Assembly: GCF_030068615.1 (NCBI RefSeq)
Contig: NZ_JASJOC010000003.1
Coordinates: 248,001-312,000, forward strand
Origin: Halostagnicola sp. A-GB9-2
GTDB lineage: Archaea > Halobacteriota > Halobacteria > Halobacteriales > Natrialbaceae
Length of the DNA stretch: 64,000 nucleotides
Direction of reading: 5' to 3'
In this document: in pieces, positions 1 to 64,000 of the stretch
Layout: each line of letters begins with the position of its first letter
Position numbering within the stretch: the stretch's first letter is position 1
Position numbers and translations under genes: made by a program
The notes under the pieces: model-generated
The model's input: only the letters and a program-made list of their open reading frames with translations
The model's database searches: none
What the model was told of the DNA's origin: nothing

Positions 1-563
1 TCGTCGACGAACTGCGCGACGAATTTTCGTACGTCTTCCTTGATGTCGGCGCTGGCGTCAGCCACGAAACCGTTCTCCCGCTCGGACTCGCAGATGCCGT
101 CTTGCTCGTCTCGACGCCGGAACCCGCGTCGGTCCACGATACCAAAAAGACCCTCGAGTTGACCGATCACGCCAAGGGGAAAGCCGGCGGATTGATCGTT
201 ACTCGGACCCGCTCGGAGAGCAACGTTTCCCCCGAGGACATCGCCTCCCGGCTCGACATTCCGCTGGTCGGTGCGATCCCGGACGACACCGCAGTCCGTG
301 AAAGCGTCTACGCCGGGACGCCTCTCGTCGTGTACGACAGCCAGCGTCCCGCCGCAGTCGCGTACAAACAACTGGCAGCCGAATTTTCTGAGATCGTCTC
401 GGGTATGGCTACCGCGGACGGGTCGGACGGTCCCAGCGGTGAACCAGCTATCGCCGGAAGAACCGGCGGTGAAGCGTCCGGTTCGTCGGATTCATCCGTG
501 GACGGCTCGGCTTCCGCTGAAGACCGCCCGGAGGGTATCACGGAAGCCGAGACCGATTCCTGA
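1..563 (+). CDS. minD: MinD/ParA-type ATPase, C-terminal part
   Basis: The frame is open from the left edge, so the start and P-loop lie outside the window. About 186 residues remain. They show the Walker B-like strand FLDVGAGVS followed by LVSTPEPASVHDTKKT, the usual MinD region after switch II, then a GLIVTRT strand and the block IPLVGAIPDDTAVRES found near the end of MinD proteins. The last 50 residues are a Ser/Gly/Asp/Glu-rich tail typical of haloarchaeal paralogues. MinD-like ATPases dimerise on ATP and position membrane or polar structures. Haloarchaea carry several, and at least one (MinD4 in Haloferax) positions archaella and chemosensory arrays, so the exact paralogue cannot be fixed here. 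Confidence 0.85.
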   Translation, partial: VDELRDEFSYVFLDVGAGVSHETVLPLGLADAVLLVSTPEPASVHDTKKTLELTDHAKGKAGGLIVTRTRSESNVSPEDIASRLDIPLVGAIPDDTAVRESVYAGTPLVVYDSQRPAAVAYKQLAAEFSEIVSGMATADGSDGPSGEPAIAGRTGGEASGSSDSSVDGSASAEDRPEGITEAETDS

Positions 564-929
564 TCGACGACTGGTTTGGGCACGACCCGGTGCTCCGTCT
601 TCCACTACCGCGAAAGATTTTGTGGGCAATCCGGCTGTTTTTCCCACCATCACGAATTTCGTCCGGGTAGCTCCTTGCTACCACGACGACCTTCGACTCT
701 TTCGGGCGCACGGACTCTCTGTGGCTGATCGACGAGCGCGGATTTGGGTGAGTACTGACCCGATAAATCGGCACCTGAATAGTTGCACGACGTACTACCA
801 CGGCTTCTGAACGGTTATTCGCGGCCAACTGCCCGATAGCGAGGGGTTACAGGAAAGATTTCCGGATAGCAACCCATTCCGGAAAGAATGATATGATTAC
901 TAATCAGGGGTGGTCTGGAGTGGGTGAAT
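564..929. other. intergenic, no gene seen
   Basis: No frame in this 366-base stretch has plausible codon use or family resemblance. The open frames that cross it are low-complexity shadows. Near the right end is an AT-rich patch at about 885-905 that could hold the promoter of the following lipoprotein gene, whose likely ribosome-binding site GGAG is at 917-920. Confidence 0.5.
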
Positions 930-1472
930 ATGGAGCGAAGAAAGATCCTCCTCGGCAGTGGTGCCGTGTTCGCAACCGCACTCGCGGGTTGTTCAGACAG
1001 TACAAGTGAAGAGAATGGCGGTGATGACGACGGCGGTGACGGTAGTGGAGATGACGGCGACAATGGTATCGACGATAGTAATGGAAACGAAAGCGACGAC
1101 GATTCCGACGACGAGGAATCGGACGAAGTCCCCGGATTCGATAAAGATAAGATCGATCTCGGTCACACGGACGTGAAAGTCGACGACATCAAACGCGACG
1201 GCTATCACGTCGATGTCGAGGTAACGCTCGAGGACACGCTGAGCCAGGACGAACTCTACGCGGTCGTCGAGGAGCTCGGCATCGTCGCCGCGGAGGCGAT
1301 CGACGATCCGGAAACGTTCGTGGAATCGATCGAGACGATCGAGTTTACGATCTTCAACACGGACGGCGATACGGTGTTGAGCTTCTACATTGATGTCGCG
1401 TGGGCAGTCGCGTTCATCGAGAACAACATGTCCGAAGAAGAGTTCAAACACAAAGCTCTCGCAACCGCGTAG
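930..1472 (+). CDS. acidic Tat lipoprotein, unknown function
   Basis: Product of 180 residues beginning MERRKILLGSG, a short twin-arginine signal, followed by the lipobox LAGC, so it is expected to be exported folded and lipid-anchored on the outer face of the membrane. After the cysteine comes a very acidic Asp/Gly/Asn linker of about 50 residues, then a globular part of about 110 residues with alternating strands and helices that I do not recognise. ATG at 930 is chosen because GGAG sits 9 bases upstream; an in-frame GTG at 924 would add two residues. It stands alone, with a pseudogene region downstream on the other strand. Confidence 0.8.
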   Translation: MERRKILLGSGAVFATALAGCSDSTSEENGGDDDGGDGSGDDGDNGIDDSNGNESDDDSDDEESDEVPGFDKDKIDLGHTDVKVDDIKRDGYHVDVEVTLEDTLSQDELYAVVEELGIVAAEAIDDPETFVESIETIEFTIFNTDGDTVLSFYIDVAWAVAFIENNMSEEEFKHKALATA

Positions 1473-1553
1473 TCGGACACTGACTTTTTTCGGAGACGGC
1501 GCTCGCACCAGTGGCTACAGTGAGTCGCGTTCGAACCATGATCCGATTGGTGC

Positions 1554-1760
1554 CTACAGCGTCTTTCGAATGTACGAGTCAATTTCGGTTACCGACTCCG
1601 GATCGAAGGTCCAAAAGCCCTCCCACGAGCGGGGACTCGTTTCGATAGCGACCAGTGCCGAATGGGTGCCAGCGGGTTCTTCGGGGGTGTACACGACGAA
1701 CCACGATTCGCGGTTGACCACGGCAAGGGATAGCTTCGAACGGTCGGCGGTTTCGATAAA
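1554..1760 (-). pseudogene. C-terminal remnant of a DICT sensory-domain protein
   Basis: Reading the minus strand from 1760 to the TAG at 1554-1556 gives 68 residues with normal haloarchaeal codon use but no start codon and an in-frame TAG immediately upstream (1761-1763). The end contains WFVVYTPEEPAG, SPRSWEGFWTFDPESV and a final YIRKTL. The pattern of a WF-V-Y strand followed by FWTFDP and a terminal helix ending at the stop resembles the C-terminus of haloarchaeal DICT sensory-domain proteins. The rest of the gene is missing and its place is taken by the IS6-type remnant at about 1800-2233, so the gene appears to have been cut by insertion and later decay. The family match is from memory. 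Confidence 0.5.
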
Positions 1761-1799
1761 CTACTTCAGACTCACGGGTTGCGTTCGAAACGAGTAGGT

Positions 1800-2233
1800 T
1801 TCTGGATGATAAGCGCTCGCCCTCGAGAGACCGTCGTGTTTCTCTCGAAGCTCACGAATGAAGCCGCTCGCGAGAACTTTGGTTCTCGTCGACTTGAGCT
1901 TCGTAGGAGCAATTCGTTCGATTCAGGATCAACGGCAGCGTACAACCAGAACTGTTCGTCGTCGAGTCGGATCACCGCCTCGTCAACCGCGATGTGATCC
2001 GGACTCCGACCGGATTCCGGTTGTAGATCGGCCTTGTAAATCCAGTTGTGAACGGTCGATCGGGCCCGATCAACACCAAATACCTCGAGGACTCGAACAG
2101 TATTCGAAAGCGAAAGTCCAGCAAGGTGGAGCTGAATACTGAACTTCATCAACAGTCGCGGTGTTGCTTTCCGCTCCACAAAATCCGAGTCTATCTGGCC
2201 GATAATTCCCGTGAAGTGTGCGTTTTCGGACAT
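1800..2233 (-). pseudogene. IS6-family transposase remnant, frameshifted
   Basis: From ATG at 2233 the minus strand encodes an IS6-type haloarchaeal transposase N-terminus: SDFVERKATPRLLMKFSIQ, LHLAGLSLSNTVRVLEVF, a helix-turn-helix-like STVHNWIYKADLQP, then DHIAVDEAVIRLDD with the first catalytic aspartate and QFWLYAAVDPESNELL. One base is missing near 1906. Homology continues in another frame as TKLKSTRTK and FIRELREKHD until about 1833, then stops. The second Asp and the Glu of the DDE triad are absent. Intact members are about 200-210 residues, so roughly half is left. No clear terminal inverted repeats were found, so element limits are not defined. Confidence 0.8.
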
Positions 2234-2479
2234 AAATCACTCAGAAAACGCCACGACTCACTCCTTGAACCTCATCTGAACACCACCGGACGAATCGCGG
2301 AGACAACCCGGAAACACCATCATCCCGGTTTGTTAAGAGTTCTCTGACATCCTCACCTTTCAGTGTACTCTCGAGAACGTATTTCGACCCATAGGAAGGA
2401 TACAACAGGGGAGGAAAACCTCAACGACCGGACTCGTGACATTCTTCTCGGATGATTTCTTAAGTGTCATCGCAACATA

Positions 2480-2487
2480 TTTAATAG
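2480..2487 (+). promoter_or_regulatory. TATA box of the 57-residue membrane-protein gene
   Basis: TTTAATAG lies in an AT-rich run; its centre is about 26 bases upstream of the ATG at 2509, the spacing expected for a leaderless archaeal transcript. Confidence 0.5.
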
Positions 2488-2508
2488 AAAAATTATATCA
2501 TTTCAAAC

Positions 2509-2682
2509 ATGGACGATATATTACTCGGGATACTCGGCTTTCAAATTTCGATAGTCGCTGGAATCGATCTGCTGCTCCGGGAAATTGGCCCTACCCCCGA
2601 GGGAGCGGGCTACATCTTGATTTGGGTGGGTGTACTGATCACGATCGTCGCTGTTGGTCTCAATTACGTTTCATCTGACTAA
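2509..2682 (+). CDS. small two-helix membrane protein
   Basis: A 57-residue open frame running from ATG to TAA. It starts MDDILLGILGFQISIVAG, a first hydrophobic segment (about residues 4-23), followed by the loop LLREIGPTPEGAG and a second segment YILIWVGVLITIVAVGL (about 35-51), ending YVSSD. The loop looks real, and the TATA box is placed correctly for a leaderless start at this ATG. It sits in an AT-richer island beside the transposase remnant, so it may have been acquired. Function unknown; such proteins often act as regulators or toxin-like membrane peptides, but nothing here shows that. Confidence 0.6.
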   Translation: MDDILLGILGFQISIVAGIDLLLREIGPTPEGAGYILIWVGVLITIVAVGLNYVSSD

Positions 2683-3111
2683 CTGGTTGTGTTCTGAAAT
2701 CACATGTAACACGGTGAACAACACCGAACTGGCTTGGAGTACACGCCACGGGACGCTTGAGCCTGGGGAGGCAGGCGACAGCGCAATCGAATACATTAGC
2801 TTCACCGAATGCACGGACGCTTCGCCGGTCGAGGGCAGCTGCCAAATATTCTGATAACTGTGGAGGGTCTACTCGAATCATTGAGATTGAAGCGGACATC
2901 GAATGGGGGATTCGTACAACTTGGTCCGGCTGGGTTCCTGATGTAGAACAAGACGTTTGGCTACCATACGATCTCGGCTGTGGTGGCTTCCCTCACTAAT
3001 AATCACTATGCGAGAGACACCATTCCACCGTCCCGGACCGGTTCCGCGAGGGAAGCCTCCGCCGCCACCGCTATCGGACCGGTCTCGCGGAGAGATTGCG
3101 ACGCCCGTTTT
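2683..3111. other. low-GC spacer with possible decayed coding sequence
   Basis: No intact gene. Two plus-strand frames look protein-like one after the other: one ending at 2854 contains EITCNTVNNTELAWSTRH and TECTDASPVEG, and another ending at 2999 contains IEIEADIEWGIRTTWSG and PDVEQDVWLPYDLG. A single frameshift near 2830-2860 would join them into a beta-rich sequence of about 100 residues, but I recognise no family. The last 100 bases before argS carry nothing visible. Confidence 0.3.
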
Positions 3112-4896
3112 TCACATCGAGCGCGGAGCGGCGACGCCGAGTACGGACAGCGCGTTCGCGACGGTGTGTCGCGACGCGGCGACGAGCGCGAGTCGCGCCT
3201 CGCGAACCTCGGGGTCGACGTCGTCGGCGAGGACCGGGCACTCGCGGTAGAACGTGTTGAACGCGTCCGCGAATTCGCGGGTGTACGTCGCCACCTGATG
3301 TGGCTGGAGGTCTTCGGCCGCCTCGTCGATAACCGAGGGGAACCGTCCGATCGTCTCGAGGAGGTTCCGTTCGGCCTCGGTCTCGAGAAGATCCGCGTCC
3401 GCAGCCGCCGACAGGTTTTCGACGGCCGCGTCGGCGTCGTCCGCAGCGTCGCTCTCTTCGAGGATCCCACAACAGCGCGCGTGGACGTACTGGACGTACG
3501 GCGCGGACTGGGCCTCGAAATCGAGTGCTTGCTCCCACTCGAAAGTAATCGCCTTCGTCGGCTGTTTCGAGACGATATCGTACCGGACCGCGCCGATGCC
3601 GACCTGGTGGGCGATGCGCTCGATGTCCTCGTCGTCTAAATCGTCGTCGCGGATGCGGTCGTCGAGACGTGTTTCGACTTCGTCGCGTGCGCGCGAAATT
3701 GCCTCGTCGAGGAGGTCGTCGAGGTCGACGCCCGTTCCACGGCGGGTCGACATCTTCCCCTCGGGGAGGTTGACGTAGGAGTAAAGCACCTGCCGAAGGC
3801 CGTCCGTGTCGTTGCCAAGTAACTCGAGCGTCGTTCGAATCTGTTTGGCCTGCAGTTTGTGATCCTCGCCCAGCACCGTGACGGCGCGGTCGTAGTTGTC
3901 GAGTTTCCATTCGTGGTGGGCCAGATCCCGGGTCGGATACAGCGAGGTGCCATCGGAGCGCAAGAAGACGAGGTTCTTGTCGATGCCTTGCTCCTCGAGC
4001 TCGAGTTGCCAGGCATCTTCCTCGTAGACCGCGCCGTCGAGTTCCTTGAGTCGCGAGACGACGTCGTCGGTCGAGCCATCCTTCATGAACCGCGTTTCCT
4101 TGACGAACTCGTCGAACTCGGCTGGGAGTCTGGCGAGACACGTCTTCATCCCCGAGAGCACCTGATCGACGACCTCGGTAACGCGCTCGTAGGCCTCCTC
4201 GTCGCCGGCCTCGAGGCCCTGCATGATCGACTCGATTTCGGCTTCGGCTTCCTCGACCTCGGCCTCCGAGGCGTCCTCGAGATAGGCGTTGCCCTTGCGG
4301 TAGTATCGAACCAGATCGTACTCGATGCGGTCGCGTTCGGGCTCGTCCTCGAGGTCCGCCTCGTCGAAGGTCTCGTAGGCCCACGTGAAGACGGCCATCT
4401 GCCGTCCCGCGTCGTTGACGTAGTAGTGGCGGTCGACATCGTAGCCAGCCGTATCGAGGAGGTTCGAGACGGCGTCGCCGATGATCGGATTCCGGGCGCG
4501 GCCGACGTGGACCGGCCCTGTCGGGTTCGCGCTCGTGTGCTCGACGACGACGGATTCGTCCCGATCCTCGAGGTGGCCGTAGCGCTCGTCGGTGGCCCGC
4601 TGTAAGGTCGCCTTGAAGTAGGCGTCGCTGGGCAGAAAGTTGAGATACGGACCCTGCGTTTCGACTCGAGCGACGTACTCGAGTTCGTCGGTATAGATTT
4701 CGTCCGCGAGTTGCTGGGCGACCTGGGGCGGCGGCGCGCCTGCTTCGCTCGCCAGTCGGAAGGCGACGCTCGAGGCGATCACGCTGTCGACGTCTTCGGG
4801 CGGCTCTTCGATCCCGAGGTCCCCGGTCGGGTACTCGAGGGCCGAGAGCGCCCCCTCGAGGGCGCCTTCGACCGATTCGCGTAGGGCTAGGAACAT
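3112..4896 (-). CDS. argS: arginyl-tRNA synthetase
   Basis: Class Ia aminoacyl-tRNA synthetase of 594 residues, the usual length. It charges tRNA-Arg with arginine in the cytoplasm. The N-terminal tRNA-recognition domain (about 1-110) is followed by the catalytic fold with [18 protein letters not shown], where the HIGH motif appears as [23 protein letters not shown] corresponds to the KMSKS loop, and the C-terminal DALR helical anticodon-binding domain (about 470-594) includes [10 protein letters not shown]. The ATG at 4896 starts [13 protein letters not shown], normal for the family. The gene stands alone; a longer antisense-like frame on the same strand in another phase is a shadow. Confidence 0.97.
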
Positions 4897-5052
4897 ACCG
4901 ACCCGTATTCAGGGCTCGAGTAAAGGGATGTCGGGTTCGAACGATACCGGGTCGTGGCTCGCGGACCGAACTATTCGGGTTCGCAACGATTGGATTCGAT
5001 TCGGTGAAAAGTGTCGTGTCGAACGATCCGTCCGTCTTTCGCCTCGAACCGT

Positions 5053-5787
5053 TCAAATACCCAAAATACCTTCGTCCTCGTCTTCGTCGCCCCCATCGCC
5101 GTTTTCGCTGTCCTCAGACTCGTTTCCGTTTTCGTCGCCGCCTTCGGGTGCAACGTCGGAAACGCTCTCCATGAGCGAGATGACGTTCGGTTCCTCTTCG
5201 TCCCGGAGTTCGTTTGGATACACGCCGACGGTCACGAGGAGGTCGTCGTCGGTTTCGACCGCTTCGCTGATGTGTATCGAAACCTCGACGCTCGAGCCGT
5301 CGTAGGTCGCGTCGGCGGTGAATCTGGTCTGGGTCGTCTCTTGATCGAGGATTGTCACTGTTTCCTCTCCCTGCGGAGTGACGTTCTCCATCCCGTCGTA
5401 GTTGTCTTCGATTTCTGCGACGAACTCTCCGGCCGACATATCCTCGACGGGATTGAACTGCTGGCCGAGGATGCTAACCTGAGGCGTCGAAACGACGAGG
5501 AAGACGCCGCCGTCGTCCAGCGTGAGCGGCCCGACCGACACCGATTTCTCGTGTTCAGTGACGTAGTTCGTCACGCTCACTTCCTCCGAGGTGATTACGA
5601 GATCAACCGACTCCTCGAGGGTGTCTTCGACGACCGCGCTCTGTTCGTATCCGGTCTCCTCGCGTGCAGACTCGTCGACGCTCGCGGGTGACGCTTCGTG
5701 TTCGTCCATTCCGATCGTCCCGAGACAACCGGCGACGCTCGATATCCCGAGGACGGTCGCGCCGGCGAGCAGGCTTCGACGATTCAT
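5053..5787 (-). CDS. lipoprotein, DUF6517-like
   Basis: Protein of 244 residues starting MNRRSLLAGATVLG with lipobox VAGCLG, so a Tat-exported, lipid-anchored protein. The mature part (about 25-200) has the pattern of haloarchaeal DUF6517 proteins: GYEQSAVVEDTLEE, then NYVTEHEKSV, a V-STPQVSILGQQFNPV strand, QETTQTRFTAD and an acidic Asp/Glu/Gly/Asn tail ending DEGILGI. DUF6517 proteins are surface lipoproteins without assigned function. The gene is monocistronic, with argS downstream on the same strand after about 155 bases. The family name is recalled from the pattern rather than searched. Confidence 0.75.
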   Translation of the reverse strand: MNRRSLLAGATVLGISSVAGCLGTIGMDEHEASPASVDESAREETGYEQSAVVEDTLEESVDLVITSEEVSVTNYVTEHEKSVSVGPLTLDDGGVFLVVSTPQVSILGQQFNPVEDMSAGEFVAEIEDNYDGMENVTPQGEETVTILDQETTQTRFTADATYDGSSVEVSIHISEAVETDDDLLVTVGVYPNELRDEEEPNVISLMESVSDVAPEGGDENGNESEDSENGDGGDEDEDEGILGI

Positions 5788-5915
5788 ACGTGAGAATTAC
5801 TGTCCGGTTTATAAGTGTTTGTTGGATACGTGAGAGACTGTCGCCGGCCTAACAGCTCTTTGGTCGACGTCTACGCCCGCTGTGGATCATGGGGACGTCC
5901 CAGACTCCGGTCCGG

Positions 5916-7046
5916 CTACGAGATTTTAAGACCGCTTCCGGTCAACGGGACGACGATATCGTCATCGTCTCCGAGTATCCCCAATTTTCGGTATCGAGAA
6001 ACCGCCGCCGGCGCGATCGCGCTGGTCGGTTCAACGTAGAAACCGCTTCGATGGAGCCGATTCAGCGCGGTTTCGATCGGCTCGTTCTCAAGCGCGATTG
6101 CATCTCCGCCGCTCGCTTCGATCGCCTCTACGAGTTCGTCTTCGCGGGCCGGCTCGGCGATCTGGATTCCGTCGGCGACCGTCGCCTGAGGTTCGTCGAC
6201 GGCGCTCGGAACGCCCGCACTCGTTTCCCCCTCGAGGCGTCGAACGACCGGCGCGTGGCTCGTCGCCTGAACGCCGAGCAGACGCGGGATGTCGTCGGTG
6301 ATCCCCGTTTCCTCGAGGCGGGAAAAGCCTCGGTAGGCCCCGAGAAAGAGCGTGCCGTGGCCGATCGGGAGGACGACAGCGTCCGGGACGGTCCACCCGC
6401 GCTGGGCCGCGAGTTCGAACGCGAACGTCATCGTCCCCGCGTAAAACGCCGGGTTCCACGCGTGGCTCGCGTACCATCCCGTTTCCCCGTCTTCTACGGC
6501 CTCAAGGCATGCGGTCGTCACGTCAGCGCGCGTCCCCTCGACCTGCACGGGACGAGCGCCGACGCGTTCGATGGCCCGTAGCTTGGATCGTTTGACGTCC
6601 GCCGGAACGTAGATGTCCGCCTCGAGTCCGGCGCGAGCGGCGTAGGTGGCGATCGCCGCACCCGCGTTCCCCGACGAGTCTTCGATCACCTTCTCGACGC
6701 CGAGTTCGACGGCTCGAGAGAGCGTCGTCGTCGCGCCGCGGTCCTTGAACGACCCCGTGGGAAAGACGTACTCGAGCTTGAACGACGCGTCCCACCGGGG
6801 AGCGTCGACGAGCGGTGTGGCTCCTTCATGAAGCGAGACGTGTTTCTCGATCGGAAGGAGATCTGCGAACGCCCAGAGGTCGTTCCTCGGTTCCTCGAGG
6901 CTCAACTCCCTCGGCACGTCCTCCGTCTCCTCGAGCGGCCCGCCTTCCAGAAACTCGAGAGCACGTCCACAGGAACAGCGCCAGGGTTCGTCGGGACTCG
7001 CGTCGTAGACGGTGTCACACGCGGGACAGACGAGATCGGCTGGCAT
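5916..7046 (-). CDS. thrC: threonine synthase-like PLP enzyme
   Basis: Fold-type II PLP enzyme of 376 residues. The N-terminus is a zinc ribbon (CPACDTVYD then CSCGRALEF) seen in archaeal threonine synthases. TGSFKDRGATTTLS carries the PLP lysine, DSSGNAGAAIATYAARAG is the SSGN phosphate/substrate loop, and PIGHGTLFLGAYRGF is the glycine-rich loop. The C-terminus has PLTGSGLK, the usual end. Threonine synthase converts O-phosphohomoserine to threonine; haloarchaea have several paralogues and this one may act on another substrate. Its ATG lies three bases after the stop of the aspartoacylase-like gene, so the two are co-transcribed. Confidence 0.8.
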   Translation of the reverse strand: MPADLVCPACDTVYDASPDEPWRCSCGRALEFLEGGPLEETEDVPRELSLEEPRNDLWAFADLLPIEKHVSLHEGATPLVDAPRWDASFKLEYVFPTGSFKDRGATTTLSRAVELGVEKVIEDSSGNAGAAIATYAARAGLEADIYVPADVKRSKLRAIERVGARPVQVEGTRADVTTACLEAVEDGETGWYASHAWNPAFYAGTMTFAFELAAQRGWTVPDAVVLPIGHGTLFLGAYRGFSRLEETGITDDIPRLLGVQATSHAPVVRRLEGETSAGVPSAVDEPQATVADGIQIAEPAREDELVEAIEASGGDAIALENEPIETALNRLHRSGFYVEPTSAIAPAAVSRYRKLGILGDDDDIVVPLTGSGLKIS

Positions 7047-7048
7047 CG

Positions 7049-8008
7049 TCAGAAGGAGTCGACGTCGGTTCCGACCGAGCAGACGTACTCTCCGGTCGCG
7101 ACCTGCGGGAGCCGCCGCGTTCGCCAGAGGACGCCGTCGCTGTCGGCCGTTACCTCGGCTTTCGTCTCGCCGAAGACGCTCGTCACCTCGAACAGCGTTT
7201 CGCCCGAACGAACCTGCTGGCCGAGTTCTTTCTGGATCGTGACGAGCCCGCCGACGGGCGAGCCGTACTGCTCGAAGCTGCTCGCGCGAATCTGTCGGTT
7301 CAGGTCGTAGCTTTCCGGGAGAAAGTCGTAGTACCGAAGGACGTTGAACACGCCCTCGGCCCCTTTCTGAATGCTGGTTTCGTCCCAGCCGACGCAGCCG
7401 CCGAGTTCCGGATCGACGGTCGGAATCCCTTTATCGGGTGCTGCTCGTGCGAGCTGTCCGTCCGGCCCCTTCTGGTCGAGCACGTAGCCGCAGCCGAACG
7501 CCTTCGCGAGTTCGAGACAGTCGTCGTGTAGGCGGTGGCGTTTCCCACAGCGGACCCGAACCTCGTCGATCATCCGACTCGTCGATCCCTGGTGGAGGTC
7601 AAGGATCAGATCCGCCTTCCGTGCCACCTCGAAGACTGCGTGGGCGATCCGCTCGCTCGAGGTGCCGTTTTCCGAGCCGGGAAAGGCCCGATTCATCTTC
7701 GTATCGTCGATCGGATTTCGATGTTCGGCGACCTGAAACGCGTGATAGTTAACGATTCCGACGATGAGAATCGTCCCTGCAATTTCGGCGGGATCGAGCC
7801 GAGGAACGACTCGCGTAAGCACGCCGACACCGTTCAACTCGTCACCGTCGCTCGCCGCCTGCAGGTACAGCGTTTTCCCGGGCTCCGCGCCGTTTACCAC
7901 GGCGACGGGTAATCCGAACGGGCTGCCGTCTCTCGTCTCTCCGATCTCGAGACGGCCCGTGGCGATCTCGCCGGGCCCCGCGCTTGCGGTTCCGAGCGTC
8001 GTCGTCAT
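7049..8008 (-). CDS. succinylglutamate desuccinylase/aspartoacylase-family amidohydrolase
   Basis: M14-like zinc amidohydrolase of about 319 residues. Seen are NYHAFQVAEHRNPIDDTKMNRAFPG, with the R-N-P-x-D substrate motif, DLILDLHQG with the zinc histidine, and the C-terminal beta domain ending ATGEYVCSVGTDVDSF. The first zinc site (H-x-x-E) is not in its canonical form: the expected strand reads TLYLQAASDGDELNG, lacking a GxHGdE histidine, a feature of the AstE/AspA-like subgroup with altered residues. The start ATG at 8008 is chosen because GGTGAT precedes it closely and the family starts near here; the open frame extends 69 codons further with no family sequence. First gene of a pair with the threonine synthase-like gene. 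Confidence 0.8.
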   Translation of the reverse strand: MTTTLGTASAGPGEIATGRLEIGETRDGSPFGLPVAVVNGAEPGKTLYLQAASDGDELNGVGVLTRVVPRLDPAEIAGTILIVGIVNYHAFQVAEHRNPIDDTKMNRAFPGSENGTSSERIAHAVFEVARKADLILDLHQGSTSRMIDEVRVRCGKRHRLHDDCLELAKAFGCGYVLDQKGPDGQLARAAPDKGIPTVDPELGGCVGWDETSIQKGAEGVFNVLRYYDFLPESYDLNRQIRASSFEQYGSPVGGLVTIQKELGQQVRSGETLFEVTSVFGETKAEVTADSDGVLWRTRRLPQVATGEYVCSVGTDVDSF

Positions 8009-8220
8009 ATCACCGACGACGAGAGCGCTCGCCTTTACTGGTTCGGTCTTCCGGTCTCCGATCGCGCGGTTCTCCGGTTCGGCGCCACCGCTGACGACCG
8101 GAACTGTCGCTAGCAAAGAACTTCTCTCTCGAGCAGACGACCACCGCTCGCTTCGTCCGGAGTGACGGAAAATCAGCCCCTTCCGCTCCGATATCGACGG
8201 AAGTGTTATCGCCAAAAAGC

Positions 8221-8499
8221 CTATCGGAACGTTCGATCGCCGAATTCGTCGTCCGCTGCGTCGTCGTCATCGCTGTTGCCGGAGAGACGCGGTGTGAAGC
8301 CGCCGGTTAGGATGACCGCGACGACGATCAGCGTCGAGGAGAGAACCACGTAGTCATCACCGGGGTTGTATCCGGCGAGGTCCGATCCCGTCGAGACGAC
8401 GAAGATCGTGACGAAAAAGACGACCGTTGCGAGCAACACCATGACGGCGATTCCGATGACGATCATCAACAGCGACGAGAGATACTTGACGAGTGACAT
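8221..8499 (-). CDS. small membrane protein with acidic tail
   Basis: 92 residues beginning MSLVKYLSSLLMIVIG. Two hydrophobic helices are clear (about 7-38 and 49-66), separated by the loop STGSDLAGYNPGDDYVV, followed by an acidic C-terminal tail SGNSDDDDAADDEFGDR. No enzymatic motif. The length and layout match many lineage-specific haloarchaeal membrane proteins. It lies upstream of the desuccinylase-like gene, 212 bases away, and is probably a separate transcript. Confidence 0.7.
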   Translation of the reverse strand: MSLVKYLSSLLMIVIGIAVMVLLATVVFFVTIFVVSTGSDLAGYNPGDDYVVLSSTLIVVAVILTGGFTPRLSGNSDDDDAADDEFGDRTFR

Positions 8500-8724
8500 A
8501 CTCGCGATTCACAGTAGGCGTATGTAGTGATTTCGTCTTCGAACACGCTCGGCGCGGGCCGACGATCCCGTGGCAAGAATATCGCTCCTCGAGTTCCCTC
8601 AAGCCAATTCGGGCGAGTTCGACATCGAACACCGAAAACAAATTCGGGAATTAGGAAACTATGTATTGGATACGAGAAGGAACTGGTGCGAGTAGTAATA
8701 CAACGTCTAACCGAGGACAGGAGG

Positions 8725-8763
8725 AGGCTACCGACGACAGGGGCAGGCTACCGACGACAGGGG
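8725..8763 (+). repeat. 19-bp tandem repeat
   Basis: The unit AGGCTACCGACGACAGGGG occurs at 8725-8743 and 8745-8763, separated by one C. A degraded third start (AGGTTACC) follows at once. It lies in non-coding sequence; no function is apparent. Confidence 0.8.
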
Positions 8764-9093
8764 AGGTTACCAACGTGCAAGGAAGACTCACTGAATCACG
8801 GCCTCGGAGGATCCGTTCGAGACGGGTGACTCTTTCGAGACGGATGGCGCCGACTGCGACACACTGGGAACCCGTTTTGGACAACCAGAACCACCACAGC
8901 GTCGGTCCACCCGGAGCGTTGCTGATAGACGGCTATCCTAACGTCGAGAAAATAGCTCTGTTCCCGTTGAATGGCTCAATCTGTGACGGCTGTCAGCGGT
9001 TGTACCGGTGACAGAGCACGCCTTATCGCTGATAAAAATTCCCAAAATAGAAATATTACTTGGTTCGTATCGAAGACTTCGTTAGCAGATTAG

Positions 9094-11268
<2,175 letters not shown>

Positions 11269-11478
11269 TCGCACTCGAGCGCTTTCGATTCGGTGACCGC
11301 GGACGCGTTTCGATCGAGTGTAGCCGCGGTCCATCACCCGGTTTCACAATCGTGTCGTGACGACGTCTCGAACGATGCGACACCTTCGTTTTCAGGACGG
11401 TCCGTGATCGTTCCGGCCCGCTCTCGTACACCGCAGTTAGCAGTCGATATTTAGGTCTCAGACCGCCTAGGAACAGGT

Positions 11479-12627
11479 ATGGTCACCACACTCTCGGCGG
11501 AGCGACTCGCGGAGCTACAGGACGACGGCGAGGCGTACACGCTCGTCGATACGCGCCCCGAAGAGAGCTTCGAGTCGTGGCACGTCGCCGACGCGATCAA
11601 CTTTCCCTTCGGCCCCGAGGAGAAACTCGACGGCCGCCTCGAGGAACTCGAAGAACACCTCGAGGGCACCGGTCGCGTTCTCACCATCTGCGCGAAGGGG
11701 ATCTCCTCGGCTAACCTCGCGACTCAACTCGAGTCCGCGACCGACGAGTACGATGTCGCGGCCGTCGAGGGCGGGATGAAAGGCTGGAGTCGGGTCTACG
11801 ATCGGGCGGAGATCAACGTCGGCGACTCCGTCGAACTCGTCCAGATTCAACGACGGGCGAAGGGGTGTCTCTCCTACGTCGTCGGTTGTCCCGAAACCGG
11901 CGAGGCGCTGGTGGTCGACCCCACCGCGGACACCGACGAGTTCGCCGTCGCCGCCGAAGAAGCCGGACTCTCGATCGTCGGCGTCCTCGATACGCACGTC
12001 CACGCCGACCACGTGTCGGGTGGGCGCGACCTTGCAGACAGGCTCGAGGTCCCCTACTACCTCGGCGAGCGGGCGGCCGAACGCGGCGTCGAAATTTCCT
12101 ACACGTCCCTCGAGCGAAACGAGGTCCTCGAGGTCGGCATGCTCGAGCTGAAGGCCCTCGAGACGCCAGGTCACACCAGCGAGATGATTTCGGTACTGGT
12201 CGACGACCGGGCCCTGCTGACCGCCGACACCCTCCACGTCGATTCGACGGGCCGGACGGAACTCGAGTTCAACGAGGACGAGGGCGAGAAAGGAGCACGG
12301 ATGCTCTATGAAACCCTGCACCGAACCGTGCTCGCCGAACCCGAGTCGATCGTCGTCTGTCCGGGCCACGTCACCGTCACCGCCGATGGCGAGTTCGCCC
12401 ACGGCGCACCCGGCGAGCCGATCGAGACGACGGTCCAGGATGCCAGGACCGGGATCGACATCCTCGAACTCGAGGAAGAGGAGTTCGTCGAGCGGATGGC
12501 CGATGCGGGCGAAAAGCCCTCGAACTACGAGGAGATCATCGACCGAAATCGCGGCGCGCTCGGAGAGGAACTGGATTCGGAGGATCGAGTCGAACTCGAG
12601 TTGGGGCCGAACAACTGTTCGGCCTAA
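11479..12627 (+). CDS. rhodanese-metallo-beta-lactamase fusion, persulfide dioxygenase-like
   Basis: 382 residues with two domains. Residues 1-105 are a rhodanese domain (LVDTRPEESFESWHVADAIN; active-site loop ICAKGISS with the catalytic cysteine; GGMKGW near its end). Residues about 120-350 are a metallo-beta-lactamase fold with THVHADHVSGG, LETPGHTSEM and VVCPGHVTV, the metal ligands of the ETHE1/GloB-like subgroup. Such proteins usually oxidise glutathione or other low-molecular persulfides, the rhodanese handling the sulfane sulfur. Here the rhodanese precedes the hydrolase, whereas well-known fusions such as CstB have it after. Haloarchaea use gamma-glutamylcysteine rather than glutathione, so the substrate is uncertain. 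Neighbour of katG but separated by 210 bases. Confidence 0.85.
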   Translation: MVTTLSAERLAELQDDGEAYTLVDTRPEESFESWHVADAINFPFGPEEKLDGRLEELEEHLEGTGRVLTICAKGISSANLATQLESATDEYDVAAVEGGMKGWSRVYDRAEINVGDSVELVQIQRRAKGCLSYVVGCPETGEALVVDPTADTDEFAVAAEEAGLSIVGVLDTHVHADHVSGGRDLADRLEVPYYLGERAAERGVEISYTSLERNEVLEVGMLELKALETPGHTSEMISVLVDDRALLTADTLHVDSTGRTELEFNEDEGEKGARMLYETLHRTVLAEPESIVVCPGHVTVTADGEFAHGAPGEPIETTVQDARTGIDILELEEEEFVERMADAGEKPSNYEEIIDRNRGALGEELDSEDRVELELGPNNCSA

Positions 12628-13147
12628 CGGTGTCAAGTGTGGGCGATGATTCCGCCGGGGGACGGTCCGGTCGTGGGCATCGTCCAAACCCTCGAGAAGC
12701 AGAGGGATGCCTCGAGCTTCGGGGCTTTGTCGCTTCTCGTGACGAAGTTGGGCGTCCGAGTGACCGATGAAGGGCCGTCGCTCCACCCCGAATGCTCCCG
12801 GCGTGCGGTCCCGATTATCGCGGTCGTTCAGGTCGTTCCGACGCACCACAACACCCCTTCCTGCAGGAGCCGAATTAGCGACGATTTGCTCGAGTAGTGA
12901 GGATCGCTCGAGTAGCCCTCGAGGCGCGAGCCGTCGTCTGTACGCCAGATGCCGGTATAATTGACAGTAGCTCTGTTTCTTTATTTGATTTTGTGGTGAA
13001 CCACGCGATCAGTACAGACGACAACGCGATACAATAACGTCCTGCCTCTACTATTCTCACGGTAGAACGGCTAGGACCCTATTATTGTGCATAAATATGG
13101 CGGCATGAAAGGTTTAATAACCTCGTTGTAGCCAGATGAGTTTGATG
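12628..13147. other. intergenic region before the blue copper gene
   Basis: No supported gene in 520 bases. Sequence to about 12900 is GC-rich without plausible codon use in either strand. From 12950 it becomes AT-richer and ends in the promoter of the blue copper gene. Confidence 0.5.
13113..13120 (+). promoter_or_regulatory. TATA box of the blue copper gene
   Basis: TTTAATAA flanked by GG and CC half-sites. A start site about 26 bases downstream would fall near 13143, which favours the ATG at 13148 over the one at 13136. Confidence 0.5.
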
Positions 13148-13576
13148 GTACGAGAGACAACACGGCGGCGAGCTATCCAGATAACCGGCGGAGCACTTCT
13201 GATCGGCATTAGCAGTCTGCCTGCAAGTGCACAAGAAGACGACGAGGCGCTCGAGCCAGATACGCGGATCGTGTTCGAAGGGCTGACTGAGGGTTGGCTC
13301 GGCGTCGAACCCGAAGAGATTGCAGACGAAGATAATCCGACGCTCACGCTCCAAGACGGTGAATCGTACGAGATTGGCTGGGAAGAAGGCGACGGCCAGG
13401 AACACAACATCGAACTCGTCGACGAGGACGACGAAGTCGTCGAAGACTACGAGACCGAAGAAGCAACCGAAGGTGGCGACGAGCAATTCATCGAGTTCGA
13501 CGCAACCGACGAAATAGTCGAGTACGTCTGTCGGCTTCACCCGGAGACGATGCGTGGCGAAATCGAGATCGAGTAA
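13148..13576 (+). CDS. Tat-exported cupredoxin (halocyanin-like)
   Basis: 142 residues. The N-terminus has twin arginines (RETTRRRAIQITGG), a hydrophobic stretch GALLIGISSLPASAQ and a probable signal peptidase site after ASA. The C-terminal half has the blue copper ligand set: His in GQEHNIELVDE, then EYVCRLHPETMRGEIEIE with Cys, His three residues on and Met seven residues on, as in plastocyanin/halocyanin-type sites. It should carry electrons on the outer membrane face, but there is no lipobox, so it is probably soluble or cleaved. The preceding ATG at 13136 would place the start before the predicted transcription start. An NTF2-like gene and a Rieske fusion follow nearby. Confidence 0.85.
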   Translation, partial: VRETTRRRAIQITGGALLIGISSLPASAQEDDEALEPDTRIVFEGLTEGWLGVEPEEIADEDNPTLTLQDGESYEIGWEEGDGQEHNIELVDEDDEVVEDYETEEATEGGDEQFIEFDATDEIVEYVCRLHPETMRGEIEIE

Positions 13577-13643
13577 CCGTCGTGCTTGACACGGACCTCC
13601 CCAATTTTTGAGAGAACATCCGTTGCTACCCACGCAGGTGCAC

Positions 13644-13973
13644 CTATCGGCTGTACGTGTCTAACCGAACGATCGACCCGTTCGCTGTTTCGAAGAAATC
13701 CGCGAACTCGAATAGCTCCGTCTCGCCCTCGAGCACCCGCCCTCGAGCGGCGACCTGATCACCTTCATCCCCGACGACAACAGCGTCGAGTTCGTGGCTC
13801 GTGTCGGGATTCGGCCGTTCCTCGCGCATGAATTCGACGAACGCCTCGCGGCCGTCGAAGGTCCGATCCGGCCGTCGCTGGACGAACGCCGGGTCGAGGA
13901 TACCCTCGAGCGTCTCGTACTCGTGGTCGTCGAGCGCGTCGTAGTATCGTCTTACGAGGAGGTCGCCGTCCAT
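13644..13973 (-). CDS. NTF2-like (SnoaL-type) protein
   Basis: 109 residues with the standard SnoaL-like layout: N-terminal helices DLLVRRYYDALDDHEYETLEGI, the LDPAFVQRRPDRTFDGREAFVEFMRE segment, then a sheet with VVGDEGDQVAARGRV and FEFADFFETANGSIVRLDTYSR. The family forms a cone-shaped cavity used by isomerases, cyclases, or as a ligand-binding domain; no catalytic residues can be assigned. It is transcribed convergently with the blue copper gene and divergently from the Rieske fusion gene. Confidence 0.85.
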   Translation of the reverse strand: MDGDLLVRRYYDALDDHEYETLEGILDPAFVQRRPDRTFDGREAFVEFMREERPNPDTSHELDAVVVGDEGDQVAARGRVLEGETELFEFADFFETANGSIVRLDTYSR

Positions 13974-14119
13974 ATCTGAACGGGTTCGATCCCACGGGTA
14001 AAAAGTGCGGGCGTCTTGGAGGAGCAGACGTCTCGCAAGCGCGTTCGAAAACCAGTCAATAGCTGGACAAAAACCTCGTTCAGCGAACGGTTTTCACCAA
14101 TGGCGTGGTGGTGTCTCGC

Positions 14120-15952
14120 ATGGCTACCGATTCAGACGACCTGTACGAAGTTTCCTCGCTCGAGATCCTCGAGGAAGAGGGGCGAACGCTGGTCTCCCGC
14201 GGCGGAACGGCGCTCGCCGTCTTCGCCCACGAGGGCGAGATACGCGCGGTCGACAACCGTTGTCCGCACATGGGATTTCCGCTCGCGGAGGGCACCGTCG
14301 AGGACGGCATCCTCACCTGTCACTGGCACCACGCGCGGTTCGAACTCTCCTGTGGCGACACGTTCGATCCGTGGGCCGACGATGTCCAGACGTATCCCGT
14401 CGAGATTCGGGACGGGACGGTCTACGTCGATCCCACGCCGGAGCGCGCGAAACCGCCCGCGGAGCACTGGGCCGACCGCCTCGAGACTGGCCTCGAGGAG
14501 AACCTTCGACTCGTGATCGCCAAGTCGACGATCGGACTACTGAATGCGGGCGTGGACTACCGTTCACCCGTCGAAACGACCCTCGACTTTGGAACCCACT
14601 ATCGCGAGTCGGGGTGGAGCTCCGGGTTGACTATTCTCGGTTGCATGGCTAACGTGATGGACAACCTCGAACCCGAGGATCGAAAGCGAGCGCTGTACAC
14701 CGGCGCTCGCCACGTCGCGAGCGACTGCGACGGCGAGCCGCCGACCGTTTCCCAACCCGCGTTCTCGACGACCGACGTCTCCCTCGAGCGGCTGAAATCC
14801 TGGTTCCGCGAGTGCATCGAGGTTCGAGATACCGACGGGGCGGAGCGCTGTCTTCGCACGGCGATCGAAGCCGGACACGACGAAGCGGCGGTCGCGGAAC
14901 TGGTCTTTGCGGCCGCGACGGACCACCCCTACCTCTCGACCGGCCACGTCCTCGACTTCGCGAACAAGGCCTTCGAGAGCCTCGAGCACGTCGGCTGGGA
15001 GCGCGCGCCGACGACGCTCGCGAGCCTTGTCGAACCGCTCGCGACCGCCTCCCGAAGCGACGAACGGTCTGCGTGGCGACAGCCGGTCGATCTCGTGGCG
15101 CTCCTCGAGGACGTCTACGGCGGCGACGTGACCGACACGAGCGGGCTCGAGCGACTCCTCGAGGAGGGCGAGGATGCGACGGCCGGTCGCAATGGCGGTA
15201 ATAGCGGTGATGGCGGCGATTGGGAATCTCCCTCCGGCTTCCAGGAAATATTACTCTCGGACGACCCCGAGGCGATCGTCTCGAGTCTTGCAGACGCGAT
15301 ACGCGCGGGGGCGAGCACCGAAGCGCTCGCCGAGGAGACGGCGCGGGCCGCGGCGACTCGAGTCGCCCAATTCGGTACGGCCAACGAGTTCTCCGACTGG
15401 AACACCGTCCACCACACGTTCACCTACGCGAACGCCGTCCACCAATCGACGCGCCGAACCGACGCAATCGAACTCTATCGGGGCGTCTTCGACGTCGCGC
15501 TCAACGTCTACCTCGATCGCTTCCTCAACACGCCGCCCGCACCCGTTCCGTCACCCGCCGACAACGAGACGGGCCGCGATCCGGACACGGTCCTCGAGGA
15601 CCTCCTCGAGACGTTCGACGCCGAAGGCGAGGTGAACCGCGCAGGTCGTCTCGTCGCCGAGTTCGTCGGTTGTGACGGCGACGTGGTTGAATTAAAGCGA
15701 ACGCTGGGCCATGCCCTATTGCGCGAAGACGCCGGATTTCACACGCTCCAGAACCTCGAGGCCGCGTTTCGGCAGTTCGAATTGGCTCGAGAACGGAACG
15801 GAGACGGGGACGGCGACGAGGTCCGGCAGTGGGTGCCACTGATTGCGACGGCTCGATATTTGGCCGCGCACTTCCCGACCCGTCGGGAGGCCGAACAGAC
15901 GTTTACCATCGCCGCGCGACTGAACCGCGGCGAGACGATCCACGAGGCGTAG
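14120..15952 (+). CDS. Rieske [2Fe-2S] protein with large helical C-terminal domain
   Basis: 610 residues. Residues 1-105 form a Rieske ferredoxin domain: DNRCPHMGFPLAEG and LTCHWHHARFEL supply the Cys-x-His and Cys-x2-His cluster ligands. The remaining 500 residues are mostly helical, with the blocks LTILGCMANVMDNLEPEDR, ALYTGARHVASDC and VYLDRFLNTPPAPVP. I have seen similar C-termini on bacterial Rieske proteins and in questin-oxidase-like proteins, but no function is established. No signal or membrane helix, so it is cytoplasmic. ATG at 14120 is chosen over the GTG at 14105 because MATDSDDLYEV leads directly into the Rieske fold. Confidence 0.85.
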   Translation: MATDSDDLYEVSSLEILEEEGRTLVSRGGTALAVFAHEGEIRAVDNRCPHMGFPLAEGTVEDGILTCHWHHARFELSCGDTFDPWADDVQTYPVEIRDGTVYVDPTPERAKPPAEHWADRLETGLEENLRLVIAKSTIGLLNAGVDYRSPVETTLDFGTHYRESGWSSGLTILGCMANVMDNLEPEDRKRALYTGARHVASDCDGEPPTVSQPAFSTTDVSLERLKSWFRECIEVRDTDGAERCLRTAIEAGHDEAAVAELVFAAATDHPYLSTGHVLDFANKAFESLEHVGWERAPTTLASLVEPLATASRSDERSAWRQPVDLVALLEDVYGGDVTDTSGLERLLEEGEDATAGRNGGNSGDGGDWESPSGFQEILLSDDPEAIVSSLADAIRAGASTEALAEETARAAATRVAQFGTANEFSDWNTVHHTFTYANAVHQSTRRTDAIELYRGVFDVALNVYLDRFLNTPPAPVPSPADNETGRDPDTVLEDLLETFDAEGEVNRAGRLVAEFVGCDGDVVELKRTLGHALLREDAGFHTLQNLEAAFRQFELARERNGDGDGDEVRQWVPLIATARYLAAHFPTRREAEQTFTIAARLNRGETIHEA

Positions 15953-16053
15953 TCGCCCCGAGCGTGAGGGGGGTTCCTGTCTCGATTTTCGCCCGCGAGA
16001 CTTGGCGATTTCAGGCACGCTCCTTATCGAAGTCCGGTGATAACTCGCTCGCG

Positions 16054-16257
16054 ATGGCCGACCGAAACCTCGTAATCATCCTCGTTACTGCTACCGTCTT
16101 CGTGGGGTTGGTGGCGGGATGGGTAGCCGGTGCCTTCGGAGAGGGAATGGTCGGCGGCACGGAAACCTTCGGCTTCGCCGCCGGCGCGTTCCTCCTCGTC
16201 GTCGTTCTCACCTTCGCCTGGTTCATCGTCACAGACAGCTTCGGCGAACCGGACTGA
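16054..16257 (+). CDS. small two-helix membrane protein
   Basis: 67 residues: [18 protein letters not shown], a helix to about residue 27, a glycine-rich turn ([15 protein letters not shown]), and a second helix [16 protein letters not shown], ending TDSFGEPD. The open frame extends upstream but only this part has membrane-protein character and sensible codon use. The gene ends 43 bases before the tsr3 start on the same strand and may be co-transcribed. Function unknown. Confidence 0.75.
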
Positions 16258-16300
16258 CTCGAGTCACACGCCTTTTCTCTCACCCCGTCGAAAGACGAGT

Positions 16301-16801
16301 GTGGAGTGTCACGTCTACTACGAAGGCGACGACGATCCGAAGAAGTGCACCGCCCGTCGCCTCGAGAAGTTCGACCGAGCAATCCTCCATCGGTCGATGC
16401 GACAGGTACCCTACGGGGTCGTTCTCAACCCCCACGCCGAGCAGGCGCTCTCGCCGGCGGACGCCGCCGACGGACTTCGGACGCTCGTCGCACTGGACTG
16501 TTCGTGGGAGTCCGCCGAGGAAGCGTCGTTCGCGATGAACGGCGTCCACCGCGCGCTCCCGTTTCTCGTCGCCGCCAATCCCGTGAACTACGGCAACCCG
16601 TTCCAGCTGACGACGGTCGAAGCGCTCGCGGGGGCGCTCCGTATCTTCGGCGAGGACCAAGCGGCCGAGGATCTCCTCGAGCCGTTCCGCTGGGGAGAGA
16701 CGTTCCTGACGCTCAACGAGGAGCCCCTCGATCGGTACGCCGAGTGTGAGGACTCGAGCGACGTCGTCGCCGTGCAGGACGACTACCTGGCCGACGAGTG
16801 A
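16301..16801 (+). CDS. tsr3: rRNA aminocarboxypropyltransferase Tsr3 (DUF367)
   Basis: 166 residues from a GTG start. The Tsr3 signature is present: [14 protein letters not shown] near the N-terminus, [50 protein letters not shown] and the end [19 protein letters not shown]. Tsr3 transfers the aminocarboxypropyl group of S-adenosylmethionine to a hypermodified uridine of small-subunit rRNA. Earlier in-frame codons exist back to 16130 but translate out of phase through the upstream membrane gene. GTG at 16301 gives [12 protein letters not shown], the normal start of the family. The gene precedes ribosomal protein L40e. Confidence 0.92.
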
Positions 16802-16883
16802 CTAGTTGCAAACGTTCGCTCTTCCCCCAACGAACCCCGCGAGACGTCCCTCGCGGGAACTCCCGTGAGTCCGGACCGCAGGC

Positions 16884-16890
16884 ATTATAT
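16884..16890 (+). promoter_or_regulatory. TATA box of the L40e gene
   Basis: ATTATAT is centred 26 bases upstream of the ATG at 16913, implying a leaderless transcript separate from tsr3. Confidence 0.55.
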
Positions 16891-16912
16891 GCGCCACGGA
16901 CAACCGACCTGT

Positions 16913-17062
16913 ATGGCCAGTTTCGACGCTGCGGAAAAACGGATGCTCGAGAAGATGATCTGCATGCGCTGTAACGCTCGTAACTCGAAAGACGCGAACC
17001 GCTGTCGCAAGTGCGGGTACAAGAAGCTCCGACCGAAAGCCAAGGAAGCACGCGCAACATAA
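16913..17062 (+). CDS. rpl40e: large-subunit ribosomal protein L40e
   Basis: 49 residues, the usual size. It begins [20 protein letters not shown] and carries a four-cysteine zinc ribbon, CMRCNARN and CRKCGYKKL, followed by a basic tail [11 protein letters not shown]40e is a small rRNA-binding protein of the archaeal and eukaryotic large subunit. A T-rich stretch shortly after the stop (GGTTTTTCGTT) may terminate transcription. Confidence 0.95.
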
Positions 17063-17151
17063 TCGACGGCTCGGTTTTTCGTTGCGGTACAATCGGTTTT
17101 CGAGCGACGGGATCGTTCTCGAGCGTCAGAATTAGCCGCTGAGCGATCGCG

Positions 17152-17769
17152 CTACTCGTCTGGATACTTCGGCTCGCGCTTTTGGGCTCGCTCAAGGGCC
17201 GTCTCGACCACGTCAGTGACGTCGCCGTGAAAGATGCCGCCGTGTCCCGCGTACATGTGTTCGACGGAGTCGGGGAGCCGCGAGAGCAGTTCCTCGAGGC
17301 TCTCGATGAGCGTCTCTCGAGATTGGCCGGCCATGTCGGTTCGGCCGAAGCTCCCGTAGTCGAACGCGCCGTCGTCGTGGACGACCACGTCGCCGGAAAA
17401 CAGCGTCGCTCCGGAGACGAACGAGACGTGGTCGTCGGCGTGACCGGGGGTGTAAACGACTTCGAAGGACTCGTCGCCGATCCGGACAGTATCGCCGTCA
17501 TCGATCTCGTGCGTTCGAAGGGGGTGATCCGCGTACGCGTACACATCCGGATCGAACGCGTCGCAGACGGCCTCGAGTTGGGCGACGTGATCTCCGTGTT
17601 GGTGAGTCAGGACGATCGCGTCGATCGTTTCGCCGTCGAGGGACGTTCGGATCTCATCGACGACGCCGTCCCACGCGCCAGCGTCCACAAGTATCGTTTG
17701 ATCGCCACGAACGAGAAACGCGTTACAGGTGAACGTCTCCGCATCTTCGGTGACGTGTTGAACCTCCAT
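17152..17769 (-). CDS. MBL-fold metallohydrolase
   Basis: 205 residues starting MEVQHVTEDAETFTCNAFLV. Metal-binding motifs are complete: VLTHQHGDHVAQLEAV (HxHxDH), a histidine in YTPGHADDHVSF, an aspartate in LFSGDVVVHDDGA and the last histidine in YAGHGGIFHGD. The family includes glyoxalase II-like thioesterases and many uncharacterised hydrolases; the substrate is not known. The start at 17769 is supported by a TATA box exactly 26 bases upstream; an in-frame extension to 17838 would lie before the transcription start. Confidence 0.85.
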   Translation of the reverse strand: MEVQHVTEDAETFTCNAFLVRGDQTILVDAGAWDGVVDEIRTSLDGETIDAIVLTHQHGDHVAQLEAVCDAFDPDVYAYADHPLRTHEIDDGDTVRIGDESFEVVYTPGHADDHVSFVSGATLFSGDVVVHDDGAFDYGSFGRTDMAGQSRETLIESLEELLSRLPDSVEHMYAGHGGIFHGDVTDVVETALERAQKREPKYPDE

Positions 17770-17791
17770 GGACGGGTTCTCGGTATCTGGT

Positions 17792-17800
17792 GATATAATA
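17792..17800 (-). promoter_or_regulatory. TATA box of the MBL-fold hydrolase gene
   Basis: On the minus strand TATTATATC is centred about 26 bases upstream of ATG 17769. Confidence 0.5.
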
Positions 17801-17878
17801 CTGGCGTCGATAGTACCGAAATATGATGTTTTTGCCACCCATGGAACTTTTGATGCCCCGGGTCGTATGTACTACCGT

Positions 17879-18058
17879 ATGGGATTCGGAAGCTACGACG
17901 AATCCGAACAGCAAGAGGTTGACGCCGATTTTGATGATGATGACGCGGTAGAGTCCGAACAGAGCCACCACGACGGCACGCTCGAGTTCGAAAACGGTGC
18001 CTCGAGCGACGAACTGCTCGATCGGCTCGAGGAGATCAAGGACGAAGACGACTCCTGA
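17879..18058 (+). CDS. DUF5786 family small acidic protein
   Basis: 59 residues beginning MGFGSYDESEQQEVD and ending ELLDRLEEIKDEDDS, with a middle acidic stretch and the block HHDGTLEFENGASSDELL. This matches the haloarchaeal DUF5786 family, found in nearly all species, with unknown function. The ATG at 17879 gives the conserved MGFGSYDES start; the open frame extends upstream without family sequence. Its TGA overlaps the ATG of the DUF99 gene, so the two are translationally coupled. Confidence 0.85.
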   Translation: MGFGSYDESEQQEVDADFDDDDAVESEQSHHDGTLEFENGASSDELLDRLEEIKDEDDS

Positions 18059-18618
18059 TGAAGTCCGGGGCGCGGGCGCTGGGTATCGCCGAATCAGCCG
18101 CCGGTGAGCGAAGCACGCTCGCCGGCGCGGTCGTTCGGGCCGACCGAACCGTCGAGGAGTTCGCGTTCTCCTCGTGTACGGTCGGCGGAACGGACGCGAC
18201 TGGTGCGGTCATTTCGCTTATCGACGAGTTCGATCGGCCGGACATCGATGACGTGATACTCGGTGCCATCGCCCCCGCGTGGTACAACATCGTCGACCTC
18301 TCACGTATCGCGAGAACAACTAATCGATCGGTTATCGCGGTGACGTTCGAAGACAGCGACGGCCTTGAAGACGGCCTCAGAGACGCTTTTTCTGGTGACC
18401 GGCTTGCACAGCGCCTCGAGCGCTATCGCTCTCTCCCTCCGAGACGGCCGGTGTTGGTCAACGGCGAGACGGTGTACGTCCGCGCCGTCGGGCTCGAGCA
18501 TTCGAAGGCGGTAGAACTCGTTCGCGCGTTCACGCCCGATGGTGGTCGACCGGAGCCGATTCGGGTCGCTCGAGCGGCCGCGCGAGCGGGCCACGAGTAT
18601 CGATTTGGCGACCGGTAG
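18058..18618 (+). CDS. DUF99 family protein (UPF0215)
   Basis: 186 residues with DUF99 features: ARALGIAESAAGERSTLAG at the N-terminus, a central DDVILGAIAPAWYNIVDL, a VIAVTFEDSDGLEDGL segment and a C-terminal RRPVLVNGETVYVRAVGLE. DUF99 proteins have been compared with endonuclease V and are sometimes named endonuclease dU, but the archaeal function is not settled. Start and previous stop share bases (TGATG), so translation is coupled to the DUF5786 gene. The uracil-DNA glycosylase gene follows after about 100 bases, which makes a DNA-repair role conceivable. Confidence 0.85.
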   Translation: MKSGARALGIAESAAGERSTLAGAVVRADRTVEEFAFSSCTVGGTDATGAVISLIDEFDRPDIDDVILGAIAPAWYNIVDLSRIARTTNRSVIAVTFEDSDGLEDGLRDAFSGDRLAQRLERYRSLPPRRPVLVNGETVYVRAVGLEHSKAVELVRAFTPDGGRPEPIRVARAAARAGHEYRFGDR

Positions 18619-18715
18619 CGACTCGAGCCGTCTGTGACTCCATCGTAACCGATCGCTGGCGGGCCACGCAGTTGCGACCCGAAACACGTAGTACCGGGGC
18701 GTCCAAGCGACGACC

Positions 18716-19315
18716 ATGGACGAGGAGCTGGACGGACTCGAGGTGACCGCCTGCGAACGATGCCCGAAACTGGTCGACTCGCGGAGTCAGATCGTCAACG
18801 GAACGGGCCCGGAAGACGCCGACATCTTGTTCGTCGGCGAAGGACCGGGAGCGAACGAGGACGAACAGGGAGAGCCCTTCGTCGGCCGGAGTGGCTCGGT
18901 GTTAGACGACACGTTGCTCGTGGTCGGCCTCGAGCGTGGAGACGTTCGGATTACTAACTGCGTTCGCTGTCGTCCGCCCGAGAACCGCGACCCGACAAAA
19001 TCGGAACTCGAGAACTGTCGCGGCTACCTCGAGGCCGAAATCGACCGAATGGAACCGGACGTGATCGTCACGCTCGGAAAGGTCCCGAGCGAGCATTTGC
19101 TCGGTCGGTCCGTTTCGGTAACCTCCGCGGCGGGAACCGTCGAGGAGATCCGAGTTAACGGTACGTCTCGCCGGGTCGTCCTCTCCGTTCATCCGGCGGC
19201 GACGCTGTACGACCGAAGCCAGGAGGATACGTTTCGGGAAGCGCTGGAGACGGCCGCTGATCTCGCCGGCGTCGACGGAAGCTCGAGTAACCAGCGGCGA
19301 TTAGACACTTTTTAA
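18716..19315 (+). CDS. uracil-DNA glycosylase, family 4-like [4Fe-4S]
   Basis: 199 residues. Iron-sulfur cysteines are at 13 and 16 (CERCPKL), then in TNCVRCRPPENRDPT and ELENCRGYL. The active-site loop is VGEGPGANEDEQGEPFVGRSG (read in two halves around EDEQ), where the GE-PG-EDEQG pattern defines family 4 enzymes. The second loop is VHPAATLYD. These enzymes excise uracil produced by cytosine deamination. The C-terminal 20 residues are variable. Monocistronic or following DUF99. Confidence 0.9.
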   Translation: MDEELDGLEVTACERCPKLVDSRSQIVNGTGPEDADILFVGEGPGANEDEQGEPFVGRSGSVLDDTLLVVGLERGDVRITNCVRCRPPENRDPTKSELENCRGYLEAEIDRMEPDVIVTLGKVPSEHLLGRSVSVTSAAGTVEEIRVNGTSRRVVLSVHPAATLYDRSQEDTFREALETAADLAGVDGSSSNQRRLDTF

Positions 19316-19331
19316 CCGCTTACGGCCAGAA

Positions 19332-19339
19332 ATATTAAG
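19332..19339 (+). promoter_or_regulatory. probable TATA box of the phnDCE operon
   Basis: ATATTAAG in an AT-rich stretch (19331-19360), about 85 bases before the chosen phnD start. The implied leader is about 55 nt, longer than usual here, so an additional element such as TATATT near 19350 is possible. Confidence 0.35.
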
Positions 19340-19416
19340 CTATACATCATATATTCTCTATAGTCCTCTGTTCGTGACATAGAAAACACTAAATGCGTTG
19401 CACATCAGTAGGAACT

Positions 19417-20400
19417 ATGTCAGAACGTGTTCGAATGGGTACTAATCGACGAACATTCTTAACAGGCACCGGTGTCGCTGCAACCGTTGGACTCGCGGGT
19501 TGTATCGGGGATCTCGTTGGCAGTGACGACGACGACGTGATCGATATGGTCCTCAACCCGGCGGAGGGCGGTGTCGATATGTCCGAACAGTATGCGCAGT
19601 TTTTCCAGTACGTAGAGGACGAAGCCGATATTACAGTCGATTACAGCGAGGCCGAAAGCTACACCGCGACGGTTGCGGCCATCGAGAACGAACAGGCCGA
19701 ACTGGCCGATATTTCGCCGACCGGCGTCGTCGCCGCTCCGGATTCGATGGACATCCTCGGAATGCGCATCCAACACGGTGCCGCAGTGTATTTCTCGACA
19801 ATCGTGACGACGCCCGACAGTCCGATTGATGAACTCTCCGACATCGAAGAAGACCACGATGTTCATCTCGCCGACCAACTTTCGGTCAGTGGCGGACTCT
19901 ACCCGCTTATGATGCTCCACGAAGGTGGGTTAGATGTTGGCGACGCACCCGACGGCTCACCGGAAGACTTCGAGGTTAGCTATTCCGATCACGACACAGC
20001 ATTGAATCAACTGTTTGAACGGGAGGACGTCGTCGCAGCGGGGACCGGTGCGTTCGTTTCGTCCGAGTACCTCTCCGAGGACCAGATGTCCGACGATTTC
20101 ATGGAACACTCCGCCGAAGTCGACAATCTCGACACGGGCGACGAAGAGTTGCAGTTGCTTGCTGTTTCTGATCCGATCCCCCGCGCACCGATTGTCGCAC
20201 GGTCGAACTGGGACGACCCCGTCGTCGAAGAAATCGAAGAGGCCTTGTTGGAAGCAGAAGAAGAAGACTTAGTTGATGAAGATGCCGAGGATCCGCTCTG
20301 GTTCACTGGTGTCGAAGAAGCGACAATCGAGGATTACGAACCGATCGAAGACGCGATGGACACCCTTGATCTCGCGTTCGAAGACGTGGCTGACGAATAA
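19417..20400 (+). CDS. phnD: phosphonate/phosphite/phosphate ABC transporter substrate-binding lipoprotein
   Basis: About 327 residues. Tat signal GTNRRTFLTGTGVAATVGL is followed by the lipobox LAGCIG, so the protein is anchored outside the membrane. The mature part is a PhnD-type binding protein: MVLNPAEGGVDMSEQYAQF, VDYSEAESYTATVAAIENE with DISPTGVVAA, and RAPIVARSNWDD before the C-terminal helices. It delivers phosphonate-type ligands to PhnE. ATG 19417 starts MSERVRM; 19393 and 19435 are alternatives, the last giving MGTNRRTF directly. phnC follows after 68 bases. Confidence 0.9.
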   Translation: MSERVRMGTNRRTFLTGTGVAATVGLAGCIGDLVGSDDDDVIDMVLNPAEGGVDMSEQYAQFFQYVEDEADITVDYSEAESYTATVAAIENEQAELADISPTGVVAAPDSMDILGMRIQHGAAVYFSTIVTTPDSPIDELSDIEEDHDVHLADQLSVSGGLYPLMMLHEGGLDVGDAPDGSPEDFEVSYSDHDTALNQLFEREDVVAAGTGAFVSSEYLSEDQMSDDFMEHSAEVDNLDTGDEELQLLAVSDPIPRAPIVARSNWDDPVVEEIEEALLEAEEEDLVDEDAEDPLWFTGVEEATIEDYEPIEDAMDTLDLAFEDVADE

Positions 20401-20468
20401 TCTCTCGTCACCGCACGTATCGACTCAGCACCGCTTGATGAAACGAAGACTCTGTATGCTCACAATAG

Positions 20469-21278
20469 ATGAGTAGTATCGAAGTAAATAATCTCAGTAA
20501 ACGATTTGGCGAAACGCAAGCGTTAGACGATGTCTCGTTTACGATACCTGATGGCGAGTTCGTCGTGGTGTTGGGAACTTCCGGATCTGGTAAATCTACC
20601 CTTCTCCGGTGTATGAACGGATTGACCCAGCCCACATCAGGGGAGATCGTCATCAACGGAACTGAGATCACTCAGCCGCACCCCGACACGGCGATGATCT
20701 TTCAACAACACAATATTATCGGACAGATGAGCGCCTACTCGAACGCACTCACCGGTTCGCTCAAACGCACTGGCCTGCTCAGTAGCATTCTCAAACGAAA
20801 CGATACCGAAGACAAGTATCGCGCACTTGAGGCCCTCGAAACCGTCGGATTGCTCGACGAGGCTCAGCAAAGTGCACGCCGGATGAGTGGCGGTCAACAA
20901 CAGCGAGTCGGAATCGCCCGTGCACTCGTCCAGGAACCCGAGACGTTACTGGCTGACGAACCCGTTGCGAGTCTGGATCCCGGCAGTGCCCAACAAGTGA
21001 TGGAATACCTCCTGACAGCAACGGAAGAACACGGGCTAACGACGGCTATAAGCCTCCACCAGGTCAACCTCGCCCAGGAGTTCGGTCAACGCTTTATCGG
21101 GCTGAAACACGGCGAGCTCGTCTTCGATGGCTACAAAGACGAATTCGATCTCGATGTGATCGAACGGATCTATGAAGACGTTAACATCGATCAACTGACT
21201 GGCCTCGGCGCTCATCGGGAAGACGAAAGCGATAGCGACTCGGGAGCAACGGGGGCAACGGGGGTCGCCGACGTATGA
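20469..21278 (+). CDS. phnC: phosphonate ABC transporter ATP-binding protein
   Basis: 269 residues. Walker A is GTSGSGKSTLLRC, the Q-loop is in MIFQQHNIIGQMSAYSNAL (the PhnC-type FQQxN pattern), the signature is RRMSGGQQQRVGIARAL, Walker B is ETLLADEPVASLDP and the switch histidine is in AISLHQVNLA. It energises uptake through PhnE. The last 30 residues are an acidic Asp/Ser and Gly/Ala/Thr tail not needed by the family. Its stop overlaps the phnE start (ATGA). Confidence 0.93.
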   Translation: MSSIEVNNLSKRFGETQALDDVSFTIPDGEFVVVLGTSGSGKSTLLRCMNGLTQPTSGEIVINGTEITQPHPDTAMIFQQHNIIGQMSAYSNALTGSLKRTGLLSSILKRNDTEDKYRALEALETVGLLDEAQQSARRMSGGQQQRVGIARALVQEPETLLADEPVASLDPGSAQQVMEYLLTATEEHGLTTAISLHQVNLAQEFGQRFIGLKHGELVFDGYKDEFDLDVIERIYEDVNIDQLTGLGAHREDESDSDSGATGATGVADV

Positions 21279-22234
21279 GCACGGACACAGAACAGCCTTC
21301 AGAAACGGTTTCACCTGCCGTCGAAGAAAAGCTCAAATCTATTCAACGCGCTCGGCGGCGTCGTTGGATTTTTGCAGGCGGGGCCCTCGGAATCTTGCTA
21401 TTCGCGTTTAATTACGCGTTGACGATGGTCGGATTTTCGATCCACGAGCTTTTCTACTACGCACCGTTTTTCGCTGAAGCGCTTGATGAGTACTTTCCGC
21501 GAACGACCTACTTCGGGTTTTTGCCGTTTATCGACTTCATGCAGTACGTCGATTTCATCGTCGAACAGAACCTCTTCCACGAGGCCGGCATCACGCTCGC
21601 GATCGGATTCGGCGGCACCATTCTTGGCTTCCCGTTAGCCCTGCTGTTTGCAGTGCTCGGATCGGGTCGAGTGACGCCGTTCCCGTTTAACTTCCTGTTC
21701 CGCGGTATGATGTCGTCGATCCGCGCGATCCCAGCGCTCGTCTGGGCGCTGATCTACGTCCCGCTCGGTGGCGTTTCGCCGTTCACGGCGACACTCGCAG
21801 TTGCGACGGATACGGTCGGAAATCTGGGTCGCTTGTTCACGGACGAACTCGAGGAGATCGAAGACGGTCCGATCGAGGCCATCCGTACCACGGGTGCCGG
21901 CCGGATTCAAGTGATCGTCTTCGGGATGCTCTCGCAGGTGTACACGCCGTTCATTGCGTGGACGTTGTACATCTTCGAGATCAACATCCGAATCGCCGTC
22001 ACGCTGGGTATCATCGGCGGTGGCGGTATCGGGCTCATATTGAACACCCAACAGCGATTGTTCGCCTACACCGAGATGATGGCGACGATCCTCGTGATCC
22101 TGCTGTTGATCATCACTGTCGAAATAATCAGCCAGCGAACCCGGTCGTACATTCGAGAAGGCGACGAAGCGATGGGAATCGTGGAATTGCTGAAGGGGTT
22201 CCCCAAACGGATGGCGGAGTCGCTCGCGAAGTAA
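21275..22234 (+). CDS. phnE: phosphonate ABC transporter permease
   Basis: 319 residues, an integral membrane protein. A basic N-terminal segment is followed by the first helix FAGGALGILLFAFNYAL, and further helices include LAIGFGGTILGFPLALLFAVL and ILVILLLIITVEIIS. The permease EAA loop is recognisable as EEIEDGPIEAIRTTGAGRIQVIVFG. One permease gene would form a homodimer. It shares four bases with phnC, so phnDCE is one operon; no phosphonate-degrading enzymes follow, so the transporter may serve phosphate or phosphite supply. Confidence 0.92.
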   Translation: MSTDTEQPSETVSPAVEEKLKSIQRARRRRWIFAGGALGILLFAFNYALTMVGFSIHELFYYAPFFAEALDEYFPRTTYFGFLPFIDFMQYVDFIVEQNLFHEAGITLAIGFGGTILGFPLALLFAVLGSGRVTPFPFNFLFRGMMSSIRAIPALVWALIYVPLGGVSPFTATLAVATDTVGNLGRLFTDELEEIEDGPIEAIRTTGAGRIQVIVFGMLSQVYTPFIAWTLYIFEINIRIAVTLGIIGGGGIGLILNTQQRLFAYTEMMATILVILLLIITVEIISQRTRSYIREGDEAMGIVELLKGFPKRMAESLAK

Positions 22235-22493
22235 CGACGGCCACCTATTGCTCACGGATCGATCGAGTTTTCGCTGACGTCACGAGAGAGCTATCCTTCC
22301 CGGTGGTCGGTATCGGGAGTGTATGGAGACCAGTTCACGCTCGAGGCACTCGCAGACGGCTTTAGCGTCTAATGCGGTTTCCGAGATCATGTGACAGACG
22401 GCGTACAATGAGTGCTAAGACAACGGTACTCGATTTTCCGTAATCGATTGTTCGAAGAGTAACGCACTTGCCTTCCCACACGAATCTACGGTT

Positions 22494-23156
22494 ATGAGCA
22501 CGATGCCATCGCCGCCCGAGGAGGAACTCGCCTCGGTCGTCGTCGTCGACTACGGCCTGGGGAACCTCCGGAGCGTTACCCGCGGATTAGAGCGTGCGGG
22601 TGCGGCCGTCGAGATCACCGACGACCCAGAGGCCTTCGAGGCCGCCGACGGAGTCGTCCTCCCCGGCGTCGGCGCATTTCGGGAGGGCGTTGAGAACGCC
22701 GATTCGATCCGCGAGGATCTCCTCGCGGTCGCCGAACGCGGTCAGCCGCTCTTCGGAATCTGTCTCGGAATGCAGATGCTTCTCACCTCGAGCGAGGAGG
22801 GCGAAACCGACGGCGACGCCGCGGTCGAGGGTCTGGATTTGATTCCCGGAACGAACATTCGCTTCGATAACGGACAAAAAGTACCCCACATGGGCTGGAA
22901 CGAACTCTCGATCGAGCGAGATCACCCGCTGGTTGAGGGCGTCGATGGGGAGTACGCCTACTTCGTCCACTCCTATTATGCCGTTCCGGACGCGGCGAAC
23001 GCGATCGTCGCCTCGACCGACTACGAACAGGAGTTCCCCTCGATCGTCGCGAACGAGGACGGAACCGTCTTCGGGACGCAGTTCCACCCAGAAAAGAGCG
23101 GCGAGACGGGACTGCAGATTCTGCGGAATTTCGTCGAAATCTGCGCCGAGGATTGA
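22494..23156 (+). CDS. hisH: imidazole glycerol phosphate synthase glutaminase subunit
   Basis: 220 residues, class I glutamine amidotransferase. The oxyanion/nucleophile loop is PLFGICLGMQMLL (catalytic Cys), with the dyad His in GTQFHPEKSGE and the following Glu. VVDYGLGNLRSVTRGLERAG and VLPGVGAFREG are HisH-specific. It releases ammonia for HisF in histidine biosynthesis; hisF is not in this window. The first dozen residues are an extra acidic leader. About 260 bases upstream contain no gene. Confidence 0.95.
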   Translation: MSTMPSPPEEELASVVVVDYGLGNLRSVTRGLERAGAAVEITDDPEAFEAADGVVLPGVGAFREGVENADSIREDLLAVAERGQPLFGICLGMQMLLTSSEEGETDGDAAVEGLDLIPGTNIRFDNGQKVPHMGWNELSIERDHPLVEGVDGEYAYFVHSYYAVPDAANAIVASTDYEQEFPSIVANEDGTVFGTQFHPEKSGETGLQILRNFVEICAED

Positions 23157-23183
23157 CGACTCGTCCGTCTTTCGTTCTCGAGT

Positions 23184-23540
23184 TTACAAAAATTCCCGAA
23201 CTTCTGAGTACCACATATCGTGGTAATCGACGTGGCCGACGCGCCGGGCGATGGCGACCGCAAGCGCGTGCCAGCAGAGGTCGGTCGGATCGTCGTTATC
23301 GAGGTTATACTCGCTGTCCTTGCACGTACAGCCTCGGCCCTCGACGATGTACTCGTCGTCGTAGCCGACGACGATCGTGAAATCCTGGTAGGATTTCACT
23401 CGCCGCTCCCCGACGGCTTCGATGGCGCGGACCCCGCGGTCGTCGTGCAGCCTCGTGATCTGCTCGACGATGTCGGGCGTGAGCTGTCCCGACTCCTCGA
23501 GCCGGGCTTCCCACTCTTCGACGGGGTTCGAATCGGACAC
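23184..23540 (-). CDS. SWIM zinc-finger protein
   Basis: 118 residues from a GTG start: VSDSNPVEEWEARLEESG. A helical N-terminus (PDIVEQITRLHDDRGVRAIEAVGE) is followed by a strand pair and the SWIM motif EGRGCTCKDSEYNLD with DLCWHALAV, that is C-x-C-xn-C-x-H. SWIM domains bind DNA or protein partners; small haloarchaeal SWIM proteins have unknown roles. GTG at 23540 is chosen because sequence upstream in the frame loses haloarchaeal character and overlaps the trm1 promoter. Divergent from trm1 with about 180 bases between. Confidence 0.8.
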   Translation of the reverse strand: MSDSNPVEEWEARLEESGQLTPDIVEQITRLHDDRGVRAIEAVGERRVKSYQDFTIVVGYDDEYIVEGRGCTCKDSEYNLDNDDPTDLCWHALAVAIARRVGHVDYHDMWYSEVREFL

Positions 23541-23718
23541 GACCGAACCTCTCTTCCGAACTGTAAAATCCGTTTGGTTGTCGTGGCGTTTCGTCCGGTG
23601 CGAAGATCCCGGAGCACCCCGAGAACGGGTACAGGTATTCGAGAGCAGTTCTCTCCGTGTACGAACGCCACTCGAGTCAGACCACGCCGTTTTTCGCCCC
23701 GCTCTACGGAGTACGGAT

Positions 23719-24837
23719 ATGCGCGTCACGGAGGGAAACGTCGAACTCGAGGTACCCGGCGAACAAACGGAGGGGTTCGAGGAGTCGGTCTTTTATAACC
23801 CGCGCCAGGAAATGAACCGCGACCTGACGATCGCGACGCTCCGTGCCTTTCGCGGACGCGAACCGCGAGCCGAGACGTACTTCGATGCGATGACCGCGAG
23901 CGGCGTCCGCGGCGTCCGCGCGGCTCGAGACGGATGGGACGTTACGTGCTGTGATATCGACCCCGAAGCCGTGTCGCTCGCTCGGGAGAATTTCGAGCGA
24001 AACGACTGCGAGGCGACTGTCGAACGGGCCAACGCCAACGCCCTGATGCACGAGTCGATGTTTGACGTGATCGACCTCGACCCGTTCGGAACGCCAATGC
24101 CCTTCGCCGACGCGGCCTTCGCGAACTGTCACAACCTCGTCTGTGTCACCGCGACCGATACCGCACCGCTGTGTGGTGCCCACCTCAACAGCGGGATGCG
24201 GTCCTACAGCTCCGTGCCGCGAAACACCGACTATCACACCGAGATGGGCGTTCGGACGCTCCTCTCTGCGCTCGCTCGAAGCGGTGCTCGCTTCGACGTC
24301 GGCGTCACCCCAATCTTGACCCACGCGACGAGTCACTACGTTCGCACGTACCTCGAGCTCGACCGGAAATCGACCGCCGCGGATCGCGCGCTCGAGGAAC
24401 TCGGCTATCTCTCTCACTGCGAGGACTGTCTCCACCGCGAAGCGTCCGCAGGACTGATCGCGGAGCCGCTCGAGCGGTGTCCCAACTGCGGCGGCGAGCG
24501 AATCCTCGTCGCTGGACCGATCTGGCTCGGTGCGATTCAGGATGACGAATTCCTCGAGGCGGTCCGCGGAGAGCTCACCGACGAGTTCGAGACCGCAGAG
24601 ACCGCTCGGGAGTTACTCCGCACGCTCGAGGCCGAACTCGAGGAGCCGACCCACTACGATCAACACAAACTGTGCAAAAACTGGGGGCTTCCGGCGAACG
24701 CGATGGACGACTTCCTCGCGGATCTTCGTGATGCGGGGTATCGAACGTCGAAGACCCACTACGGCGGAACGACGTTCAAGTCCGACGCGACCGTCGAGGA
24801 GATTTTCGACGCGACTGCGGCGTCGCTCGTGGAGTAG
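23719..24837 (+). CDS. trm1: tRNA (guanine26-N2)-dimethyltransferase Trm1
   Basis: 372 residues. It dimethylates G26 of tRNA using S-adenosylmethionine. Seen are the N-terminal block FYNPRQEMNRDLTIATLRAF, motif I FDAMTASGVRGVRAA, DVTCCDIDPEAVSLA, motif IV VIDLDPFGTPMPFADAA, and the C-terminal zinc-binding cysteines HCEDCLH and RCPNCGGE. THYDQHKLCKNWGLPA is the Trm1 C-terminal signature. ATG at 23719 gives MRVTEGNVELEVPGE, the usual start; the frame is open further upstream through the neighbouring antisense gene. Confidence 0.96.
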   Translation: MRVTEGNVELEVPGEQTEGFEESVFYNPRQEMNRDLTIATLRAFRGREPRAETYFDAMTASGVRGVRAARDGWDVTCCDIDPEAVSLARENFERNDCEATVERANANALMHESMFDVIDLDPFGTPMPFADAAFANCHNLVCVTATDTAPLCGAHLNSGMRSYSSVPRNTDYHTEMGVRTLLSALARSGARFDVGVTPILTHATSHYVRTYLELDRKSTAADRALEELGYLSHCEDCLHREASAGLIAEPLERCPNCGGERILVAGPIWLGAIQDDEFLEAVRGELTDEFETAETARELLRTLEAELEEPTHYDQHKLCKNWGLPANAMDDFLADLRDAGYRTSKTHYGGTTFKSDATVEEIFDATAASLVE

Positions 24838-24903
24838 CCCGAACAGTTGCGGTGCTATCGTTCTCGATCTGTGTCGAAGAAATTCTCAGATAATCGAATT
24901 GCG

Positions 24904-25104
24904 TTAGTTTCCGTCCGCGTAGAGGCGAACAAGACCGCACTCCGGGCACCGGACCGATTCGACAGCTGTCGACGTACTCATTCCGACCTTCTCGAGGACG
25001 GCACTCCCGTCGTCGGAATCGGCGGTGAGCGCCCCGCCGCTCTCTGACTGGATCGCCGTTTCCTCCATCGTCACGCGGCAGTCAGGGCAGTGATATTCGG
25101 CCAT
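24904..25104 (-). CDS. small zinc-ribbon protein
   Basis: 66 residues starting MAEYHCPDCRVTMEE and ending VRCPECGLVRLYADGN. Two CxxC pairs some 45 residues apart would bind one zinc, with a variable Ser/Asp-rich middle. No enzymatic domain. Convergent with trm1 and divergent from the BrkB-type gene. Confidence 0.7.
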   Translation of the reverse strand: MAEYHCPDCRVTMEETAIQSESGGALTADSDDGSAVLEKVGMSTSTAVESVRCPECGLVRLYADGN

Positions 25105-25176
25105 ACACGAACGGTCGAAATGATATGACAAAAAAGTATCTATAGAAACACTTCGGGCCGCTCGAGGTGGCGATAT

Positions 25177-26475
25177 TTGCCTCTCGGTCACGACTGGGTA
25201 CACGTGATCGATTACAGACGACTGTTCGAGGTGGGTCGACGAGTGATCAATCTCGCGCGCACCGAACAGTTGACACTGTTAGCCGCCGGTGTCGCCTTTT
25301 ACGGGTTCATTTCGCTCGTGCCGTTGACGTTGCTCGCGCTCGCGCTCGCGGTGACGATCGGCGGCGAAGCACTAGCGAACTACGTCTCGACGGCGGTTAG
25401 TGACGTCCTTACGCCGTCGGCACAGGAACTGCTCGCGGAGACGCTCGTCGACCAGACCGGGGTTCGAAGCGCGACCGTCGTCGGTGCGCTGGGATTGCTC
25501 TGGGGTTCGAGCCGGGTCCTGCGCGGACTCGATCGGGCGTTCTCGAAGATTTACGGAACTGCCGCTTCAAAATCCCTCGTGGATACGTTCTGGGATGCCT
25601 TGCTCGTCGCAGCCGCTGTTACGGGCGGGCTCACGGTCGTCGCGATCGTCGAAGGGGTGATCGCGTTCGTTCCGTTCGTCGGCGTCGCGGTAGTCGGTCC
25701 ACTTCTGGTCTTGTCCGGCCTGTTCGCCGCGTTTCTTCCGATGTTCTTTATCTTTCCGGGCGTCGATATCAAACTCCGCGAAGCGGTCCCTGGAACCGTC
25801 GTCGCTTCGATCGGCTGGTTTCTCCTGAGCCGAACGTTTTCGTTGTACGCCGGGTTCGTGGACGACTACGCCGTCTACGGCGTGTTAGGTGTGGTGTTGC
25901 TCGTTCTCATTTGGCTCTACATCGGCTCGATTATCATCATCTTCGGCGCGGTCTTGAACGCCGTCCTTGCGGGTCGTGATACGGATCGGCAGCTACAAAG
26001 TCCCGGCGTGCGACAGGTTTCGACAGAAGCGATGACCGACGACGCCACGGGTGCCGACGGAGATCGATCGGAAGACCGCAAGAGCGCCCGCACGCGGGAC
26101 AGATCCGACGATCCGGAAGCGCTCAGAGAAGAAATCGAGCGACTTCGCGATCGCCTCGAGTCGTTCGAGGAAGATGTCGACCAGCGGACGGTCCAGCGTG
26201 ACTCCCTTGAAGGAGAACTCAAACGCTACGTCCGGAAACGAGTGCGTCGGGGGCACCTGGTTGGCTGGGGGCCGTATCTCGTCTTGCTCTACGGAACGGC
26301 CATGGCGATTGCGGCGTTTTACTTCCTCGAGGGCGGCTGGGCCATTCTAGCCATGTTCGTCGTCTGGACGTCGACGCTCGGCGTCTACGTCTTGATGGTG
26401 TTATTCGGCACCGGGATCTCGATTCTCGGGATCCCTGGCCGAATACGCAACCGAATCGGCGAGTGGCGGTCCTGA
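25177..26475 (+). CDS. YihY/BrkB-family membrane protein with extra C-terminal module
   Basis: About 432 residues. Residues 25-280 are a YihY/BrkB domain with six membrane helices: LLAAGVAFYGFISLVPLTLL, the conserved LWGSSRVLRGLDRAF loop, and AVYGVLGVVLLVLIWLYIGS. After residue 285 comes an acidic linker, then a coiled coil (PEALREEIERLRDRLESFEE) and two further helices (YLVLLYGTAMAIAAFYF; ILAMFVVWTSTLGVYVLMV). The family was once called RNase BN in error; its function is probably transport-like but unproven. The start is uncertain: TTG 25177 or GTG 25204 (VIDYRRLFEVG). Confidence 0.85.
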   Translation: MPLGHDWVHVIDYRRLFEVGRRVINLARTEQLTLLAAGVAFYGFISLVPLTLLALALAVTIGGEALANYVSTAVSDVLTPSAQELLAETLVDQTGVRSATVVGALGLLWGSSRVLRGLDRAFSKIYGTAASKSLVDTFWDALLVAAAVTGGLTVVAIVEGVIAFVPFVGVAVVGPLLVLSGLFAAFLPMFFIFPGVDIKLREAVPGTVVASIGWFLLSRTFSLYAGFVDDYAVYGVLGVVLLVLIWLYIGSIIIIFGAVLNAVLAGRDTDRQLQSPGVRQVSTEAMTDDATGADGDRSEDRKSARTRDRSDDPEALREEIERLRDRLESFEEDVDQRTVQRDSLEGELKRYVRKRVRRGHLVGWGPYLVLLYGTAMAIAAFYFLEGGWAILAMFVVWTSTLGVYVLMVLFGTGISILGIPGRIRNRIGEWRS

Positions 26476-26555
26476 AGGTACCGAGTTCTCGACGGATGCT
26501 CTGACTGAGAAACCCACCGAAAGTTATAGTGTTCCAAGGTGTGTCCGGTGAGAAC

Positions 26556-27476
26556 ATGCTCTTCGAATCGGCGTCCGTCGAAGCCGTGCAGAACGCCTTC
26601 CCGGAGTGGATGGCCTTTCTCTTCGCGTTTCTCTCCTATCTCGGTAGTGTCTGGTTCGTCGCACCCACCGTCATCCTCGCGTACTGGCTCGTCGACCGCC
26701 ATCGGTTCGCGCCGTGGCTAGGGATCGTCATAGGTGGCTACGCGATCATGGTTGGTTTGAAAGGCTATTTCACCGTTGAGCGGCCGGGTGTCGGTCCGAC
26801 GATCGCTCCCGAGAGCCTCCCGCCCGTTCTCTCACATCTCTACGCTCCTGCGGTCGAAGTCGGAACAACGAGTTTCCCCAGCGGACACGCTATCGCAGGA
26901 ACGGTGATCTGGACGATGCTCGTCCTCGAGACCGATCTCGGTTCCAAGCGGGCTCGATACGCGGCCGGGGCCGTGGTGATCTCTCTCGTCGGATTCTCGA
27001 GGATCGGAGTCGGTCTTCACTACCCGATCGACGTAGCTGTCGGGACGGGAGTCGCACTCGCGTACCTGCTCGCCGTCCTCTCGGTTACACGGCGACTCGC
27101 CGATCGCGGGCCGCACGCGGCGACAACCGGCGTCTTCGTGACCGTGGCCGCGATTTCGGTCTGTTCGCTGCTCGTCGGGAACCGGCTGGACGCGGCGGCC
27201 CTTCTCGGTGGGGCGATCGGTTCGTTGGTCGTCTGGCAGTACGTGCCACCAGCCCGAACCGGGTGGTCGATGACGATACGGACCGTCGCGCAACTGCTCA
27301 TCGGACTGTCGGTGCTGGGTGCCGCCGCGGGACTCCTGATCCTGTTCGAGAGCTATCTCGTCTGGTTCCTCGTCGGACTCGTCGCTGGAGGAATCGTTCT
27401 GGCGTTACCGCAGTTCGGTACGGATGGTGCCGCCGCATCGACGAACGCGAACGGGTCCCCAGGGACGATACGATAG
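26556..27476 (+). CDS. PAP2-family membrane phosphatase
   Basis: 306 residues. The three phosphatase motifs are KGYFTVERPG (K-x6-RP), FPSGHAIAGT and SRIGVGLHYPIDVAVG (SR-x5-H-x3-D). About eight hydrophobic segments surround them, placing the active site near the outer face. Likely substrates are lipid phosphates such as prenyl diphosphates or phosphatidates, not determined. ATG 26556 is preferred over GTG 26529 because GGTGAG lies just upstream. Its end is convergent with glnA. Confidence 0.88.
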   Translation: MLFESASVEAVQNAFPEWMAFLFAFLSYLGSVWFVAPTVILAYWLVDRHRFAPWLGIVIGGYAIMVGLKGYFTVERPGVGPTIAPESLPPVLSHLYAPAVEVGTTSFPSGHAIAGTVIWTMLVLETDLGSKRARYAAGAVVISLVGFSRIGVGLHYPIDVAVGTGVALAYLLAVLSVTRRLADRGPHAATTGVFVTVAAISVCSLLVGNRLDAAALLGGAIGSLVVWQYVPPARTGWSMTIRTVAQLLIGLSVLGAAAGLLILFESYLVWFLVGLVAGGIVLALPQFGTDGAAASTNANGSPGTIR

Positions 27477-27616
27477 TCTGGCCCCAATTCGATAGCCGGA
27501 GCCGATTCGAGGGAATCGTCGATGTAACTCATCAGCTGAAAAACGAAAAGGAAGAATATAGACAGCAAGCGGCCACAGTAGCTGGTTTGAAGCCGCCAAC
27601 GACCGGTTCGACGGTC

Positions 27617-28972
27617 TTAGAACGTCTCGAGGTACCGGTCGAGTTCCCACTGGGAGACGTCGACGAGGTACTCCTTGAATTCCTGGCTCTTGGCTTCGAC
27701 GAACTTCGGTCCGATGTGATCGCCGAGGGCGTTGTAGATGACCTCGTCCTCCTCGAGCGCGTCGACGGCTTCGCCGAGGTTCGTTGGGAGCGTTTCGATA
27801 CCGTACTCTTCTCGTTTCTCCTCGTCGAAGTCGTAGATGTTCTCTCGAACTGGATCCGGACACTCGAGTCCCTTTTCGATCCCTTCGAGGCCGGCGTGGA
27901 TGAGCGCGGCGAACGCGAGATACGCGTTACACGATGGGTCGGGGAACCGAGCCTCGACACGCGAGGCGGCTGGGACGCGTGCGGCTGGCTTCCGGATCAG
28001 TGCCGAGCGGTTGCGGTCGGACCAGGCGACGTAGACGGGTGCTTCGTAGCCGGGCACGAGCCGTTTGTAGCTATTTACAGTAGGGTTCGAGACGGCCGTG
28101 ATCGCCGGTGCGTGCTCGAGGATACCGGCGGTGAAAGCGTGGGCTTCCTCCGAAAGGTCGAACTCGTCGTCGCCGTCGTGGAACGCGTTCTCACCGTCCT
28201 CGGTGAACAGCGAGAGGTGCGTGTGCATACCCGAGCCGTTGATCTTCGGAATCGGCTTTGGCATGAACGTCGCGTGCAGGTCGTGTTCGGCGGCGATTGC
28301 GCGAACGACGGTTCGGAACGTTCCGACGTTGTCGGCTGTCGAGAGGGCGTCGTCGTACTCGAAGTTAATCTCGTGTTGGCCCTGTGCGACCTCGTGGTGA
28401 CTTGCTTCGATTTCGAAGCCCATGTCTTCGAGGCCGTAGATGATGTCGCGTCGGACATCGCTCGCGAGGTCTTTCGGTGCGAGGTCGAAGTAGCCGCCGG
28501 CATCGTTCGTTTTCGTCGTCGCACGTCCGTCCTCGTCCTCTTCGAACAGGAAGAACTCAGGTTCCGGTGCAGCGTTGACGGTGTAGCCCATCTCGTCTGC
28601 ACGCTCAAGCGCTTGCTTGAGTACGTAGCGTGGGTCTCCCTCGAACGGCTCGCCCGTCGACGTGTTGTACACGTCACAGATCATTCGGGCGGACGCGCTC
28701 TCTTCGCTATCTCTCCACGGGAGAATCGCAAACGTGTCCGGATCGGGGACGAGGCGCATGTCCGATTCCTGGATGCGAACGAAGCCCTCGATCGAGGAGC
28801 CGTCGAAGTAGATACCGTCGGTGAACGCCTTCTCGGCCTGACGGGCCGGAACGGAGACGTTTTTGACGGTGCCGAGGATGTCGGTAAACTGGAGACGAAG
28901 GAAGTCGACATCCTTCGTTTCGATCTCGTCCAATACGTCCTGTTCTGCAGATGTGATGTTTCCGCTTGTCAT
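27617..28972 (-). CDS. glnA: glutamine synthetase type I
   Basis: 451 residues, full length. It makes glutamine from glutamate and ammonia with ATP. Visible are the N-terminal beta-grasp [18 protein letters not shown], the metal-binding [10 protein letters not shown]-like loop ([13 protein letters not shown]), [25 protein letters not shown], the [18 protein letters not shown] latch region and [18 protein letters not shown]. No adenylylation-type regulation is evident from sequence. It is divergent from an Lrp/AsnC gene; the same arrangement is known in other haloarchaea, where Lrp-type proteins affect glnA. Confidence 0.97.
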
Positions 28973-29098
28973 CTTTCTCGTCGTCCTATCCGATGATCCC
29001 TACTACTAAAACCCTACTGTATCGAGCAAATCTTCTACTCTCCCGAGGAAATTGGATATTCGTAAAGTTCTAATGTGATGGGCGAGTGGGTTGATGTG

Positions 29099-29563
29099 AT
29101 GACGTACGAAAATCTCGATGCAAAGTTGGTGAATGCACTGCTCGGCGATGGCCGAGCAAGTCTGCGAAGTCTTGCCGAAGAGCTCGACGTGTCTGTAACG
29201 ACCGTTTCGAACCACCTTTCGGATCTCGAGGATCAGGACGTAATCGATGGCTACACGCCGCGCGTCGACTACGACGCGGTTGGATACGATGTGACGGCAG
29301 TTATTCAGCTCAAAGTCGAGGGGAACGCGCTTCCCGATATCACGGAAACGCTGCGCGATCACAAGCAGATGACCAGCGTCTACGAGGTCACCGGCGACTA
29401 CGATGTGATCGCCATCGGCAAGTTCGTCGACACCGACGGGATGAACGACCAGATCAAAGCATTGCTTACCGACCCGGATATCAAAGCCTCGAACACGAGC
29501 GTCGTGCTCAACTCGGTTTCGGAAAACGAACAGTTCGAGCTCGAAGTCGACGAAGACGCGTAA
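29099..29563 (+). CDS. lrp: Lrp/AsnC-family transcriptional regulator
   Basis: 154 residues. An N-terminal winged helix ([21 protein letters not shown], then [22 protein letters not shown]) is followed by a RAM/AsnC ligand-binding sheet ([45 protein letters not shown]). It is likely to sense an amino acid and control the divergent glnA. ATG 29099 (MTYENLDAK) is chosen as the conserved start; ATG 29078 is an alternative. A T-rich run after the stop may be a terminator. Confidence 0.92.
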
Positions 29564-29592
29564 TCGCGTTCTGACTCCGTGCGGTTTTTCTC

Positions 29593-31527
29593 TTACTCGA
29601 CGAGCGTATCCGCCGCCGTTTCGCGGTCACCGGCTTGTGCGCCCCAGAGCATTTCGTATCTGCCCTCCGCCTCGAGTAGTTCCTCGTGCGTACCTCGTTC
29701 GACAATTCGGCCGTCCTCCAGAACGAGGATCGCGTCGGCGTCTTTGACCGTCGAGAGCCGGTGTGCGATAACGAGCGTCGTCCGGTCTTCGGTCAACCGG
29801 TCGATCGATCGCTGGATCAGGAGTTCGGTCTTCGTATCGACCGCGCTCGTCGCCTCGTCGAGGATCAACACCTCGGGATCGATTAGAACGGCCCGCGCGA
29901 GGGCGATCCGCTGGCGCTGACCGCCCGAGAGCTTGACGCCGCGTTCGCCGACGCGCGTCTCGTACCCCTCCGAGAGGTCCTCGATGAACTCGTGAGCCTG
30001 TGCCGCCTTCGCGGCGTCTCGGACGGCTTCGTCGTCAGCCTCGAACCGACCGTATTGGATGTTGTCGGCGATCGTTCCGTCGAAGAGGAACGTATCCTGA
30101 CTCACGTAGCCGACCGTCGACCGGAGGTCAGAGAGTGTCACGTCTCGAACGTCGTGGCCGTCGAGACGGACCGCTCCCTCCTGAACGTCGTACAACCGAA
30201 GCAGGAGCTTCAGCGCCGTCGACTTCCCTGCCCCGGTCGGACCGACGAACGCGACCGTTTCGCCGGGATCGGCTTCGAAGGAGACGTTCTCGAGGACCGT
30301 CTCTTCGAGTTCCTGTTCGTCGTCTTCACTCGCCGTTGAGTCGCCCGCGCCCCGCAACTCGTTGTCGACGTAGCCGAAGGTGACGTCGTCGTACTCGACG
30401 CGGCCCTTCGGGTTCTCGAGGGGAATCGGGTCGTCGGGGTCCTCGACGTGGACAGGGATGTCCATCAGCCCGAAGACGCGCTCGCTCGAGGCCTTGGCGT
30501 TCTGGTACTGATCGACGATGTTCGAAACCTCCGCGAGCGGGTCGACGATTCGTTGGGTCAACATCAAGAAGACGACGAAGTCTCCCACGGAGAGGGTCCC
30601 GGTGAGCGGCCCCGGGGCGGCGTCGTTGACGAGCCAGAGGCCGCCGACGAGGAAGGTTGCGGCGAACGCAACGCCGGCCAGGAGCTCCATTCCCGGCCGA
30701 TAGAGGTAGCTCATCTTGAGCACGTCCATCGTCTTCTCGAACAAGTTTCGCGAGGACTTTCGAACGCGACCGACTTCGTACTCCTCGCTCGAGGTCGTCT
30801 TGGTCAGACCCATTCCTGCGATAGCGTTCTCGAGGCGGGTGTTCAGTCGGCCGACGGCCGATCGCTCGCGAACGTAGCGCGGTTCGACCACGTGCATGAA
30901 CCAGACCGTAAAGACAACCATCGCCGGAATCGCAAACAGCGTGACGAACGCGAGTTGCCAGTTCAGGTAGAACAACACGGCCGTGATACCCCCGACCATC
31001 ACGACCAGGCGCGCGGAGTTCATGAGGGCGTTGTCCAGGAACATCTCGAGGTTCTGGGTGTCGTTGTTCAACACCGCCATGACCTCGCCCGTCTGCTTGT
31101 CGTCGAAAAACGTCATGTCCAGTTGTTGCATCTTCTCGAACGAATCGACCCGCACCGCGTGCATCACGCCGTGGGCGAACATGTTCGCCGTGACGCCGTA
31201 GATCCAGGTAAAGAGCGCGACGATCAGAAAGGAGCCGGCGATCGCGATAACGGTGAACCAGAACTGCTCCGCTTCCCCCGCCGGGAGCCACGCGTCGGGA
31301 ACGAGCGGCAGTTCGAACGGCCCCTCGTTGGTGAACAGCGCGTCGATCGCGACACCCAACAACAACGGCGGGACGAGACTCGCCATCCGGGCGACGAAGT
31401 TCGCGACCATCCCCGCCGAAAACCAGCCGGCGCGGCCTGGCGTGTACTCGAGGAACAGCCTCGAGAGCGGTCTGTCGACCTCCTCGCGGTAGGCGTCGAA
31501 CGGCGTCTCGTCGTCGTGGGTACTCAC
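29593..31527 (-). CDS. ABC exporter, fused permease and ATPase
   Basis: 644 residues. Residues about 35-330 form a six-helix type IV ABC transmembrane domain (WFSAGMVANFVARMASLVPP; DMTFFDDKQTGEVMAVLNND coupling region). Residues about 375-625 are the nucleotide-binding domain: Walker A FVGPTGAGKSTALK, Q-loop GYVSQDTFLF, signature VKLSGGQRQRIALARAVL, Walker B VLILDEATSAVD and H-loop VIAHRLSTVKD. It would act as a homodimer exporting lipids or drugs. An acidic insert near residue 405 (STASEDDEQELEE) is unusual but in a surface loop. Separate from the lrp gene, with which it converges. Confidence 0.95.
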   Translation of the reverse strand: MSTHDDETPFDAYREEVDRPLSRLFLEYTPGRAGWFSAGMVANFVARMASLVPPLLLGVAIDALFTNEGPFELPLVPDAWLPAGEAEQFWFTVIAIAGSFLIVALFTWIYGVTANMFAHGVMHAVRVDSFEKMQQLDMTFFDDKQTGEVMAVLNNDTQNLEMFLDNALMNSARLVVMVGGITAVLFYLNWQLAFVTLFAIPAMVVFTVWFMHVVEPRYVRERSAVGRLNTRLENAIAGMGLTKTTSSEEYEVGRVRKSSRNLFEKTMDVLKMSYLYRPGMELLAGVAFAATFLVGGLWLVNDAAPGPLTGTLSVGDFVVFLMLTQRIVDPLAEVSNIVDQYQNAKASSERVFGLMDIPVHVEDPDDPIPLENPKGRVEYDDVTFGYVDNELRGAGDSTASEDDEQELEETVLENVSFEADPGETVAFVGPTGAGKSTALKLLLRLYDVQEGAVRLDGHDVRDVTLSDLRSTVGYVSQDTFLFDGTIADNIQYGRFEADDEAVRDAAKAAQAHEFIEDLSEGYETRVGERGVKLSGGQRQRIALARAVLIDPEVLILDEATSAVDTKTELLIQRSIDRLTEDRTTLVIAHRLSTVKDADAILVLEDGRIVERGTHEELLEAEGRYEMLWGAQAGDRETAADTLVE

Positions 31528-31618
31528 TATGAACGGCGTACCGTTTCGAAACGTAAACCAGATGCGGTTCTCATTACCATTGGTGATCCGCTTCGAGAGG
31601 ATTCGCTCGGCCCATTGC

Positions 31619-31759
31619 TCACCGCACGTACAGGATGACCAATCCGAGTACGAGGAGGCCGATACCCCACCACAGGGAATCGCCGGGAAGGACGAACAGC
31701 AAGAGCGTGACGAGTCCCGAGGAGAACAGCGACCAGCCGATCGTGGTTTGGTAGGTCAT
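31619..31759 (-). CDS. small two-helix membrane protein
   Basis: A 46-residue open frame: MTYQTTIGWSLFSSG leading into VTLLLFVLP, a turn GDSLWWG and a second helix IGLLVLGLVILYVR ending at the stop. Hydrophobicity and the tryptophan-flanked turn make it a credible hairpin membrane protein. It lies about 90 bases upstream of the ABC exporter gene on the same strand and may be co-transcribed. Function unknown. Confidence 0.6.
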   Translation of the reverse strand: MTYQTTIGWSLFSSGLVTLLLFVLPGDSLWWGIGLLVLGLVILYVR

Positions 31760-31912
31760 ACGCTTCGTTCGTGGGCCACGAATAAAGAACGCTGTCCCTG
31801 CTCGATTATCGAACGCGATCGCTGATCCTTACACAGGTAATAAAAAAACGCGGTCGAAGTCATCGTTTCTGGGCTATCCGAGCGGTCGGGTTGGATGTGT
31901 TTACGGCCGAAT

Positions 31913-33580
31913 CTACATCATGCCGCCCATGCCACCGCCCATGCCGCCCATGCCGCCTGCGCCGCCGGGTGCGCCACCCTCGTCGTCGCCCTTATCGGTC
32001 GAGAGGTCGCCGGCGGAGATGATGTCGTCGATCTTGAGAACGAGGTTCGCGGCCTCGCTCGCGGAGGTCACGGCCTGCTCTTTGGCGTGGGCCGGTTCGA
32101 CGACACCGGCGTCGAACGTGTTCTCGACTTCGCTCGAGAACACGTTCAGACCGGCCTGTACGTCGCCGTCCTCGTGAGCCGCACGGAGGTCGACGAGCGT
32201 GTCGATGCTGTCGAGGCCGGCGTTCTCGGCGAGCACGCGCGGGACGAGCTCGAGGGAGTCGGCGAAGGCTTCGACGGCGAGCTGTTCGCGTCCGGAAACG
32301 GAGTCAGCGTAGTCGCGCAGACGCGATGCGAGTTCGACCTCGATTGCGCCGCCGCCGGCCAGGACGCGGCCGTCGGAGACGGTCTGTGCGACGACATCGA
32401 GTGCGTCGTTGACGCCGCGCTCGAGTTCGTCGACGACGTGGTCGGTCGAGCCCCGAAGGAGGAGGGTGACGCCGTGTGCGTCCTCTCCTTCGACGTAGAA
32501 CAGTTCGTCTTCTTCGTCGCGGGTAACGTCACCGAAGCCAAGGTCGGCCTCGGTCGCGCTTGCGAGGTCCGAGACGACCGCGGCATCGACGACTTCCGAG
32601 AGGAACTCGAGGTCGCTTTTCTTGGCGCGGCGGATGGCGAGAATGCCTTCCTTCGCGAGGTAGTGCTGTGCGAGGTCGTCGATCCCTTTCTGACAGAAGA
32701 CGACGTCGGCGTCGAGGTCGACGATCTGCTGTACCTTCTCCTTGAGCTGTTCTTCTTCGCGGTCGAGGAACTGCTGTAGCTGATCGGGGTCCGTCACCGA
32801 GACTTCGGTGTCGACGTCGGTTTCCTCGATCTCGATCGGGTCGTTCAGGAGGAGGATGTCCGCGTCCTCGGCCTCGGTCGGCATGTTGTCGTGGACCGGC
32901 TCCTTGTCGATGATGCCGCCTTCGAGAAGGTCGGATTCGCCGACTGCGCGGCCGGTCTGGGTCTCGATGTTGAGGAACTCGAGATCGACGACGTTCTCGC
33001 CGTCCTGTGTCTCGACGGTGACGCCGGAGACGGCGTCGACGATGAGCTCGGCGAGGTGCTCTTTGTTGACTTCCGCACCTTTGCCGGTCATCGAGGTTTC
33101 GGCCGTTTTCCGGATGAGCTCTTCGTCGCTCGGGTCGATATCCTCGGCGATGTCGTCGACTTCAGCTCGAGCCTGCTCTGCGGCCATGTGGAATCCTTTG
33201 ATGATGGCCGTCGGGTGAATGTCCTGCTCGAGAAGGTCCTCGGCGTTCTTGAGGAGCTCGCCCGCGATCGCGACGGCGGTCGTGGTACCGTCGCCGGCTT
33301 CGTCTTCCTGGGTTTCGGCGACCTCGATGATCATCTCGGCCGTCGGGTTGTCGATATCCATCTCTTTGAGGATGGTGACGCCGTCGTTCGTGATGGTTAC
33401 CGATCCCATCGAATCGACGAGCATCTTGTCCATTCCCTTCGGGCCGAGTGTCGAGCGAACGGCCTCTGCGACCGATCGAGCGGCGCTGATATTGTAGTCC
33501 TGCGCGTCCTGGTCTTTGACGCGCTGGGAGTCCTCGCTCATCACGATCATCGGCTGTCCCTGTTGCATTCGCTGACTCAT
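31913..33580 (-). CDS. thsA: thermosome subunit (group II chaperonin)
   Basis: 555 residues. It forms the double-ring ATP-driven chaperonin that refolds proteins. The equatorial domain has [32 protein letters not shown] and the ATPase motif [17 protein letters not shown]. The apical domain is central, with [18 protein letters not shown], and [21 protein letters not shown] leads to the C-terminal equatorial part. The tail is a Gly/Met-rich GGM repeat ending GGMGGMM. The paralogue (cct1/2/3) cannot be told from one subunit. Confidence 0.97.
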
Positions 33581-33607
33581 AGTCAGCTGATTCTATGTTT
33601 GTCCTTC

Positions 33608-33616
33608 TATATAAAT
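33608..33616 (-). promoter_or_regulatory. TATA box of the thermosome gene
   Basis: On the minus strand TTTATATA precedes the start at 33580 by about 30 bases, giving a very short leader. Haloarchaeal cct genes are heat-shock induced in Haloferax; no separate heat-shock element could be identified here. Confidence 0.55.
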
Positions 33617-33786
33617 CTTATCTCTCTACGATACCGGCCCGCGTTCGTGAGCCGTCCAGCTCCCCCTCGAAACCGCAGTACAACGATAACCCTATTCGCT
33701 GATCATGTGTGTCTGTGACACGAGTTTGTGGAAATCCGCATCTCCGTTTCCGTCCTACTTTTATATCCCTTTTCCCGGAACGTCGG

Positions 33787-34488
33787 TCAAACCGGTTCGA
33801 CCAGCGACGGGTCGTCGGTCGCCGGGCTGTTCACCGCGGTCGAAACCGGATAGGCGACCATCTCCTCGTCGGAACGGGGCCCGAGCGCCGACGGAGACTC
33901 CTCGCCGCCCAGCCACTCTCGTTCGCTGTCGCGCTCGAGAATTGCCGCCATCCGGTGGTGAAGGTCTCCGACGAGATCGTTCGTCGTCGTCGTGATAATC
34001 GTAAAGGTCTCGAGCGGTCCGGCTTCGCCGCCGTTCTCGACGTCCTGGCTCCCGCCCCCGAACGCCTCGAGTCCGGTCTGGGTCGTCGACGGCTCCCAGC
34101 GTTCCCAGAGCCCCGCCATCGCGAACGGTCGATCGTCCTCGAAGGCGACCCTGTACGGTTGTTTCCGGCCGTCGTCGGCCTCAACCCATTCGTAGAAGCC
34201 GTCCGCGAGAACCAGCGCCCGACGATTTTCGTACGCATCGCGAAAACTCGGCTTCTCGTCGAGCGTCTCCGCACGCGCGTTAATCAGCCCGTCCCTATCG
34301 TCGTCGGCCCACGACGGAACCAGGCCCCACTCGAGGGACCGGATCGATTCCGGCTCCTCGTTCGTGATAACGGGAAGTCGCTGACCCGGAGCCATGTTGT
34401 ATCGCGGCCCAAACGGTTCCGAAAAGCGGGCGTCGAACCGATCCTCGAGGTCGTCCTGATCGACGAACAGCGTGTAGCGGCCACACAT
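33787..34488 (-). CDS. SRAP-domain protein (YedK/HMCES family)
   Basis: 233 residues starting MCGRYTL, which places the catalytic cysteine at position 2 after removal of methionine. Family motifs follow: RYNMAPGQRLPV, LEWGLVPSWADD, INARAETLDEKPSFRDA, LADGFYEWVEADD and the active-site HHRMAAIL. The protein forms a thiazolidine crosslink with abasic sites in single-stranded DNA and shields them. The ATG two codons upstream (34494) would bury the cysteine, so 34488 is the start. A glycine/glutamate-rich insert (about 150-165) is a surface loop. Confidence 0.93.
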   Translation of the reverse strand: MCGRYTLFVDQDDLEDRFDARFSEPFGPRYNMAPGQRLPVITNEEPESIRSLEWGLVPSWADDDRDGLINARAETLDEKPSFRDAYENRRALVLADGFYEWVEADDGRKQPYRVAFEDDRPFAMAGLWERWEPSTTQTGLEAFGGGSQDVENGGEAGPLETFTIITTTTNDLVGDLHHRMAAILERDSEREWLGGEESPSALGPRSDEEMVAYPVSTAVNSPATDDPSLVEPV

Positions 34489-34666
34489 ACCCATAGCTAC
34501 GGGCTACACCGATAAGGACCTTTCATCGCCGGACGTCGGCGAGTTGTCCCCGCCCAATTTTCGTTCCTAAAACGATTTCTCGAAACGGTATGGGGTCCGT
34601 ACCCCCTCGAGATCGGCGGGTAGGTGCCCCGTTACCATAATCGATCTCGGTGGATCGACGATTGCT

Positions 34667-34780
34667 ATGGACGATCGATACGAACTCGTGGTGTGTGAGG
34701 ACGGGCTGCTCGAACTACGCGACCGAGACGACCCCGACTGCTGGATCGCGACAGACTCGCCGCTCGAAATCAAACAGTGA
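34667..34780 (+). CDS. small acidic protein, DUF7331-like
   Basis: A 37-residue frame: MDDRYELVVCEDG, LLELRDRDDPDCW and IATDSPLEIKQ before TGA. Alternating strands with a conserved-looking DPDCWIATDS match a family of very short haloarchaeal proteins I know as DUF7331. No RBS is obvious; an AT-poor region precedes it. The name is recalled, not searched. Confidence 0.55.
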   Translation: MDDRYELVVCEDGLLELRDRDDPDCWIATDSPLEIKQ

Positions 34781-34853
34781 CCGAGAATTGAGCGGCTCGA
34801 TAGGCGGGTGGGAGTACCTTCTCTCTCTCGAGAACATGTTACAACAATCAGAA

Positions 34854-34875
34854 CGCCAAGACAGGGATTTGAACC
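34854..34875 (-). repeat. partial copy of the tRNA-Ser 3' end (direct)
   Basis: 22 bases identical except one to 35014-35035, the 3' end of tRNA-Ser (discriminator, acceptor strand and T arm), in the same orientation and 160 bases away. This is the pattern left by integration at a tRNA gene. Confidence 0.8.
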
Positions 34876-34879
34876 ACGC

Positions 34880-34929
34880 GAAGACGTTCTTACTCGTTCA
34901 CTTCGTTCACTGCGTGCGCTGCGACTTCT
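34880..34929. repeat. dispersed repeat, copy 1
   Basis: Starts GAAGACGTTC and ends GCTGCGACTTC, with short palindromic runs (CGTTCACTTCGTTCAC) between. The same two ends and similar centre occur at 51076-51116. Confidence 0.5.
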
Positions 34930-34932
34930 CTC

Positions 34933-34966
34933 ATTCAAATCCCCTCTTCGGGTTTTTGTCGAAATC
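34933..34966 (+). repeat. inverted partial copy of tRNA-Ser 3' end plus flank
   Basis: Reads ATTCAAATCCC, a diverged middle, then TTTTTGTCGAAATC. It matches, in opposite orientation, the T arm, acceptor strand and downstream flank of tRNA-Ser (35000-35035). The last 14 bases are an exact inverted copy of 35000-35013. Confidence 0.75.
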
Positions 34967-35008
34967 GTGACTCGCTCAGCTACGCTTTGCTCGTCGGTTG
35001 ATTTCGAC

Positions 35009-35013
35009 AAAAA
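35009..35013 (-). terminator. T-run terminator of tRNA-Ser
   Basis: Five T residues on the minus strand follow the tRNA discriminator base directly, an ordinary archaeal termination signal. Confidence 0.5.
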
Positions 35014-35094
35014 CGCCAGGACAGGGATTTGAACCCTGAATCCCAAAGGGAACACGCTTTCCAGGCGTGCGCCTTACCATTCGGCCATCCTGGC
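35014..35094 (-). tRNA. tRNA-Ser (anticodon GGA)
   Basis: The minus strand folds as a class II tRNA. The acceptor GCCAGGA pairs with TCCTGGC plus discriminator G. The anticodon stem CACGC/GCGTG holds the loop CTGGAAA with anticodon GGA (serine UCC/UCU codons). A long variable arm (TTCCCTTTGGGATT) and the T arm CAGGGTTCAAATCCCTG follow. CCA is not encoded. No intron is seen. Its 3' end is repeated nearby, marking an old attachment site. Confidence 0.96.
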
Positions 35095-35120
35095 TCACTC
35101 GTAGATAACCGGGTCGGTCG

Positions 35121-35127
35121 TTTAAAG
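35121..35127 (-). promoter_or_regulatory. TATA box of tRNA-Ser
   Basis: CTTTAAA on the minus strand is centred about 30 bases upstream of the tRNA 5' end at 35094. Confidence 0.45.
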
Positions 35128-35245
35128 ACTACGATCGGAGAATCGTCCGCCCCACCGCGGTCAGTGTGGCGGGTGTTGGCATCACCGGACAGTCTTACTA
35201 AGAGCCGATTAACGAGTTTGGCGCTTCAGAACTCGCTCGAGTCGG

Positions 35246-35539
35246 TTACTCTCCTGCACGCGCCGCCGACCACTCGGCGACGCGATACTCGAGCGCGTAG
35301 GTAAGCGCGGTCGTCCCACAGCCGACGAGCACCGCAACGGGAACCGCTTGGGTGATCGAAAGCAATGGCCCTCGAGCCAGCGCGTACCCCTGAATCAACA
35401 CGAGAAACGCCATCACGCCGACCGCACCCCAGAGTACGGCTGATTTGATTCGTGGATTCACTCGATCGATCGATACGGCGGGGTCGACGTAAACGTACCG
35501 AAGGCAACCCAGGTGCGTGCCGGCTCCAGTCTCGCTCAC
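35246..35539 (-). CDS. small membrane protein coupled to ilvA
   Basis: 97 residues from GTG at 35539, whose bases overlap the ilvA stop (GTGA), suggesting coupled translation. The core NPRIKSAVLWGAVGVMAFLVLIQGY and the second helix VPVAVLVGCGTTALTYALEYR form two membrane segments. The part from residue 27 (VNPRIKS) resembles a common haloarchaeal two-helix family, so GTG at 35461 is an alternative start giving 71 residues. Function unknown. Confidence 0.7.
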   Translation of the reverse strand: MSETGAGTHLGCLRYVYVDPAVSIDRVNPRIKSAVLWGAVGVMAFLVLIQGYALARGPLLSITQAVPVAVLVGCGTTALTYALEYRVAEWSAARAGE

Positions 35540-36747
35540 ACCAGCACGTCGACCTCGTACCCCTCCGATCGGAGATCTTCGAGAAACGTCGCGACGTGGT
35601 CGTGGCCGCGCATTTCGAGGTCGATCTCGACTTCGGTGTCACTCATACTAATGTCCCGAGAGGTTCGGTCGTGCTGGATGCCGTAGATGTTCGCTCGATG
35701 AGCCGAGAAGATATCAAGCAGATCCTCGAGCGCCCCGGGGCGGTCCTTGAGAACGGTGCGGATCTTGAGGTATCGTCCCGTTTCGACCAGCCCGCGGACG
35801 ATGACCGTCGAGAGCATATTCATATCGATATTGCCGCCACAGAGTGCGGGGACGATGACCTCGTCCTCATCGTAGTCGAACTGCTCGAAGAGCACGGCGG
35901 CCAGCGGCACAGCGCCCGCTCCCTCGACCAGAATCTTCGAGCGCTCGAGCAACTGCACAAGCGCCGTCGCGATCTGCGGATCGGAGACCGTGACCACTTC
36001 GTCGACGCGCTCTTGGATAATCGGGAACGTCTGCTCGCCGATGCTCCGGGTTGCGATTCCGTCCGCGACGGTGTCAACCGAATCGATAGTGACGAGCTCT
36101 CCTTTCTCGAGCGAACTGGCCGCGCTCGAGGCACCTTCTGCTTGCACGCCGATGACGCGAACGTCCGGGCGCTGTCCTTTGATCGCCGTCGCGATGCCGC
36201 TGATGAGCCCCCCACCGCCGATGGGGACGACGACGGTGTCGACGTCGGGACAGTCTTCGAGGATCTCGAGGCCGATCGTCCCCTGTCCCGCCATCACGTC
36301 CGGATCGTCGAAGGCGTGGAGGTAGGTCCTGTCTTCCTCGCGTTCGATCTCGTGGGCGCGTTCGGCGGCCTCGCTGTAGTCGACGCCGTGGAGGACGACC
36401 GACGCTCCGTAGTTTTTGGTCGCTTTGACCTTCGCGATCGGCGCGTTTTCGGGCATCACGATCTTCGAATCGACGGCCGTCCGCGTAGCGGCGAGGGCGA
36501 CTCCCTGGGCGTGATTTCCCGCACTCGCGGTGACGACGCCGGCATCCTTCTGTGCCTGCGAGAGCGTCGCGATTCGGTTCGTCGCGCCCCTGATCTTGAA
36601 GGCTCCCGTTCGCTGCAAGTTCTCGAGTTTGAGATGTATCTCGGCATCGGTCATCGCGGAAAACGTGTGTGAGTACTCACACGGCGTGTGTCGCGCCGTC
36701 TCTCTTACTCGCGGCCGGGCGTCGAGAATAGCGTCCAATCCGAGCAT
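35536..36747 (-). CDS. ilvA: threonine ammonia-lyase (threonine dehydratase)
   Basis: 403 residues. It deaminates threonine to 2-oxobutyrate, the first step toward isoleucine. Fold-type II PLP motifs are QRTGAFKIRGATNRI (PLP lysine), TASAGNHAQGVALAA and VPIGGGGLISGIATA; CGGNIDMNML follows. Residues about 325-403 are a C-terminal ACT domain (KDRPGALEDLLDIFSAH) expected to bind isoleucine or valine for feedback control. MLGLDAILDARPRVRETARHTP is the family start, so ATG 36747 is preferred over ATG 36753. Confidence 0.95.
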   Translation of the reverse strand: MLGLDAILDARPRVRETARHTPCEYSHTFSAMTDAEIHLKLENLQRTGAFKIRGATNRIATLSQAQKDAGVVTASAGNHAQGVALAATRTAVDSKIVMPENAPIAKVKATKNYGASVVLHGVDYSEAAERAHEIEREEDRTYLHAFDDPDVMAGQGTIGLEILEDCPDVDTVVVPIGGGGLISGIATAIKGQRPDVRVIGVQAEGASSAASSLEKGELVTIDSVDTVADGIATRSIGEQTFPIIQERVDEVVTVSDPQIATALVQLLERSKILVEGAGAVPLAAVLFEQFDYDEDEVIVPALCGGNIDMNMLSTVIVRGLVETGRYLKIRTVLKDRPGALEDLLDIFSAHRANIYGIQHDRTSRDISMSDTEVEIDLEMRGHDHVATFLEDLRSEGYEVDVLV

Positions 36748-37011
36748 ATACACGAGTACTCGGGACGAAGTGTAAGGATTGCTGTCGGATACTGTCTATC
36801 GCCGGCTGCTTGATATGCATTGCTCGACAGAATTGTGGGAAGGTAGTGCCGTCAAAAGAACAGCACTACGGGAATACAGGGAATGCACGGCGTGTGACGT
36901 GCGACTATACAGGGGGACCGGGAACATATAAATCTCATGCCTCCGAGGCGGAAGTGTAATCGCAAGCAGGAAGCGTGGTGAAATTGATGTCTGACACTGA
37001 GCAGACGATCG

Positions 37012-37557
37012 TCATTCGGTCATGCGCACGCCGACGGTACTCCCCTCTAGATGCCGACGAACCTGATCACGGAACGGTCCGGTTTCGGGCCAATACTGGT
37101 TGTCATCCCGTACACTCTCAACGTCGAGTCGGTCAGGATCACCGATATAGGTCCAGACGACGTTTTGAGAGCCCGTTTCCCGCGCGCTACCGCTGTCGGA
37201 GTCGGAGCTCGGTGACGCCTCGTGATCACAGACAGCGATCGCATTCTCTTCGGCGGATTTCTCGTCCGCTGTCACTGCGCTCTCGGGACCGTCGATCCAG
37301 GGCACTCCCGCGCGAACATACAGCCCGTGGTCGACTCCTTCGTAGGTGTCGAGTGCCTCGAGCACTTGCCCGTCGACGCTTCCGCCGGGAACGAGCGTCG
37401 GGTACTCCCCGTCGACGCGGTGGAGGCCCTCGAGGGTCGCGTCGCCGGCGAACTCGTATTCAATCGAATCGGTCGTTCCGACTCCTCGAGTCGTTTCGTT
37501 GAGTACTGCCTCGGCTCGTGCGGCGTTCGTGAGGGTTCCGTAAACGAAGACGTGCAT
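37012..37557 (-). CDS. gamma-glutamylcyclotransferase-like protein
   Basis: 181 residues. MHVFVYGTLTNAARAEAVL carries the YGTL/S signature of the GGCT/AIG2 fold, and GEYPTLVPGGSVDGQVLEALDTYEGVDHGLY carries the catalytic Glu region. It would open gamma-glutamyl peptides or similar amides; haloarchaea use gamma-glutamylcysteine, a possible substrate. A Ser/Asp/Glu-rich insertion (about 100-135) precedes the final strand VVWTYIGDPDRL. ATG 37557 is the start; the frame upstream is not family sequence. Confidence 0.85.
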   Translation of the reverse strand: MHVFVYGTLTNAARAEAVLNETTRGVGTTDSIEYEFAGDATLEGLHRVDGEYPTLVPGGSVDGQVLEALDTYEGVDHGLYVRAGVPWIDGPESAVTADEKSAEENAIAVCDHEASPSSDSDSGSARETGSQNVVWTYIGDPDRLDVESVRDDNQYWPETGPFRDQVRRHLEGSTVGVRMTE

Positions 37558-37640
37558 ACATTCTTGTCTCACTCTCGAACTCCTTGCTCGTGTCGCCTCG
37601 TAACCCGCTCGTACTCGCAAAAATCAGCTCGAAGTTCGTC

Positions 37641-38789
37641 CTATCGCTCGTCGACTGAGATGAGGTCCTGATCCTCGGGACCGGTGTAGCGTGCGCGTGG
37701 TCGGATGAGTCGGTTGTCCTCCTGGTACTCGAGGACGTGTGCGATCCAGCCGCTCGAGCGGCTCATCGCGAAGATCGGGGTGTACATATCGATCGGGATG
37801 CCAAGCTGATAGTAGACCGAGCCGGAGTAGAAGTCGACGTTCGGGGCGATCCCCTTCCCGACGAGTCCCTTATTATCGGTGAGGTAGTCCTCGATCGTGT
37901 TCGTGATGTCGTCCCACTTCGAGTTGCCGGTTTCGGCGAGTTCGCGGCTTCGCTCCTGCAGGATTTTCGCCCGCGGGTCCTTGACGTTGTAGACGCGGTG
38001 TCCCCAGCCGGGAATGCGCCGACCTTCCTCGGTCGCCTGTTCGACCCACTCGAGGGGATCGAGGCCGCTCTCGTCGATCTCGATGAGCACTTCCATGACG
38101 TCCTGATTCGCGCCGCCGTGGAGCGGCCCCGAGAGGGCACCGATGCCGCCGGTGACTGCGGAGTAGATGTCGGCCATGGTCGAGCCGATGACCATCGAGG
38201 TGAACGTCGAGGCGTTGAGGCCGTGATCGGCGTGGAGGATCAGCGCTTGATCGAACGTTTCGGCGGCGACCTCGTCCGGCTGTTCGCCGGTCATCATATA
38301 GAGGAAATTCGCCGCGAGGCCGAGGTCAGGGTCGGGATCGACGGGCGTTTCGCCCTGCCGATACCGTTCGAACGCCGCGAGGATCGTCGGGATCTTGGCC
38401 GTGATCCGGCGACCCTTTCGGAGTGACGCCTCGCGATCCGCCGGATCTGCGTCGGGTTCGGGTTCGGAGGCAGAAAGCATCGAGACGCCGGTGCGCATCG
38501 CCGCCATCGGTTGCTCGCCGGCATCGGCCAGCGCCTCGACCGTCTCGAGAATGTTGTCGTCGACGGCACGTTCTGCGGCCATCGCGCTGGAAAACTCGGC
38601 AAGTACCTCCTCGTTCGGAAGTTGGCCGTGCCAGAGAAGATACGCGACTTCTTCGTAGCTCGCCCCGCGGGCGAGGTCTTCGATGGTGTACCCGCGATAA
38701 ACCAGGCGACCCTCGTCGCCGTCGATGGAGCTGAGTCCTGACTCTGCGACCAACACTCCCTCCAGCCCTTTCTTGAGGTCGTCTGCCAT
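37641..38789 (-). CDS. gltA: citrate synthase
   Basis: 382 residues, type of archaea and Gram-positive bacteria. It condenses oxaloacetate and acetyl-CoA. Catalytic residues are His in ALSGPLHGGANQDVMEVL, His in IPGWGHRVYNVKDPRA and Asp in PNVDFYSGSVYYQLGIP. The N-terminus (MADDLKKGLEGVLVAESGLS) and C-terminus (RPRARYTGPEDQ) are as in other halophiles. Confidence 0.97.
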   Translation of the reverse strand: MADDLKKGLEGVLVAESGLSSIDGDEGRLVYRGYTIEDLARGASYEEVAYLLWHGQLPNEEVLAEFSSAMAAERAVDDNILETVEALADAGEQPMAAMRTGVSMLSASEPEPDADPADREASLRKGRRITAKIPTILAAFERYRQGETPVDPDPDLGLAANFLYMMTGEQPDEVAAETFDQALILHADHGLNASTFTSMVIGSTMADIYSAVTGGIGALSGPLHGGANQDVMEVLIEIDESGLDPLEWVEQATEEGRRIPGWGHRVYNVKDPRAKILQERSRELAETGNSKWDDITNTIEDYLTDNKGLVGKGIAPNVDFYSGSVYYQLGIPIDMYTPIFAMSRSSGWIAHVLEYQEDNRLIRPRARYTGPEDQDLISVDER

Positions 38790-38995
38790 ACCTGTCGTTT
38801 CGGACCCCGATGGAAAAGTATTGTCGTTTGTCCGCTGTCACGGCCGAATGCGGGCGATGTTCCGGTTACTGGGTGGAACACCGAAATTTTCGTGAATATA
38901 TCGATTTCGACGATTTTACTATAAATAGAACTATTGTCCGAGTTAATCGCGCGGAAAATATACGAACGTAAATCAGAAACTCGTCGAGCGATTCA

Positions 38996-39169
38996 TCACT
39001 CGTCCCGAATGGATTCGACAGCCCACGAGACGAGGACAAATCCGATCACGGCGATGACGGCGATAGATAGCGTGAATTCGCCGCGAATGGCTATCTGGAA
39101 GATGAGAATTGCGGCCAATAAGATGGCCGCCTGCCAGAGATAGTCCGGAACCGAATCGAAACGGGTCAT
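38996..39169 (-). CDS. small two-helix membrane protein
   Basis: 57 residues: MTRFDSVPDYLWQAAIL, a first helix AAILLAAILIFQIAI, the loop RGEFT and a second helix LSIAVIAVIGFVLVSWAV, ending ESIRDE. ATG 39169 chosen; the frame upstream loses membrane character. Unknown function. Confidence 0.7.
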   Translation of the reverse strand: MTRFDSVPDYLWQAAILLAAILIFQIAIRGEFTLSIAVIAVIGFVLVSWAVESIRDE

Positions 39170-39338
39170 GGCTATCGGTCGTTCGACGGCCCCCAAGTAA
39201 CTGTCGAACGTCCGGAACCCGTCGAATCCCCTAACAACGGAACGCGTGGTCCCGATTACGACCGGCCGAGAGCGCCGCCCCGAACGACGCGTCATCTCGA
39301 GAGCGAATGTATCGAAGCCGGATCGGCCGAACGCGGTG

Positions 39339-39695
39339 CTATCGACCGAGTTTCTCGCGGCCGATTTTCACGCCGGTCGGAGTGATGATGATCTGGTCGT
39401 CACCTTTCCGAACGATGTCGCCGTCGACTTCGTTCGCGACCTGTCGAAGTTCGTCGACGATGTGTTCGACCGTCTTGTCGTTGGTGCGTAATCGCGTGAT
39501 ATCGGCGATAACGATATCGCCGTCGTAGACGGTATCTTTGATGTCGATGGCGGCCTCCTGTCCGTCGACCTCTGCCACGTGTACCTGCATCGCCGCTTCG
39601 GTCGTGTTGTCGGTAACGTCGTCGAGATTCAACTCGACGTAATCCTCAGCGGATCGGGACTGGTCCCCGCCGAGAATTTTGGTCATAAGTCCCAT
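39339..39695 (-). CDS. sepF: cell division protein SepF
   Basis: 118 residues. MGLMTKILGG is an amphipathic membrane-targeting helix; the SepF core follows: AEDYVELNLDD, MQVHVAEVDGQEAAIDIKDTVYDGDIVIAD, LRTNDKTVEHIVDELRQVANEVDGDI and a final IIITPTGVKIGREKLGR. In Haloferax SepF anchors FtsZ1/FtsZ2 to the membrane at midcell and is essential. ATG 39695 rather than 39701 puts the targeting helix first. Divergent from the tfb gene. Confidence 0.95.
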   Translation of the reverse strand: MGLMTKILGGDQSRSAEDYVELNLDDVTDNTTEAAMQVHVAEVDGQEAAIDIKDTVYDGDIVIADITRLRTNDKTVEHIVDELRQVANEVDGDIVRKGDDQIIITPTGVKIGREKLGR

Positions 39696-39840
39696 TGACA
39701 AAATCCAGCCTCGCCGTGAGTATAGTTCTTACGTCAGACACCGTCTGGATTGAACGAACAACGGCGACGAGAACAATTCGCCGAGGCCAAGTTTGCCGCG
39801 AGCCGAAAGCGCCCGGGTCGAGTATAATATTCTATGTTGA

Positions 39841-39850
39841 CATATTATAG
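39841..39850 (+). promoter_or_regulatory. TATA-like region upstream of tfb
   Basis: CATATTATAG, with a second element TATAATAT at 39823-39830, forms the only strong promoter signal before the tfb gene. Confidence 0.5.
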
Positions 39851-39978
39851 GATCGAATGCCTTCGAAATGGGCTTGAAACAGCAGACGAATCGATCCCCG
39901 TCGTTCTCGAGGACGGTCGAATCACGGGTCTCGCGGTGGGGAGGTGTTAAGGTACCAGGAAGCGAGTACCAATACGAA

Positions 39979-40944
39979 ATGGAAAGTCCCACCCGTCAGC
40001 GCGAGCGTGAAACCGAACCGGAGCAGGAAGCGCACGAGTCGGATGGAGAACGGGTGTGTGCTGAATGTGAATCCGGAACACTCGTCAACAGCGACGATCA
40101 GGGCGAACTCGTCTGCGATCACTGCGGATTGATCGCCGAAGAGACAAACATCGATCGCGGCCCGGAGTGGCGCGCGTTCAATCATTCGGAACGCCAGAAC
40201 AAGTCCCGCGTCGGCGCGCCGACGACGAAAACGATGCACGATAAGGGACTGACGACGTCGATCGACTGGAAGAATCAGGACGCCTACGGCCGCTCGCTTT
40301 CGGCGGACAAGCGCAGTCAGATGCGACGGCTCCGCAAGTGGCAGGAACGAATCCGGACCAAGGACGCCGGCGAACGAAACCTGCAGTTTGCGCTGTCGGA
40401 AACCGATCGGATGGCTTCCGCGCTGGCGATCCCCCGTTCCGTTCGGGAAGTCGCCTGTGTGATGTATCGCCGCGCGCTCGACGAAAACCTCATTCGCGGC
40501 CGATCGATCGAGGGCGTCGCAACGAGTACGTTGTACGCGGCCTGTCGGATGGAGGGGATTCCGCGGTCGCTCGAGGAAGTTGCCGCCGTCTCCCGCGTCG
40601 ACCGCAAGGAAATCGGTCGAACCTACCGGTACATCGCACAGGAACTGTCGCTGAAAATGGAGCCGGTCAACCCGAAAAAGTACGTTCCGCGCTTTTGCTC
40701 GGAACTCGAGCTCTCGGAGGAAGTCCAGGGGAAAGCGAACGAGATCATCGATACGACGACGGAGAAAGGACTGCTCTCGGGTAAGTCGCCAACGGGCTAC
40801 GCCGCCGCCGCGATCTACGCTAGCTCGTTACTGTGTAACCAGAAAAAGACCCAGCGCGAAGTTGCCGACGTTGCACAGGTCACCGAGGTCACGATTCGAA
40901 ATCGGTATCAAGAGCAGATCGAAGCGATGGGCATTCACGAGTAA
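39979..40944 (+). CDS. tfb: transcription initiation factor IIB (TFB)
   Basis: 321 residues. The N-terminal zinc ribbon is [15 protein letters not shown] and [12 protein letters not shown]. The B-reader/linker region is [20 protein letters not shown] with TTSIDW. Two cyclin repeats follow ([39 protein letters not shown]), and the end [21 protein letters not shown] is canonical. It bridges TBP-promoter DNA and RNA polymerase. Haloarchaea carry several TFBs, so the promoter specificity of this one is unknown. An in-frame ATG at 39868 close to the TATA element would add 37 atypical residues. Confidence 0.96.
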
Positions 40945-40988
40945 GAAGGGAAAATACGAGAGCGGATAATTACGCGCTATTTTCGACG

Positions 40989-41468
40989 TTATCCGGAGAA
41001 TTCGTAGAGATCGTCGCCGACGTGATGAAGCGAGTCGACGACTTTCCCTTCCTCACCCACCATCTGCGTGCCGTCGACGCGGGCACGACCGACCGCGAGT
41101 ATCTTTCCGTGTGACTCCTCGGCGATGACGACGAGATCGCCGTCGTCGATGTCTCCAGACGCCTCCGTGATGCCGGGACGCATGACATCTGCGCCGTCGC
41201 TGACGAACGAGATCGCGCCGGAGTCGACGGTTACCAGCCGCTTTTCGGGCTCGTAGACGTTTGCCCCGCGAACCGTAAGAAACGGCTCTTCGTCGAAGTA
41301 CGCGATTCTGGGTTCCCCGTCGACGAGGATAACCTCCCAGTCGACCGCTTCGAACTCGACGCGTTCGTAGGCGTCGCCGTCGAGTTCGATGCCGAGCTGG
41401 TTGGCAAGCGTCGTCTCGAGATCAGAGACGACATCGCTGCGGAGATGGTGTCGAGATTTAACCTCCAT
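40989..41468 (-). CDS. PUA-domain RNA-binding protein
   Basis: 159 residues. The first 80 form a pre-PUA module (MEVKSRHHLRSDVVSDLE; LILVDGEPRIAYFDEEP-like strand WEVILVDGEPRIA). The C-terminal PUA domain is RLVTVDSGAISFVSDGADVMRPGITE, DIDDGDLVVIAEESHGKILAVGRA and a final helix-strand. PUA modules bind tRNA or rRNA; archaeal members of this type resemble the MCT-1/Tma20 group. Start ATG 41468 is the conserved MEVKSRH; upstream sequence in frame is not family-like. Confidence 0.88.
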   Translation of the reverse strand: MEVKSRHHLRSDVVSDLETTLANQLGIELDGDAYERVEFEAVDWEVILVDGEPRIAYFDEEPFLTVRGANVYEPEKRLVTVDSGAISFVSDGADVMRPGITEASGDIDDGDLVVIAEESHGKILAVGRARVDGTQMVGEEGKVVDSLHHVGDDLYEFSG

Positions 41469-41621
41469 GCTCGTGTGCACGGGTGGTTCGTGTATAAAAC
41501 GACCGTTCTCGGGGCCGGATTCATCGGCGCTGTGGATCGTTCGATTGCTCGCCCCGGCGGACAATCGCCGTCATCAACGGGTGTGGTAATCGCTAAGTAC
41601 TCTCGCACCCACCCGGTGGGT

Positions 41622-41912
41622 ATGTGGTCCGTCAGCTCCGATACCGAGACGGTCACCTGCGTCGCCTGCGGCGAGACCGTCGAACGTGAGATGGCTCGAG
41701 AGTACGATAAGTACGGCAACCGCTGGGAGCGCGATGGGAAGTGCTTCGAGTACTTCTGTACGTCTTGTCACGACGAACTCTGTCATCACGCTCGAGCCGA
41801 ACTCGAGGACTTGTTGGTCGATATCGAGGCGGGGGGACACTCCCAGCTCGAGTTTCTGACTCGCTACGTTGCGACCGTCGAGGATCGGTACGGCCCGCTC
41901 GAGGAGCGGTGA
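41622..41912 (+). CDS. zinc-finger protein, DUF7562-like
   Basis: 96 residues. VTCVACGETVERE and EYFCTSCHDELCHHARAELE give two CxxC pairs (plus a CHH), with the conserved-looking REMAREYDKYGNRWERDGKC between. The helical C-terminus ends ATVEDRYGPLEER. The arrangement matches a haloarchaeal family I know as DUF7562; function unknown. Located between the PUA gene (divergent) and the RNB gene (same strand, 86 bases downstream). Confidence 0.7.
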   Translation: MWSVSSDTETVTCVACGETVEREMAREYDKYGNRWERDGKCFEYFCTSCHDELCHHARAELEDLLVDIEAGGHSQLEFLTRYVATVEDRYGPLEER

Positions 41913-41998
41913 GCGAAGCTGGTTGGAGCGTTCGAGTTTCGAAGTAAGGAGGAAGTCGTCCCGACACGGCTTTCAGGGACACGTCCGTACGCATCCGT

Positions 41999-43297
41999 AT
42001 GAGCGACGAGACACAGGCCGACGCAGGCACGGCCGAAGGGCAGGGCCCGGTCGAGATCTCTGAGGATCTCGCCCGTCACCTCGAGAACAAGCGCGAGGAG
42101 TTATTCGAGAAGTTCGAGATCCGCGACGAGTTTCCACAGGAGGTCCTCGATGAGGCCGAGGAACGCACGCAGAACGTTCAGGCAGAGATCAGCGACGAGA
42201 TCGACGACCGGGAGGATCTTCGCGACCTGACGACCTGGACGACCGACCCGATCGACGCCCAGGACTTCGACGACGCGATTTCAGTCGAAGAGCGCGAAGA
42301 AGAGTACGTCCTCTGGGTTCACATCGCCGACGTTACCCACTACGTCAACCCGGAAACGGCGATGTGGGACGAGGCCGTCGAGCGCGGGAATACGGTCTAT
42401 CTCCCGGCGTACACCATCCACATGTTGCCACCGGTTCTGGCCGAATCGGTTTGCTCGCTCGTTCCCGACGAGGAGCGCTTCGCCCACACGGTCGAGATGC
42501 ACCTCGACAAGGAGAACCTTTCCTACGAGACGATCGACATCTACAAATCGGTCATCGAATCCGACGAGCGACTCACCTACTCGCAGGCCGAAAACCGACT
42601 CGAGGATCCCGACGCGCCGTTGCACGAGGAGAACAAACTGGTCCACAAGCTCGCCGACCGGATGCACGAGATCCGCAAGGAAGACGGCTCGCTCGTGCTC
42701 AATCCGAGCCGGGATCGCGCCCACACCATCATCGAGGAGTGCATGCTGAAGGCGAACAAAGCCGTCACACACGAGCTCATGTGGTCTCGCGGCGTCGAAG
42801 CGATGTATCGGGTTCACCCACAGCCCAGCCCCGACGAGTGGTCGAAGGCGCTCCAGGAGATTCAGGATCTCGACGGCGTTTCGATCCCCGGCGACAAGTG
42901 GGAGGACCCGCGAATGGCGGTCAATGCGACGCTCGAGGACGCCCCGGGTCGCCAACTCGACAAGATCCAGTGGGCGGTGATGAAGGTCATGCCCCGCGCC
43001 CGGTACATGAACGATCCCTTCGGCGGTCATCACGCGCTGAACTTCGAGATTTACGGCCACTTCACGAGTCCCATCCGGCGGCTGTCGGATCTGATCAATC
43101 ACTGGATCGTCTACCAGAACGACGTGCCCGAGAACCTCGTGGCCCTCTGTGACCGAGCCAGCGATAGGCAGAAAGACGCCGAACAGTGCGAACGCGAGTA
43201 CAAGACGTTCCTGCAGGAAGTCGGCCTCGATCCGACCGCGGTCAACAACCGCGGCATCGAAGTCGTCGAGGAAAGCGAGGCCGAAAACACGCTCTGA
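41999..43297 (+). CDS. RNB-domain exoribonuclease (RNase R-like)
   Basis: 432 residues consisting of an RNB catalytic domain only, with no cold-shock or S1 domains. The acidic metal-binding cluster is TDPIDAQDFDDAISVE, HIADVTHYVNPETAMWDEA is motif-like, MLPPVLAESVCSLVPDEER is the FPMLP-type loop, and HFTSPIRRLSDLINH carries the terminal RNB arginines. Halophiles lack the exosome, and the Haloferax RNB-only RNase R homologue is essential for RNA decay, so the same role is likely. The first 45 residues are an acidic helical extension. Confidence 0.93.
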   Translation: MSDETQADAGTAEGQGPVEISEDLARHLENKREELFEKFEIRDEFPQEVLDEAEERTQNVQAEISDEIDDREDLRDLTTWTTDPIDAQDFDDAISVEEREEEYVLWVHIADVTHYVNPETAMWDEAVERGNTVYLPAYTIHMLPPVLAESVCSLVPDEERFAHTVEMHLDKENLSYETIDIYKSVIESDERLTYSQAENRLEDPDAPLHEENKLVHKLADRMHEIRKEDGSLVLNPSRDRAHTIIEECMLKANKAVTHELMWSRGVEAMYRVHPQPSPDEWSKALQEIQDLDGVSIPGDKWEDPRMAVNATLEDAPGRQLDKIQWAVMKVMPRARYMNDPFGGHHALNFEIYGHFTSPIRRLSDLINHWIVYQNDVPENLVALCDRASDRQKDAEQCEREYKTFLQEVGLDPTAVNNRGIEVVEESEAENTL

Positions 43298-43336
43298 GAG
43301 GGTCCGATTCTTGAAGTAGTCTATTCTCGAGGCGGG

Positions 43337-43981
43337 CTATTTTGAGGGGGCTTTCCCAGACGCGCTCTCTGACAGCGGTTTTTCGTAGACGTGCTCCTCG
43401 ACTGGGTCATCGATCGAGCCCCTGTCATCGATAATCTCGTCGAGGCCACTCGCTTTGGTCTCGATACGTTCGAAACCGATCGATTCGTAGAACGAGATGC
43501 CGACCGTGTTGCCCGCGAGGACGTTCAACCTGAGCCGCTCGAACGACTCTTCGAGTTCTCGCTCGACACCCTCGAGTAACGTCGACCCGACGCTGTTGTC
43601 CCACGCGTCAGGATCGACGTAGATCCGATTGAGTTCGGCGGTCGTCTCCGCATGTCGGGTTGTGTCGTCTCCGCTGTCTGCAGGAGTTGCCTGGGCGAAG
43701 CCGACTGGCGACATTGACCTGTCGTCTTCACTGGGCTCGACTACCGTTTTGACCCCGCTCGGAGCGGTCTTCTCGAGGGTTCCGATCAGGAAGACATCCG
43801 TTTCACGACGAGCCGTTCGCTGGATGCTTTCTTCGAGGGCGCTCTCGGTGTACCATTTGTCGATCAGCGCTTCGATCGCTTCGGAGCCGAGTATTTCATC
43901 GTAGGCCGCGTGCCAGCTATCGCGGGCTATCCGACGAATAGCCGAAACGTCCTCGAGTGTCACTGGTCTAACTTGTGGCAT
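43337..43981 (-). CDS. GNAT-family N-acetyltransferase
   Basis: 214 residues. VRPVTLEDVSAIRRIARDSWHAAYDEIL starts a GNAT fold; acetyl-CoA-binding region is LNRIYVDPDAWDNSVGSTLLEGVEREL (motif A with the Q/RxxGxG/A loop reduced to NSVGSTL), and LNVLAGNTVGISFYESIGFERIE is motif B. An acidic insertion (about 80-110) lies between strands 3 and 4. Substrate unknown. Confidence 0.85.
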   Translation of the reverse strand: MPQVRPVTLEDVSAIRRIARDSWHAAYDEILGSEAIEALIDKWYTESALEESIQRTARRETDVFLIGTLEKTAPSGVKTVVEPSEDDRSMSPVGFAQATPADSGDDTTRHAETTAELNRIYVDPDAWDNSVGSTLLEGVERELEESFERLRLNVLAGNTVGISFYESIGFERIETKASGLDEIIDDRGSIDDPVEEHVYEKPLSESASGKAPSK

Positions 43982-44164
43982 TTCGGCTCAAGTATCGCCG
44001 GGAACTGATAAACAAGTTGTGGTGGTGTGGGAAGGTTACTGACGACGAAACGCCGTCTGCGGATTCGAACGGTAGACTCGAATCTCGAGTCAGAACGTCG
44101 CACGAGCTAAGTGATACTAACCGGTGATTCGGAACGCTCGGGGGCGATCGGCTTCGACCGACGA

Positions 44165-44584
44165 TCAGAAGAGACCGAGATTGACCGCGTACGGCCACGA
44201 AGTAGCGCCGAGCGCGAGGAATACGAGTGACGCACCGAGCAGCCCGACGTTCTTCAGAAAGCTGTTCACTTCACCTTGTTTTTGCTCCTCAGGGGCGTTC
44301 CAGAAGTCGTGCATCTTCGGCGTGACGACGACGAAGAAGACGACGAGTGCTCCCGCGGCAAGGATCGGGAAGACGCCGAGGGCGATCCCTAGTCCACTAA
44401 AGAGCAACATCGCACCCGATACCGGAATCGCGACCGACGCCGCAGGAACGCCTTTCGCTTCGGCGTACCCGACCATCCCTTCCATGTCGAGGAAGTGATT
44501 GAGGCCGGTAAACGCGATAACCAGACCGAACAGTATTCGACCGACTAACAGCAGTTCTCCGCTCATGGAATTCTCGAGCACCAT
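44165..44584 (-). CDS. DoxX-family membrane protein
   Basis: 139 residues with four helices: LLVGRILFGLVIAFTGLNHF, AASVAIPVSGAMLLFSGLGIAL, FPILAAGALVVFFVVVTP and NVGLLGASLVFLALGATS. HDFWNAPEEQKQGEVNSFLKN between helices 3 and 4 is typical of DoxX/DoxD-like proteins. Such proteins are linked to redox or sulfur metabolism in some organisms, with no clear role here. ATG 44584 is chosen because GGGTGAG lies about 8 bases upstream; ATG 44566 is possible. Confidence 0.88.
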   Translation of the reverse strand: MVLENSMSGELLLVGRILFGLVIAFTGLNHFLDMEGMVGYAEAKGVPAASVAIPVSGAMLLFSGLGIALGVFPILAAGALVVFFVVVTPKMHDFWNAPEEQKQGEVNSFLKNVGLLGASLVFLALGATSWPYAVNLGLF

Positions 44585-45018
44585 CAGTTGCTCACCCGCG
44601 GTTCGGCGACAGCGTCGTTCGGCTTCGTCCAACCATCCATCGCTCCGTATTGTAGTTGCATTACGTAACCACGTTCGGCTCCGAACCGACATATATGTTT
44701 GCTGATGTTATTGTTATCAGGTATCCCCTGTGTTACCAACGCATTCGGTGACTGGGCGACTATCACTGCGAAAAAGATACCGTTATAAAAATACCAACAT
44801 GAATATGAAAAGAGCATAAAACCGGAAACGAGATTCGAGAATGCGGTGACGTGGGAGTTCGTCTCGAACCACCACCAGCCGTCACCTCGGCTGTTCATCC
44901 GACGCTCTTGAACGGAGCCGATGAATTGGAAAAGACTGTGCGATATGTTCCCAAGAGTTCCGATTGTCGGTGGAAATCCGCCATCCGATTTAAATAATGG
45001 CTCTACATAACGCTTCAC
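44585..45018. other. AT-rich divergent intergenic region
   Basis: 434 bases without a gene between the DoxX gene and the PAS transducer. AT-rich patches at about 44690-44830 contain no frame above 20 codons with plausible coding character. Confidence 0.5.
44988..44996 (+). promoter_or_regulatory. TATA box of the PAS transducer gene
   Basis: ATTTAAATA is centred 26-27 bases upstream of ATG 45019, indicating a leaderless transcript. Confidence 0.55.
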
Positions 45019-46755
45019 ATGCGCAACTCGTTGACGGGATTGGTTGGACTTACCAATCCGGAAGAACCGGAGGGGACCTCTACGGAATCTACGCCAGCAT
45101 CCGGTGAGACCGCCGCGTCGGAGTCGTTCGGTCTCACCGACGAGTGGGAAACGACCGATGGTGCGTTGGTCGACCCCGCCGGCGATGTCGAACGCGTTTC
45201 GACGGAAACGCCGTTCGGAGAGGCCACCGCGGAATCGATCATCGTCAGCTACCTTCGAGGCTCGAGCGATCCCATCTTCGTTATCGACTCGGACGGAAAC
45301 TTTACCCACTCGAACGCGGAGTGTCGCGACCTCTTCGGGCGCGTTCCCGGCGAACTACTCGAGAAGAACCTCTTCAACCTCGACGAGGCCGATAACTCCG
45401 TCATGAAGGAAGTCCTCGAGACCGAAGAGTCCATCCAGAACCTCGAGGGCGTCGTCGAGGTGGACGGCGAAACGATTCACGTCAGCCGAACGTTTTTCCC
45501 GCTGTTCGACGCCGCAGGAGAGCTCACCGGTGCGATCGAGATCAATCGCGACGTTTCCGAACGCGTCGAGGCGGTCAACCGTCAGGAGACCTTAGAGCAG
45601 TACCAGGCCTACCAGCAGGACGTCGTCGAATCCTTCCAGGGGTGGATGGACAGACTCAGCGGCGGCGATTTCACGATCGAGCCGGAGGTTCCGGAGCCGG
45701 AGGGTGACTTCGAGGAAGTGCAGGACGCCTACGACCGCTTTTCGACGATGGCCGAGGATCTCTCGAGCGCGATCGACACCATTCACGATGCGCTCGCGGA
45801 AGTGCGACACAACTCCGAGCAGTTGGCCCAGATCAGCGACGATCTCGTCGACGCGGCCGAAGAAACCTCCAGCGCGACCGCAGAGATCGAGCGGGCGAGC
45901 GAAGCCGTCGATTCGAAGACGAGCGAACAGGCGGAACAGGCCGCAGTCGCCGAGGAAAACGTCTCGAACCTTTCGGCGGCGATCGAGGAGATCACGGCGA
46001 ACGCGGGCACGATCGAGCAACGAGCCGCCGAGGCCAGTAATCGGACCGATCAGGGTGCGACGGAGGCCGAAACCGCACTCGAGCGAATGGACGAGTCGAT
46101 GGACGCGTCCGGGAAAACGGTGACGCAGGTCCAGACGCTCCAAAAGCAGATGAGCACGATCGGGGAGATGGCGGAACTCGTCAGCGAGATCGCCGACCAG
46201 ACGAACCTGCTGGCGGTCAACGCCAATATCGAAGCGGCTCGAGCCGACGGCTCCGGCGATCGGTTCGCGGTCGTCGCACAGGAGATCAAGCGCCTGGCGG
46301 ACGAGTCAAAAGACACCGCCGAGACGATCTCGAAAGACCTCGAGGGGATCCAGTCGGACGTCGAAGAGACCGTCGAAACGATCGAACGGAGCAATCACAC
46401 GGTCGAGACGAGCGCCGAGGCTGTCGATGGTGTCGTTGATCACATCGATGAAATCGACGACGCGGTCCAGGAAACGGACCGAGGGATTCAGAACATCGCT
46501 CGAGCGGCAGAAGATCAGGCCTCGGATGCACAGGCCGTCCAGGACGTCGTAAGCGACCTCTCCGAACGGAGCGCGGAGATCGACGATCGGATGGCGGCCG
46601 TCGCCACGAACATCGACCAGCAGACGGAGACGATCGACCGGATGGCAGATATTTCGGAAACGATCGACGAGATGGCCGTCGAAATGGAGACCCGCCTCGC
46701 CCGTTTCGAACTCGAGACGGTCGGGGCGGGAACCACCGCCCCGAAGGCGTCGTAG
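45019..46755 (+). CDS. soluble halobacterial transducer with PAS sensor
   Basis: 578 residues, a methyl-accepting chemotaxis protein without membrane helices. Residues 1-70 are an acidic, Thr/Ser-rich leader. A PAS domain lies at about 72-190 (SSDPIFVIDSDGNFTHSN; LFGRVPGELLEKNLF; GAIEINRDVSERVEA). After a short HAMP-like linker (LSGGDFTIEPEVPEPEGD) the long coiled coil leads to the signalling tip [21 protein letters not shown] and AVVAQEIKRLADESKDTAE. It should form a cytoplasmic array with CheA/CheW, sensing an internal signal, perhaps redox or energy state, through PAS; no cofactor residue can be assigned. The tail GTTAPKAS lacks a CheR tether. Confidence 0.93.
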   Translation: MRNSLTGLVGLTNPEEPEGTSTESTPASGETAASESFGLTDEWETTDGALVDPAGDVERVSTETPFGEATAESIIVSYLRGSSDPIFVIDSDGNFTHSNAECRDLFGRVPGELLEKNLFNLDEADNSVMKEVLETEESIQNLEGVVEVDGETIHVSRTFFPLFDAAGELTGAIEINRDVSERVEAVNRQETLEQYQAYQQDVVESFQGWMDRLSGGDFTIEPEVPEPEGDFEEVQDAYDRFSTMAEDLSSAIDTIHDALAEVRHNSEQLAQISDDLVDAAEETSSATAEIERASEAVDSKTSEQAEQAAVAEENVSNLSAAIEEITANAGTIEQRAAEASNRTDQGATEAETALERMDESMDASGKTVTQVQTLQKQMSTIGEMAELVSEIADQTNLLAVNANIEAARADGSGDRFAVVAQEIKRLADESKDTAETISKDLEGIQSDVEETVETIERSNHTVETSAEAVDGVVDHIDEIDDAVQETDRGIQNIARAAEDQASDAQAVQDVVSDLSERSAEIDDRMAAVATNIDQQTETIDRMADISETIDEMAVEMETRLARFELETVGAGTTAPKAS

Positions 46756-46794
46756 TACGCGATTCGGCTCCGGTCGTGTCGAAGTCGTTTTCCG

Positions 46795-49314
46795 CTATCT
46801 CGCCCGCCGGTTTCGGGCCGTCGCAGTTCCGAGTATCGCAAGCACCGCTATCACCGCCGTTGCGATCCCGAACCCTGGCGTCGGGAGCAGGTCGTCGGAA
46901 AGTTCGACGGTCACCGTTTCGGTCGACTGACTCTCGACGGGATCGCTCTCGGCGGTTCCCGACCCGGCCTCGGGATCCGTCGCCTCGAGGGTGTACCGGT
47001 CACCCGTTCCGGGAACCGTAACCTCGAGCATCCCGTTCTCGTCGGTCCGGTTCGCCGGTTCGAACGAGTCGCCCGACTCGACCGAAATAGAAAGCGTCGC
47101 ACCGTCGACCGGTTCGCCGTCGCCCGTTTCTGCGGTAATCTCGAGGATTGCATCTCCTTCGAGCGCGTACGACTCGTTGATTCGATCGCCCGCCGACTCG
47201 AGGCTGACGACGCTGTCCTCGTTCGCGTATCCGTCGGCGTCAACGCGCAGTTCGTACTCGGCGAGGCTCGGCACGTTCACGGCGGTGTAGGTCCCGTTTT
47301 CCACGTGACTCGCGGCGTACGTTCCACGGTCTCCGACGAGTTCGACGGTTCCCCCGCCGATTCCGGTATCGAAGTGATCGTCCGTGAGTTCGATTTCGGC
47401 GTCACCGTCGCCGCTCAGTGCAGAATCGATCGTCGTCGTCTCGTCGGCGGGAACGTCGCTCGTCTCGCTGACGCCGTCGTAGCCGTCCGCCTCGAGGGAA
47501 ACGGTGTACTTCTGCTCGCCCGGGAGCCCGGTGTACGCGAAGGCTCCATCTGTTCCCGTCTCAGTTTCGAACTCCGTGTCGTCCTCGGCGCTGAGGAGGA
47601 CCGTCGCGTTCGGGACCGCTTCGTTCGTTTCTCGATCAGTGACCGTTCCGTCGACGGTGGCGTGGGTTCCCACTTCGTCGATGGCGGCGTACACGTCGAC
47701 AATGCCGTTCCCGTACCGCGTGTCGCTCTCCTTGAGGCAGTCGCCCGTGTTTTCGTCCCCGCCGCTCGGCGATCCGTCCCGGTCGCTCGACGACTTATCC
47801 TCGAGCGGACACGCATCGTCGGGTTTCCAGGCCGTCTCTCGGAGCGCATCCGTGATTTCAGCCGCCTCAAGTTCCGCCGCCGTCGCCGACTGAACGAGTG
47901 CGACCGCGCCGGCGACGTGTGGCGTCGCGATGCTGGTCCCGCTTGCCGTTCGGTACTCGCCGTCGGGAATCGTACTCTCCACGCCGACGCCCGGCGCGAC
48001 GATGTCTGGCGTGGTGTATGTTTCGGGCCAGTGCTTCGGCGCGTCCGACCCCCACGCCTCGCCGGTGTCGATTTCCTCCCCACTCGAGAACGACGCCACG
48101 CCCGCAGATTCGTTCGCGGCTCCGACGCTTAGCGCGTCGTAGACGTTCCCCGGGGTGAGCGAGGAATCGGCCCCCTGATTGCCGCTCGCGCCGACGACGA
48201 CTGTTCCGGCGTCGTTCGCGGTTTCGACCGCGCTGATGAACGAGCCACTGTAGCGATACCAGCCGAGGCTGATGCTGACCGCGTCCGCATCGTTCTCGAC
48301 GGCCCACTCGATCCCCGAGAGAACCGCAGATTCGGACGTTGTACACGTGCCGCCATCGCAGTCGGAAACGACGGCACCGTGCATGAGATTCGCCTCCGGT
48401 GCGACGCCGATCGGCGTCCCGCTCTCGTTGGCGCCCGTCGCGACGCCCGAGACGAGGGTCCCGTGCTCGTCGTAGACGGTCGGTTCGTCCGACGGATCGG
48501 TCGTGAAATCCTTCCACGCCTCGAGGTCGATGTCTGGATGGTCGTCGTCGACGCCCGAATCGAGGACAGCGACCGTGGACCCCTCGCCTTTCGTGTGGAA
48601 CCCGTCCCAGACGTCTGTCACGTTAGTTTGCTCGAGGTTGTACGGTGCCGAATCGCCGCCTGACGAAACGAGAGCGGCTTCGTCGGTCTGTGACTGCTTG
48701 TCCGTTGACGCCTGAACGGGTATCTCGTCCTCGGCGCGGATCTCTGCGACGCCGTCTATTTCGGCGATCTCACGAGTCACGTCCGCTATTTCCGCCCGAT
48801 CGGAATCAACCGTCATCGTCGCCGCGTTCGCGATCCAGAACCCCTTTTTGAAGTCGACGCCGTCAGTCGTGTTCGCGTACGCTTCGAGCGGCTCCTGGGC
48901 CGTCTCGGCGTCGCCCCGTTGACTCGATATCGAGTCTTCGTCCAGTCGATTCGTCTCTCCGGAAGAATCATCGAATCCAACGAGAACGGACTGGTTGCCG
49001 GATGCGTTCTCGAGGTTCGGATCGATCACCGGCGGACTCGAATTTACCGGTGATTGATCGACATCCGCCGCTAATTGGCCTTCGTTCACCACTAATTGAC
49101 TCGACTCGAGTGGCGTCTGGCTCGAACCGTCTTCCGAGAAAGTCGTGTTGAATTGGTGTGTATCGGCCCCTGTTCCCCCGACATAGCCCGCCGCGCCCCC
49201 TCCTGCAACGGCCGCCGGACCGGTCGCGAGCGCGAGCGATATCACAAGAAGTACGGCCACAGCGCTTGAGCGGGCACCACGCTCTCGACCCCCACCGTTC
49301 GATGAACGCGACAT
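46795..49314 (-). CDS. subtilisin-like surface protease with PGF-CTERM anchor
   Basis: 839 residues. A signal peptide (about 16-37), then a long propeptide with ITREIAEIDGVAEIRAE-like I9 features (VTREIAEIDGVAEIRAE). The S8 triad is Asp252 in VAVLDSGVDDDHPD, His284 in YDEHGTLVSGVATG and Ser461 in GTSIATPHVAGAVAL; the oxyanion Asn is in GASGNQGADS. After residue 550 come carboxypeptidase-regulatory-like beta domains (ATVDGTVTDRETNEAVPNATVLL). The end TPGFGIATAVIAVLAILG plus arginines is a PGF-CTERM signal, cut and lipid-linked by archaeosortase A. It should digest proteins at the cell surface. Confidence 0.93.
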   Translation of the reverse strand: MSRSSNGGGRERGARSSAVAVLLVISLALATGPAAVAGGGAAGYVGGTGADTHQFNTTFSEDGSSQTPLESSQLVVNEGQLAADVDQSPVNSSPPVIDPNLENASGNQSVLVGFDDSSGETNRLDEDSISSQRGDAETAQEPLEAYANTTDGVDFKKGFWIANAATMTVDSDRAEIADVTREIAEIDGVAEIRAEDEIPVQASTDKQSQTDEAALVSSGGDSAPYNLEQTNVTDVWDGFHTKGEGSTVAVLDSGVDDDHPDIDLEAWKDFTTDPSDEPTVYDEHGTLVSGVATGANESGTPIGVAPEANLMHGAVVSDCDGGTCTTSESAVLSGIEWAVENDADAVSISLGWYRYSGSFISAVETANDAGTVVVGASGNQGADSSLTPGNVYDALSVGAANESAGVASFSSGEEIDTGEAWGSDAPKHWPETYTTPDIVAPGVGVESTIPDGEYRTASGTSIATPHVAGAVALVQSATAAELEAAEITDALRETAWKPDDACPLEDKSSSDRDGSPSGGDENTGDCLKESDTRYGNGIVDVYAAIDEVGTHATVDGTVTDRETNEAVPNATVLLSAEDDTEFETETGTDGAFAYTGLPGEQKYTVSLEADGYDGVSETSDVPADETTTIDSALSGDGDAEIELTDDHFDTGIGGGTVELVGDRGTYAASHVENGTYTAVNVPSLAEYELRVDADGYANEDSVVSLESAGDRINESYALEGDAILEITAETGDGEPVDGATLSISVESGDSFEPANRTDENGMLEVTVPGTGDRYTLEATDPEAGSGTAESDPVESQSTETVTVELSDDLLPTPGFGIATAVIAVLAILGTATARNRRAR

Positions 49315-49398
49315 TATCCGAACGGAGAAAGTCCGGTTGCTTAAGACGTACGGCTACGTTCTATCGCACCGACAGAACGCCGAGACGGTGATCGAGCG

Positions 49399-50883
49399 TT
49401 ACTCGGAGCGCTGGAAACCCGACGGCGGATCGGTCGCGACGCAGTCAGAACGCGCCGCGAGTTCGGAACAGGCCTCCCGCAGGAGACCATCGAGGATTTC
49501 AGGCGTCGTGGGATGATAGGCGCGGCTCGGAATCTCGCGAACGTCCAACGCCATCTCCACGGCCAGTTGCATCGTCTTGGCCATCACGTCCGCGTGAAGG
49601 TGCAATCCCTGATACCCCAACACGGAGCCGTCTTCGGCGTTGACCACGAGCGTCGCCCGTCCTTCCGGGTGATTCTTCGACTTGAACACGCCTTCGGAGG
49701 ATGCCTCGCTCGAGACGACGACTGTCTTCATCTCGCTCGCACTCGCCGTCGCCGGCGTGTGCCCGATCCGGGCGAACGGATAGACGCCGAGTCCCGAGAA
49801 GATGACGTGATGGGGGACGTTCGTGTAGGGCTCGAGTTCCTCCCCTCGAGCGTGCCGGAGGACGTTCTCGCCGGCGGCAAACCCCTGTTCTTTGGCGACG
49901 TGGAGAATCGGTTCCCTGCCGTTGACGTCGCCGACCACGAAGACCCGCTCGTCGTCGCGGGCTTGCATGGTCGAATCGACCCAGCCCTCGTCGACCTCGA
50001 GTGCCGTCTTCTCGAGTCCCAGCCCATCCACGTTGGGCCGTCGTCCGGTAAAGAGGTAGAGCTCCTCGGCCTCGAGAATCTCTTCGGTTCCGTCCCGTTC
50101 GACGATCATGCGGACATCATTGGTTTCGTCTCCGGCAGATTCAATTCGCTTCTCGTCGGTCTGTGTTAGGATCTCCGCGTCGAACTGCTCCCGGTAGAGC
50201 TCCAGAATCGTCTCGCCGTACTCGGGCTCCATCTCGTCCAGCGGCCGCTCGTCGTGTTCGATGACAGTGAGATCGACGCCGCTGACTTCCGAGAGGTACG
50301 GCACCAGCTCGAGGCCGATGTAGCCAAAGCCCATCACGATGGCGCTGTCGGGAAACTCGGCCGCCTCGAGCACGTCTGCACTCGTCGAAAACGAAACGTC
50401 CTCGATGCCAGGCAGATCGGGGACGTTGACCACTGAGCCCGTCGCGATCACCACGTAGTCGGGCTCGAGCGTTCGATCACCGACCTCGAGTACGCGCTCC
50501 TCGACGAACTCGGCGGTGTCGTGAATAAATTCGACGTTGTCGCGCTCGGCCAACTCGTGGACGTGATCCCGACGATGCTGTGCGAATCCGTGGATGTGCT
50601 CGTCTTTCTGGTCGATTACGCGCTCGGGAACGACCTCGGGAGTCCCCTCGAGTCGGTCGTCGTGTCTGACCTGATACCGGTGCTGTGCGGCCGAAAGGAC
50701 ATCCTTCGAGGGCATACACCCCTTCAGAATGCAGAGCCCCCCGCCCGGCTCCCCGTCGTCGATTAGCGTTAGCTCGAGATCGGAGATCGAACACTCAGCG
50801 TCCTCGCCGGCGCGTTCGACCAGTTCGTCGGCGACGGCGACCCCCGCGCTCCCGTACGCACCGACGATCGCGACGTGTACCAT
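49399..50883 (-). CDS. dihydrolipoyl dehydrogenase-like disulfide oxidoreductase
   Basis: 494 residues, class I pyridine nucleotide-disulfide oxidoreductase. The redox pair is in GGGLCILKGCMPSKDVL (Cys-x4-Cys). YVVIATGSVVNVPDLPG, the NAD-binding VMGFGYIGLELVPYLSEV, LFTGRRPNVDGLGLE, ERVFVVGDVNGREPILHVA and the C-terminal dimer end RAYHPTTPEIL with His and Glu of the active site are all present. The FAD-binding start is VAIVGAYGSAGVAVA, a departure from GxGxxG, and an acidic stretch separates it from the disulfide. No lipoyl-complex genes are adjacent, so the real partner may be another disulfide or a metal ion. Confidence 0.85.
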   Translation of the reverse strand: MVHVAIVGAYGSAGVAVADELVERAGEDAECSISDLELTLIDDGEPGGGLCILKGCMPSKDVLSAAQHRYQVRHDDRLEGTPEVVPERVIDQKDEHIHGFAQHRRDHVHELAERDNVEFIHDTAEFVEERVLEVGDRTLEPDYVVIATGSVVNVPDLPGIEDVSFSTSADVLEAAEFPDSAIVMGFGYIGLELVPYLSEVSGVDLTVIEHDERPLDEMEPEYGETILELYREQFDAEILTQTDEKRIESAGDETNDVRMIVERDGTEEILEAEELYLFTGRRPNVDGLGLEKTALEVDEGWVDSTMQARDDERVFVVGDVNGREPILHVAKEQGFAAGENVLRHARGEELEPYTNVPHHVIFSGLGVYPFARIGHTPATASASEMKTVVVSSEASSEGVFKSKNHPEGRATLVVNAEDGSVLGYQGLHLHADVMAKTMQLAVEMALDVREIPSRAYHPTTPEILDGLLREACSELAARSDCVATDPPSGFQRSE

Positions 50884-51075
50884 ACCTCGTCTTTCGGGGC
50901 GATACAAAAAGTCGTTCCGCGCCCATTGCGAAACGTAGCTGGTGCCTCCCCCAGTCTTTCCAATTTACTGAGAAAGAACCAGTAGAAAGCCCTCAACGGT
51001 CTCGTGGTCGCGATCGCGGTTCTCACTCGCTTCGCTCGCTCCGAACTGCGTCCGCTTCGCCCTTTCAGTCTGCCT

Positions 51076-51116
51076 GAAGACGTTCCTGCTCGCTTCGCTG
51101 CGCGGGCTGCGACTTC
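51076..51116. repeat. dispersed repeat, copy 2
   Basis: Begins GAAGACGTTC and ends GCTGCGACTTC with a CTCGCTTCGCTGCGC centre, like the repeat at 34880-34929, about 16 kb away. Confidence 0.5.
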
Positions 51117-51180
51117 CGAGCCCACACTCGCTTTGCTCGCATGGACGCCAGGAACAGCTTTCAGCCTGCCCTTCCCCGGG

Positions 51181-51213
51181 AAACACGGCTCTCGAAATAC
51201 TCGAGCCGTGTTT
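51181..51213. repeat. perfect 11-bp inverted repeat (hairpin)
   Basis: AAACACGGCTC at 51181-51191 and GAGCCGTGTTT at 51203-51213 with an 11-base loop. It could be a terminator, an RNA hairpin or the end of a mobile element; the position does not decide which. Confidence 0.75.
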
Positions 51214-51467
51214 CTGGCCGAATGCCGCACGCTTGTGGCGTTCACGCAGCTTGTAGCGTGGACGCGAACGCTGTGAGGATACGTCGGCGAGACTATGCCC
51301 GACGGGGAACGAAATGACTTGGAAGCGGTGGGGAAATGGGTGAGAGAAAAGAGGAGAGGCATTCCTGTGTCGTGGCCACAGCAGAACTACGAAGCCGAAA
51401 GCACTGGCAAATATCCATATACAGTCGTACTACCCGATAGAAGTCCCGTTTCTACTCACCGTCCCGA

Positions 51468-52637
51468 TTAGAGACCGACTCGAGCGGCGGCGGCCGAGAG
51501 CAGTGCCGCGATCGAGACACCGACGCCGAAGCCGGGCACGCTGTCGCCGAGTGCACCATCGTCGTCGCCGCTCGCGTTCTGGACCGCCACGTCTCGCTCC
51601 GAGAAGTGGTTGATGCCGATCAGGACGTCAGCCGCCGCGTCGGCTTCGCTCGACTGGGTGACCATGTACGCGGATTCGTCCCCGCCGATGGCACCCTCGA
51701 GTTCGCTGTAGGAGGACGCTTCGGCCGCGACCTCGCCGTCGACAGTCACCTCGAGATCGTCGGCCGATTCGGCACCCGCGAGCGCCGCCTCGGAGACCGT
51801 CGTAATGATGACCGTTCCCTCGCTCTCTGCGCGTTCGGCGGTCATCTCGAGTCGGTCTTCGCTCTCGGCCTGCGTTTCGACGGCGATATCCTGACCGTAC
51901 GTGGCCACGTCGGCGACCCGTTCGCCGTCCTGCTCGTCGGCGTAGACTTCGGCGGTCGCCGTACCGTCGGCGATCAGCCGTTCTTGCTCTTGGGCCGCAT
52001 CGTCGCGTTCGCCGTCGTCGTACGAGCGGTAGACGAGCGTCGAGTCGCTCTCAAGTTCGGCGGTCACGTCGCCATTGTCGTTGACGTCGACCTCGCCGTT
52101 ACCGGCGACCATGAACGCACCGCTTCGGTTGTCGCTCTCGACGACGACGACGTCACCGTCGCTTTCTGCGGTCGCGTTGCTCTCTCCGGAGAGCGTCGCT
52201 TCGACGTACTGTGACTCCCCGCCGGCGTTGACGGTGAGGATCCCGCGGTCGCTATCGTGGACGCTCATGGAGGCGGATCCCTCGGTTCCGATCTCGGCTC
52301 GCGTCTCGGTCTGTGCGCCTAACTCGAGTCCGAGCCCGGAGATGTTCGTCACGGCCGAGAGTCCCGTACTCCCGCCGATTCCCGCTTCACTGTCGTGGTC
52401 GCTCTGGGACTCAACGGAGACGTTCTCGAACACCTCTTCGCCGCCAACGCTGTAACCGGTCACGGCGTTACTCGAGGTTTCGAATTCGACGTGCGTCCCT
52501 ACGTACGCCTCGCCGTCCGCGTCGGCCGACTGGGTCGATTCCTGTGCACCTGCACCCGCAGCCCCACCGACGGCGGCGACTGAGAGCGTCGCGGTCGTCA
52601 GCAGTACGACGAGTGCGATTGCCGTTATTCTGGACAT
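51468..52637 (-). CDS. secreted surface protein with PGF-CTERM anchor
   Basis: 389 residues. Signal peptide MSRITAIALVVLLTTATL to about residue 30 (GAGAQE). The mature part is beta-rich and acidic with many short strands (AYVGTHVEFETSSNAVTGYS; GILTVNAGGESQYVEATL), possibly a stacked sheet. The C-terminus SVPGFGVGVSIAALLSAAAAR is a PGF-CTERM signal for archaeosortase A. I recognise no enzyme domain; a role in the cell surface or in interactions is likely. ATG 52637 puts the signal peptide at the very start; the frame upstream is not plausible. Confidence 0.8.
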   Translation of the reverse strand: MSRITAIALVVLLTTATLSVAAVGGAAGAGAQESTQSADADGEAYVGTHVEFETSSNAVTGYSVGGEEVFENVSVESQSDHDSEAGIGGSTGLSAVTNISGLGLELGAQTETRAEIGTEGSASMSVHDSDRGILTVNAGGESQYVEATLSGESNATAESDGDVVVVESDNRSGAFMVAGNGEVDVNDNGDVTAELESDSTLVYRSYDDGERDDAAQEQERLIADGTATAEVYADEQDGERVADVATYGQDIAVETQAESEDRLEMTAERAESEGTVIITTVSEAALAGAESADDLEVTVDGEVAAEASSYSELEGAIGGDESAYMVTQSSEADAAADVLIGINHFSERDVAVQNASGDDDGALGDSVPGFGVGVSIAALLSAAAARVGL

Positions 52638-52779
52638 GACAGTCCTGACTTCCGACGGTACCCTAAAGCAGTTTCTGGCAAAACCGTCCAATAGTGTTCG
52701 GCATTCACTCGCACAACCCTGCGGCGGCGGTGTCTCCTCCGGCACACCGCACCAAGTCGGAAAACGCGCTTCGAGGTGG

Positions 52780-53733
52780 TTAGCGCGAAATGTCCGACGT
52801 CTGCTCACCGATAACCGATTCGACCTCCGCTTTCGTTACGACCGCGATATCTCCCGGAATCGTTCGCTTGAGCGCCGCCGTCGCCGCGCCGTACTCGAGC
52901 GCGCTCGAAACGTCGTCGCCGTCGATTCGGCGAGCGAGGAACGCGCCGGTGAAGGCGTCGCCGGTCCCGATCGGATCGACGGTGTCGGTCTCGTAGGCGT
53001 CGTGATCGTGGAACTCGCCCTCGTGCCAGGCGAGTGCACCCTCCGCACCGCGGGTGACGACAACGGTCTCGAAGTCGTATTCGCTTCCGAGGGTCTCCGC
53101 TAACTCCCGAGCGTCGCCCTCGAGATCGAGGACGTTACGCGCGTCTCGTCCGGCGACAACGAGCACGTCGATATTCTCGAAAAGGGTTTTCAGGGTCTCT
53201 CTGGCCTCGGACGGACTCCAGAGCTTGTGCCGATAGTTAAGATCGAACGCCGTCGTCGTCCCGTTTTGGCTCGCGATCTCGAGCAACGTCGCAGTCGTCT
53301 CCTCGAGCGTCGCAGAGAGCGCGGGCGTAATTCCCGAGGTGAAAAAGACCTCGGCGTTTCGGATCACCTCGAGGTCGAACTCCTCGGCCTCGGCGGTCGT
53401 CACCGCCGCGTTCTCGCGATCGTAGATGACGTTCGTTCCGCGGGGTTTGCCCGCCTGCTCGAGGTAGTAGGTGCCCTGTCGCCCCTCTGTGGTCCAGACC
53501 GGATCGGCGTCGATACCGTACTGATCGAGTTCGGCGGCGACGCGCCGGCCGAGCGGCGATTCGGGGAGTTTCGAGAGCCAGGTCGCCGACGCGCCCAGAC
53601 GCTGGGCCGCGATCGCGACGTTGCTCTCGGCACCGGCGGCGCGAACCTCGAACTCACCCGCCGTTTCGATCCGTTCGCTTCCCGACGGCGAGAGTCGAAG
53701 CATGGTCTCGCCGAACGTCACGAGTTCGCTCAC
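52780..53733 (-). CDS. kdgK: 2-keto-3-deoxygluconate kinase (PfkB family)
   Basis: 317 residues. It phosphorylates 2-keto-3-deoxygluconate (and perhaps the galactonate form) in the semi-phosphorylated Entner-Doudoroff pathway of haloarchaea. Motifs: MSELVTFGETMLRLSPSG, the Gly-rich AAGAESNVAIAAQRLGA (PfkB motif 1), TTTAFDLNYRHKLW, and DTVDPIGTGDAFTGAFL with the catalytic Asp and anion hole (motif 2). It lies 120 bases downstream of rtcA on the same strand. Confidence 0.92.
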   Translation of the reverse strand: MSELVTFGETMLRLSPSGSERIETAGEFEVRAAGAESNVAIAAQRLGASATWLSKLPESPLGRRVAAELDQYGIDADPVWTTEGRQGTYYLEQAGKPRGTNVIYDRENAAVTTAEAEEFDLEVIRNAEVFFTSGITPALSATLEETTATLLEIASQNGTTTAFDLNYRHKLWSPSEARETLKTLFENIDVLVVAGRDARNVLDLEGDARELAETLGSEYDFETVVVTRGAEGALAWHEGEFHDHDAYETDTVDPIGTGDAFTGAFLARRIDGDDVSSALEYGAATAALKRTIPGDIAVVTKAEVESVIGEQTSDISR

Positions 53734-53853
53734 GGGTCCGGTCCTCCCAGCGGTCGTTCCGTCCGCCGTAATTCGCTCATGTCTGGCAAAACGAAGGGGT
53801 GTGATAAAAGGTATACTGATCTCTCGAAGGGGTTCGGCGGGACTGTCCTCCGC

Positions 53854-54966
53854 CTACGCTCGACCCACGAGAACGGCGTCGTCCGCAGGCTCGCGACCGA
53901 AATCGAAGCCGAACTCCTCGAGCAGTTCCAGGCTGGCCTCGACGTGTTCGGTCACGGTCGGTATCCGAACCCGTCCACCGGCGAGGGCGAGAAAGACGAG
54001 CAACTGATCGCCCAGGTGTCGGTCGACCGCGGCGCTCGATTCGAGGAAGCGATTCGCGGCGTCGGCCGCGTCTTCGCCGACTCGCTCGGCCGGCTTCCCG
54101 CGCTCCCCGAGGGCGCTGAAGCCCGCCAATCCACCGGCGTGTTCCAGCCGGAGTACGATAGCGGAGCCGGGAGAATCGCTCGCGGCGGTCGTCTCTCGCC
54201 GGGTCCGAACCTCGAGTTCTTCGTGCTGGCCCACTTCGCCCGCGTCGCCGGACCGGTTCGACGCCAGGGACTCGTTCGTCCCCGACAGGCGCTCGAGCGC
54301 TCCCGAAACCTGCCGCGAAGCGACGTCACTGTCTGAAAGCGATGCTGACTCCGTCGAGTAACACCGAACGCCGTCGACGCTCCCGCGCATCTCGAGGTCG
54401 ATCGGCTCGAGGCTCGAGGGAGCCACGTGGAGCGTCGCCTTCCCGCCGCCGTCTGGATAGAACCCGCGCCGATCCACGTCGACGCACGCCTCGAGTCCGA
54501 AGTTTCGGAGCGTCGGGAATTTGACCTCCCTCGAGTACTCGATCGCCGGCGACCACGCGACGTCAGTTCCCCCGGTGACGGTAATCGAGAGGGGCCCTTC
54601 GAGGGCGGTCGCCAGCGGCAAAACGGCGTCGAAAAGGAGCGTGATGCTCCCCGCAGTGTCGATGTCGACTGCGTAGCTTCCGCCGGAAATCCCGTTTTGG
54701 TTGGACACCCGACAATCGCTGTTCGGTTCGAACCCGTCGTTCGGTTCGAACGTCACCGTCCGCGAGCCGACGTCAGCACCGGAAACGTCGGCGTCGCAGA
54801 TCGCTTCCATGGTCTCGAGGACGGCGAGGTGTTGCGGTCGAAGGCCGGGCGTCGACCGGTCCCCTCGGACGTTCTCGATCCGGATCGGTTCGCTTTCGAG
54901 GGCCGAGAGCGACAGCGCCGTTCGGAGGAACTGACCGCCGGCGTCCGCGCCGTCGAGTTCGCGCAT
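53854..54966 (-). CDS. rtcA: RNA 3'-terminal phosphate cyclase
   Basis: 370 residues, longer than usual (about 340). RtcA adenylylates and cyclises RNA 3'-phosphates. Motifs: GGQFLRTALSLSAL, RSTPGLRPQHLAVLE, DIDTAGSITLLFDAVLPLA, RNFGLEACVDVDRRGFYPDGGGKA, and the catalytic histidine (His317) in DRHLGDQLLVFLALAGG. An insertion of about 30 residues (around 225-255, SGTNESLASNRSGDAGEVG) explains the length. No rtcB or archease is adjacent. Divergent from the MFS gene. Confidence 0.94.
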   Translation of the reverse strand: MRELDGADAGGQFLRTALSLSALESEPIRIENVRGDRSTPGLRPQHLAVLETMEAICDADVSGADVGSRTVTFEPNDGFEPNSDCRVSNQNGISGGSYAVDIDTAGSITLLFDAVLPLATALEGPLSITVTGGTDVAWSPAIEYSREVKFPTLRNFGLEACVDVDRRGFYPDGGGKATLHVAPSSLEPIDLEMRGSVDGVRCYSTESASLSDSDVASRQVSGALERLSGTNESLASNRSGDAGEVGQHEELEVRTRRETTAASDSPGSAIVLRLEHAGGLAGFSALGERGKPAERVGEDAADAANRFLESSAAVDRHLGDQLLVFLALAGGRVRIPTVTEHVEASLELLEEFGFDFGREPADDAVLVGRA

Positions 54967-55098
54967 GGGTACTGCTGTGAGGGCGAGGGTAATCCATCTA
55001 CCGCAGTGGAGTCGGTACCGTCCGCTCGGTGAGAGACGGTGACGGGATCGAGTTCGCTTTCGAGAGATTTTCGGTGTTCGGAGGGAGAGTGCAACCGA

Positions 55099-56418
55099 AT
55101 GCGACTCTGGCAGGATCCGCTCCGACGCCGCTGGTTACTTTGGGGCACGCTCGGCGTAACCTTCCTCCTGGTCAACGTCAACCGACTCTCCTCTGCGGTG
55201 TTAGCCGAAGATCTCATGGTCGCCTTCGGAACCTCTGGGGCGCAACTCGGGACGCTCCATGCTGTCTTCTTCTGGGTTTATGCGTTCATGCAGATCCCGA
55301 CGGGGATTCTCGCGGACCGCGTCGGCCCGCGACTTACGGCGGCCGCCGGCGGGGTGGTAATGAACGTCGGCGCAATCTGGTTTGCGCTCGCTGACAGCTA
55401 CCTCGCGGCCGGCGTCGCCCGCGGGCTCGTCGGCCTCGGTGGGAGCGTCATCTTCGTCTGCATCCTCCGATTCTGTGCGAACTGGTTCCGCGCTGACGAG
55501 TTCGCGACGGTGAGCGGCCTGAGCTTCGCGGTCTCCGGCGTCGGGGGCGTACTCGCGACGACGCCGCTCGCAGTCGCCGTCGACGCGACCGGCTGGCGCG
55601 CCTCGATCGGCTGGCTCGGTGTTCTCGGGCTCCTCTGTGCCGTCGCCGTGTTCGTCTTCGTGCGGGATACGCCCGAGGCGGCCGGTTTCCAACAGATCGA
55701 CGGCGTTCCGGGTCAGTCGACGCTCACGAACGCCGAACTTCGAACCCATCTCTCGGCCATCCTCCGGGACCGCTGGATCTGGGTCGTGAGCATCATGCTG
55801 TTCTGTGCGAACGGCGTCAATCTCACCATCTTCGGACTGTGGGGCGTTCCCTACGTCGTGCAACTGTACGACGTCTCGGTGACCTACGCCTCGGTGTTCA
55901 CCCTGCTCGGCGGTCTCGGCGTGATGGTCGGCCCGCCCGCGTTCGGCTGGCTTTCGGACCGCCTCGAGCGCCGCGTCGAGTTGATGATCGGTGGCGGAGC
56001 CTGTTTCGCGATCACGCTCGCGGTGATCGCCGTTGCCGGCGATCCGCCGCTCCCTGTCGTCGGCATCGCTTTCTTCCTCACCGGAGTGTTGTTCGGCTCG
56101 TTCCTGCTCGGGTACGCGATCGTCAAGGACAGGCATCCCAGCAGCGCGAGCGGCATCTCGACGGGGACGATAAACGGCGCGTCGTTCTTCGGCGCCGCGA
56201 TGCTCCCGACGGTGATGGGTTGGGCGCTCGACGCCTACTGGACGGGAGAACTCGTCGGCGGCGTCCGGGTCTACACGGAGACCGGCTACCAGCTAGCCTT
56301 CGGAATCGCAACCGTCGCTGGAGTGATCGCCTTCGCGTGTACCGTCTGGCTGTTCGTCAACACCGATCGCTCGAGCCCAAACCCTCACTCACGACAGGAT
56401 CGCTCGAGCGGCGAATAA
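55099..56418 (+). CDS. MFS transporter
   Basis: 439 residues with 12 predicted helices. MFS loop 2-3 signature is TGILADRVGPRLTAAAG, and the second-half equivalent FGWLSDRLERRVELM. ISTGTINGASFFGAAMLPTVMGW is near the end of the last helices. The substrate cannot be told from sequence; its neighbours handle proline, so an amino-acid or organic-acid substrate is possible. ATG 55099 (MRLWQDPLRRRWLLWG) is the start. Its 3' end overlaps proline dehydrogenase by 30 bases. Confidence 0.88.
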   Translation: MRLWQDPLRRRWLLWGTLGVTFLLVNVNRLSSAVLAEDLMVAFGTSGAQLGTLHAVFFWVYAFMQIPTGILADRVGPRLTAAAGGVVMNVGAIWFALADSYLAAGVARGLVGLGGSVIFVCILRFCANWFRADEFATVSGLSFAVSGVGGVLATTPLAVAVDATGWRASIGWLGVLGLLCAVAVFVFVRDTPEAAGFQQIDGVPGQSTLTNAELRTHLSAILRDRWIWVVSIMLFCANGVNLTIFGLWGVPYVVQLYDVSVTYASVFTLLGGLGVMVGPPAFGWLSDRLERRVELMIGGGACFAITLAVIAVAGDPPLPVVGIAFFLTGVLFGSFLLGYAIVKDRHPSSASGISTGTINGASFFGAAMLPTVMGWALDAYWTGELVGGVRVYTETGYQLAFGIATVAGVIAFACTVWLFVNTDRSSPNPHSRQDRSSGE

Positions 56419-57354
56419 CAGGTTCTCCTTGCGCTCGCGGACTCGCCGGTAGAAGTACAACAACCAGCGAGAACCGTAGGGAACGTACTGATAGACGGTC
56501 ACGCCCTCGGCCGCCAGCTCGCGCTGGGCGTCCTCCCGAACGCCCATCAGCATCTGGACTTCGTAGGGCGTTCCGTACTCCTCGTGGAGTTCTCGAGCGT
56601 ACGCGATCATCGCCGGGTCGTGGCTTCCGACCGCGATGCCGCCGTCGCGGTTCTGGAAGGCGTCCTCGAGCAGGGTTCGGTACGCCTTGTCGACCCGGTC
56701 TTTGTCCTTGTAGGCGATCGATTTCGGCTCATCATAGGCTCCCTTGACGAGCCGGACCTTGCCGGGAACGTCGTTCAGCCGCTCGAGATCCTCACGCGTG
56801 CGTTTCAGGTTCGCCTGCAGACAGAGTCCGACGGCTCCTTCGACGGCCGCTCGGTTTTCGAGCGCCACATCGTCTTCGAGCGCTACTCCTTCGGAGCCCG
56901 TTCCGCCTTCGACGGTTTCGACAACCTCGAGCTCCGCTGATTCCATCGATTCGGCCGTCTCCACAGAGGCGTACTCTCGAGCGAGCCGTTCGTAGGCCTC
57001 GAGCGTCGCGTCCGTCGTCGTGTGGTTTTCCATGTCTACCCAAACGAAAACGTCTCGTTCGGCCGCGTGGGAGACGATCCGCTCGAGGTTCGATTCGAAC
57101 GCTTCCGGTCCGATATCGAGGCCGATCTGCGATGGTTTGACCGAGATACAGACGTCGAAGCCCGACATCGCAATCGACTCGACGAGCGAGCAGTACGCGT
57201 CGGTATCGTCGGCGACTACGTCGGGGTCGTCGTGGTGTTCGCCAAGCAAATTGAGGATCGCCCCGACGCCGTCGTCGTTGAGCTGTTGGACGTGCTCGAG
57301 CGCTTCGGGTGGCGACTCGCCGGCGACGAACCGACTGGCGATCGGTGGAATCAT
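56389..57354 (-). CDS. proline dehydrogenase
   Basis: 321 residues, stand-alone PRODH. It oxidises proline to P5C with FAD. Conserved features: the start MIPPIASRFVAGESPPEALE, CISVKPSQIGLDIGPEAF, VFVWVDMENHTTTDATLEAY, LCLQANLKRTREDLERL, VRLVKGAYDEPKSIAYKDK, AVGSHDPAMIAYARELH and YEVQMLMGVREDAQRELA, ending in the helix 8 YVPYGSRWLLYFYRRVRERKEN with the substrate-binding Arg residues. An acidic insertion (about 128-165) between two strands is not in bacterial enzymes. Confidence 0.94.
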   Translation of the reverse strand: MIPPIASRFVAGESPPEALEHVQQLNDDGVGAILNLLGEHHDDPDVVADDTDAYCSLVESIAMSGFDVCISVKPSQIGLDIGPEAFESNLERIVSHAAERDVFVWVDMENHTTTDATLEAYERLAREYASVETAESMESAELEVVETVEGGTGSEGVALEDDVALENRAAVEGAVGLCLQANLKRTREDLERLNDVPGKVRLVKGAYDEPKSIAYKDKDRVDKAYRTLLEDAFQNRDGGIAVGSHDPAMIAYARELHEEYGTPYEVQMLMGVREDAQRELAAEGVTVYQYVPYGSRWLLYFYRRVRERKENLLFAARAILS

Positions 57355-57458
57355 CTAGTCGGATCTAGAAAGCGGGGACTCTTAACCACAACACCGACCA
57401 AATAATTCAATAACATCTTACAGAAATTATCGTGTCCAATAGGCGATTTCTCGGACGG

Positions 57459-58211
57459 TCACAGCGGATCGGTCACTTCCTCGATAGCCGGGTCGAGTAG
57501 CTTCGCCTCGGCCTTCCGGAGGTGTTCGAGCAACGTCGTTTTCGAAACGTCCGCCTTTTCTGCGAGCTCTCGAGTCGTAATCTCTCGCGGCCAGGCGTAG
57601 TAGTTGTGTTCGCACGCGAGCTCGAAGATTTCGCGCTGGCGCGTCGAAAGCAGGGCAACGCGGCCAGGGCTTTCGTCGCTGAACGCGTCGTTCGTGGTGA
57701 TTTTCGTGACCGTAATCTCGGCCGACCCCTTCTCCCTGACGGCCTCGAGGCGCTCGTGAAGTCGGTCGCGATCGGTGTCGCCGACGAAGACGGACCAGAA
57801 TTCGGTGCCGTCGCGGATCCGGACCGCCGATTCCTGGATGAATCCCTCCGACGCGAGCGCGTCGCTGATCGTGTGGGTCGGGTCGTACTCGACGAACAGC
57901 TCGCGTGCGGTGTTGCCCGGAACGGACTTTGCCTCGTCGAACCCGTACCGACGTTGCATCACGACGACGGAGTCCGTCAGTCGCGAGTTTCGGGTCTCCT
58001 GAATCAATTCGTTTGTTTCCTCGAGCGAGTCTCCGTACGCCGTGAAGTGTCCCTTGACCCGGCCGTCGGTCGCGTTGTAGACGGTGTGTGCGAGAAGACT
58101 GGCGTCGGTCGCCTCCGTTACCTCGAGCGTCCAGCAGTCCGGATGCCAGATCTCGAGTGTGAGACGAGCACCCCCCGTTGGATAGTCGTCCGTTATCTCT
58201 GTCGTCGCCAT
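57459..58211 (-). CDS. HTH-10 (Bat-type) transcriptional regulator
   Basis: 250 residues. Residues 1-190 are the bacterio-opsin-activator-type ligand domain (GGARLTLEIWHPDCWTLEVTE, followed by GHFTAYGDSLEETNELI). The C-terminal HTH_10 is LLSTRQREIFELACEHNYYAWPREITTRELAEKADVSKTTLLEHLRKAEAKLL (read in parts): a helix-turn-helix that binds DNA. It sits between the proline dehydrogenase gene and the divergent aldehyde dehydrogenase gene, so it very likely controls proline catabolism, sensing proline or P5C. That link is inference from position. Confidence 0.9.
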   Translation of the reverse strand: MATTEITDDYPTGGARLTLEIWHPDCWTLEVTEATDASLLAHTVYNATDGRVKGHFTAYGDSLEETNELIQETRNSRLTDSVVVMQRRYGFDEAKSVPGNTARELFVEYDPTHTISDALASEGFIQESAVRIRDGTEFWSVFVGDTDRDRLHERLEAVREKGSAEITVTKITTNDAFSDESPGRVALLSTRQREIFELACEHNYYAWPREITTRELAEKADVSKTTLLEHLRKAEAKLLDPAIEEVTDPL

Positions 58212-58233
58212 TGTCAGCTAGTATCACACACTC

Positions 58234-58241
58234 GTTTAAAC
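58234..58241. promoter_or_regulatory. palindromic AT core between regulator and ALDH genes
   Basis: GTTTAAAC lies in the 87-base divergent spacer, 23-30 bases upstream of the regulator start at 58211. It serves as a TATA element for that gene and, being palindromic, might be an operator. Confidence 0.35.
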
Positions 58242-58298
58242 CTCTGTCCCGACCATGGGAGGGGAGCCTACTATTCTTCGGAGGAACGATGAATATCC

Positions 58299-59879
58299 AT
58301 GGCTCAACAATCTGCCGACGACGTGTACAACCACTACATTGCGGGCGGGTGGTCCGACGGCGACGGAGGAGAAACGTTCGAGAGCGAGAACCCGGCTACG
58401 GGAGAGGCGCTCGCGACGTTCGAACGGGGGACCGAGTCGGATGTCGACGCCGCACTGGAGGCGGCCGATGAGGCCGCCGAGGAGTGGCGAGCACTCTCCT
58501 ACATCGACCGGGCGGAGTACCTCTGGGACATCTATCACGAACTGCGCGAGCGGACGGACGAACTCGGCGAAATCGTCACGAAAGAGTGTGGCAAGGAGAT
58601 CTCTGAGGGGCGAGCCGATGTCATCGAAGCCTATCACATGGTCGAGTGGGCCGCCGCCAACGCCCGCCATCCCCACGGCGACGTCGTTCCCAGCGAAATC
58701 GCCTCGAAGGACGCCTACATGCGTCGAAAGCCCCGGGGTATCGTCGGCTGTATCACCCCCTGGAACTTCCCCGTCGCGATCCCCTTCTGGCACATGGCCA
58801 TCGCGCTGGTCGAGGGGAACACGATCGTCTGGAAACCCGCCGAACAGACCCCATGGTGCGGCCAGATCATCGCCGAGATGTTCGAGGACGCGGGCATCCC
58901 CGACGGCGTCTTCAACATGGTACAGGGCTTCGGCGACGCCGGCGCGGCCATCACGGACGACGAGCGCGTCGATACCGTCCTCTTTACCGGCTCAGCGGAG
59001 GTCGGCCACGAGATCGCCGGCAAGGTCGGTGCCGAACCCGGCAAACTCGCGGCCTGCGAGATGGGCGGCAAAAACGGGATCATCATCGCTGAGGACGCCG
59101 ACATGGACATCGCGATCCACTCGGCGATCATGTCGAGTTTCAAGACGACCGGCCAGCGCTGCGTCTCGAGCGAGCGCCTGATCGTTCACGAGGAGATCTA
59201 CGACGAGTTCAAAGACCGCTTCGTCGAGGTCGCAAAGAGTATCTCGGTCGGCGACCCGCTGGCCGAAGAGACCTTTATGGGTCCCGCCATCGAATCCCAG
59301 CACGTCGAAAAGATCGCGAAACACAACGAACTGGCCCGACAGGAAGGAGCCGAGGTGCTCGTCGATCGCTTCGAACTCGAGGACGAGGAGATACCCGACG
59401 GACATGAAGAGGGGGCGGCTACTGCCGCCGATGGTGAACGAAGCGGGAGCTTCGCGAACGGTCATTGGGTCGGCCCGTTCGTCTACGAACTCGAGTACGA
59501 CTCCGACCTGCGGTGTCTACAAGAGGAGTGTTTCGGCCCGCACGTCGCCCTGATCGAATACTCGGGCGATATCGATCGAGCGCTCGAGATTCACAACGAC
59601 ACGAATTACGGGCTCGCCGGGGCGATCGTCAGCGAGGATTACCGGAAGATTCACCGCTTTCGCGACGACGGCGAGGTCGGACTGGCCTACGCGAACCTGC
59701 CGTGTATCGGCGCGGAAGTCCACCTCCCCTTCGGCGGCGTGAAGAAGTCGGGGAACGGCTATCCGAGCGCTCGAGAGGCCATCGAGGCCGTCACCGAACG
59801 GACCGCGTTCACGCTCAACAACTCGAAAGAGATCGAGATGGCACAGGGGCTCTCGGCGGATATCCTGACCGATGACTGA
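58299..59879 (+). CDS. aldehyde dehydrogenase, P5C dehydrogenase-like
   Basis: 526 residues. ALDH superfamily with catalytic Cys288 in TTGQRCVSSERL and Glu254 in ACEMGGKNG; Asn156 in TPWNFPVAIP and Lys179 in VWKPAEQTPW. Subfamily layout resembles L-glutamate gamma-semialdehyde dehydrogenases, which make glutamate from proline-derived P5C with NAD. A low-complexity insertion (about 365-385, PDGHEEGAATAADGERSG) sits before the FGP loop. It completes the pathway begun by proline dehydrogenase across the regulator. Confidence 0.92.
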   Translation: MAQQSADDVYNHYIAGGWSDGDGGETFESENPATGEALATFERGTESDVDAALEAADEAAEEWRALSYIDRAEYLWDIYHELRERTDELGEIVTKECGKEISEGRADVIEAYHMVEWAAANARHPHGDVVPSEIASKDAYMRRKPRGIVGCITPWNFPVAIPFWHMAIALVEGNTIVWKPAEQTPWCGQIIAEMFEDAGIPDGVFNMVQGFGDAGAAITDDERVDTVLFTGSAEVGHEIAGKVGAEPGKLAACEMGGKNGIIIAEDADMDIAIHSAIMSSFKTTGQRCVSSERLIVHEEIYDEFKDRFVEVAKSISVGDPLAEETFMGPAIESQHVEKIAKHNELARQEGAEVLVDRFELEDEEIPDGHEEGAATAADGERSGSFANGHWVGPFVYELEYDSDLRCLQEECFGPHVALIEYSGDIDRALEIHNDTNYGLAGAIVSEDYRKIHRFRDDGEVGLAYANLPCIGAEVHLPFGGVKKSGNGYPSAREAIEAVTERTAFTLNNSKEIEMAQGLSADILTDD

Positions 59880-59949
59880 CCGAGGACAACGGTGGGAGAA
59901 GTCGATCGATGAAAATGGTGAGAGTGAGAAGTTGATCGGAACCAGCCGA

Positions 59950-61515
59950 TCAGTACTCGTTGTCGCGCAGCCGGTCGACTTCGTCCTCGATCTCCTTTGC
60001 GAGTTCGGCCTGCTGTTCGTTGGCCCTCGCGATCTGTTCGCTTGCAGCGGAGATTTCTTCGGCTTTCCCCATCGAGGAGTCGGTCATGCTGGCGACTTCC
60101 TCGGTACTCGCGGCCTGATCGTCCGTGGCGTCGGCGACCTCCTGAATGCCCGTCGTGGCCTCTCGAACCGAGTTTTCGATCCGATTCAGGTCCTCGACCG
60201 CGTCCTCGACGAGATCGACCGCATCGTCCGTCTCCGTTCCCGCCCGATCGATGCTTTCGACGGTGTTTTCGGTATCTTTCTGAATCTGATCGACCATCTG
60301 CTCGATGTTCTTGGCCTCCTCCTGAGACTCTTCGGCGAGGGACTTGACCTCGTCGGCGACGACGGCGAAACTGTCCCCGGCTTCGCCCGCGGTCGCCGCT
60401 TCAATCGACGCGTTGACCGCCAGCAGATTCGTCTGGTCCGCGATCGTGTTGATGACTTTGACGATCTCGTCGATGCGCTCAACTCGCTCCCTGAGCTTCT
60501 CGACGTCGTCCGAAACCTCCGCCGCGGCCGCCTCGAGGCTCTCCATCTTCTCGAGGGCGTCTTCGGCGGTATCGGAGGCGTTGTCGGCGATGTCCTTTGC
60601 GGTCTCGCTCGTCGAGCTGACCTCCTCCGCGTTCGAGGCGATCTCCTCGACGGTGGCCGAGAGACTCGAGACTTCGCCTGAAACCTGCGACATCGATTCG
60701 ACCTGGTCCTCGGCGAGCTGACCGACTTCGTTCGACTGTGCCACGGCGCTGTCGGCCGAATCACGGAGTTCTGAAACCCTCTCCTCGACACTTTCGGTCA
60801 CTCGTTCTCGCCGCTCGAGTTCCTCCTCGATATCCGCATAGGAGTGAATGTACGTGTCCATAACGACCTGCTGGTCGAGGTTGATAAGTTTGAGCGCCGA
60901 GAGCGCTCGGTCGACGACCTCGTCGACGGCGTCGTCAACCGCCTCCTGAGCCTCGCTCGCGGTGAGCATCGGTTCATCGTGCTGTGTCCCCGCGGCGGTC
61001 GTGGCGCCGTCCGGGACCGAATCCGAATCGGCTTCGGACAGCTCCGGTCGCTCTTTCGCTTCGGTACCGATTTCGCCGAGAATCCCCTCGTAGTAGATCG
61101 AATACGCCCCCAGATAGATTTCCGGACCGAGATCGAGCATATCGTGAAGCTTCCCGATCTTGGCACGCCGGTCGACGTACTCTTTGCCGTACTCTCCTCG
61201 GCCGAGGTCTCTGAGATACTCCGCCTGCGTTCGTTTGAGGCTCTCGACCTGCTTGCTCGAGGAGTCTATTATCGCGACCGTCTCCTCGTGAGACTGCAGA
61301 TGCGCGTAGAATTCGTCGACGAGATCGTCCGCAATATCGTCGAACAGGCCCGACATCGACTCGAGGCGGGCGGCGTCCTCCCGATCGAACCGCGTGTACT
61401 CTTTTCGCCACTCGATTCGGTCCGCGTCGATGTCGAGTTCCGCAGTCAACTGCGACCCGATTACGTTCCTCCTGTCTCCATCAGAGATTTTATACTCGCT
61501 CCCATCGCCGGTCAT
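59950..61515 (-). CDS. hemAT: globin-coupled transducer (HemAT type), heme His present
   Basis: 521 residues, soluble methyl-accepting protein. Residues about 30-160 are a globin sensor: [19 protein letters not shown], then [29 protein letters not shown] with the proximal heme His124. A linker (about 165-200) is acidic. The signalling part carries [41 protein letters not shown] and [17 protein letters not shown]. HemAT proteins bind oxygen and drive aerotaxis via CheA. A TATA element TTTATATA at 61544-61552 lies upstream. The next transducer is 120 bases upstream. Confidence 0.93.
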
Positions 61516-61543
61516 AATAACACGTTTGTAATTCTCTGTTACG

Positions 61544-61552
61544 TATATAAAT
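61544..61552 (-). promoter_or_regulatory. TATA box of hemAT
   Basis: ATTTATATA on the minus strand, centred about 33 bases upstream of ATG 61515, gives a leader of about 7 nt. Confidence 0.5.
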
Positions 61553-61635
61553 CCACTTGCTATTCCAACGGATCATGTCTCTAAAGACGCAACTGATTGC
61601 TCTCTGGGAGGGAATACGAACCGAACTTATTCGCC

Positions 61636-63105
61636 TCAGACGTCCTCTGTTAGCCGTTTTGCCTCCGCTTCGATATCGTCCATAAGTTCGAACTGCTCGT
61701 CCGCGATACCGGAGATCTCCTCGGATTTCGAGGATACTTCTTCAGTCTGACGATTTGCCTCTTCTGTCATACTTGCAACCTCCTCGATGCTCGCCGCCTG
61801 ATCGTCCGTCGCCTCCGCGACCTGATTGATCCCTTCGGACGTATCGCTCACCAGATCCTCGATCTGCGAGAGATTATCGACCGTCTCCTGGACTCGCCGA
61901 ACGCTCTCGTCGAGTTCTTCTATTGCCGTTTCGAGGCTCGTTGCGGTGTGTTCGGTATCCTGCTGGATCTGGTTTACCGTCCGCTCGATATTCTTCGCCT
62001 CCTCTTTCGAATTTTCGGCCAGGGACTTCACTTCGTTCGCGACGACGGCGAATCTGTCTCCCGTCTGGCCGCTATCTGCGGCTTCGATGGATGCGTTGAC
62101 GGCCAGGAGGTTCGTCTGGTCGGCGATGTCGTTGATTACCTCGACGACCTCGTCGATCTCTTCGACCCCCTCTCGCAGGGCTTCGACGTCTTTTGAGACC
62201 TGCTCCGTCGCTTGCTCGACGCTTTCCATGCTCTCGATCGCCTGTTCGCCGTTCTCGAGGGAATCCTCGACGAACTCGGCGCTCTCGGCGCTCGTCGAAC
62301 TAACCTCTTGTGCGTTCGAGGCGACCTCCTCGACGGTCGCAGAGACCGTCGAGACCTCGCTTGTGACCGTCGAGATCGATTCGGACTGGTTCGTGGTCAT
62401 GGAATCGATCTCGGTGGTCGCCTCCTGGACCGCTTCAGTTGCGTCTCGGAGTTCCGCGATCATTTCCTGAGTGTTCTGGGCGATCGATTCGCGACGTTCG
62501 ATATCCTCCTCGAGGTTGGCGTAGGACTTGATGTACTGGTCGACCGCGACCTGCTGGTCTAAGTTCAGTAACTTCCCCATCGATACGATCCGCTGGACCA
62601 TCGTTTCGACACCGTCTTGGACGGCACCAGCAGCAACGTCGGCATCGGGATCCGCGTTCGCGACACCGATCTCCTCGAGCACATCGGTTGCGATTCCTTC
62701 GACCAGTGCCTCGAAGTACACTGTGTAGGCTCCGATGACGATACTCGGCTCGACTCCCATTTGCTCGTAGCGCTCACCGGCCTTCGCCCGCTCCTCGTAA
62801 TACTGCTGACCGTACGATGCGGCCGCCATCTCGTCCACGTAGCCGTCTGTTTGCTGTCGAAGTCTCTCGGCGCCGGCCGAGTCGATGGTTCCCATCTCGA
62901 TCGAGTGATCTGCGAGGGTTTGGGAGATGCGGTCGGACTCCGATCGGATAACCGACGAAATTTCCTCGAGTCGTTTTCGATCGCTCTCGTCGAATCGCGT
63001 GAACTCCTTTTGCCACGCCAGCGATTGGCCCCCGATGCCGAGTTTATCGAGTTGGTCCACCCCGGCCACAGTCCCGCCATCTGTTTGATATGAATCCTCG
63101 TTCAT
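61636..63105 (-). CDS. globin-coupled-like transducer, heme His replaced by Tyr
   Basis: 489 residues, soluble, paralogue of the neighbouring hemAT. The globin-like sensor (about 25-150) keeps WQKEFTRFDESDRKRLEE and the loop-helix ERAKAGERYEQMGVEPSIVIGAYTVYFEAL, but the position of the proximal heme histidine is Tyr113 (codon at 62767-62769). The signalling domain is intact: [21 protein letters not shown] and FAVVANEVKSLAENSKEEA. It may sense something other than oxygen or bind heme differently. It lies between the cheA fragment and hemAT on the same strand. Confidence 0.9.
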   Translation of the reverse strand: MNEDSYQTDGGTVAGVDQLDKLGIGGQSLAWQKEFTRFDESDRKRLEEISSVIRSESDRISQTLADHSIEMGTIDSAGAERLRQQTDGYVDEMAAASYGQQYYEERAKAGERYEQMGVEPSIVIGAYTVYFEALVEGIATDVLEEIGVANADPDADVAAGAVQDGVETMVQRIVSMGKLLNLDQQVAVDQYIKSYANLEEDIERRESIAQNTQEMIAELRDATEAVQEATTEIDSMTTNQSESISTVTSEVSTVSATVEEVASNAQEVSSTSAESAEFVEDSLENGEQAIESMESVEQATEQVSKDVEALREGVEEIDEVVEVINDIADQTNLLAVNASIEAADSGQTGDRFAVVANEVKSLAENSKEEAKNIERTVNQIQQDTEHTATSLETAIEELDESVRRVQETVDNLSQIEDLVSDTSEGINQVAEATDDQAASIEEVASMTEEANRQTEEVSSKSEEISGIADEQFELMDDIEAEAKRLTEDV

Positions 63106-63264
63106 GTGGGTAGTAATTGGTATATTTCCTCGCTATCGGGGTTTAGGTTTACTGGCCCCTAGCACGCTCGAGCGCCGTGCTCGTTCGCACACGGCGCTCC
63201 GAGAATTTGCACTGGGTTCCAAAAAACCGGGTCGCTCGAGAGTATCGCTTCCGTGACGAATCGG

Positions 63265-64000
63265 CTACAACGATTCGACGTCGAGGATCATCACGACATC
63301 GCCTTCCCCGAGGACGGACGCGCCGCTGATCCCCTCGGTGCTACTGAGCGAGCCGTGGAACGGTTTGATGACGACTTCCTCCTGGCCGTTCATCCCGTCA
63401 CATCGCAGTGCAACTTTTCGGATGCCGTCTTTGACCCGAACGATCAGGTCGTCGTCTTGCTTTTCGGTTTCCGGGACGTTGAGGGACTCGCCGAGATCGA
63501 TAATCGGGTAGGTCTTCGAATCGTGGCTGAGGATCTTCGAGTCGTCGAACGACTGAATGTCCAGATCAGAGATGACGGAGATGTCGTCGACGTTCTTGAT
63601 CGGGATTCCGTACGCTTCCTCGCCCGTTTCGATGAACAGCACCCGTTCGATTGCGACGCTGACGGGCAGGGTTAGCGTGACACACGTCCCCTCTCCGGGC
63701 TCGCTCTCGACGTCGATATCGCCGTCGACGCTTTGAACGACGCGATTGACGACGTCCATCCCCACGCCGCGGCCGCTGATATCGGTCACCTCGTCGTTCG
63801 TCGAGAACCCCGGATGGAAAATTAGCTCGTAGACCTCCGAGCGCTCGAGCGACTGGACTTTCGCGGGGCTCATCACGTCCTTTTCGATGGCTTTCTTGCG
63901 AAGTCGCTCCGGATCAAGACCCGCTCCGTCGTCTTCGATCGCCAGCGTCACCGTATCTCGTTCGCGCGTTCCGCGAAGCTCGATGGTCCCCCCTCTCGAT
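63265..64000 (-). CDS. cheA: chemotaxis histidine kinase CheA, C-terminal part
   Basis: About 244 residues; the frame continues past the right edge, so the start, phosphotransfer and dimerisation domains are missing. The kinase ATP lid and G-boxes are DDGAGLDPERLRKKAIEKD, IFHPGFSTNDEVTDISGRG and VGMDVVNRVVQSVDG; PGEGTCVTLTLPVSVAIERVL leads into the CheW-like domain (YGIPIKNVDDISVISD; VIDLGESLNV-like IIDLGESLNV; GEGDVVMILDVESL end). It phosphorylates CheY and CheB under control of the transducers downstream. Confidence 0.95.
   Translation of the reverse strand, partial: SRGGTIELRGTRERDTVTLAIEDDGAGLDPERLRKKAIEKDVMSPAKVQSLERSEVYELIFHPGFSTNDEVTDISGRGVGMDVVNRVVQSVDGDIDVESEPGEGTCVTLTLPVSVAIERVLFIETGEEAYGIPIKNVDDISVISDLDIQSFDDSKILSHDSKTYPIIDLGESLNVPETEKQDDDLIVRVKDGIRKVALRCDGMNGQEEVVIKPFHGSLSSTEGISGASVLGEGDVVMILDVESL

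Follow-up and report, generated by a model that had tools for sequence, protein, structure and literature searches.

Many halobacterial tRNA genes are followed by non-coding hairpin repeats of a family that spans the class and that may spread by DNA-level copying between tRNA tails, with the T-loop as the address and with duplication of the host 3' end. We put the probability of this reading as a whole at about 0.45. The locus considered first is the tRNA-Ser(GGA) gene of Halostagnicola sp. A-GB9-2, located in the window (the whole stretch of 64,000 nucleotides that was analysed). The gene and the parts of its unit are as follows:

35014–35094, minus strand: tRNA-Ser(GGA), the host gene of the unit (ARAGORN; Rfam RF00005, 63.2 bits)
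35014–35034, minus strand: a (proximal), the duplicated block from the T-loop to the tRNA 3' end (from sequence; left edge G/TTC tested)
35000–35013, minus strand: b, the 5' arm of the hairpin immediately 3' of the tRNA (exact 14-nt inverted repeat)
34953–34966, minus strand: b', the 3' arm of hairpin b (exact 14-nt inverted repeat)
34933–34942, minus strand: a', the T-loop/T-stem 3' strand copied in inverted orientation, GGATTTGAAT (follows the local tRNA from unit to unit)
34875–34932, minus strand: m, the 58-nt middle hairpin with the apex GA..GAA..GA (relatives stand behind other tRNAs)
34854–34874, minus strand: a (distal), the direct copy of the tRNA 3' end with one mismatch in 21 (sequence comparison)

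Read on the tRNA (minus) strand, the order of the unit is the tRNA tail a, hairpin b, a', hairpin m and the direct copy of a. The earlier note had described three copies of the tRNA-Ser 3' end within 240 bases, and sequence comparison confirmed their place and kind: 35014–35034 recurs at 34854–34874 with the single mismatch, and the exact 14-base inverted repeat of 35000–35013 is present at 34953–34966. The inverted copy placed at 34933–34966 does contain a hairpin arm and a T-loop match, but it lacks the middle of the acceptor stem; hence it consists of two pieces, b' and the T-loop match, with ten unmatched bases between them. There are no genes between the a copies, and the 139 nt that separate the tRNA end from the distal a leave too little space for an integrase. 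A search of the window against Rfam revealed no RNA families other than tRNA.

The source genome (4.68 Mb, 42 tRNAs found via RF00005) was compared with two Halostagnicola congeners, G001 and G002, with 43 tRNAs each. In the source genome, G001 and G002, respectively, 25/42, 17/43 and 24/43 tRNAs have their own tail directly repeated less than 320 nt downstream, and an inverted copy lies between the tRNA and the direct copy at 22, 13 and 17 of them. At least two direct copies within 900 nt stand behind 9/42, 8/43 and 5/43 tRNAs, counts that are inflated by neighbouring Asp tRNA genes. These copies are not due to chance: for 22 of the 42 tRNAs of the source genome, the last 19 nt recur within 900 nt downstream with at most four mismatches (11 of the 22 are mismatch-free), whereas in the control with 30 shuffles per locus the best copy had four mismatches at two loci and five to seven at the other 40. 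Apart from the query locus, all seven places of the source genome matched by BLAST with E ≤ 0.01 stand behind tRNAs. In the source genome and four congeners taken together, ARAGORN called a tRNA gene in 24 of the 26 BLAST-matched loci to which it was applied, Ser, Val, Leu, Gly, Ile and Asp being among the species. The m blocks are 20–106 nt in length and the b blocks mostly 37–76 nt, the two longest b reaching 109 and 210 nt; both are too short for genes. A further b often follows the distal a, sometimes with more units after it.

The exact pattern GGATTTGAA-N28..58-GTTCAAATCC was present in 118 of 145 Halobacteria genomes and in 51 of 58 genera, and the same pattern read backwards, used as a control, gave 0. 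In a sample of the phylum comprising 196 Halobacteriota genomes, 27 contained the pattern; each belongs to the 33 genomes of the window's order, and the other 163 Halobacteriota genomes yielded none. When one pattern locus per genome was considered, 28 of 30 were located 37–270 nt downstream of a tRNA on the same strand. In the remaining two (L143 and L148), a partial tRNA tail, CTGCAGCGCCC, precedes the unit, and it looks as if this tail had been displaced by an insertion.

The earlier note had taken the direct copies as the mark of a virus or plasmid integrated at the tRNA. This part of its interpretation does not hold for one integration, since no gene lies between the copies and the same arrangement stands behind many tRNAs. 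In addition, other genera have the arrangement at their tRNA-Ser(GGA) beside ilvA although the site holds no element, an outcome that the earlier note had itself named as refuting, and a single integration scar was therefore rejected. Inspection by eye of 22 named loci of tRNA-Ser(GGA) near ilvA showed the unit or clear remains of it at 11 (L032, L039, L041, L042, L047, L049, L051, L052, L053, L054 and L060, of which L042 is cut by the contig end, L052 is degraded and L054 is interrupted); the other 11 lack it, and its presence is patchy even inside Halorussus and Halolamina. The other part of the interpretation, that simple integration does not explain the inverted copy and that repeated insertion or foldback is needed, stands, and the interpretation as a whole is thus partly supported.

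A broader version of the same idea is that the units are scars of many viruses or plasmids, integrated at tRNA 3' ends and later deleted down to their attachment arms. Integrases do leave a direct copy from the T-loop to the 3' end, and at L143 a whole unit was seemingly displaced by an insertion. Next to the displaced, unit-bearing tail of L143 there is an ORF (68–1495) whose match to Phage_integrase is weak (E 6e-4, short of the Pfam cut-off); the insertion is probably an element that had its site in the acceptor stem of a tRNA, the one ending in CTGCAGCGCCC. However, the unit of L143 lies beyond the displaced tail and so was there before the insertion, no element is found between the copies, and related m blocks stand behind many tRNA species. 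Viral carriage was not observed either: the phage collection gave no match, and the pattern scan of IMG/VR gave 27 contigs, none of which looks haloarchaeal, with the haloarchaeal hairpin motif in 0/27 (by eye) and a tRNA called in 1/27. We consider the scar explanation very improbable. Five of the IMG/VR contigs (L163, L167, L171, L173 and L178), which are high in GC, contain near-perfect palindromes of the type GGATTTGAACCGTG...CACGGTTCAAATCC, with no tRNA called in the stretch; these palindromes are also tRNA-like but differ from the haloarchaeal unit. Plasmids gave two matches, one behind a tRNA-Gly and the other behind a tRNA-like stretch not called by ARAGORN.

For the comparison of the parts, units with at most two mismatches in the inverted copy were collected and identical units were removed before counting, which reduced the set from the three Halostagnicola genomes from 69 to 64 and the class-wide set from 42 to 41. 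The latter leaves out bacterial and distant archaeal loci; it was obtained mostly via the exact T-loop pattern, and other T-loops are under-represented in it. The flank test covered direct copies with at most five mismatches and within 330 nt. Over 12 positions in the 64 units, a' agrees with its own tRNA in 520 cases, compared with 420.5 ± 9.2 when the tRNAs were swapped, and none of 5000 swaps reached 520. In the class-wide set of 41 units, the agreement is 330 against 300.3 ± 7.1, the largest of 3000 swaps being 329. It amounts to 0.92–0.98 at nine T-loop/T-stem positions, then drops to 0.73, 0.48 and 0.42, is near chance across the acceptor stem past the T-stem (0.23–0.28 at three positions) and rises above chance again at the end of a', where the b stem runs into the tRNA end. 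The duplicated block a begins abruptly at G/TTC: agreement is still slightly above chance at the base just before it (3/2000), but no longer at positions −2 to −8. On the right, the block usually extends to where the tRNA ends. The distal copies have kept the T-loop side (0.90–0.99 at positions 0–12) and lost the discriminator side (0.59 at the last position). The G preceding TTC is invariant in 62/64 copies, though its partner in a' is free, and the mismatches between a' and a include 15 G.T and 8 A.C. Both a and a' match the local tRNA. The b blocks after the two copies of a are alike in just 7/61 loci; simple duplication of a target that contains b is therefore not the rule.

The m block behaves differently in these comparisons, being the part that is shared across different tRNAs and does not belong to the local one. 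For 45 of the 60 first units, the best match of m stands at a different tRNA (30 in another genome and 15 in the same genome), and for 15 of 60 it stands at the ortholog. In the clearest cases, L210 of G002, whose tRNA is read as Ala, and L223 of G001 with tRNA-Ser(GGA) have an m in common (82/88 identical), while their tails differ; L219 of G001 and L093 of the source genome, which also belong to different tRNAs, share an m with 39/41 identical positions, their a' being unlike (GGGTTCGAAG vs AGATTTGAAC). The 35 nt flanking the shared m blocks agree at 18–21/35 positions against a background mean of 0.61, and the homology of m ends at the T-loop cores (GGATTTGAA ... GTTCAAATCC). Among the matches listed, there is no near-identical long m pair at two tRNAs of one genome; consequently, we infer the movement of m from cross-species pairs. 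A nested palindrome, GCGCGGTCGCGATGCGACCGCG followed by GAACGGCGAAGCCGTG, is seen at or near hairpin tips, in the middle of m in L210 and L223, with similar sequences in b of L218 and behind L117, so that one hairpin sits within another. Our impression is that m is modular; the regex table of clamp and inner modules over all loci is too noisy to be of use, with 95/139 loci unclassified.

These data bear on the suggestion that each tRNA has built its own unit by local foldback and slippage, with no movement between tRNAs, and that the likeness of the m blocks is a convergent result of constraints on hairpins. The pairs b/b' and a/a' do resemble foldback copies, and an apparent deletion via AATCC microhomology at the tRNA-Ile of G002, where a unit seems to have been lost between two AATCC stretches, is of the kind expected from such events. 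But an identity of 93% between m blocks of 86–88 nt that follow different tRNAs in separate species is hardly convergent, and the middle of a' mismatches the acceptor stem at the three positions given above, which full foldback copying would match. Local foldback as the whole explanation therefore seems scarcely probable.

The units also differ between congeners. Among 28 one-to-one groups of tRNAs in the three congeners, 8 are unit-free, 7 have units in all three species and 13 in some, so that unit presence is polymorphic in 13 of the 20 occupied groups. The tRNA ending in CTGGAC is empty in the source genome, while G001 and G002 have different m blocks behind it, each between near-identical copies of the tail and b; these two loci are at the top of the list of b-likeness. 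Behind the tRNA ending in GGTCCCGCGCA (Leu by the anticodon tag), b and m are combined differently in the three species, as judged by eye. Comparison of these groups indicates that units were gained, lost and replaced between the congeners.

The tRNA-Ala(CGC) and tRNA-Ala(GGC) genes of the source genome differ from those of G001 and G002 in a T-stem pair, and their distal copies and a' retain the old base. The T-stems of both genes are now CGGGG/CCCCG, both strands having changed (L084 and L085 compared with L191, L192, L197 and L198), as if they had been homogenised. Gene conversion holding the distal copies identical to the tRNA is weakened by this case, modestly, as it concerns one base per copy; the distal copies look like fossils that were not corrected to the gene. 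A second tail element of about 140–150 nt, starting with GCGTCTTC, occurs in the source genome (L084 from about 1685, L096 and L085). It interrupts the distal copies behind tRNA-Ala(CGC), tRNA-Ala(GGC) (partial) and tRNA-Arg(CCT) (L096) and terminates in the T-stem-like AATCCCA/AATCCCG, and a 96-nt part of it is repeated exactly 1.2 kb away.

The apex of m follows the motif A-R-C-GNA-G-Y-GA on the tRNA strand in 33/64 units, and the reverse motif was found in 0/64; in the class-wide set, the numbers are 21/41 and 1. An apex on the tRNA strand fits RNA as well as single-stranded DNA. GNA-loop mini-hairpins of DNA are described as extraordinarily stable (PMC4686876). It is possible, if unlikely, that the unit is a functional RNA, a folded tRNA trailer in which a' would choose between the T-loop strand of the tRNA itself and the distal copy, with a role in 3' maturation, termination or regulation. 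The position of the units behind tRNAs in the same orientation, the strand-specific GA/GNA apex and the complementarity of a' to both a copies are all consistent with such a trailer. However, a fold selected as RNA should have an excess of G-U pairs on the tRNA strand, and its lack in m and b speaks against an RNA role. In the units of the three genomes, wobble pairs on the tRNA strand and on the other strand number 53/767 and 60/756 in m and 38/903 and 72/924 in b, unlike the tRNAs themselves, used as a control, with 138/1478 and 66/1397; in the class-wide set, they are 26/496 and 43/481 for m and 61/839 and 39/831 for tRNA, with the caveat that minimum-energy folding lets GA tandems disturb the comparison. 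In the whole a'-m-a fold, wobble pairs are slightly more frequent on the tRNA strand (99/1459 vs 73/1415), which together with the G.T mismatches between a' and a can be cited for an RNA role. The polymorphism of 13 of the 20 occupied groups among congeners, and the presence of different m blocks behind the same tRNA, also argue against it.

As for the enzymes that might move the units, Cas1 (PF01867) has no match in the source genome or G002, and units are present in 44/56 genomes with Cas1 and 74/89 without it. Similarly, the Y1 transposase (PF01797) is not associated with the units, which occur in 80/100 genomes with it and 38/45 without. Cas1 or Y1 as a required enzyme was set aside on these grounds, though an enzyme since lost may have acted in the distant past. 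A dedicated enzyme might move hairpin cassettes between tRNA tails, using the T-loop as a universal attachment site in haloarchaea, with a cut at G/TTC and with both T-loop borders remade to suit the new host tRNA; we find this doubtful. The bolder version, in which a recombinase acts on a folded strand, must account for the local borders. There, a'-m-a, folded as a single strand, would serve an integron-like recombinase as its double-stranded core site, with the crossover at G/TTC and the tRNA as attI. The sharp left edge at G/TTC, the invariant G before TTC with a free partner in a' and the arrays with reshuffled units agree with this mechanism. Like attC as described in the literature (PMC3053210, PMC9668308), the unit is an imperfect palindrome between an inverse core and a core, with a strand-specific hairpin in fixed-site arrays, and mismatched internal loops and a variable tip are shared as well (PMC3053210). 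Nevertheless, a cassette coming from another tRNA should carry its own acceptor strand and a', and here both a and a' are local, the core letters following the host tRNA. The RYYYAAC...GTTRRRY palindrome of attC is not present: the core is GTTCAAATCC with C at position 4, and GTTCAAA does not fit GTTRRRY. Furthermore, the units are too short for genes and contain no gene cassettes, and the main text of the archaeal integron paper contains neither 'Halobacteri' nor 'tRNA'. On balance, the integron-like mechanism has a low probability in our estimation.

Copying at the DNA level could proceed as follows. An m with its T-loop borders would be copied or recombined from one tRNA tail into another, spreading through the T-loop core because every unit and most tRNAs contain these nine bases. 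Copying would enter and exit at this core by strand jumping during replication or repair, possibly with help from the stable hairpins of the tRNA-sense strand. Such core-to-core copying would keep the host tRNA whole, duplicate its 3' end and place a' alongside, and hairpin-templated copying may make a', or correct it, to fit the copy next to it. The cell would not have to benefit, as the T-loop address would hold the repeat in a harmless place. No enzyme or moving intermediate was seen, which counts against copying at the DNA level.

Several known systems can be compared with the haloarchaeal units. At the E. coli tyrT locus (rtT), tandem repeats stand behind the tRNA gene, and each contains a copy of the tRNA 3' end. 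Tandem tRNA 3'-end units also occur here, at the tRNAs with at least two copies listed above, but tyrT is a single locus of one tRNA, whereas the haloarchaeal units stand at many. To our knowledge, the tyrT repeats include neither a hairpin shared or moving among tRNAs nor an inverted T-loop copy. REP/BIME palindromes with their RAYT (Y1) transposases are short non-coding repeats spread through the genome; the haloarchaeal units differ in having no association with Y1_Tnp. We know of no tie to tRNA tails for REP/BIME, for the hairpin elements of sponge mitochondria or for PATEs. The sponge mitochondrial repetitive hairpin elements (PMC2800124) and the PATEs of Haloquadratum (PMC3119063) are described as short non-coding repeats that bear palindromes. 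Casposons and CRISPR resemble the units in insertion at tRNA 3' ends or repeats and in target duplication, and the M. mazei casposon is reported to duplicate 14 bp, 4 of them belonging to the tRNA (PMC6977970); the difference is that Cas1 is absent from the source genome. The tRNA att sites of archaeal tyrosine recombinases resemble the units in that the 3' half of the tRNA is directly repeated (PMC8371274), but the haloarchaeal unit contains no element and has an inverted copy and a shared m. In the open-access literature searched, no description of such tRNA-tail units was found.

More than half of the tRNA genes of this genome (25/42) thus have direct copies of their own 3' ends, mostly with mobile-looking hairpins between. 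They offer a countable system for the gene-free spread of short palindromes across a whole archaeal class, and the units may preserve fossil copies of older tRNA 3' ends. For annotation, a direct tRNA-tail copy found in haloarchaea is not necessarily an att scar, and it may mislead the calling of integration sites.

What the first reader, a model, noticed from the sequence alone, without database searches (positions are those of the whole stretch)
61636..63105. HemAT-like transducer with tyrosine in place of the proximal heme histidine
The two tandem transducers align through their globin-type sensors. The first has [11 protein letters not shown], the second RAKAGERYEQM, at the helix F position; the histidine that binds heme iron in HemAT is Tyr113 here (codon TAC on the minus strand at 62767-62769). 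The rest of the fold and the signalling tip look intact and under selection. This suggests a sensor that either binds heme through tyrosine, binds another ligand, or is a heme-free partner of the adjacent HemAT. A haloarchaeal locus with a functional and a ligand-switched globin transducer side by side would be a new sensory arrangement.
Basis: partly seen in the sequence, partly recalled or inferred. Interest (0 to 1): 0.65.

Follow-up and report, generated by a model that had tools for sequence, protein, structure and literature searches.

The report
Haem-site-lacking sister of HemAT chemoreceptor
Next to a normal oxygen-sensing chemotaxis receptor (HemAT), this salt-loving archaeon makes a second receptor with the same globin fold that has lost every recognised residue used to hold haem and oxygen; it is conserved across the genus, related archaea have similar pairs, and it is more likely a haem-free partner sensor than a tyrosine-haem protein.

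Summary
ORF 61636-63105(-) is an intact 489-aa protoglobin + MCP-signal protein, and the residue aligned with HemAT's proximal histidine is Tyr113. It is not decay: three other Halostagnicola genomes carry the same Tyr (TAC) beside a His-type HemAT, and the sensor evolves at dN/dS 0.20-0.29, like its HemAT neighbour. The Tyr type was found only in Halostagnicola. The tyrosine is not an isolated ligand swap. The distal Tyr (B10 -> Ala) and Thr (E11 -> Gln), the Tyr equivalent to HemAT-Bs Tyr133 (-> Val) and the C helix are gone too, while the dimer/output helices and signalling tip are kept. A census of 131 haloarchaeal globin sensors found a second, widespread non-His group (Asp/Gly/Ala/Glu/Pro). 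In eight other Natrialbaceae genomes one of these also sits directly beside a His-type HemAT. The side-by-side arrangement is therefore recurrent, and the proximal residue is free to vary. Best reading: a haem-free globin chemoreceptor, analogous to Gram-positive RsbR, feeding the same CheA as HemAT. Ferric haem bound by Tyr113 is not excluded, since the F helix is among the most constrained parts, but is less likely. No spectra or binding data exist, and I found no description of these pairs in the open-access papers searched.

The parts
61636..63105 (-). Tyr-type globin chemoreceptor gene (489 aa, soluble: no transmembrane stretch evident by eye)
   Evidence: orthologues
62515..63042 (-). 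protoglobin-type sensor, residues 22-197
   Evidence: Pfam PF11563; His-only profile 131 bits; AF2 pLDDT 90.8; Foldseek best hits HemAT-Bs 1or6 and AfGcHK 5ohe
62761..62808 (-). helix F, residues 100-115
   Evidence: AF2 secondary structure; residues 98-119 are 82% invariant among four species
62767..62769 (-). Tyr113 (TAC) at the proximal haem-ligand (F8 His) position
62911..62913 (-). Ala65 at the distal Tyr (B10, HemAT-Bs Tyr70) position
62902..62907 (-). site of the 6-residue deletion (H67/S68) that removes the C helix present in the neighbour HemAT
   Evidence: alignments; AF2 helices of the two sensors
62851..62853 (-). Gln85 at the distal Thr (E11, HemAT-Bs Thr95) position
62737..62739 (-). 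Val123 at the position of HemAT-Bs Tyr133
   Evidence: Tyr in 92 of 107 His-type sensors
61750..62250 (-). MCP signalling domain, residues 286-452, with intact tip [17 protein letters not shown]
   Evidence: PF00015; dN/dS 0.05-0.08
59950..61515 (-). neighbouring HemAT (521 aa) with proximal His124 (codon 61144-61146), distal Tyr70 and Thr96
61544..61551 (-). TATA-box-like TTTATATA about 30 bases before the HemAT start: HemAT probably has its own promoter
   Evidence: sequence read directly; inference
63170..63199 (-). 10-bp perfect inverted repeat (GAGCGCCGTG/CACGGCGCTC) after cheA, terminator-like: the Tyr gene is probably its own unit
   Evidence: sequence read directly; inference
63265..63999 (-). 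cheA, part inside the window (663 aa in all, continues past the window's end)
   Evidence: Hpt, P2, H-kinase_dim, HATPase_c, CheW domains

Best explanation
This is a soluble chemoreceptor whose protoglobin sensor no longer binds haem in the HemAT way and most likely binds none. SHOWN by sequence: the fold, the MCP output domain and the neighbouring cheA are intact; the proximal His, the distal Tyr/Thr, the Tyr133 equivalent and the C helix are lost together; all are lost in every Halostagnicola orthologue; the gene is under purifying selection. INFERRED: the sensor dimerises through its N-terminal and H helices as HemAT does. A small non-gas molecule, or a physical change, acts on the remodelled B-E-F-G pocket and moves the G/H bundle. 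The coiled coil passes this to the tip, which controls the adjacent CheA. Because its dimer/output helices stay close to HemAT's, it probably works in the same array as HemAT, as a co-receptor or possible heterodimer, adding a non-oxygen input to aerotaxis.
For: Coupled loss: of 107 His-type sensors 98 keep distal Tyr and 82 keep Thr/Ser at E11; of 24 non-His sensors 5 keep the Tyr and none has Thr/Ser. Loss is concentrated in the pocket: identity to the neighbour HemAT is 0.16 in helices B and E but 0.49 in the N-terminal helices and 0.52 in helix H, and the conserved W, K, F, D, R, G, Y, D, Q residues outside the pocket are kept. The proximal residue is free to vary: D 8, G 5, A 4, Y 4, E 2, P 1. 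A non-His type sits beside a His-type HemAT in eight genomes, and three of these loci were examined and lie in che clusters. Function kept: sensor dN/dS 0.20-0.29 and output 0.05-0.08. Fold kept: AF2 pLDDT 90.8, Foldseek TM 0.79-0.83 to HemAT and AfGcHK. Precedents: Gram-positive RsbR sensors lack the same proximal His and distal Tyr and are regarded as non-haem globins (PMC4976288); HemAT-Bs senses ethanol with its globin domain without using the haem (PMC7542364); His-to-Ala at this site in an Agrobacterium HemAT-like receptor abolishes aerotaxis but not CheW binding (PMC10851874).
Against: No spectra or binding data. Tyr at F8 can hold ferric haem (known from Hb M variants and myoglobin H93Y; my own knowledge), and Tyr113 sits in one of the most invariant parts of this sensor, which suggests that a ligand of some kind is still bound there. 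The signal and the pairing with HemAT are inferred only. The two non-His groups may go back to one or two losses, so they are not many independent witnesses.
Confidence: 0.68

Rival explanations
1. Tyr113 ligates ferric haem (tyrosinate haem, as in Hb M variants), making a redox, haem or NO/peroxide sensor next to the oxygen sensor HemAT.
For: Tyr is invariant (TAC) in four species, sits at F8 in a confidently modelled helix F, and the F region is among the most constrained parts of the sensor.
Against: Distal Tyr and Thr, the Tyr133 equivalent and the C helix that would cover the distal side are all gone. Other non-His sensors, including ones in the same position beside HemAT, have Gly, Ala, Glu or Asp there. 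Most of helix F is invariant, so Tyr is not singled out.
Confidence: 0.12
2. The sensor domain is an inert structural spacer: the protein is a constitutive member of the receptor array that tunes gain or methylation, with no ligand of its own.
For: Output domain far more constrained than the sensor (dN/dS 0.05-0.08 against 0.20-0.29). Dimer/output helices are the parts kept relative to HemAT. In three other Natrialbaceae the tip of the non-His receptor is nearest to that of its own or a sister tandem HemAT.
Against: The Tyr-type pocket helices F and G are as constrained between species as those of HemAT, which a spacer would not need.
Confidence: 0.13
3. The gene is a decaying duplicate of HemAT.
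For: Long branch of the Tyr clade in the sensor tree (2.1 changes per site). In Halostagnicola sp. A56 the gene is split between contigs.
Against: Intact in G000, G001 and G003, with purifying selection over the whole gene. The A56 break falls inside rpoA1, which points to a chimaeric assembly rather than decay.
Confidence: 0.04
4. Haem binds but through another residue or site (for example H67 or a dimer-interface site).
For: H67 is invariant in the four orthologues. One bacterial globin sensor structure carries haem at the dimer interface (4uiq, listed).
Against: H67 aligns with an ordinary family His at the end of helix B. The other candidate, His130, is present in three orthologues but is Tyr in this protein.
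Confidence: 0.03

Closest known systems
HemAT (globin-coupled aerotaxis transducer; Halobacterium salinarum Htr10, B. subtilis HemAT, PDB 1or4/1or6)
   Same: Protoglobin-type sensor joined to a soluble MCP signalling domain; conserved N-terminal, G and H helices; nearest solved fold
   Different: Lacks proximal His, distal Tyr and Thr, the Tyr133 equivalent and the C helix, so it is not expected to bind oxygen at haem as HemAT does
Non-haem sensor globins of Gram-positive RsbR (stressosome)
   Same: Globin fold sensor that lost the proximal His and distal Tyr, used in signalling without haem (PMC4976288)
   Different: RsbR has a STAS output in the stressosome; here the output is an MCP tip next to cheA. 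No sequence relationship to RsbR closer than to HemAT was tested
Natrialbaceae D/G/A/E-type globin MCPs (L029, L033, L100-L102, L139 and others)
   Same: HemAT-like MCPs without proximal His or E11 Thr/Ser; members lie beside a His-type HemAT in eight genomes, three of them shown to be in che clusters
   Different: Separate clade with full support in the sensor tree; keep the Tyr133 equivalent; one common origin with the Tyr type is not rejected (p 0.49)
Hb M / myoglobin H93Y (tyrosine-ligated ferric globins; own knowledge)
   Same: Tyr at F8
   Different: Those keep an otherwise normal haem pocket; here the distal side is dismantled

Membership tests
HemAT / globin-coupled sensor MCP | Protoglobin-fold N-terminal sensor | tested here: met
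   PF11563 67 bits; AF2 and Foldseek
HemAT / globin-coupled sensor MCP | C-terminal MCP signalling domain with intact tip | tested here: met
   PF00015 130 bits; tip under strong purifying selection
HemAT / globin-coupled sensor MCP | Proximal histidine (F8) for haem | tested here: not met
   Tyr113 in all orthologues
HemAT / globin-coupled sensor MCP | Distal Tyr (B10) and Thr/Ser (E11) that hold bound oxygen | tested here: not met
   Ala65 and Gln85
HemAT / globin-coupled sensor MCP | Binds haem and oxygen | not testable with these tools
   Needs purified protein and UV-visible spectra
Non-haem sensor globin (RsbR-like) | Globin fold kept, proximal His and distal Tyr absent, under selection | tested here: met
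Non-haem sensor globin (RsbR-like) | Shown to purify without haem | not testable with these tools
   Experiment required
Non-haem sensor globin (RsbR-like) | STAS output domain / stressosome partners | tested here: not met
   Output is MCPsignal; neighbours are che genes
Tyrosine-ligated haem globin | Tyr at F8 in helix F facing the pocket | tested here: inconclusive
   Position in helix F is met; side-chain direction could not be examined
Tyrosine-ligated haem globin | Haem pocket otherwise kept | tested here: not met
   Distal residues, C helix, and the Ile120-to-Ala and Tyr134-to-Val changes (HemAT numbering of the window's neighbour)

The most novel reading that the evidence does not exclude
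Tyr113 is a true haem ligand, so the locus pairs an Fe(II)-oxygen HemAT with a natural Fe(III)-tyrosinate globin receptor that reports redox state or free haem into the same CheA, possibly through HemAT heterodimers.
Probability: 0.1. Interest if true: 0.75.

Novelty: new variant of a known kind. Interest (0 to 1): 0.42.

Why it matters
Protoglobin domains on archaeal chemoreceptors are commonly taken as haem oxygen sensors (for example PMC9680633). Here 24 of 131 sampled haloarchaeal globin sensors lack the iron ligand, and in several genera one sits directly beside a normal HemAT. If they are haem-free, automatic annotation as aerotaxis receptors is wrong for this group, and the pairs give a natural system for asking what a globin sensor does without haem, and whether a haem-free sister changes how its oxygen-sensing neighbour signals.

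Tried and rejected
Simple decay: rejected by four orthologues and dN/dS. A better alignment with a His at F8: three methods agree there is none. H67 as alternative ligand: it aligns with an ordinary family His. Tyr type elsewhere: a 391-genome class search gives 378-384 bits in Halostagnicola and 118 bits next; a whole-collection scan found only Halostagnicola plus a 33% hit; plasmids give at most 32% identity. One or several losses of His: the tree separates the Tyr and D/G/A/E groups, but AU tests reject neither their union (p 0.49) nor union of the Tyr clade with its own HemAT (p 0.62), so the origin stays open. Direct PDB search of the Tyr sensor by sequence is too weak to use alone (E 0.08). 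Paper searches for a tyrosine-proximal globin sensor or a non-His haloarchaeal HemAT found none. One census script read the wrong column because its reference row lacked the motif; it was corrected and its output not used.

Full report
Observation. The reported gene is real and exactly placed: window 61636-63105 on the minus strand, 489 aa, with a Protoglobin domain (67 bits) and an MCP signalling domain (130 bits). Its neighbour at 59950-61515(-) is a HemAT of 521 aa with Protoglobin at 105 bits; the two are 45% identical over 496 columns. The helix F strings are as reported, [11 protein letters not shown] and RAKAGERYEQM. Tyr113 (TAC, 62767-62769) aligns with the proximal His by pairwise BLASTP, by MAFFT of the family, and by a profile built from His-type sensors only, which also aligns the B. 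subtilis HemAT stretch. The only other His in the sensor, H67, falls on a common family His at the end of helix B.

Where it lies. A 12.5 kb locus from Halostagnicola sp. A56 (L037) carries the nearest named relative, so the window is from Halostagnicola or very near it. Reading past the window's end, the minus strand runs cheA - Tyr receptor - HemAT, with ParA-like, CheW-like, CheB, CheW and CheD genes close by. On the other side are an aldehyde dehydrogenase, an HTH_10 regulator and a proline dehydrogenase. The order cheA - Tyr receptor - HemAT - ALDH - proline dehydrogenase is conserved in G001 and G003.

Is it decaying? No. Three more Halostagnicola genomes have the orthologue, always with TAC at this codon and with a His-type HemAT next to it. 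Pairwise NG86 dN/dS is 0.20-0.29 for the Tyr sensor and 0.05-0.08 for its output domain. For the HemAT neighbours it is 0.20-0.32 and 0.06-0.14. These are rough estimates from four genomes. G002, placed in the same genus, has cheA and a HemAT but no Tyr receptor. In A56 the gene is split: contig 14 has cheA plus codons 1-54, and contig 15 has codons 15-488 joined inside the RNA polymerase A' gene. Since that gene is essential, I take this as an assembly chimaera, but did not prove it.

What changed besides the histidine. In 107 His-type sensors from these loci, 98 keep the distal Tyr and 82 have Thr or Ser at E11. The Tyr receptor has Ala65 and Gln85 there, and Val123 where 92 of 107 have the Tyr equivalent to HemAT-Bs Tyr133. 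A six-residue deletion removes the C helix: AF2 shows helices at 77-85 and 90-103 in HemAT, but a single step from helix B (57-70) to E (76-94) in the Tyr sensor. By contrast W31, K33, F35, F38, D42, L46, Y98, R106, G110, Y127, D183, Q185 and Y191 are kept. Identity between the two neighbours is 0.49 in the N-terminal helices and 0.52 in helix H, but 0.16 in B and in E, and about a third in F and G. The haem side was rebuilt; the dimer and output side was not.

Fold. The AF2 model of the Tyr sensor has pLDDT 90.8 and pTM 0.86. Its best PDB matches are the haem sensor globins HemAT-Bs (1or6, TM 0.79 by target length) and AfGcHK (5ohe, TM up to 0.83). The HemAT neighbour gives the same set with somewhat better scores. 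The model is apo and coordinates could not be inspected, so side-chain directions are not tested.

A wider pattern. Of 131 distinct globin sensors collected (a family-weighted, not random, sample), 24 lack the proximal His: Asp 8, Gly 5, Ala 4, Tyr 4, Glu 2, Pro 1. None of the 24 has Thr or Ser at E11, and 5 keep the distal Tyr. Apart from the Tyr clade, those placed in the tree form one group of Natrialbaceae receptors (members found later, were not put in that tree). In G029, G032, G050, G361, G292, G265, G228 and G371 a match to the profile of this group lies 2-3 kb from a His-type HemAT; the proximal residue was read in seven of the eight tandem members (Gly, Ala or Glu; the G292 tandem member was located by profile only). 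The G029, G032 and G050 loci were read in full and lie in che clusters with the same kinds of neighbours. In these the signalling tip of the non-His receptor is nearest to that of a tandem HemAT of the same pair or of the sister genome, as gene conversion or recent duplication would give. The Tyr type itself was found only in Halostagnicola: 378-384 bits against 118 for the next hit in 391 genomes of the class. The sensor tree separates the Tyr and other non-His groups, but an AU test does not reject their union, so one or two losses of His remain possible.

Interpretation. A proximal residue that can be Tyr, Gly, Ala, Asp or Glu in receptors of the same kind, together with loss of the distal oxygen-holding residues, speaks for absence of haem rather than for a new ligand. 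The closest functional precedent is RsbR of Gram-positive bacteria, whose sensor globins lack the same residues and are regarded as non-haem (PMC4976288). That a globin receptor can sense something without its haem is shown for ethanol and HemAT of B. subtilis (PMC7542364). Mutating this His in an Agrobacterium receptor abolished aerotaxis but left CheW binding (PMC10851874). The sensor is not simply idle: helices F and G are as constrained between species as those of HemAT. Against a firm verdict, Tyr can ligate ferric haem in mutant globins (own knowledge), and no spectra exist. The signal sensed and any heterodimer with HemAT are inference.

Verdict. Observation confirmed; interpretation partly supported. 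New variant of a known kind: a conserved globin chemoreceptor that fails the haem and oxygen tests for HemAT, in a side-by-side arrangement with HemAT that recurs in Natrialbaceae. I found no earlier description in the open-access literature searched, which leaves out most subscription papers.

Noticed in passing
L100:10576-12255(-), L101:8214-9857(+), L102:10746-12473(-) and coordinates: Tandem pairs of a non-His globin MCP (Gly, Ala or Glu where read) and a His-type HemAT in eight other Natrialbaceae genomes; the G029 (Gly) sensor is so diverged that Pfam Protoglobin no longer detects it at E 1e-5.
   Followed up: partly
L100, L101, L102 signalling domains: The tip of the non-His receptor is closest to that of a tandem HemAT of the same pair or of the sister genome, suggesting gene conversion or recent duplication between neighbours.
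   Followed up: partly
L037:3938-7425 and L039:3823-6162: In Halostagnicola sp. A56 the Tyr receptor is split over two contigs and joined inside rpoA1; a further fragment (residues 349-488) lies on G004:C18:158779-159198. Probably an assembly chimaera.
   Followed up: partly
window 62515-63042 against 61750-62250: Synonymous divergence of the Tyr sensor region (dS 0.25-0.45) is lower than that of its own output domain in most species pairs (0.36-0.97); not explained.
   Followed up: no
window 56389-59879: Proline dehydrogenase, an HTH_10 regulator and an aldehyde dehydrogenase next to the receptor pair: a probable proline-use cluster. The two enzyme genes beside HemAT are kept in three other Halostagnicola genomes.
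   Followed up: no
L005:5659-7532(+): A ParA/MinD-like ATPase and a 325-aa protein with a C-terminal CheW domain inside the che cluster, perhaps for array positioning.
   Followed up: no
G000:C33:317081-317224 (L003): Weak third protoglobin match (22 bits) in a 125-aa open frame; not examined.
   Followed up: no
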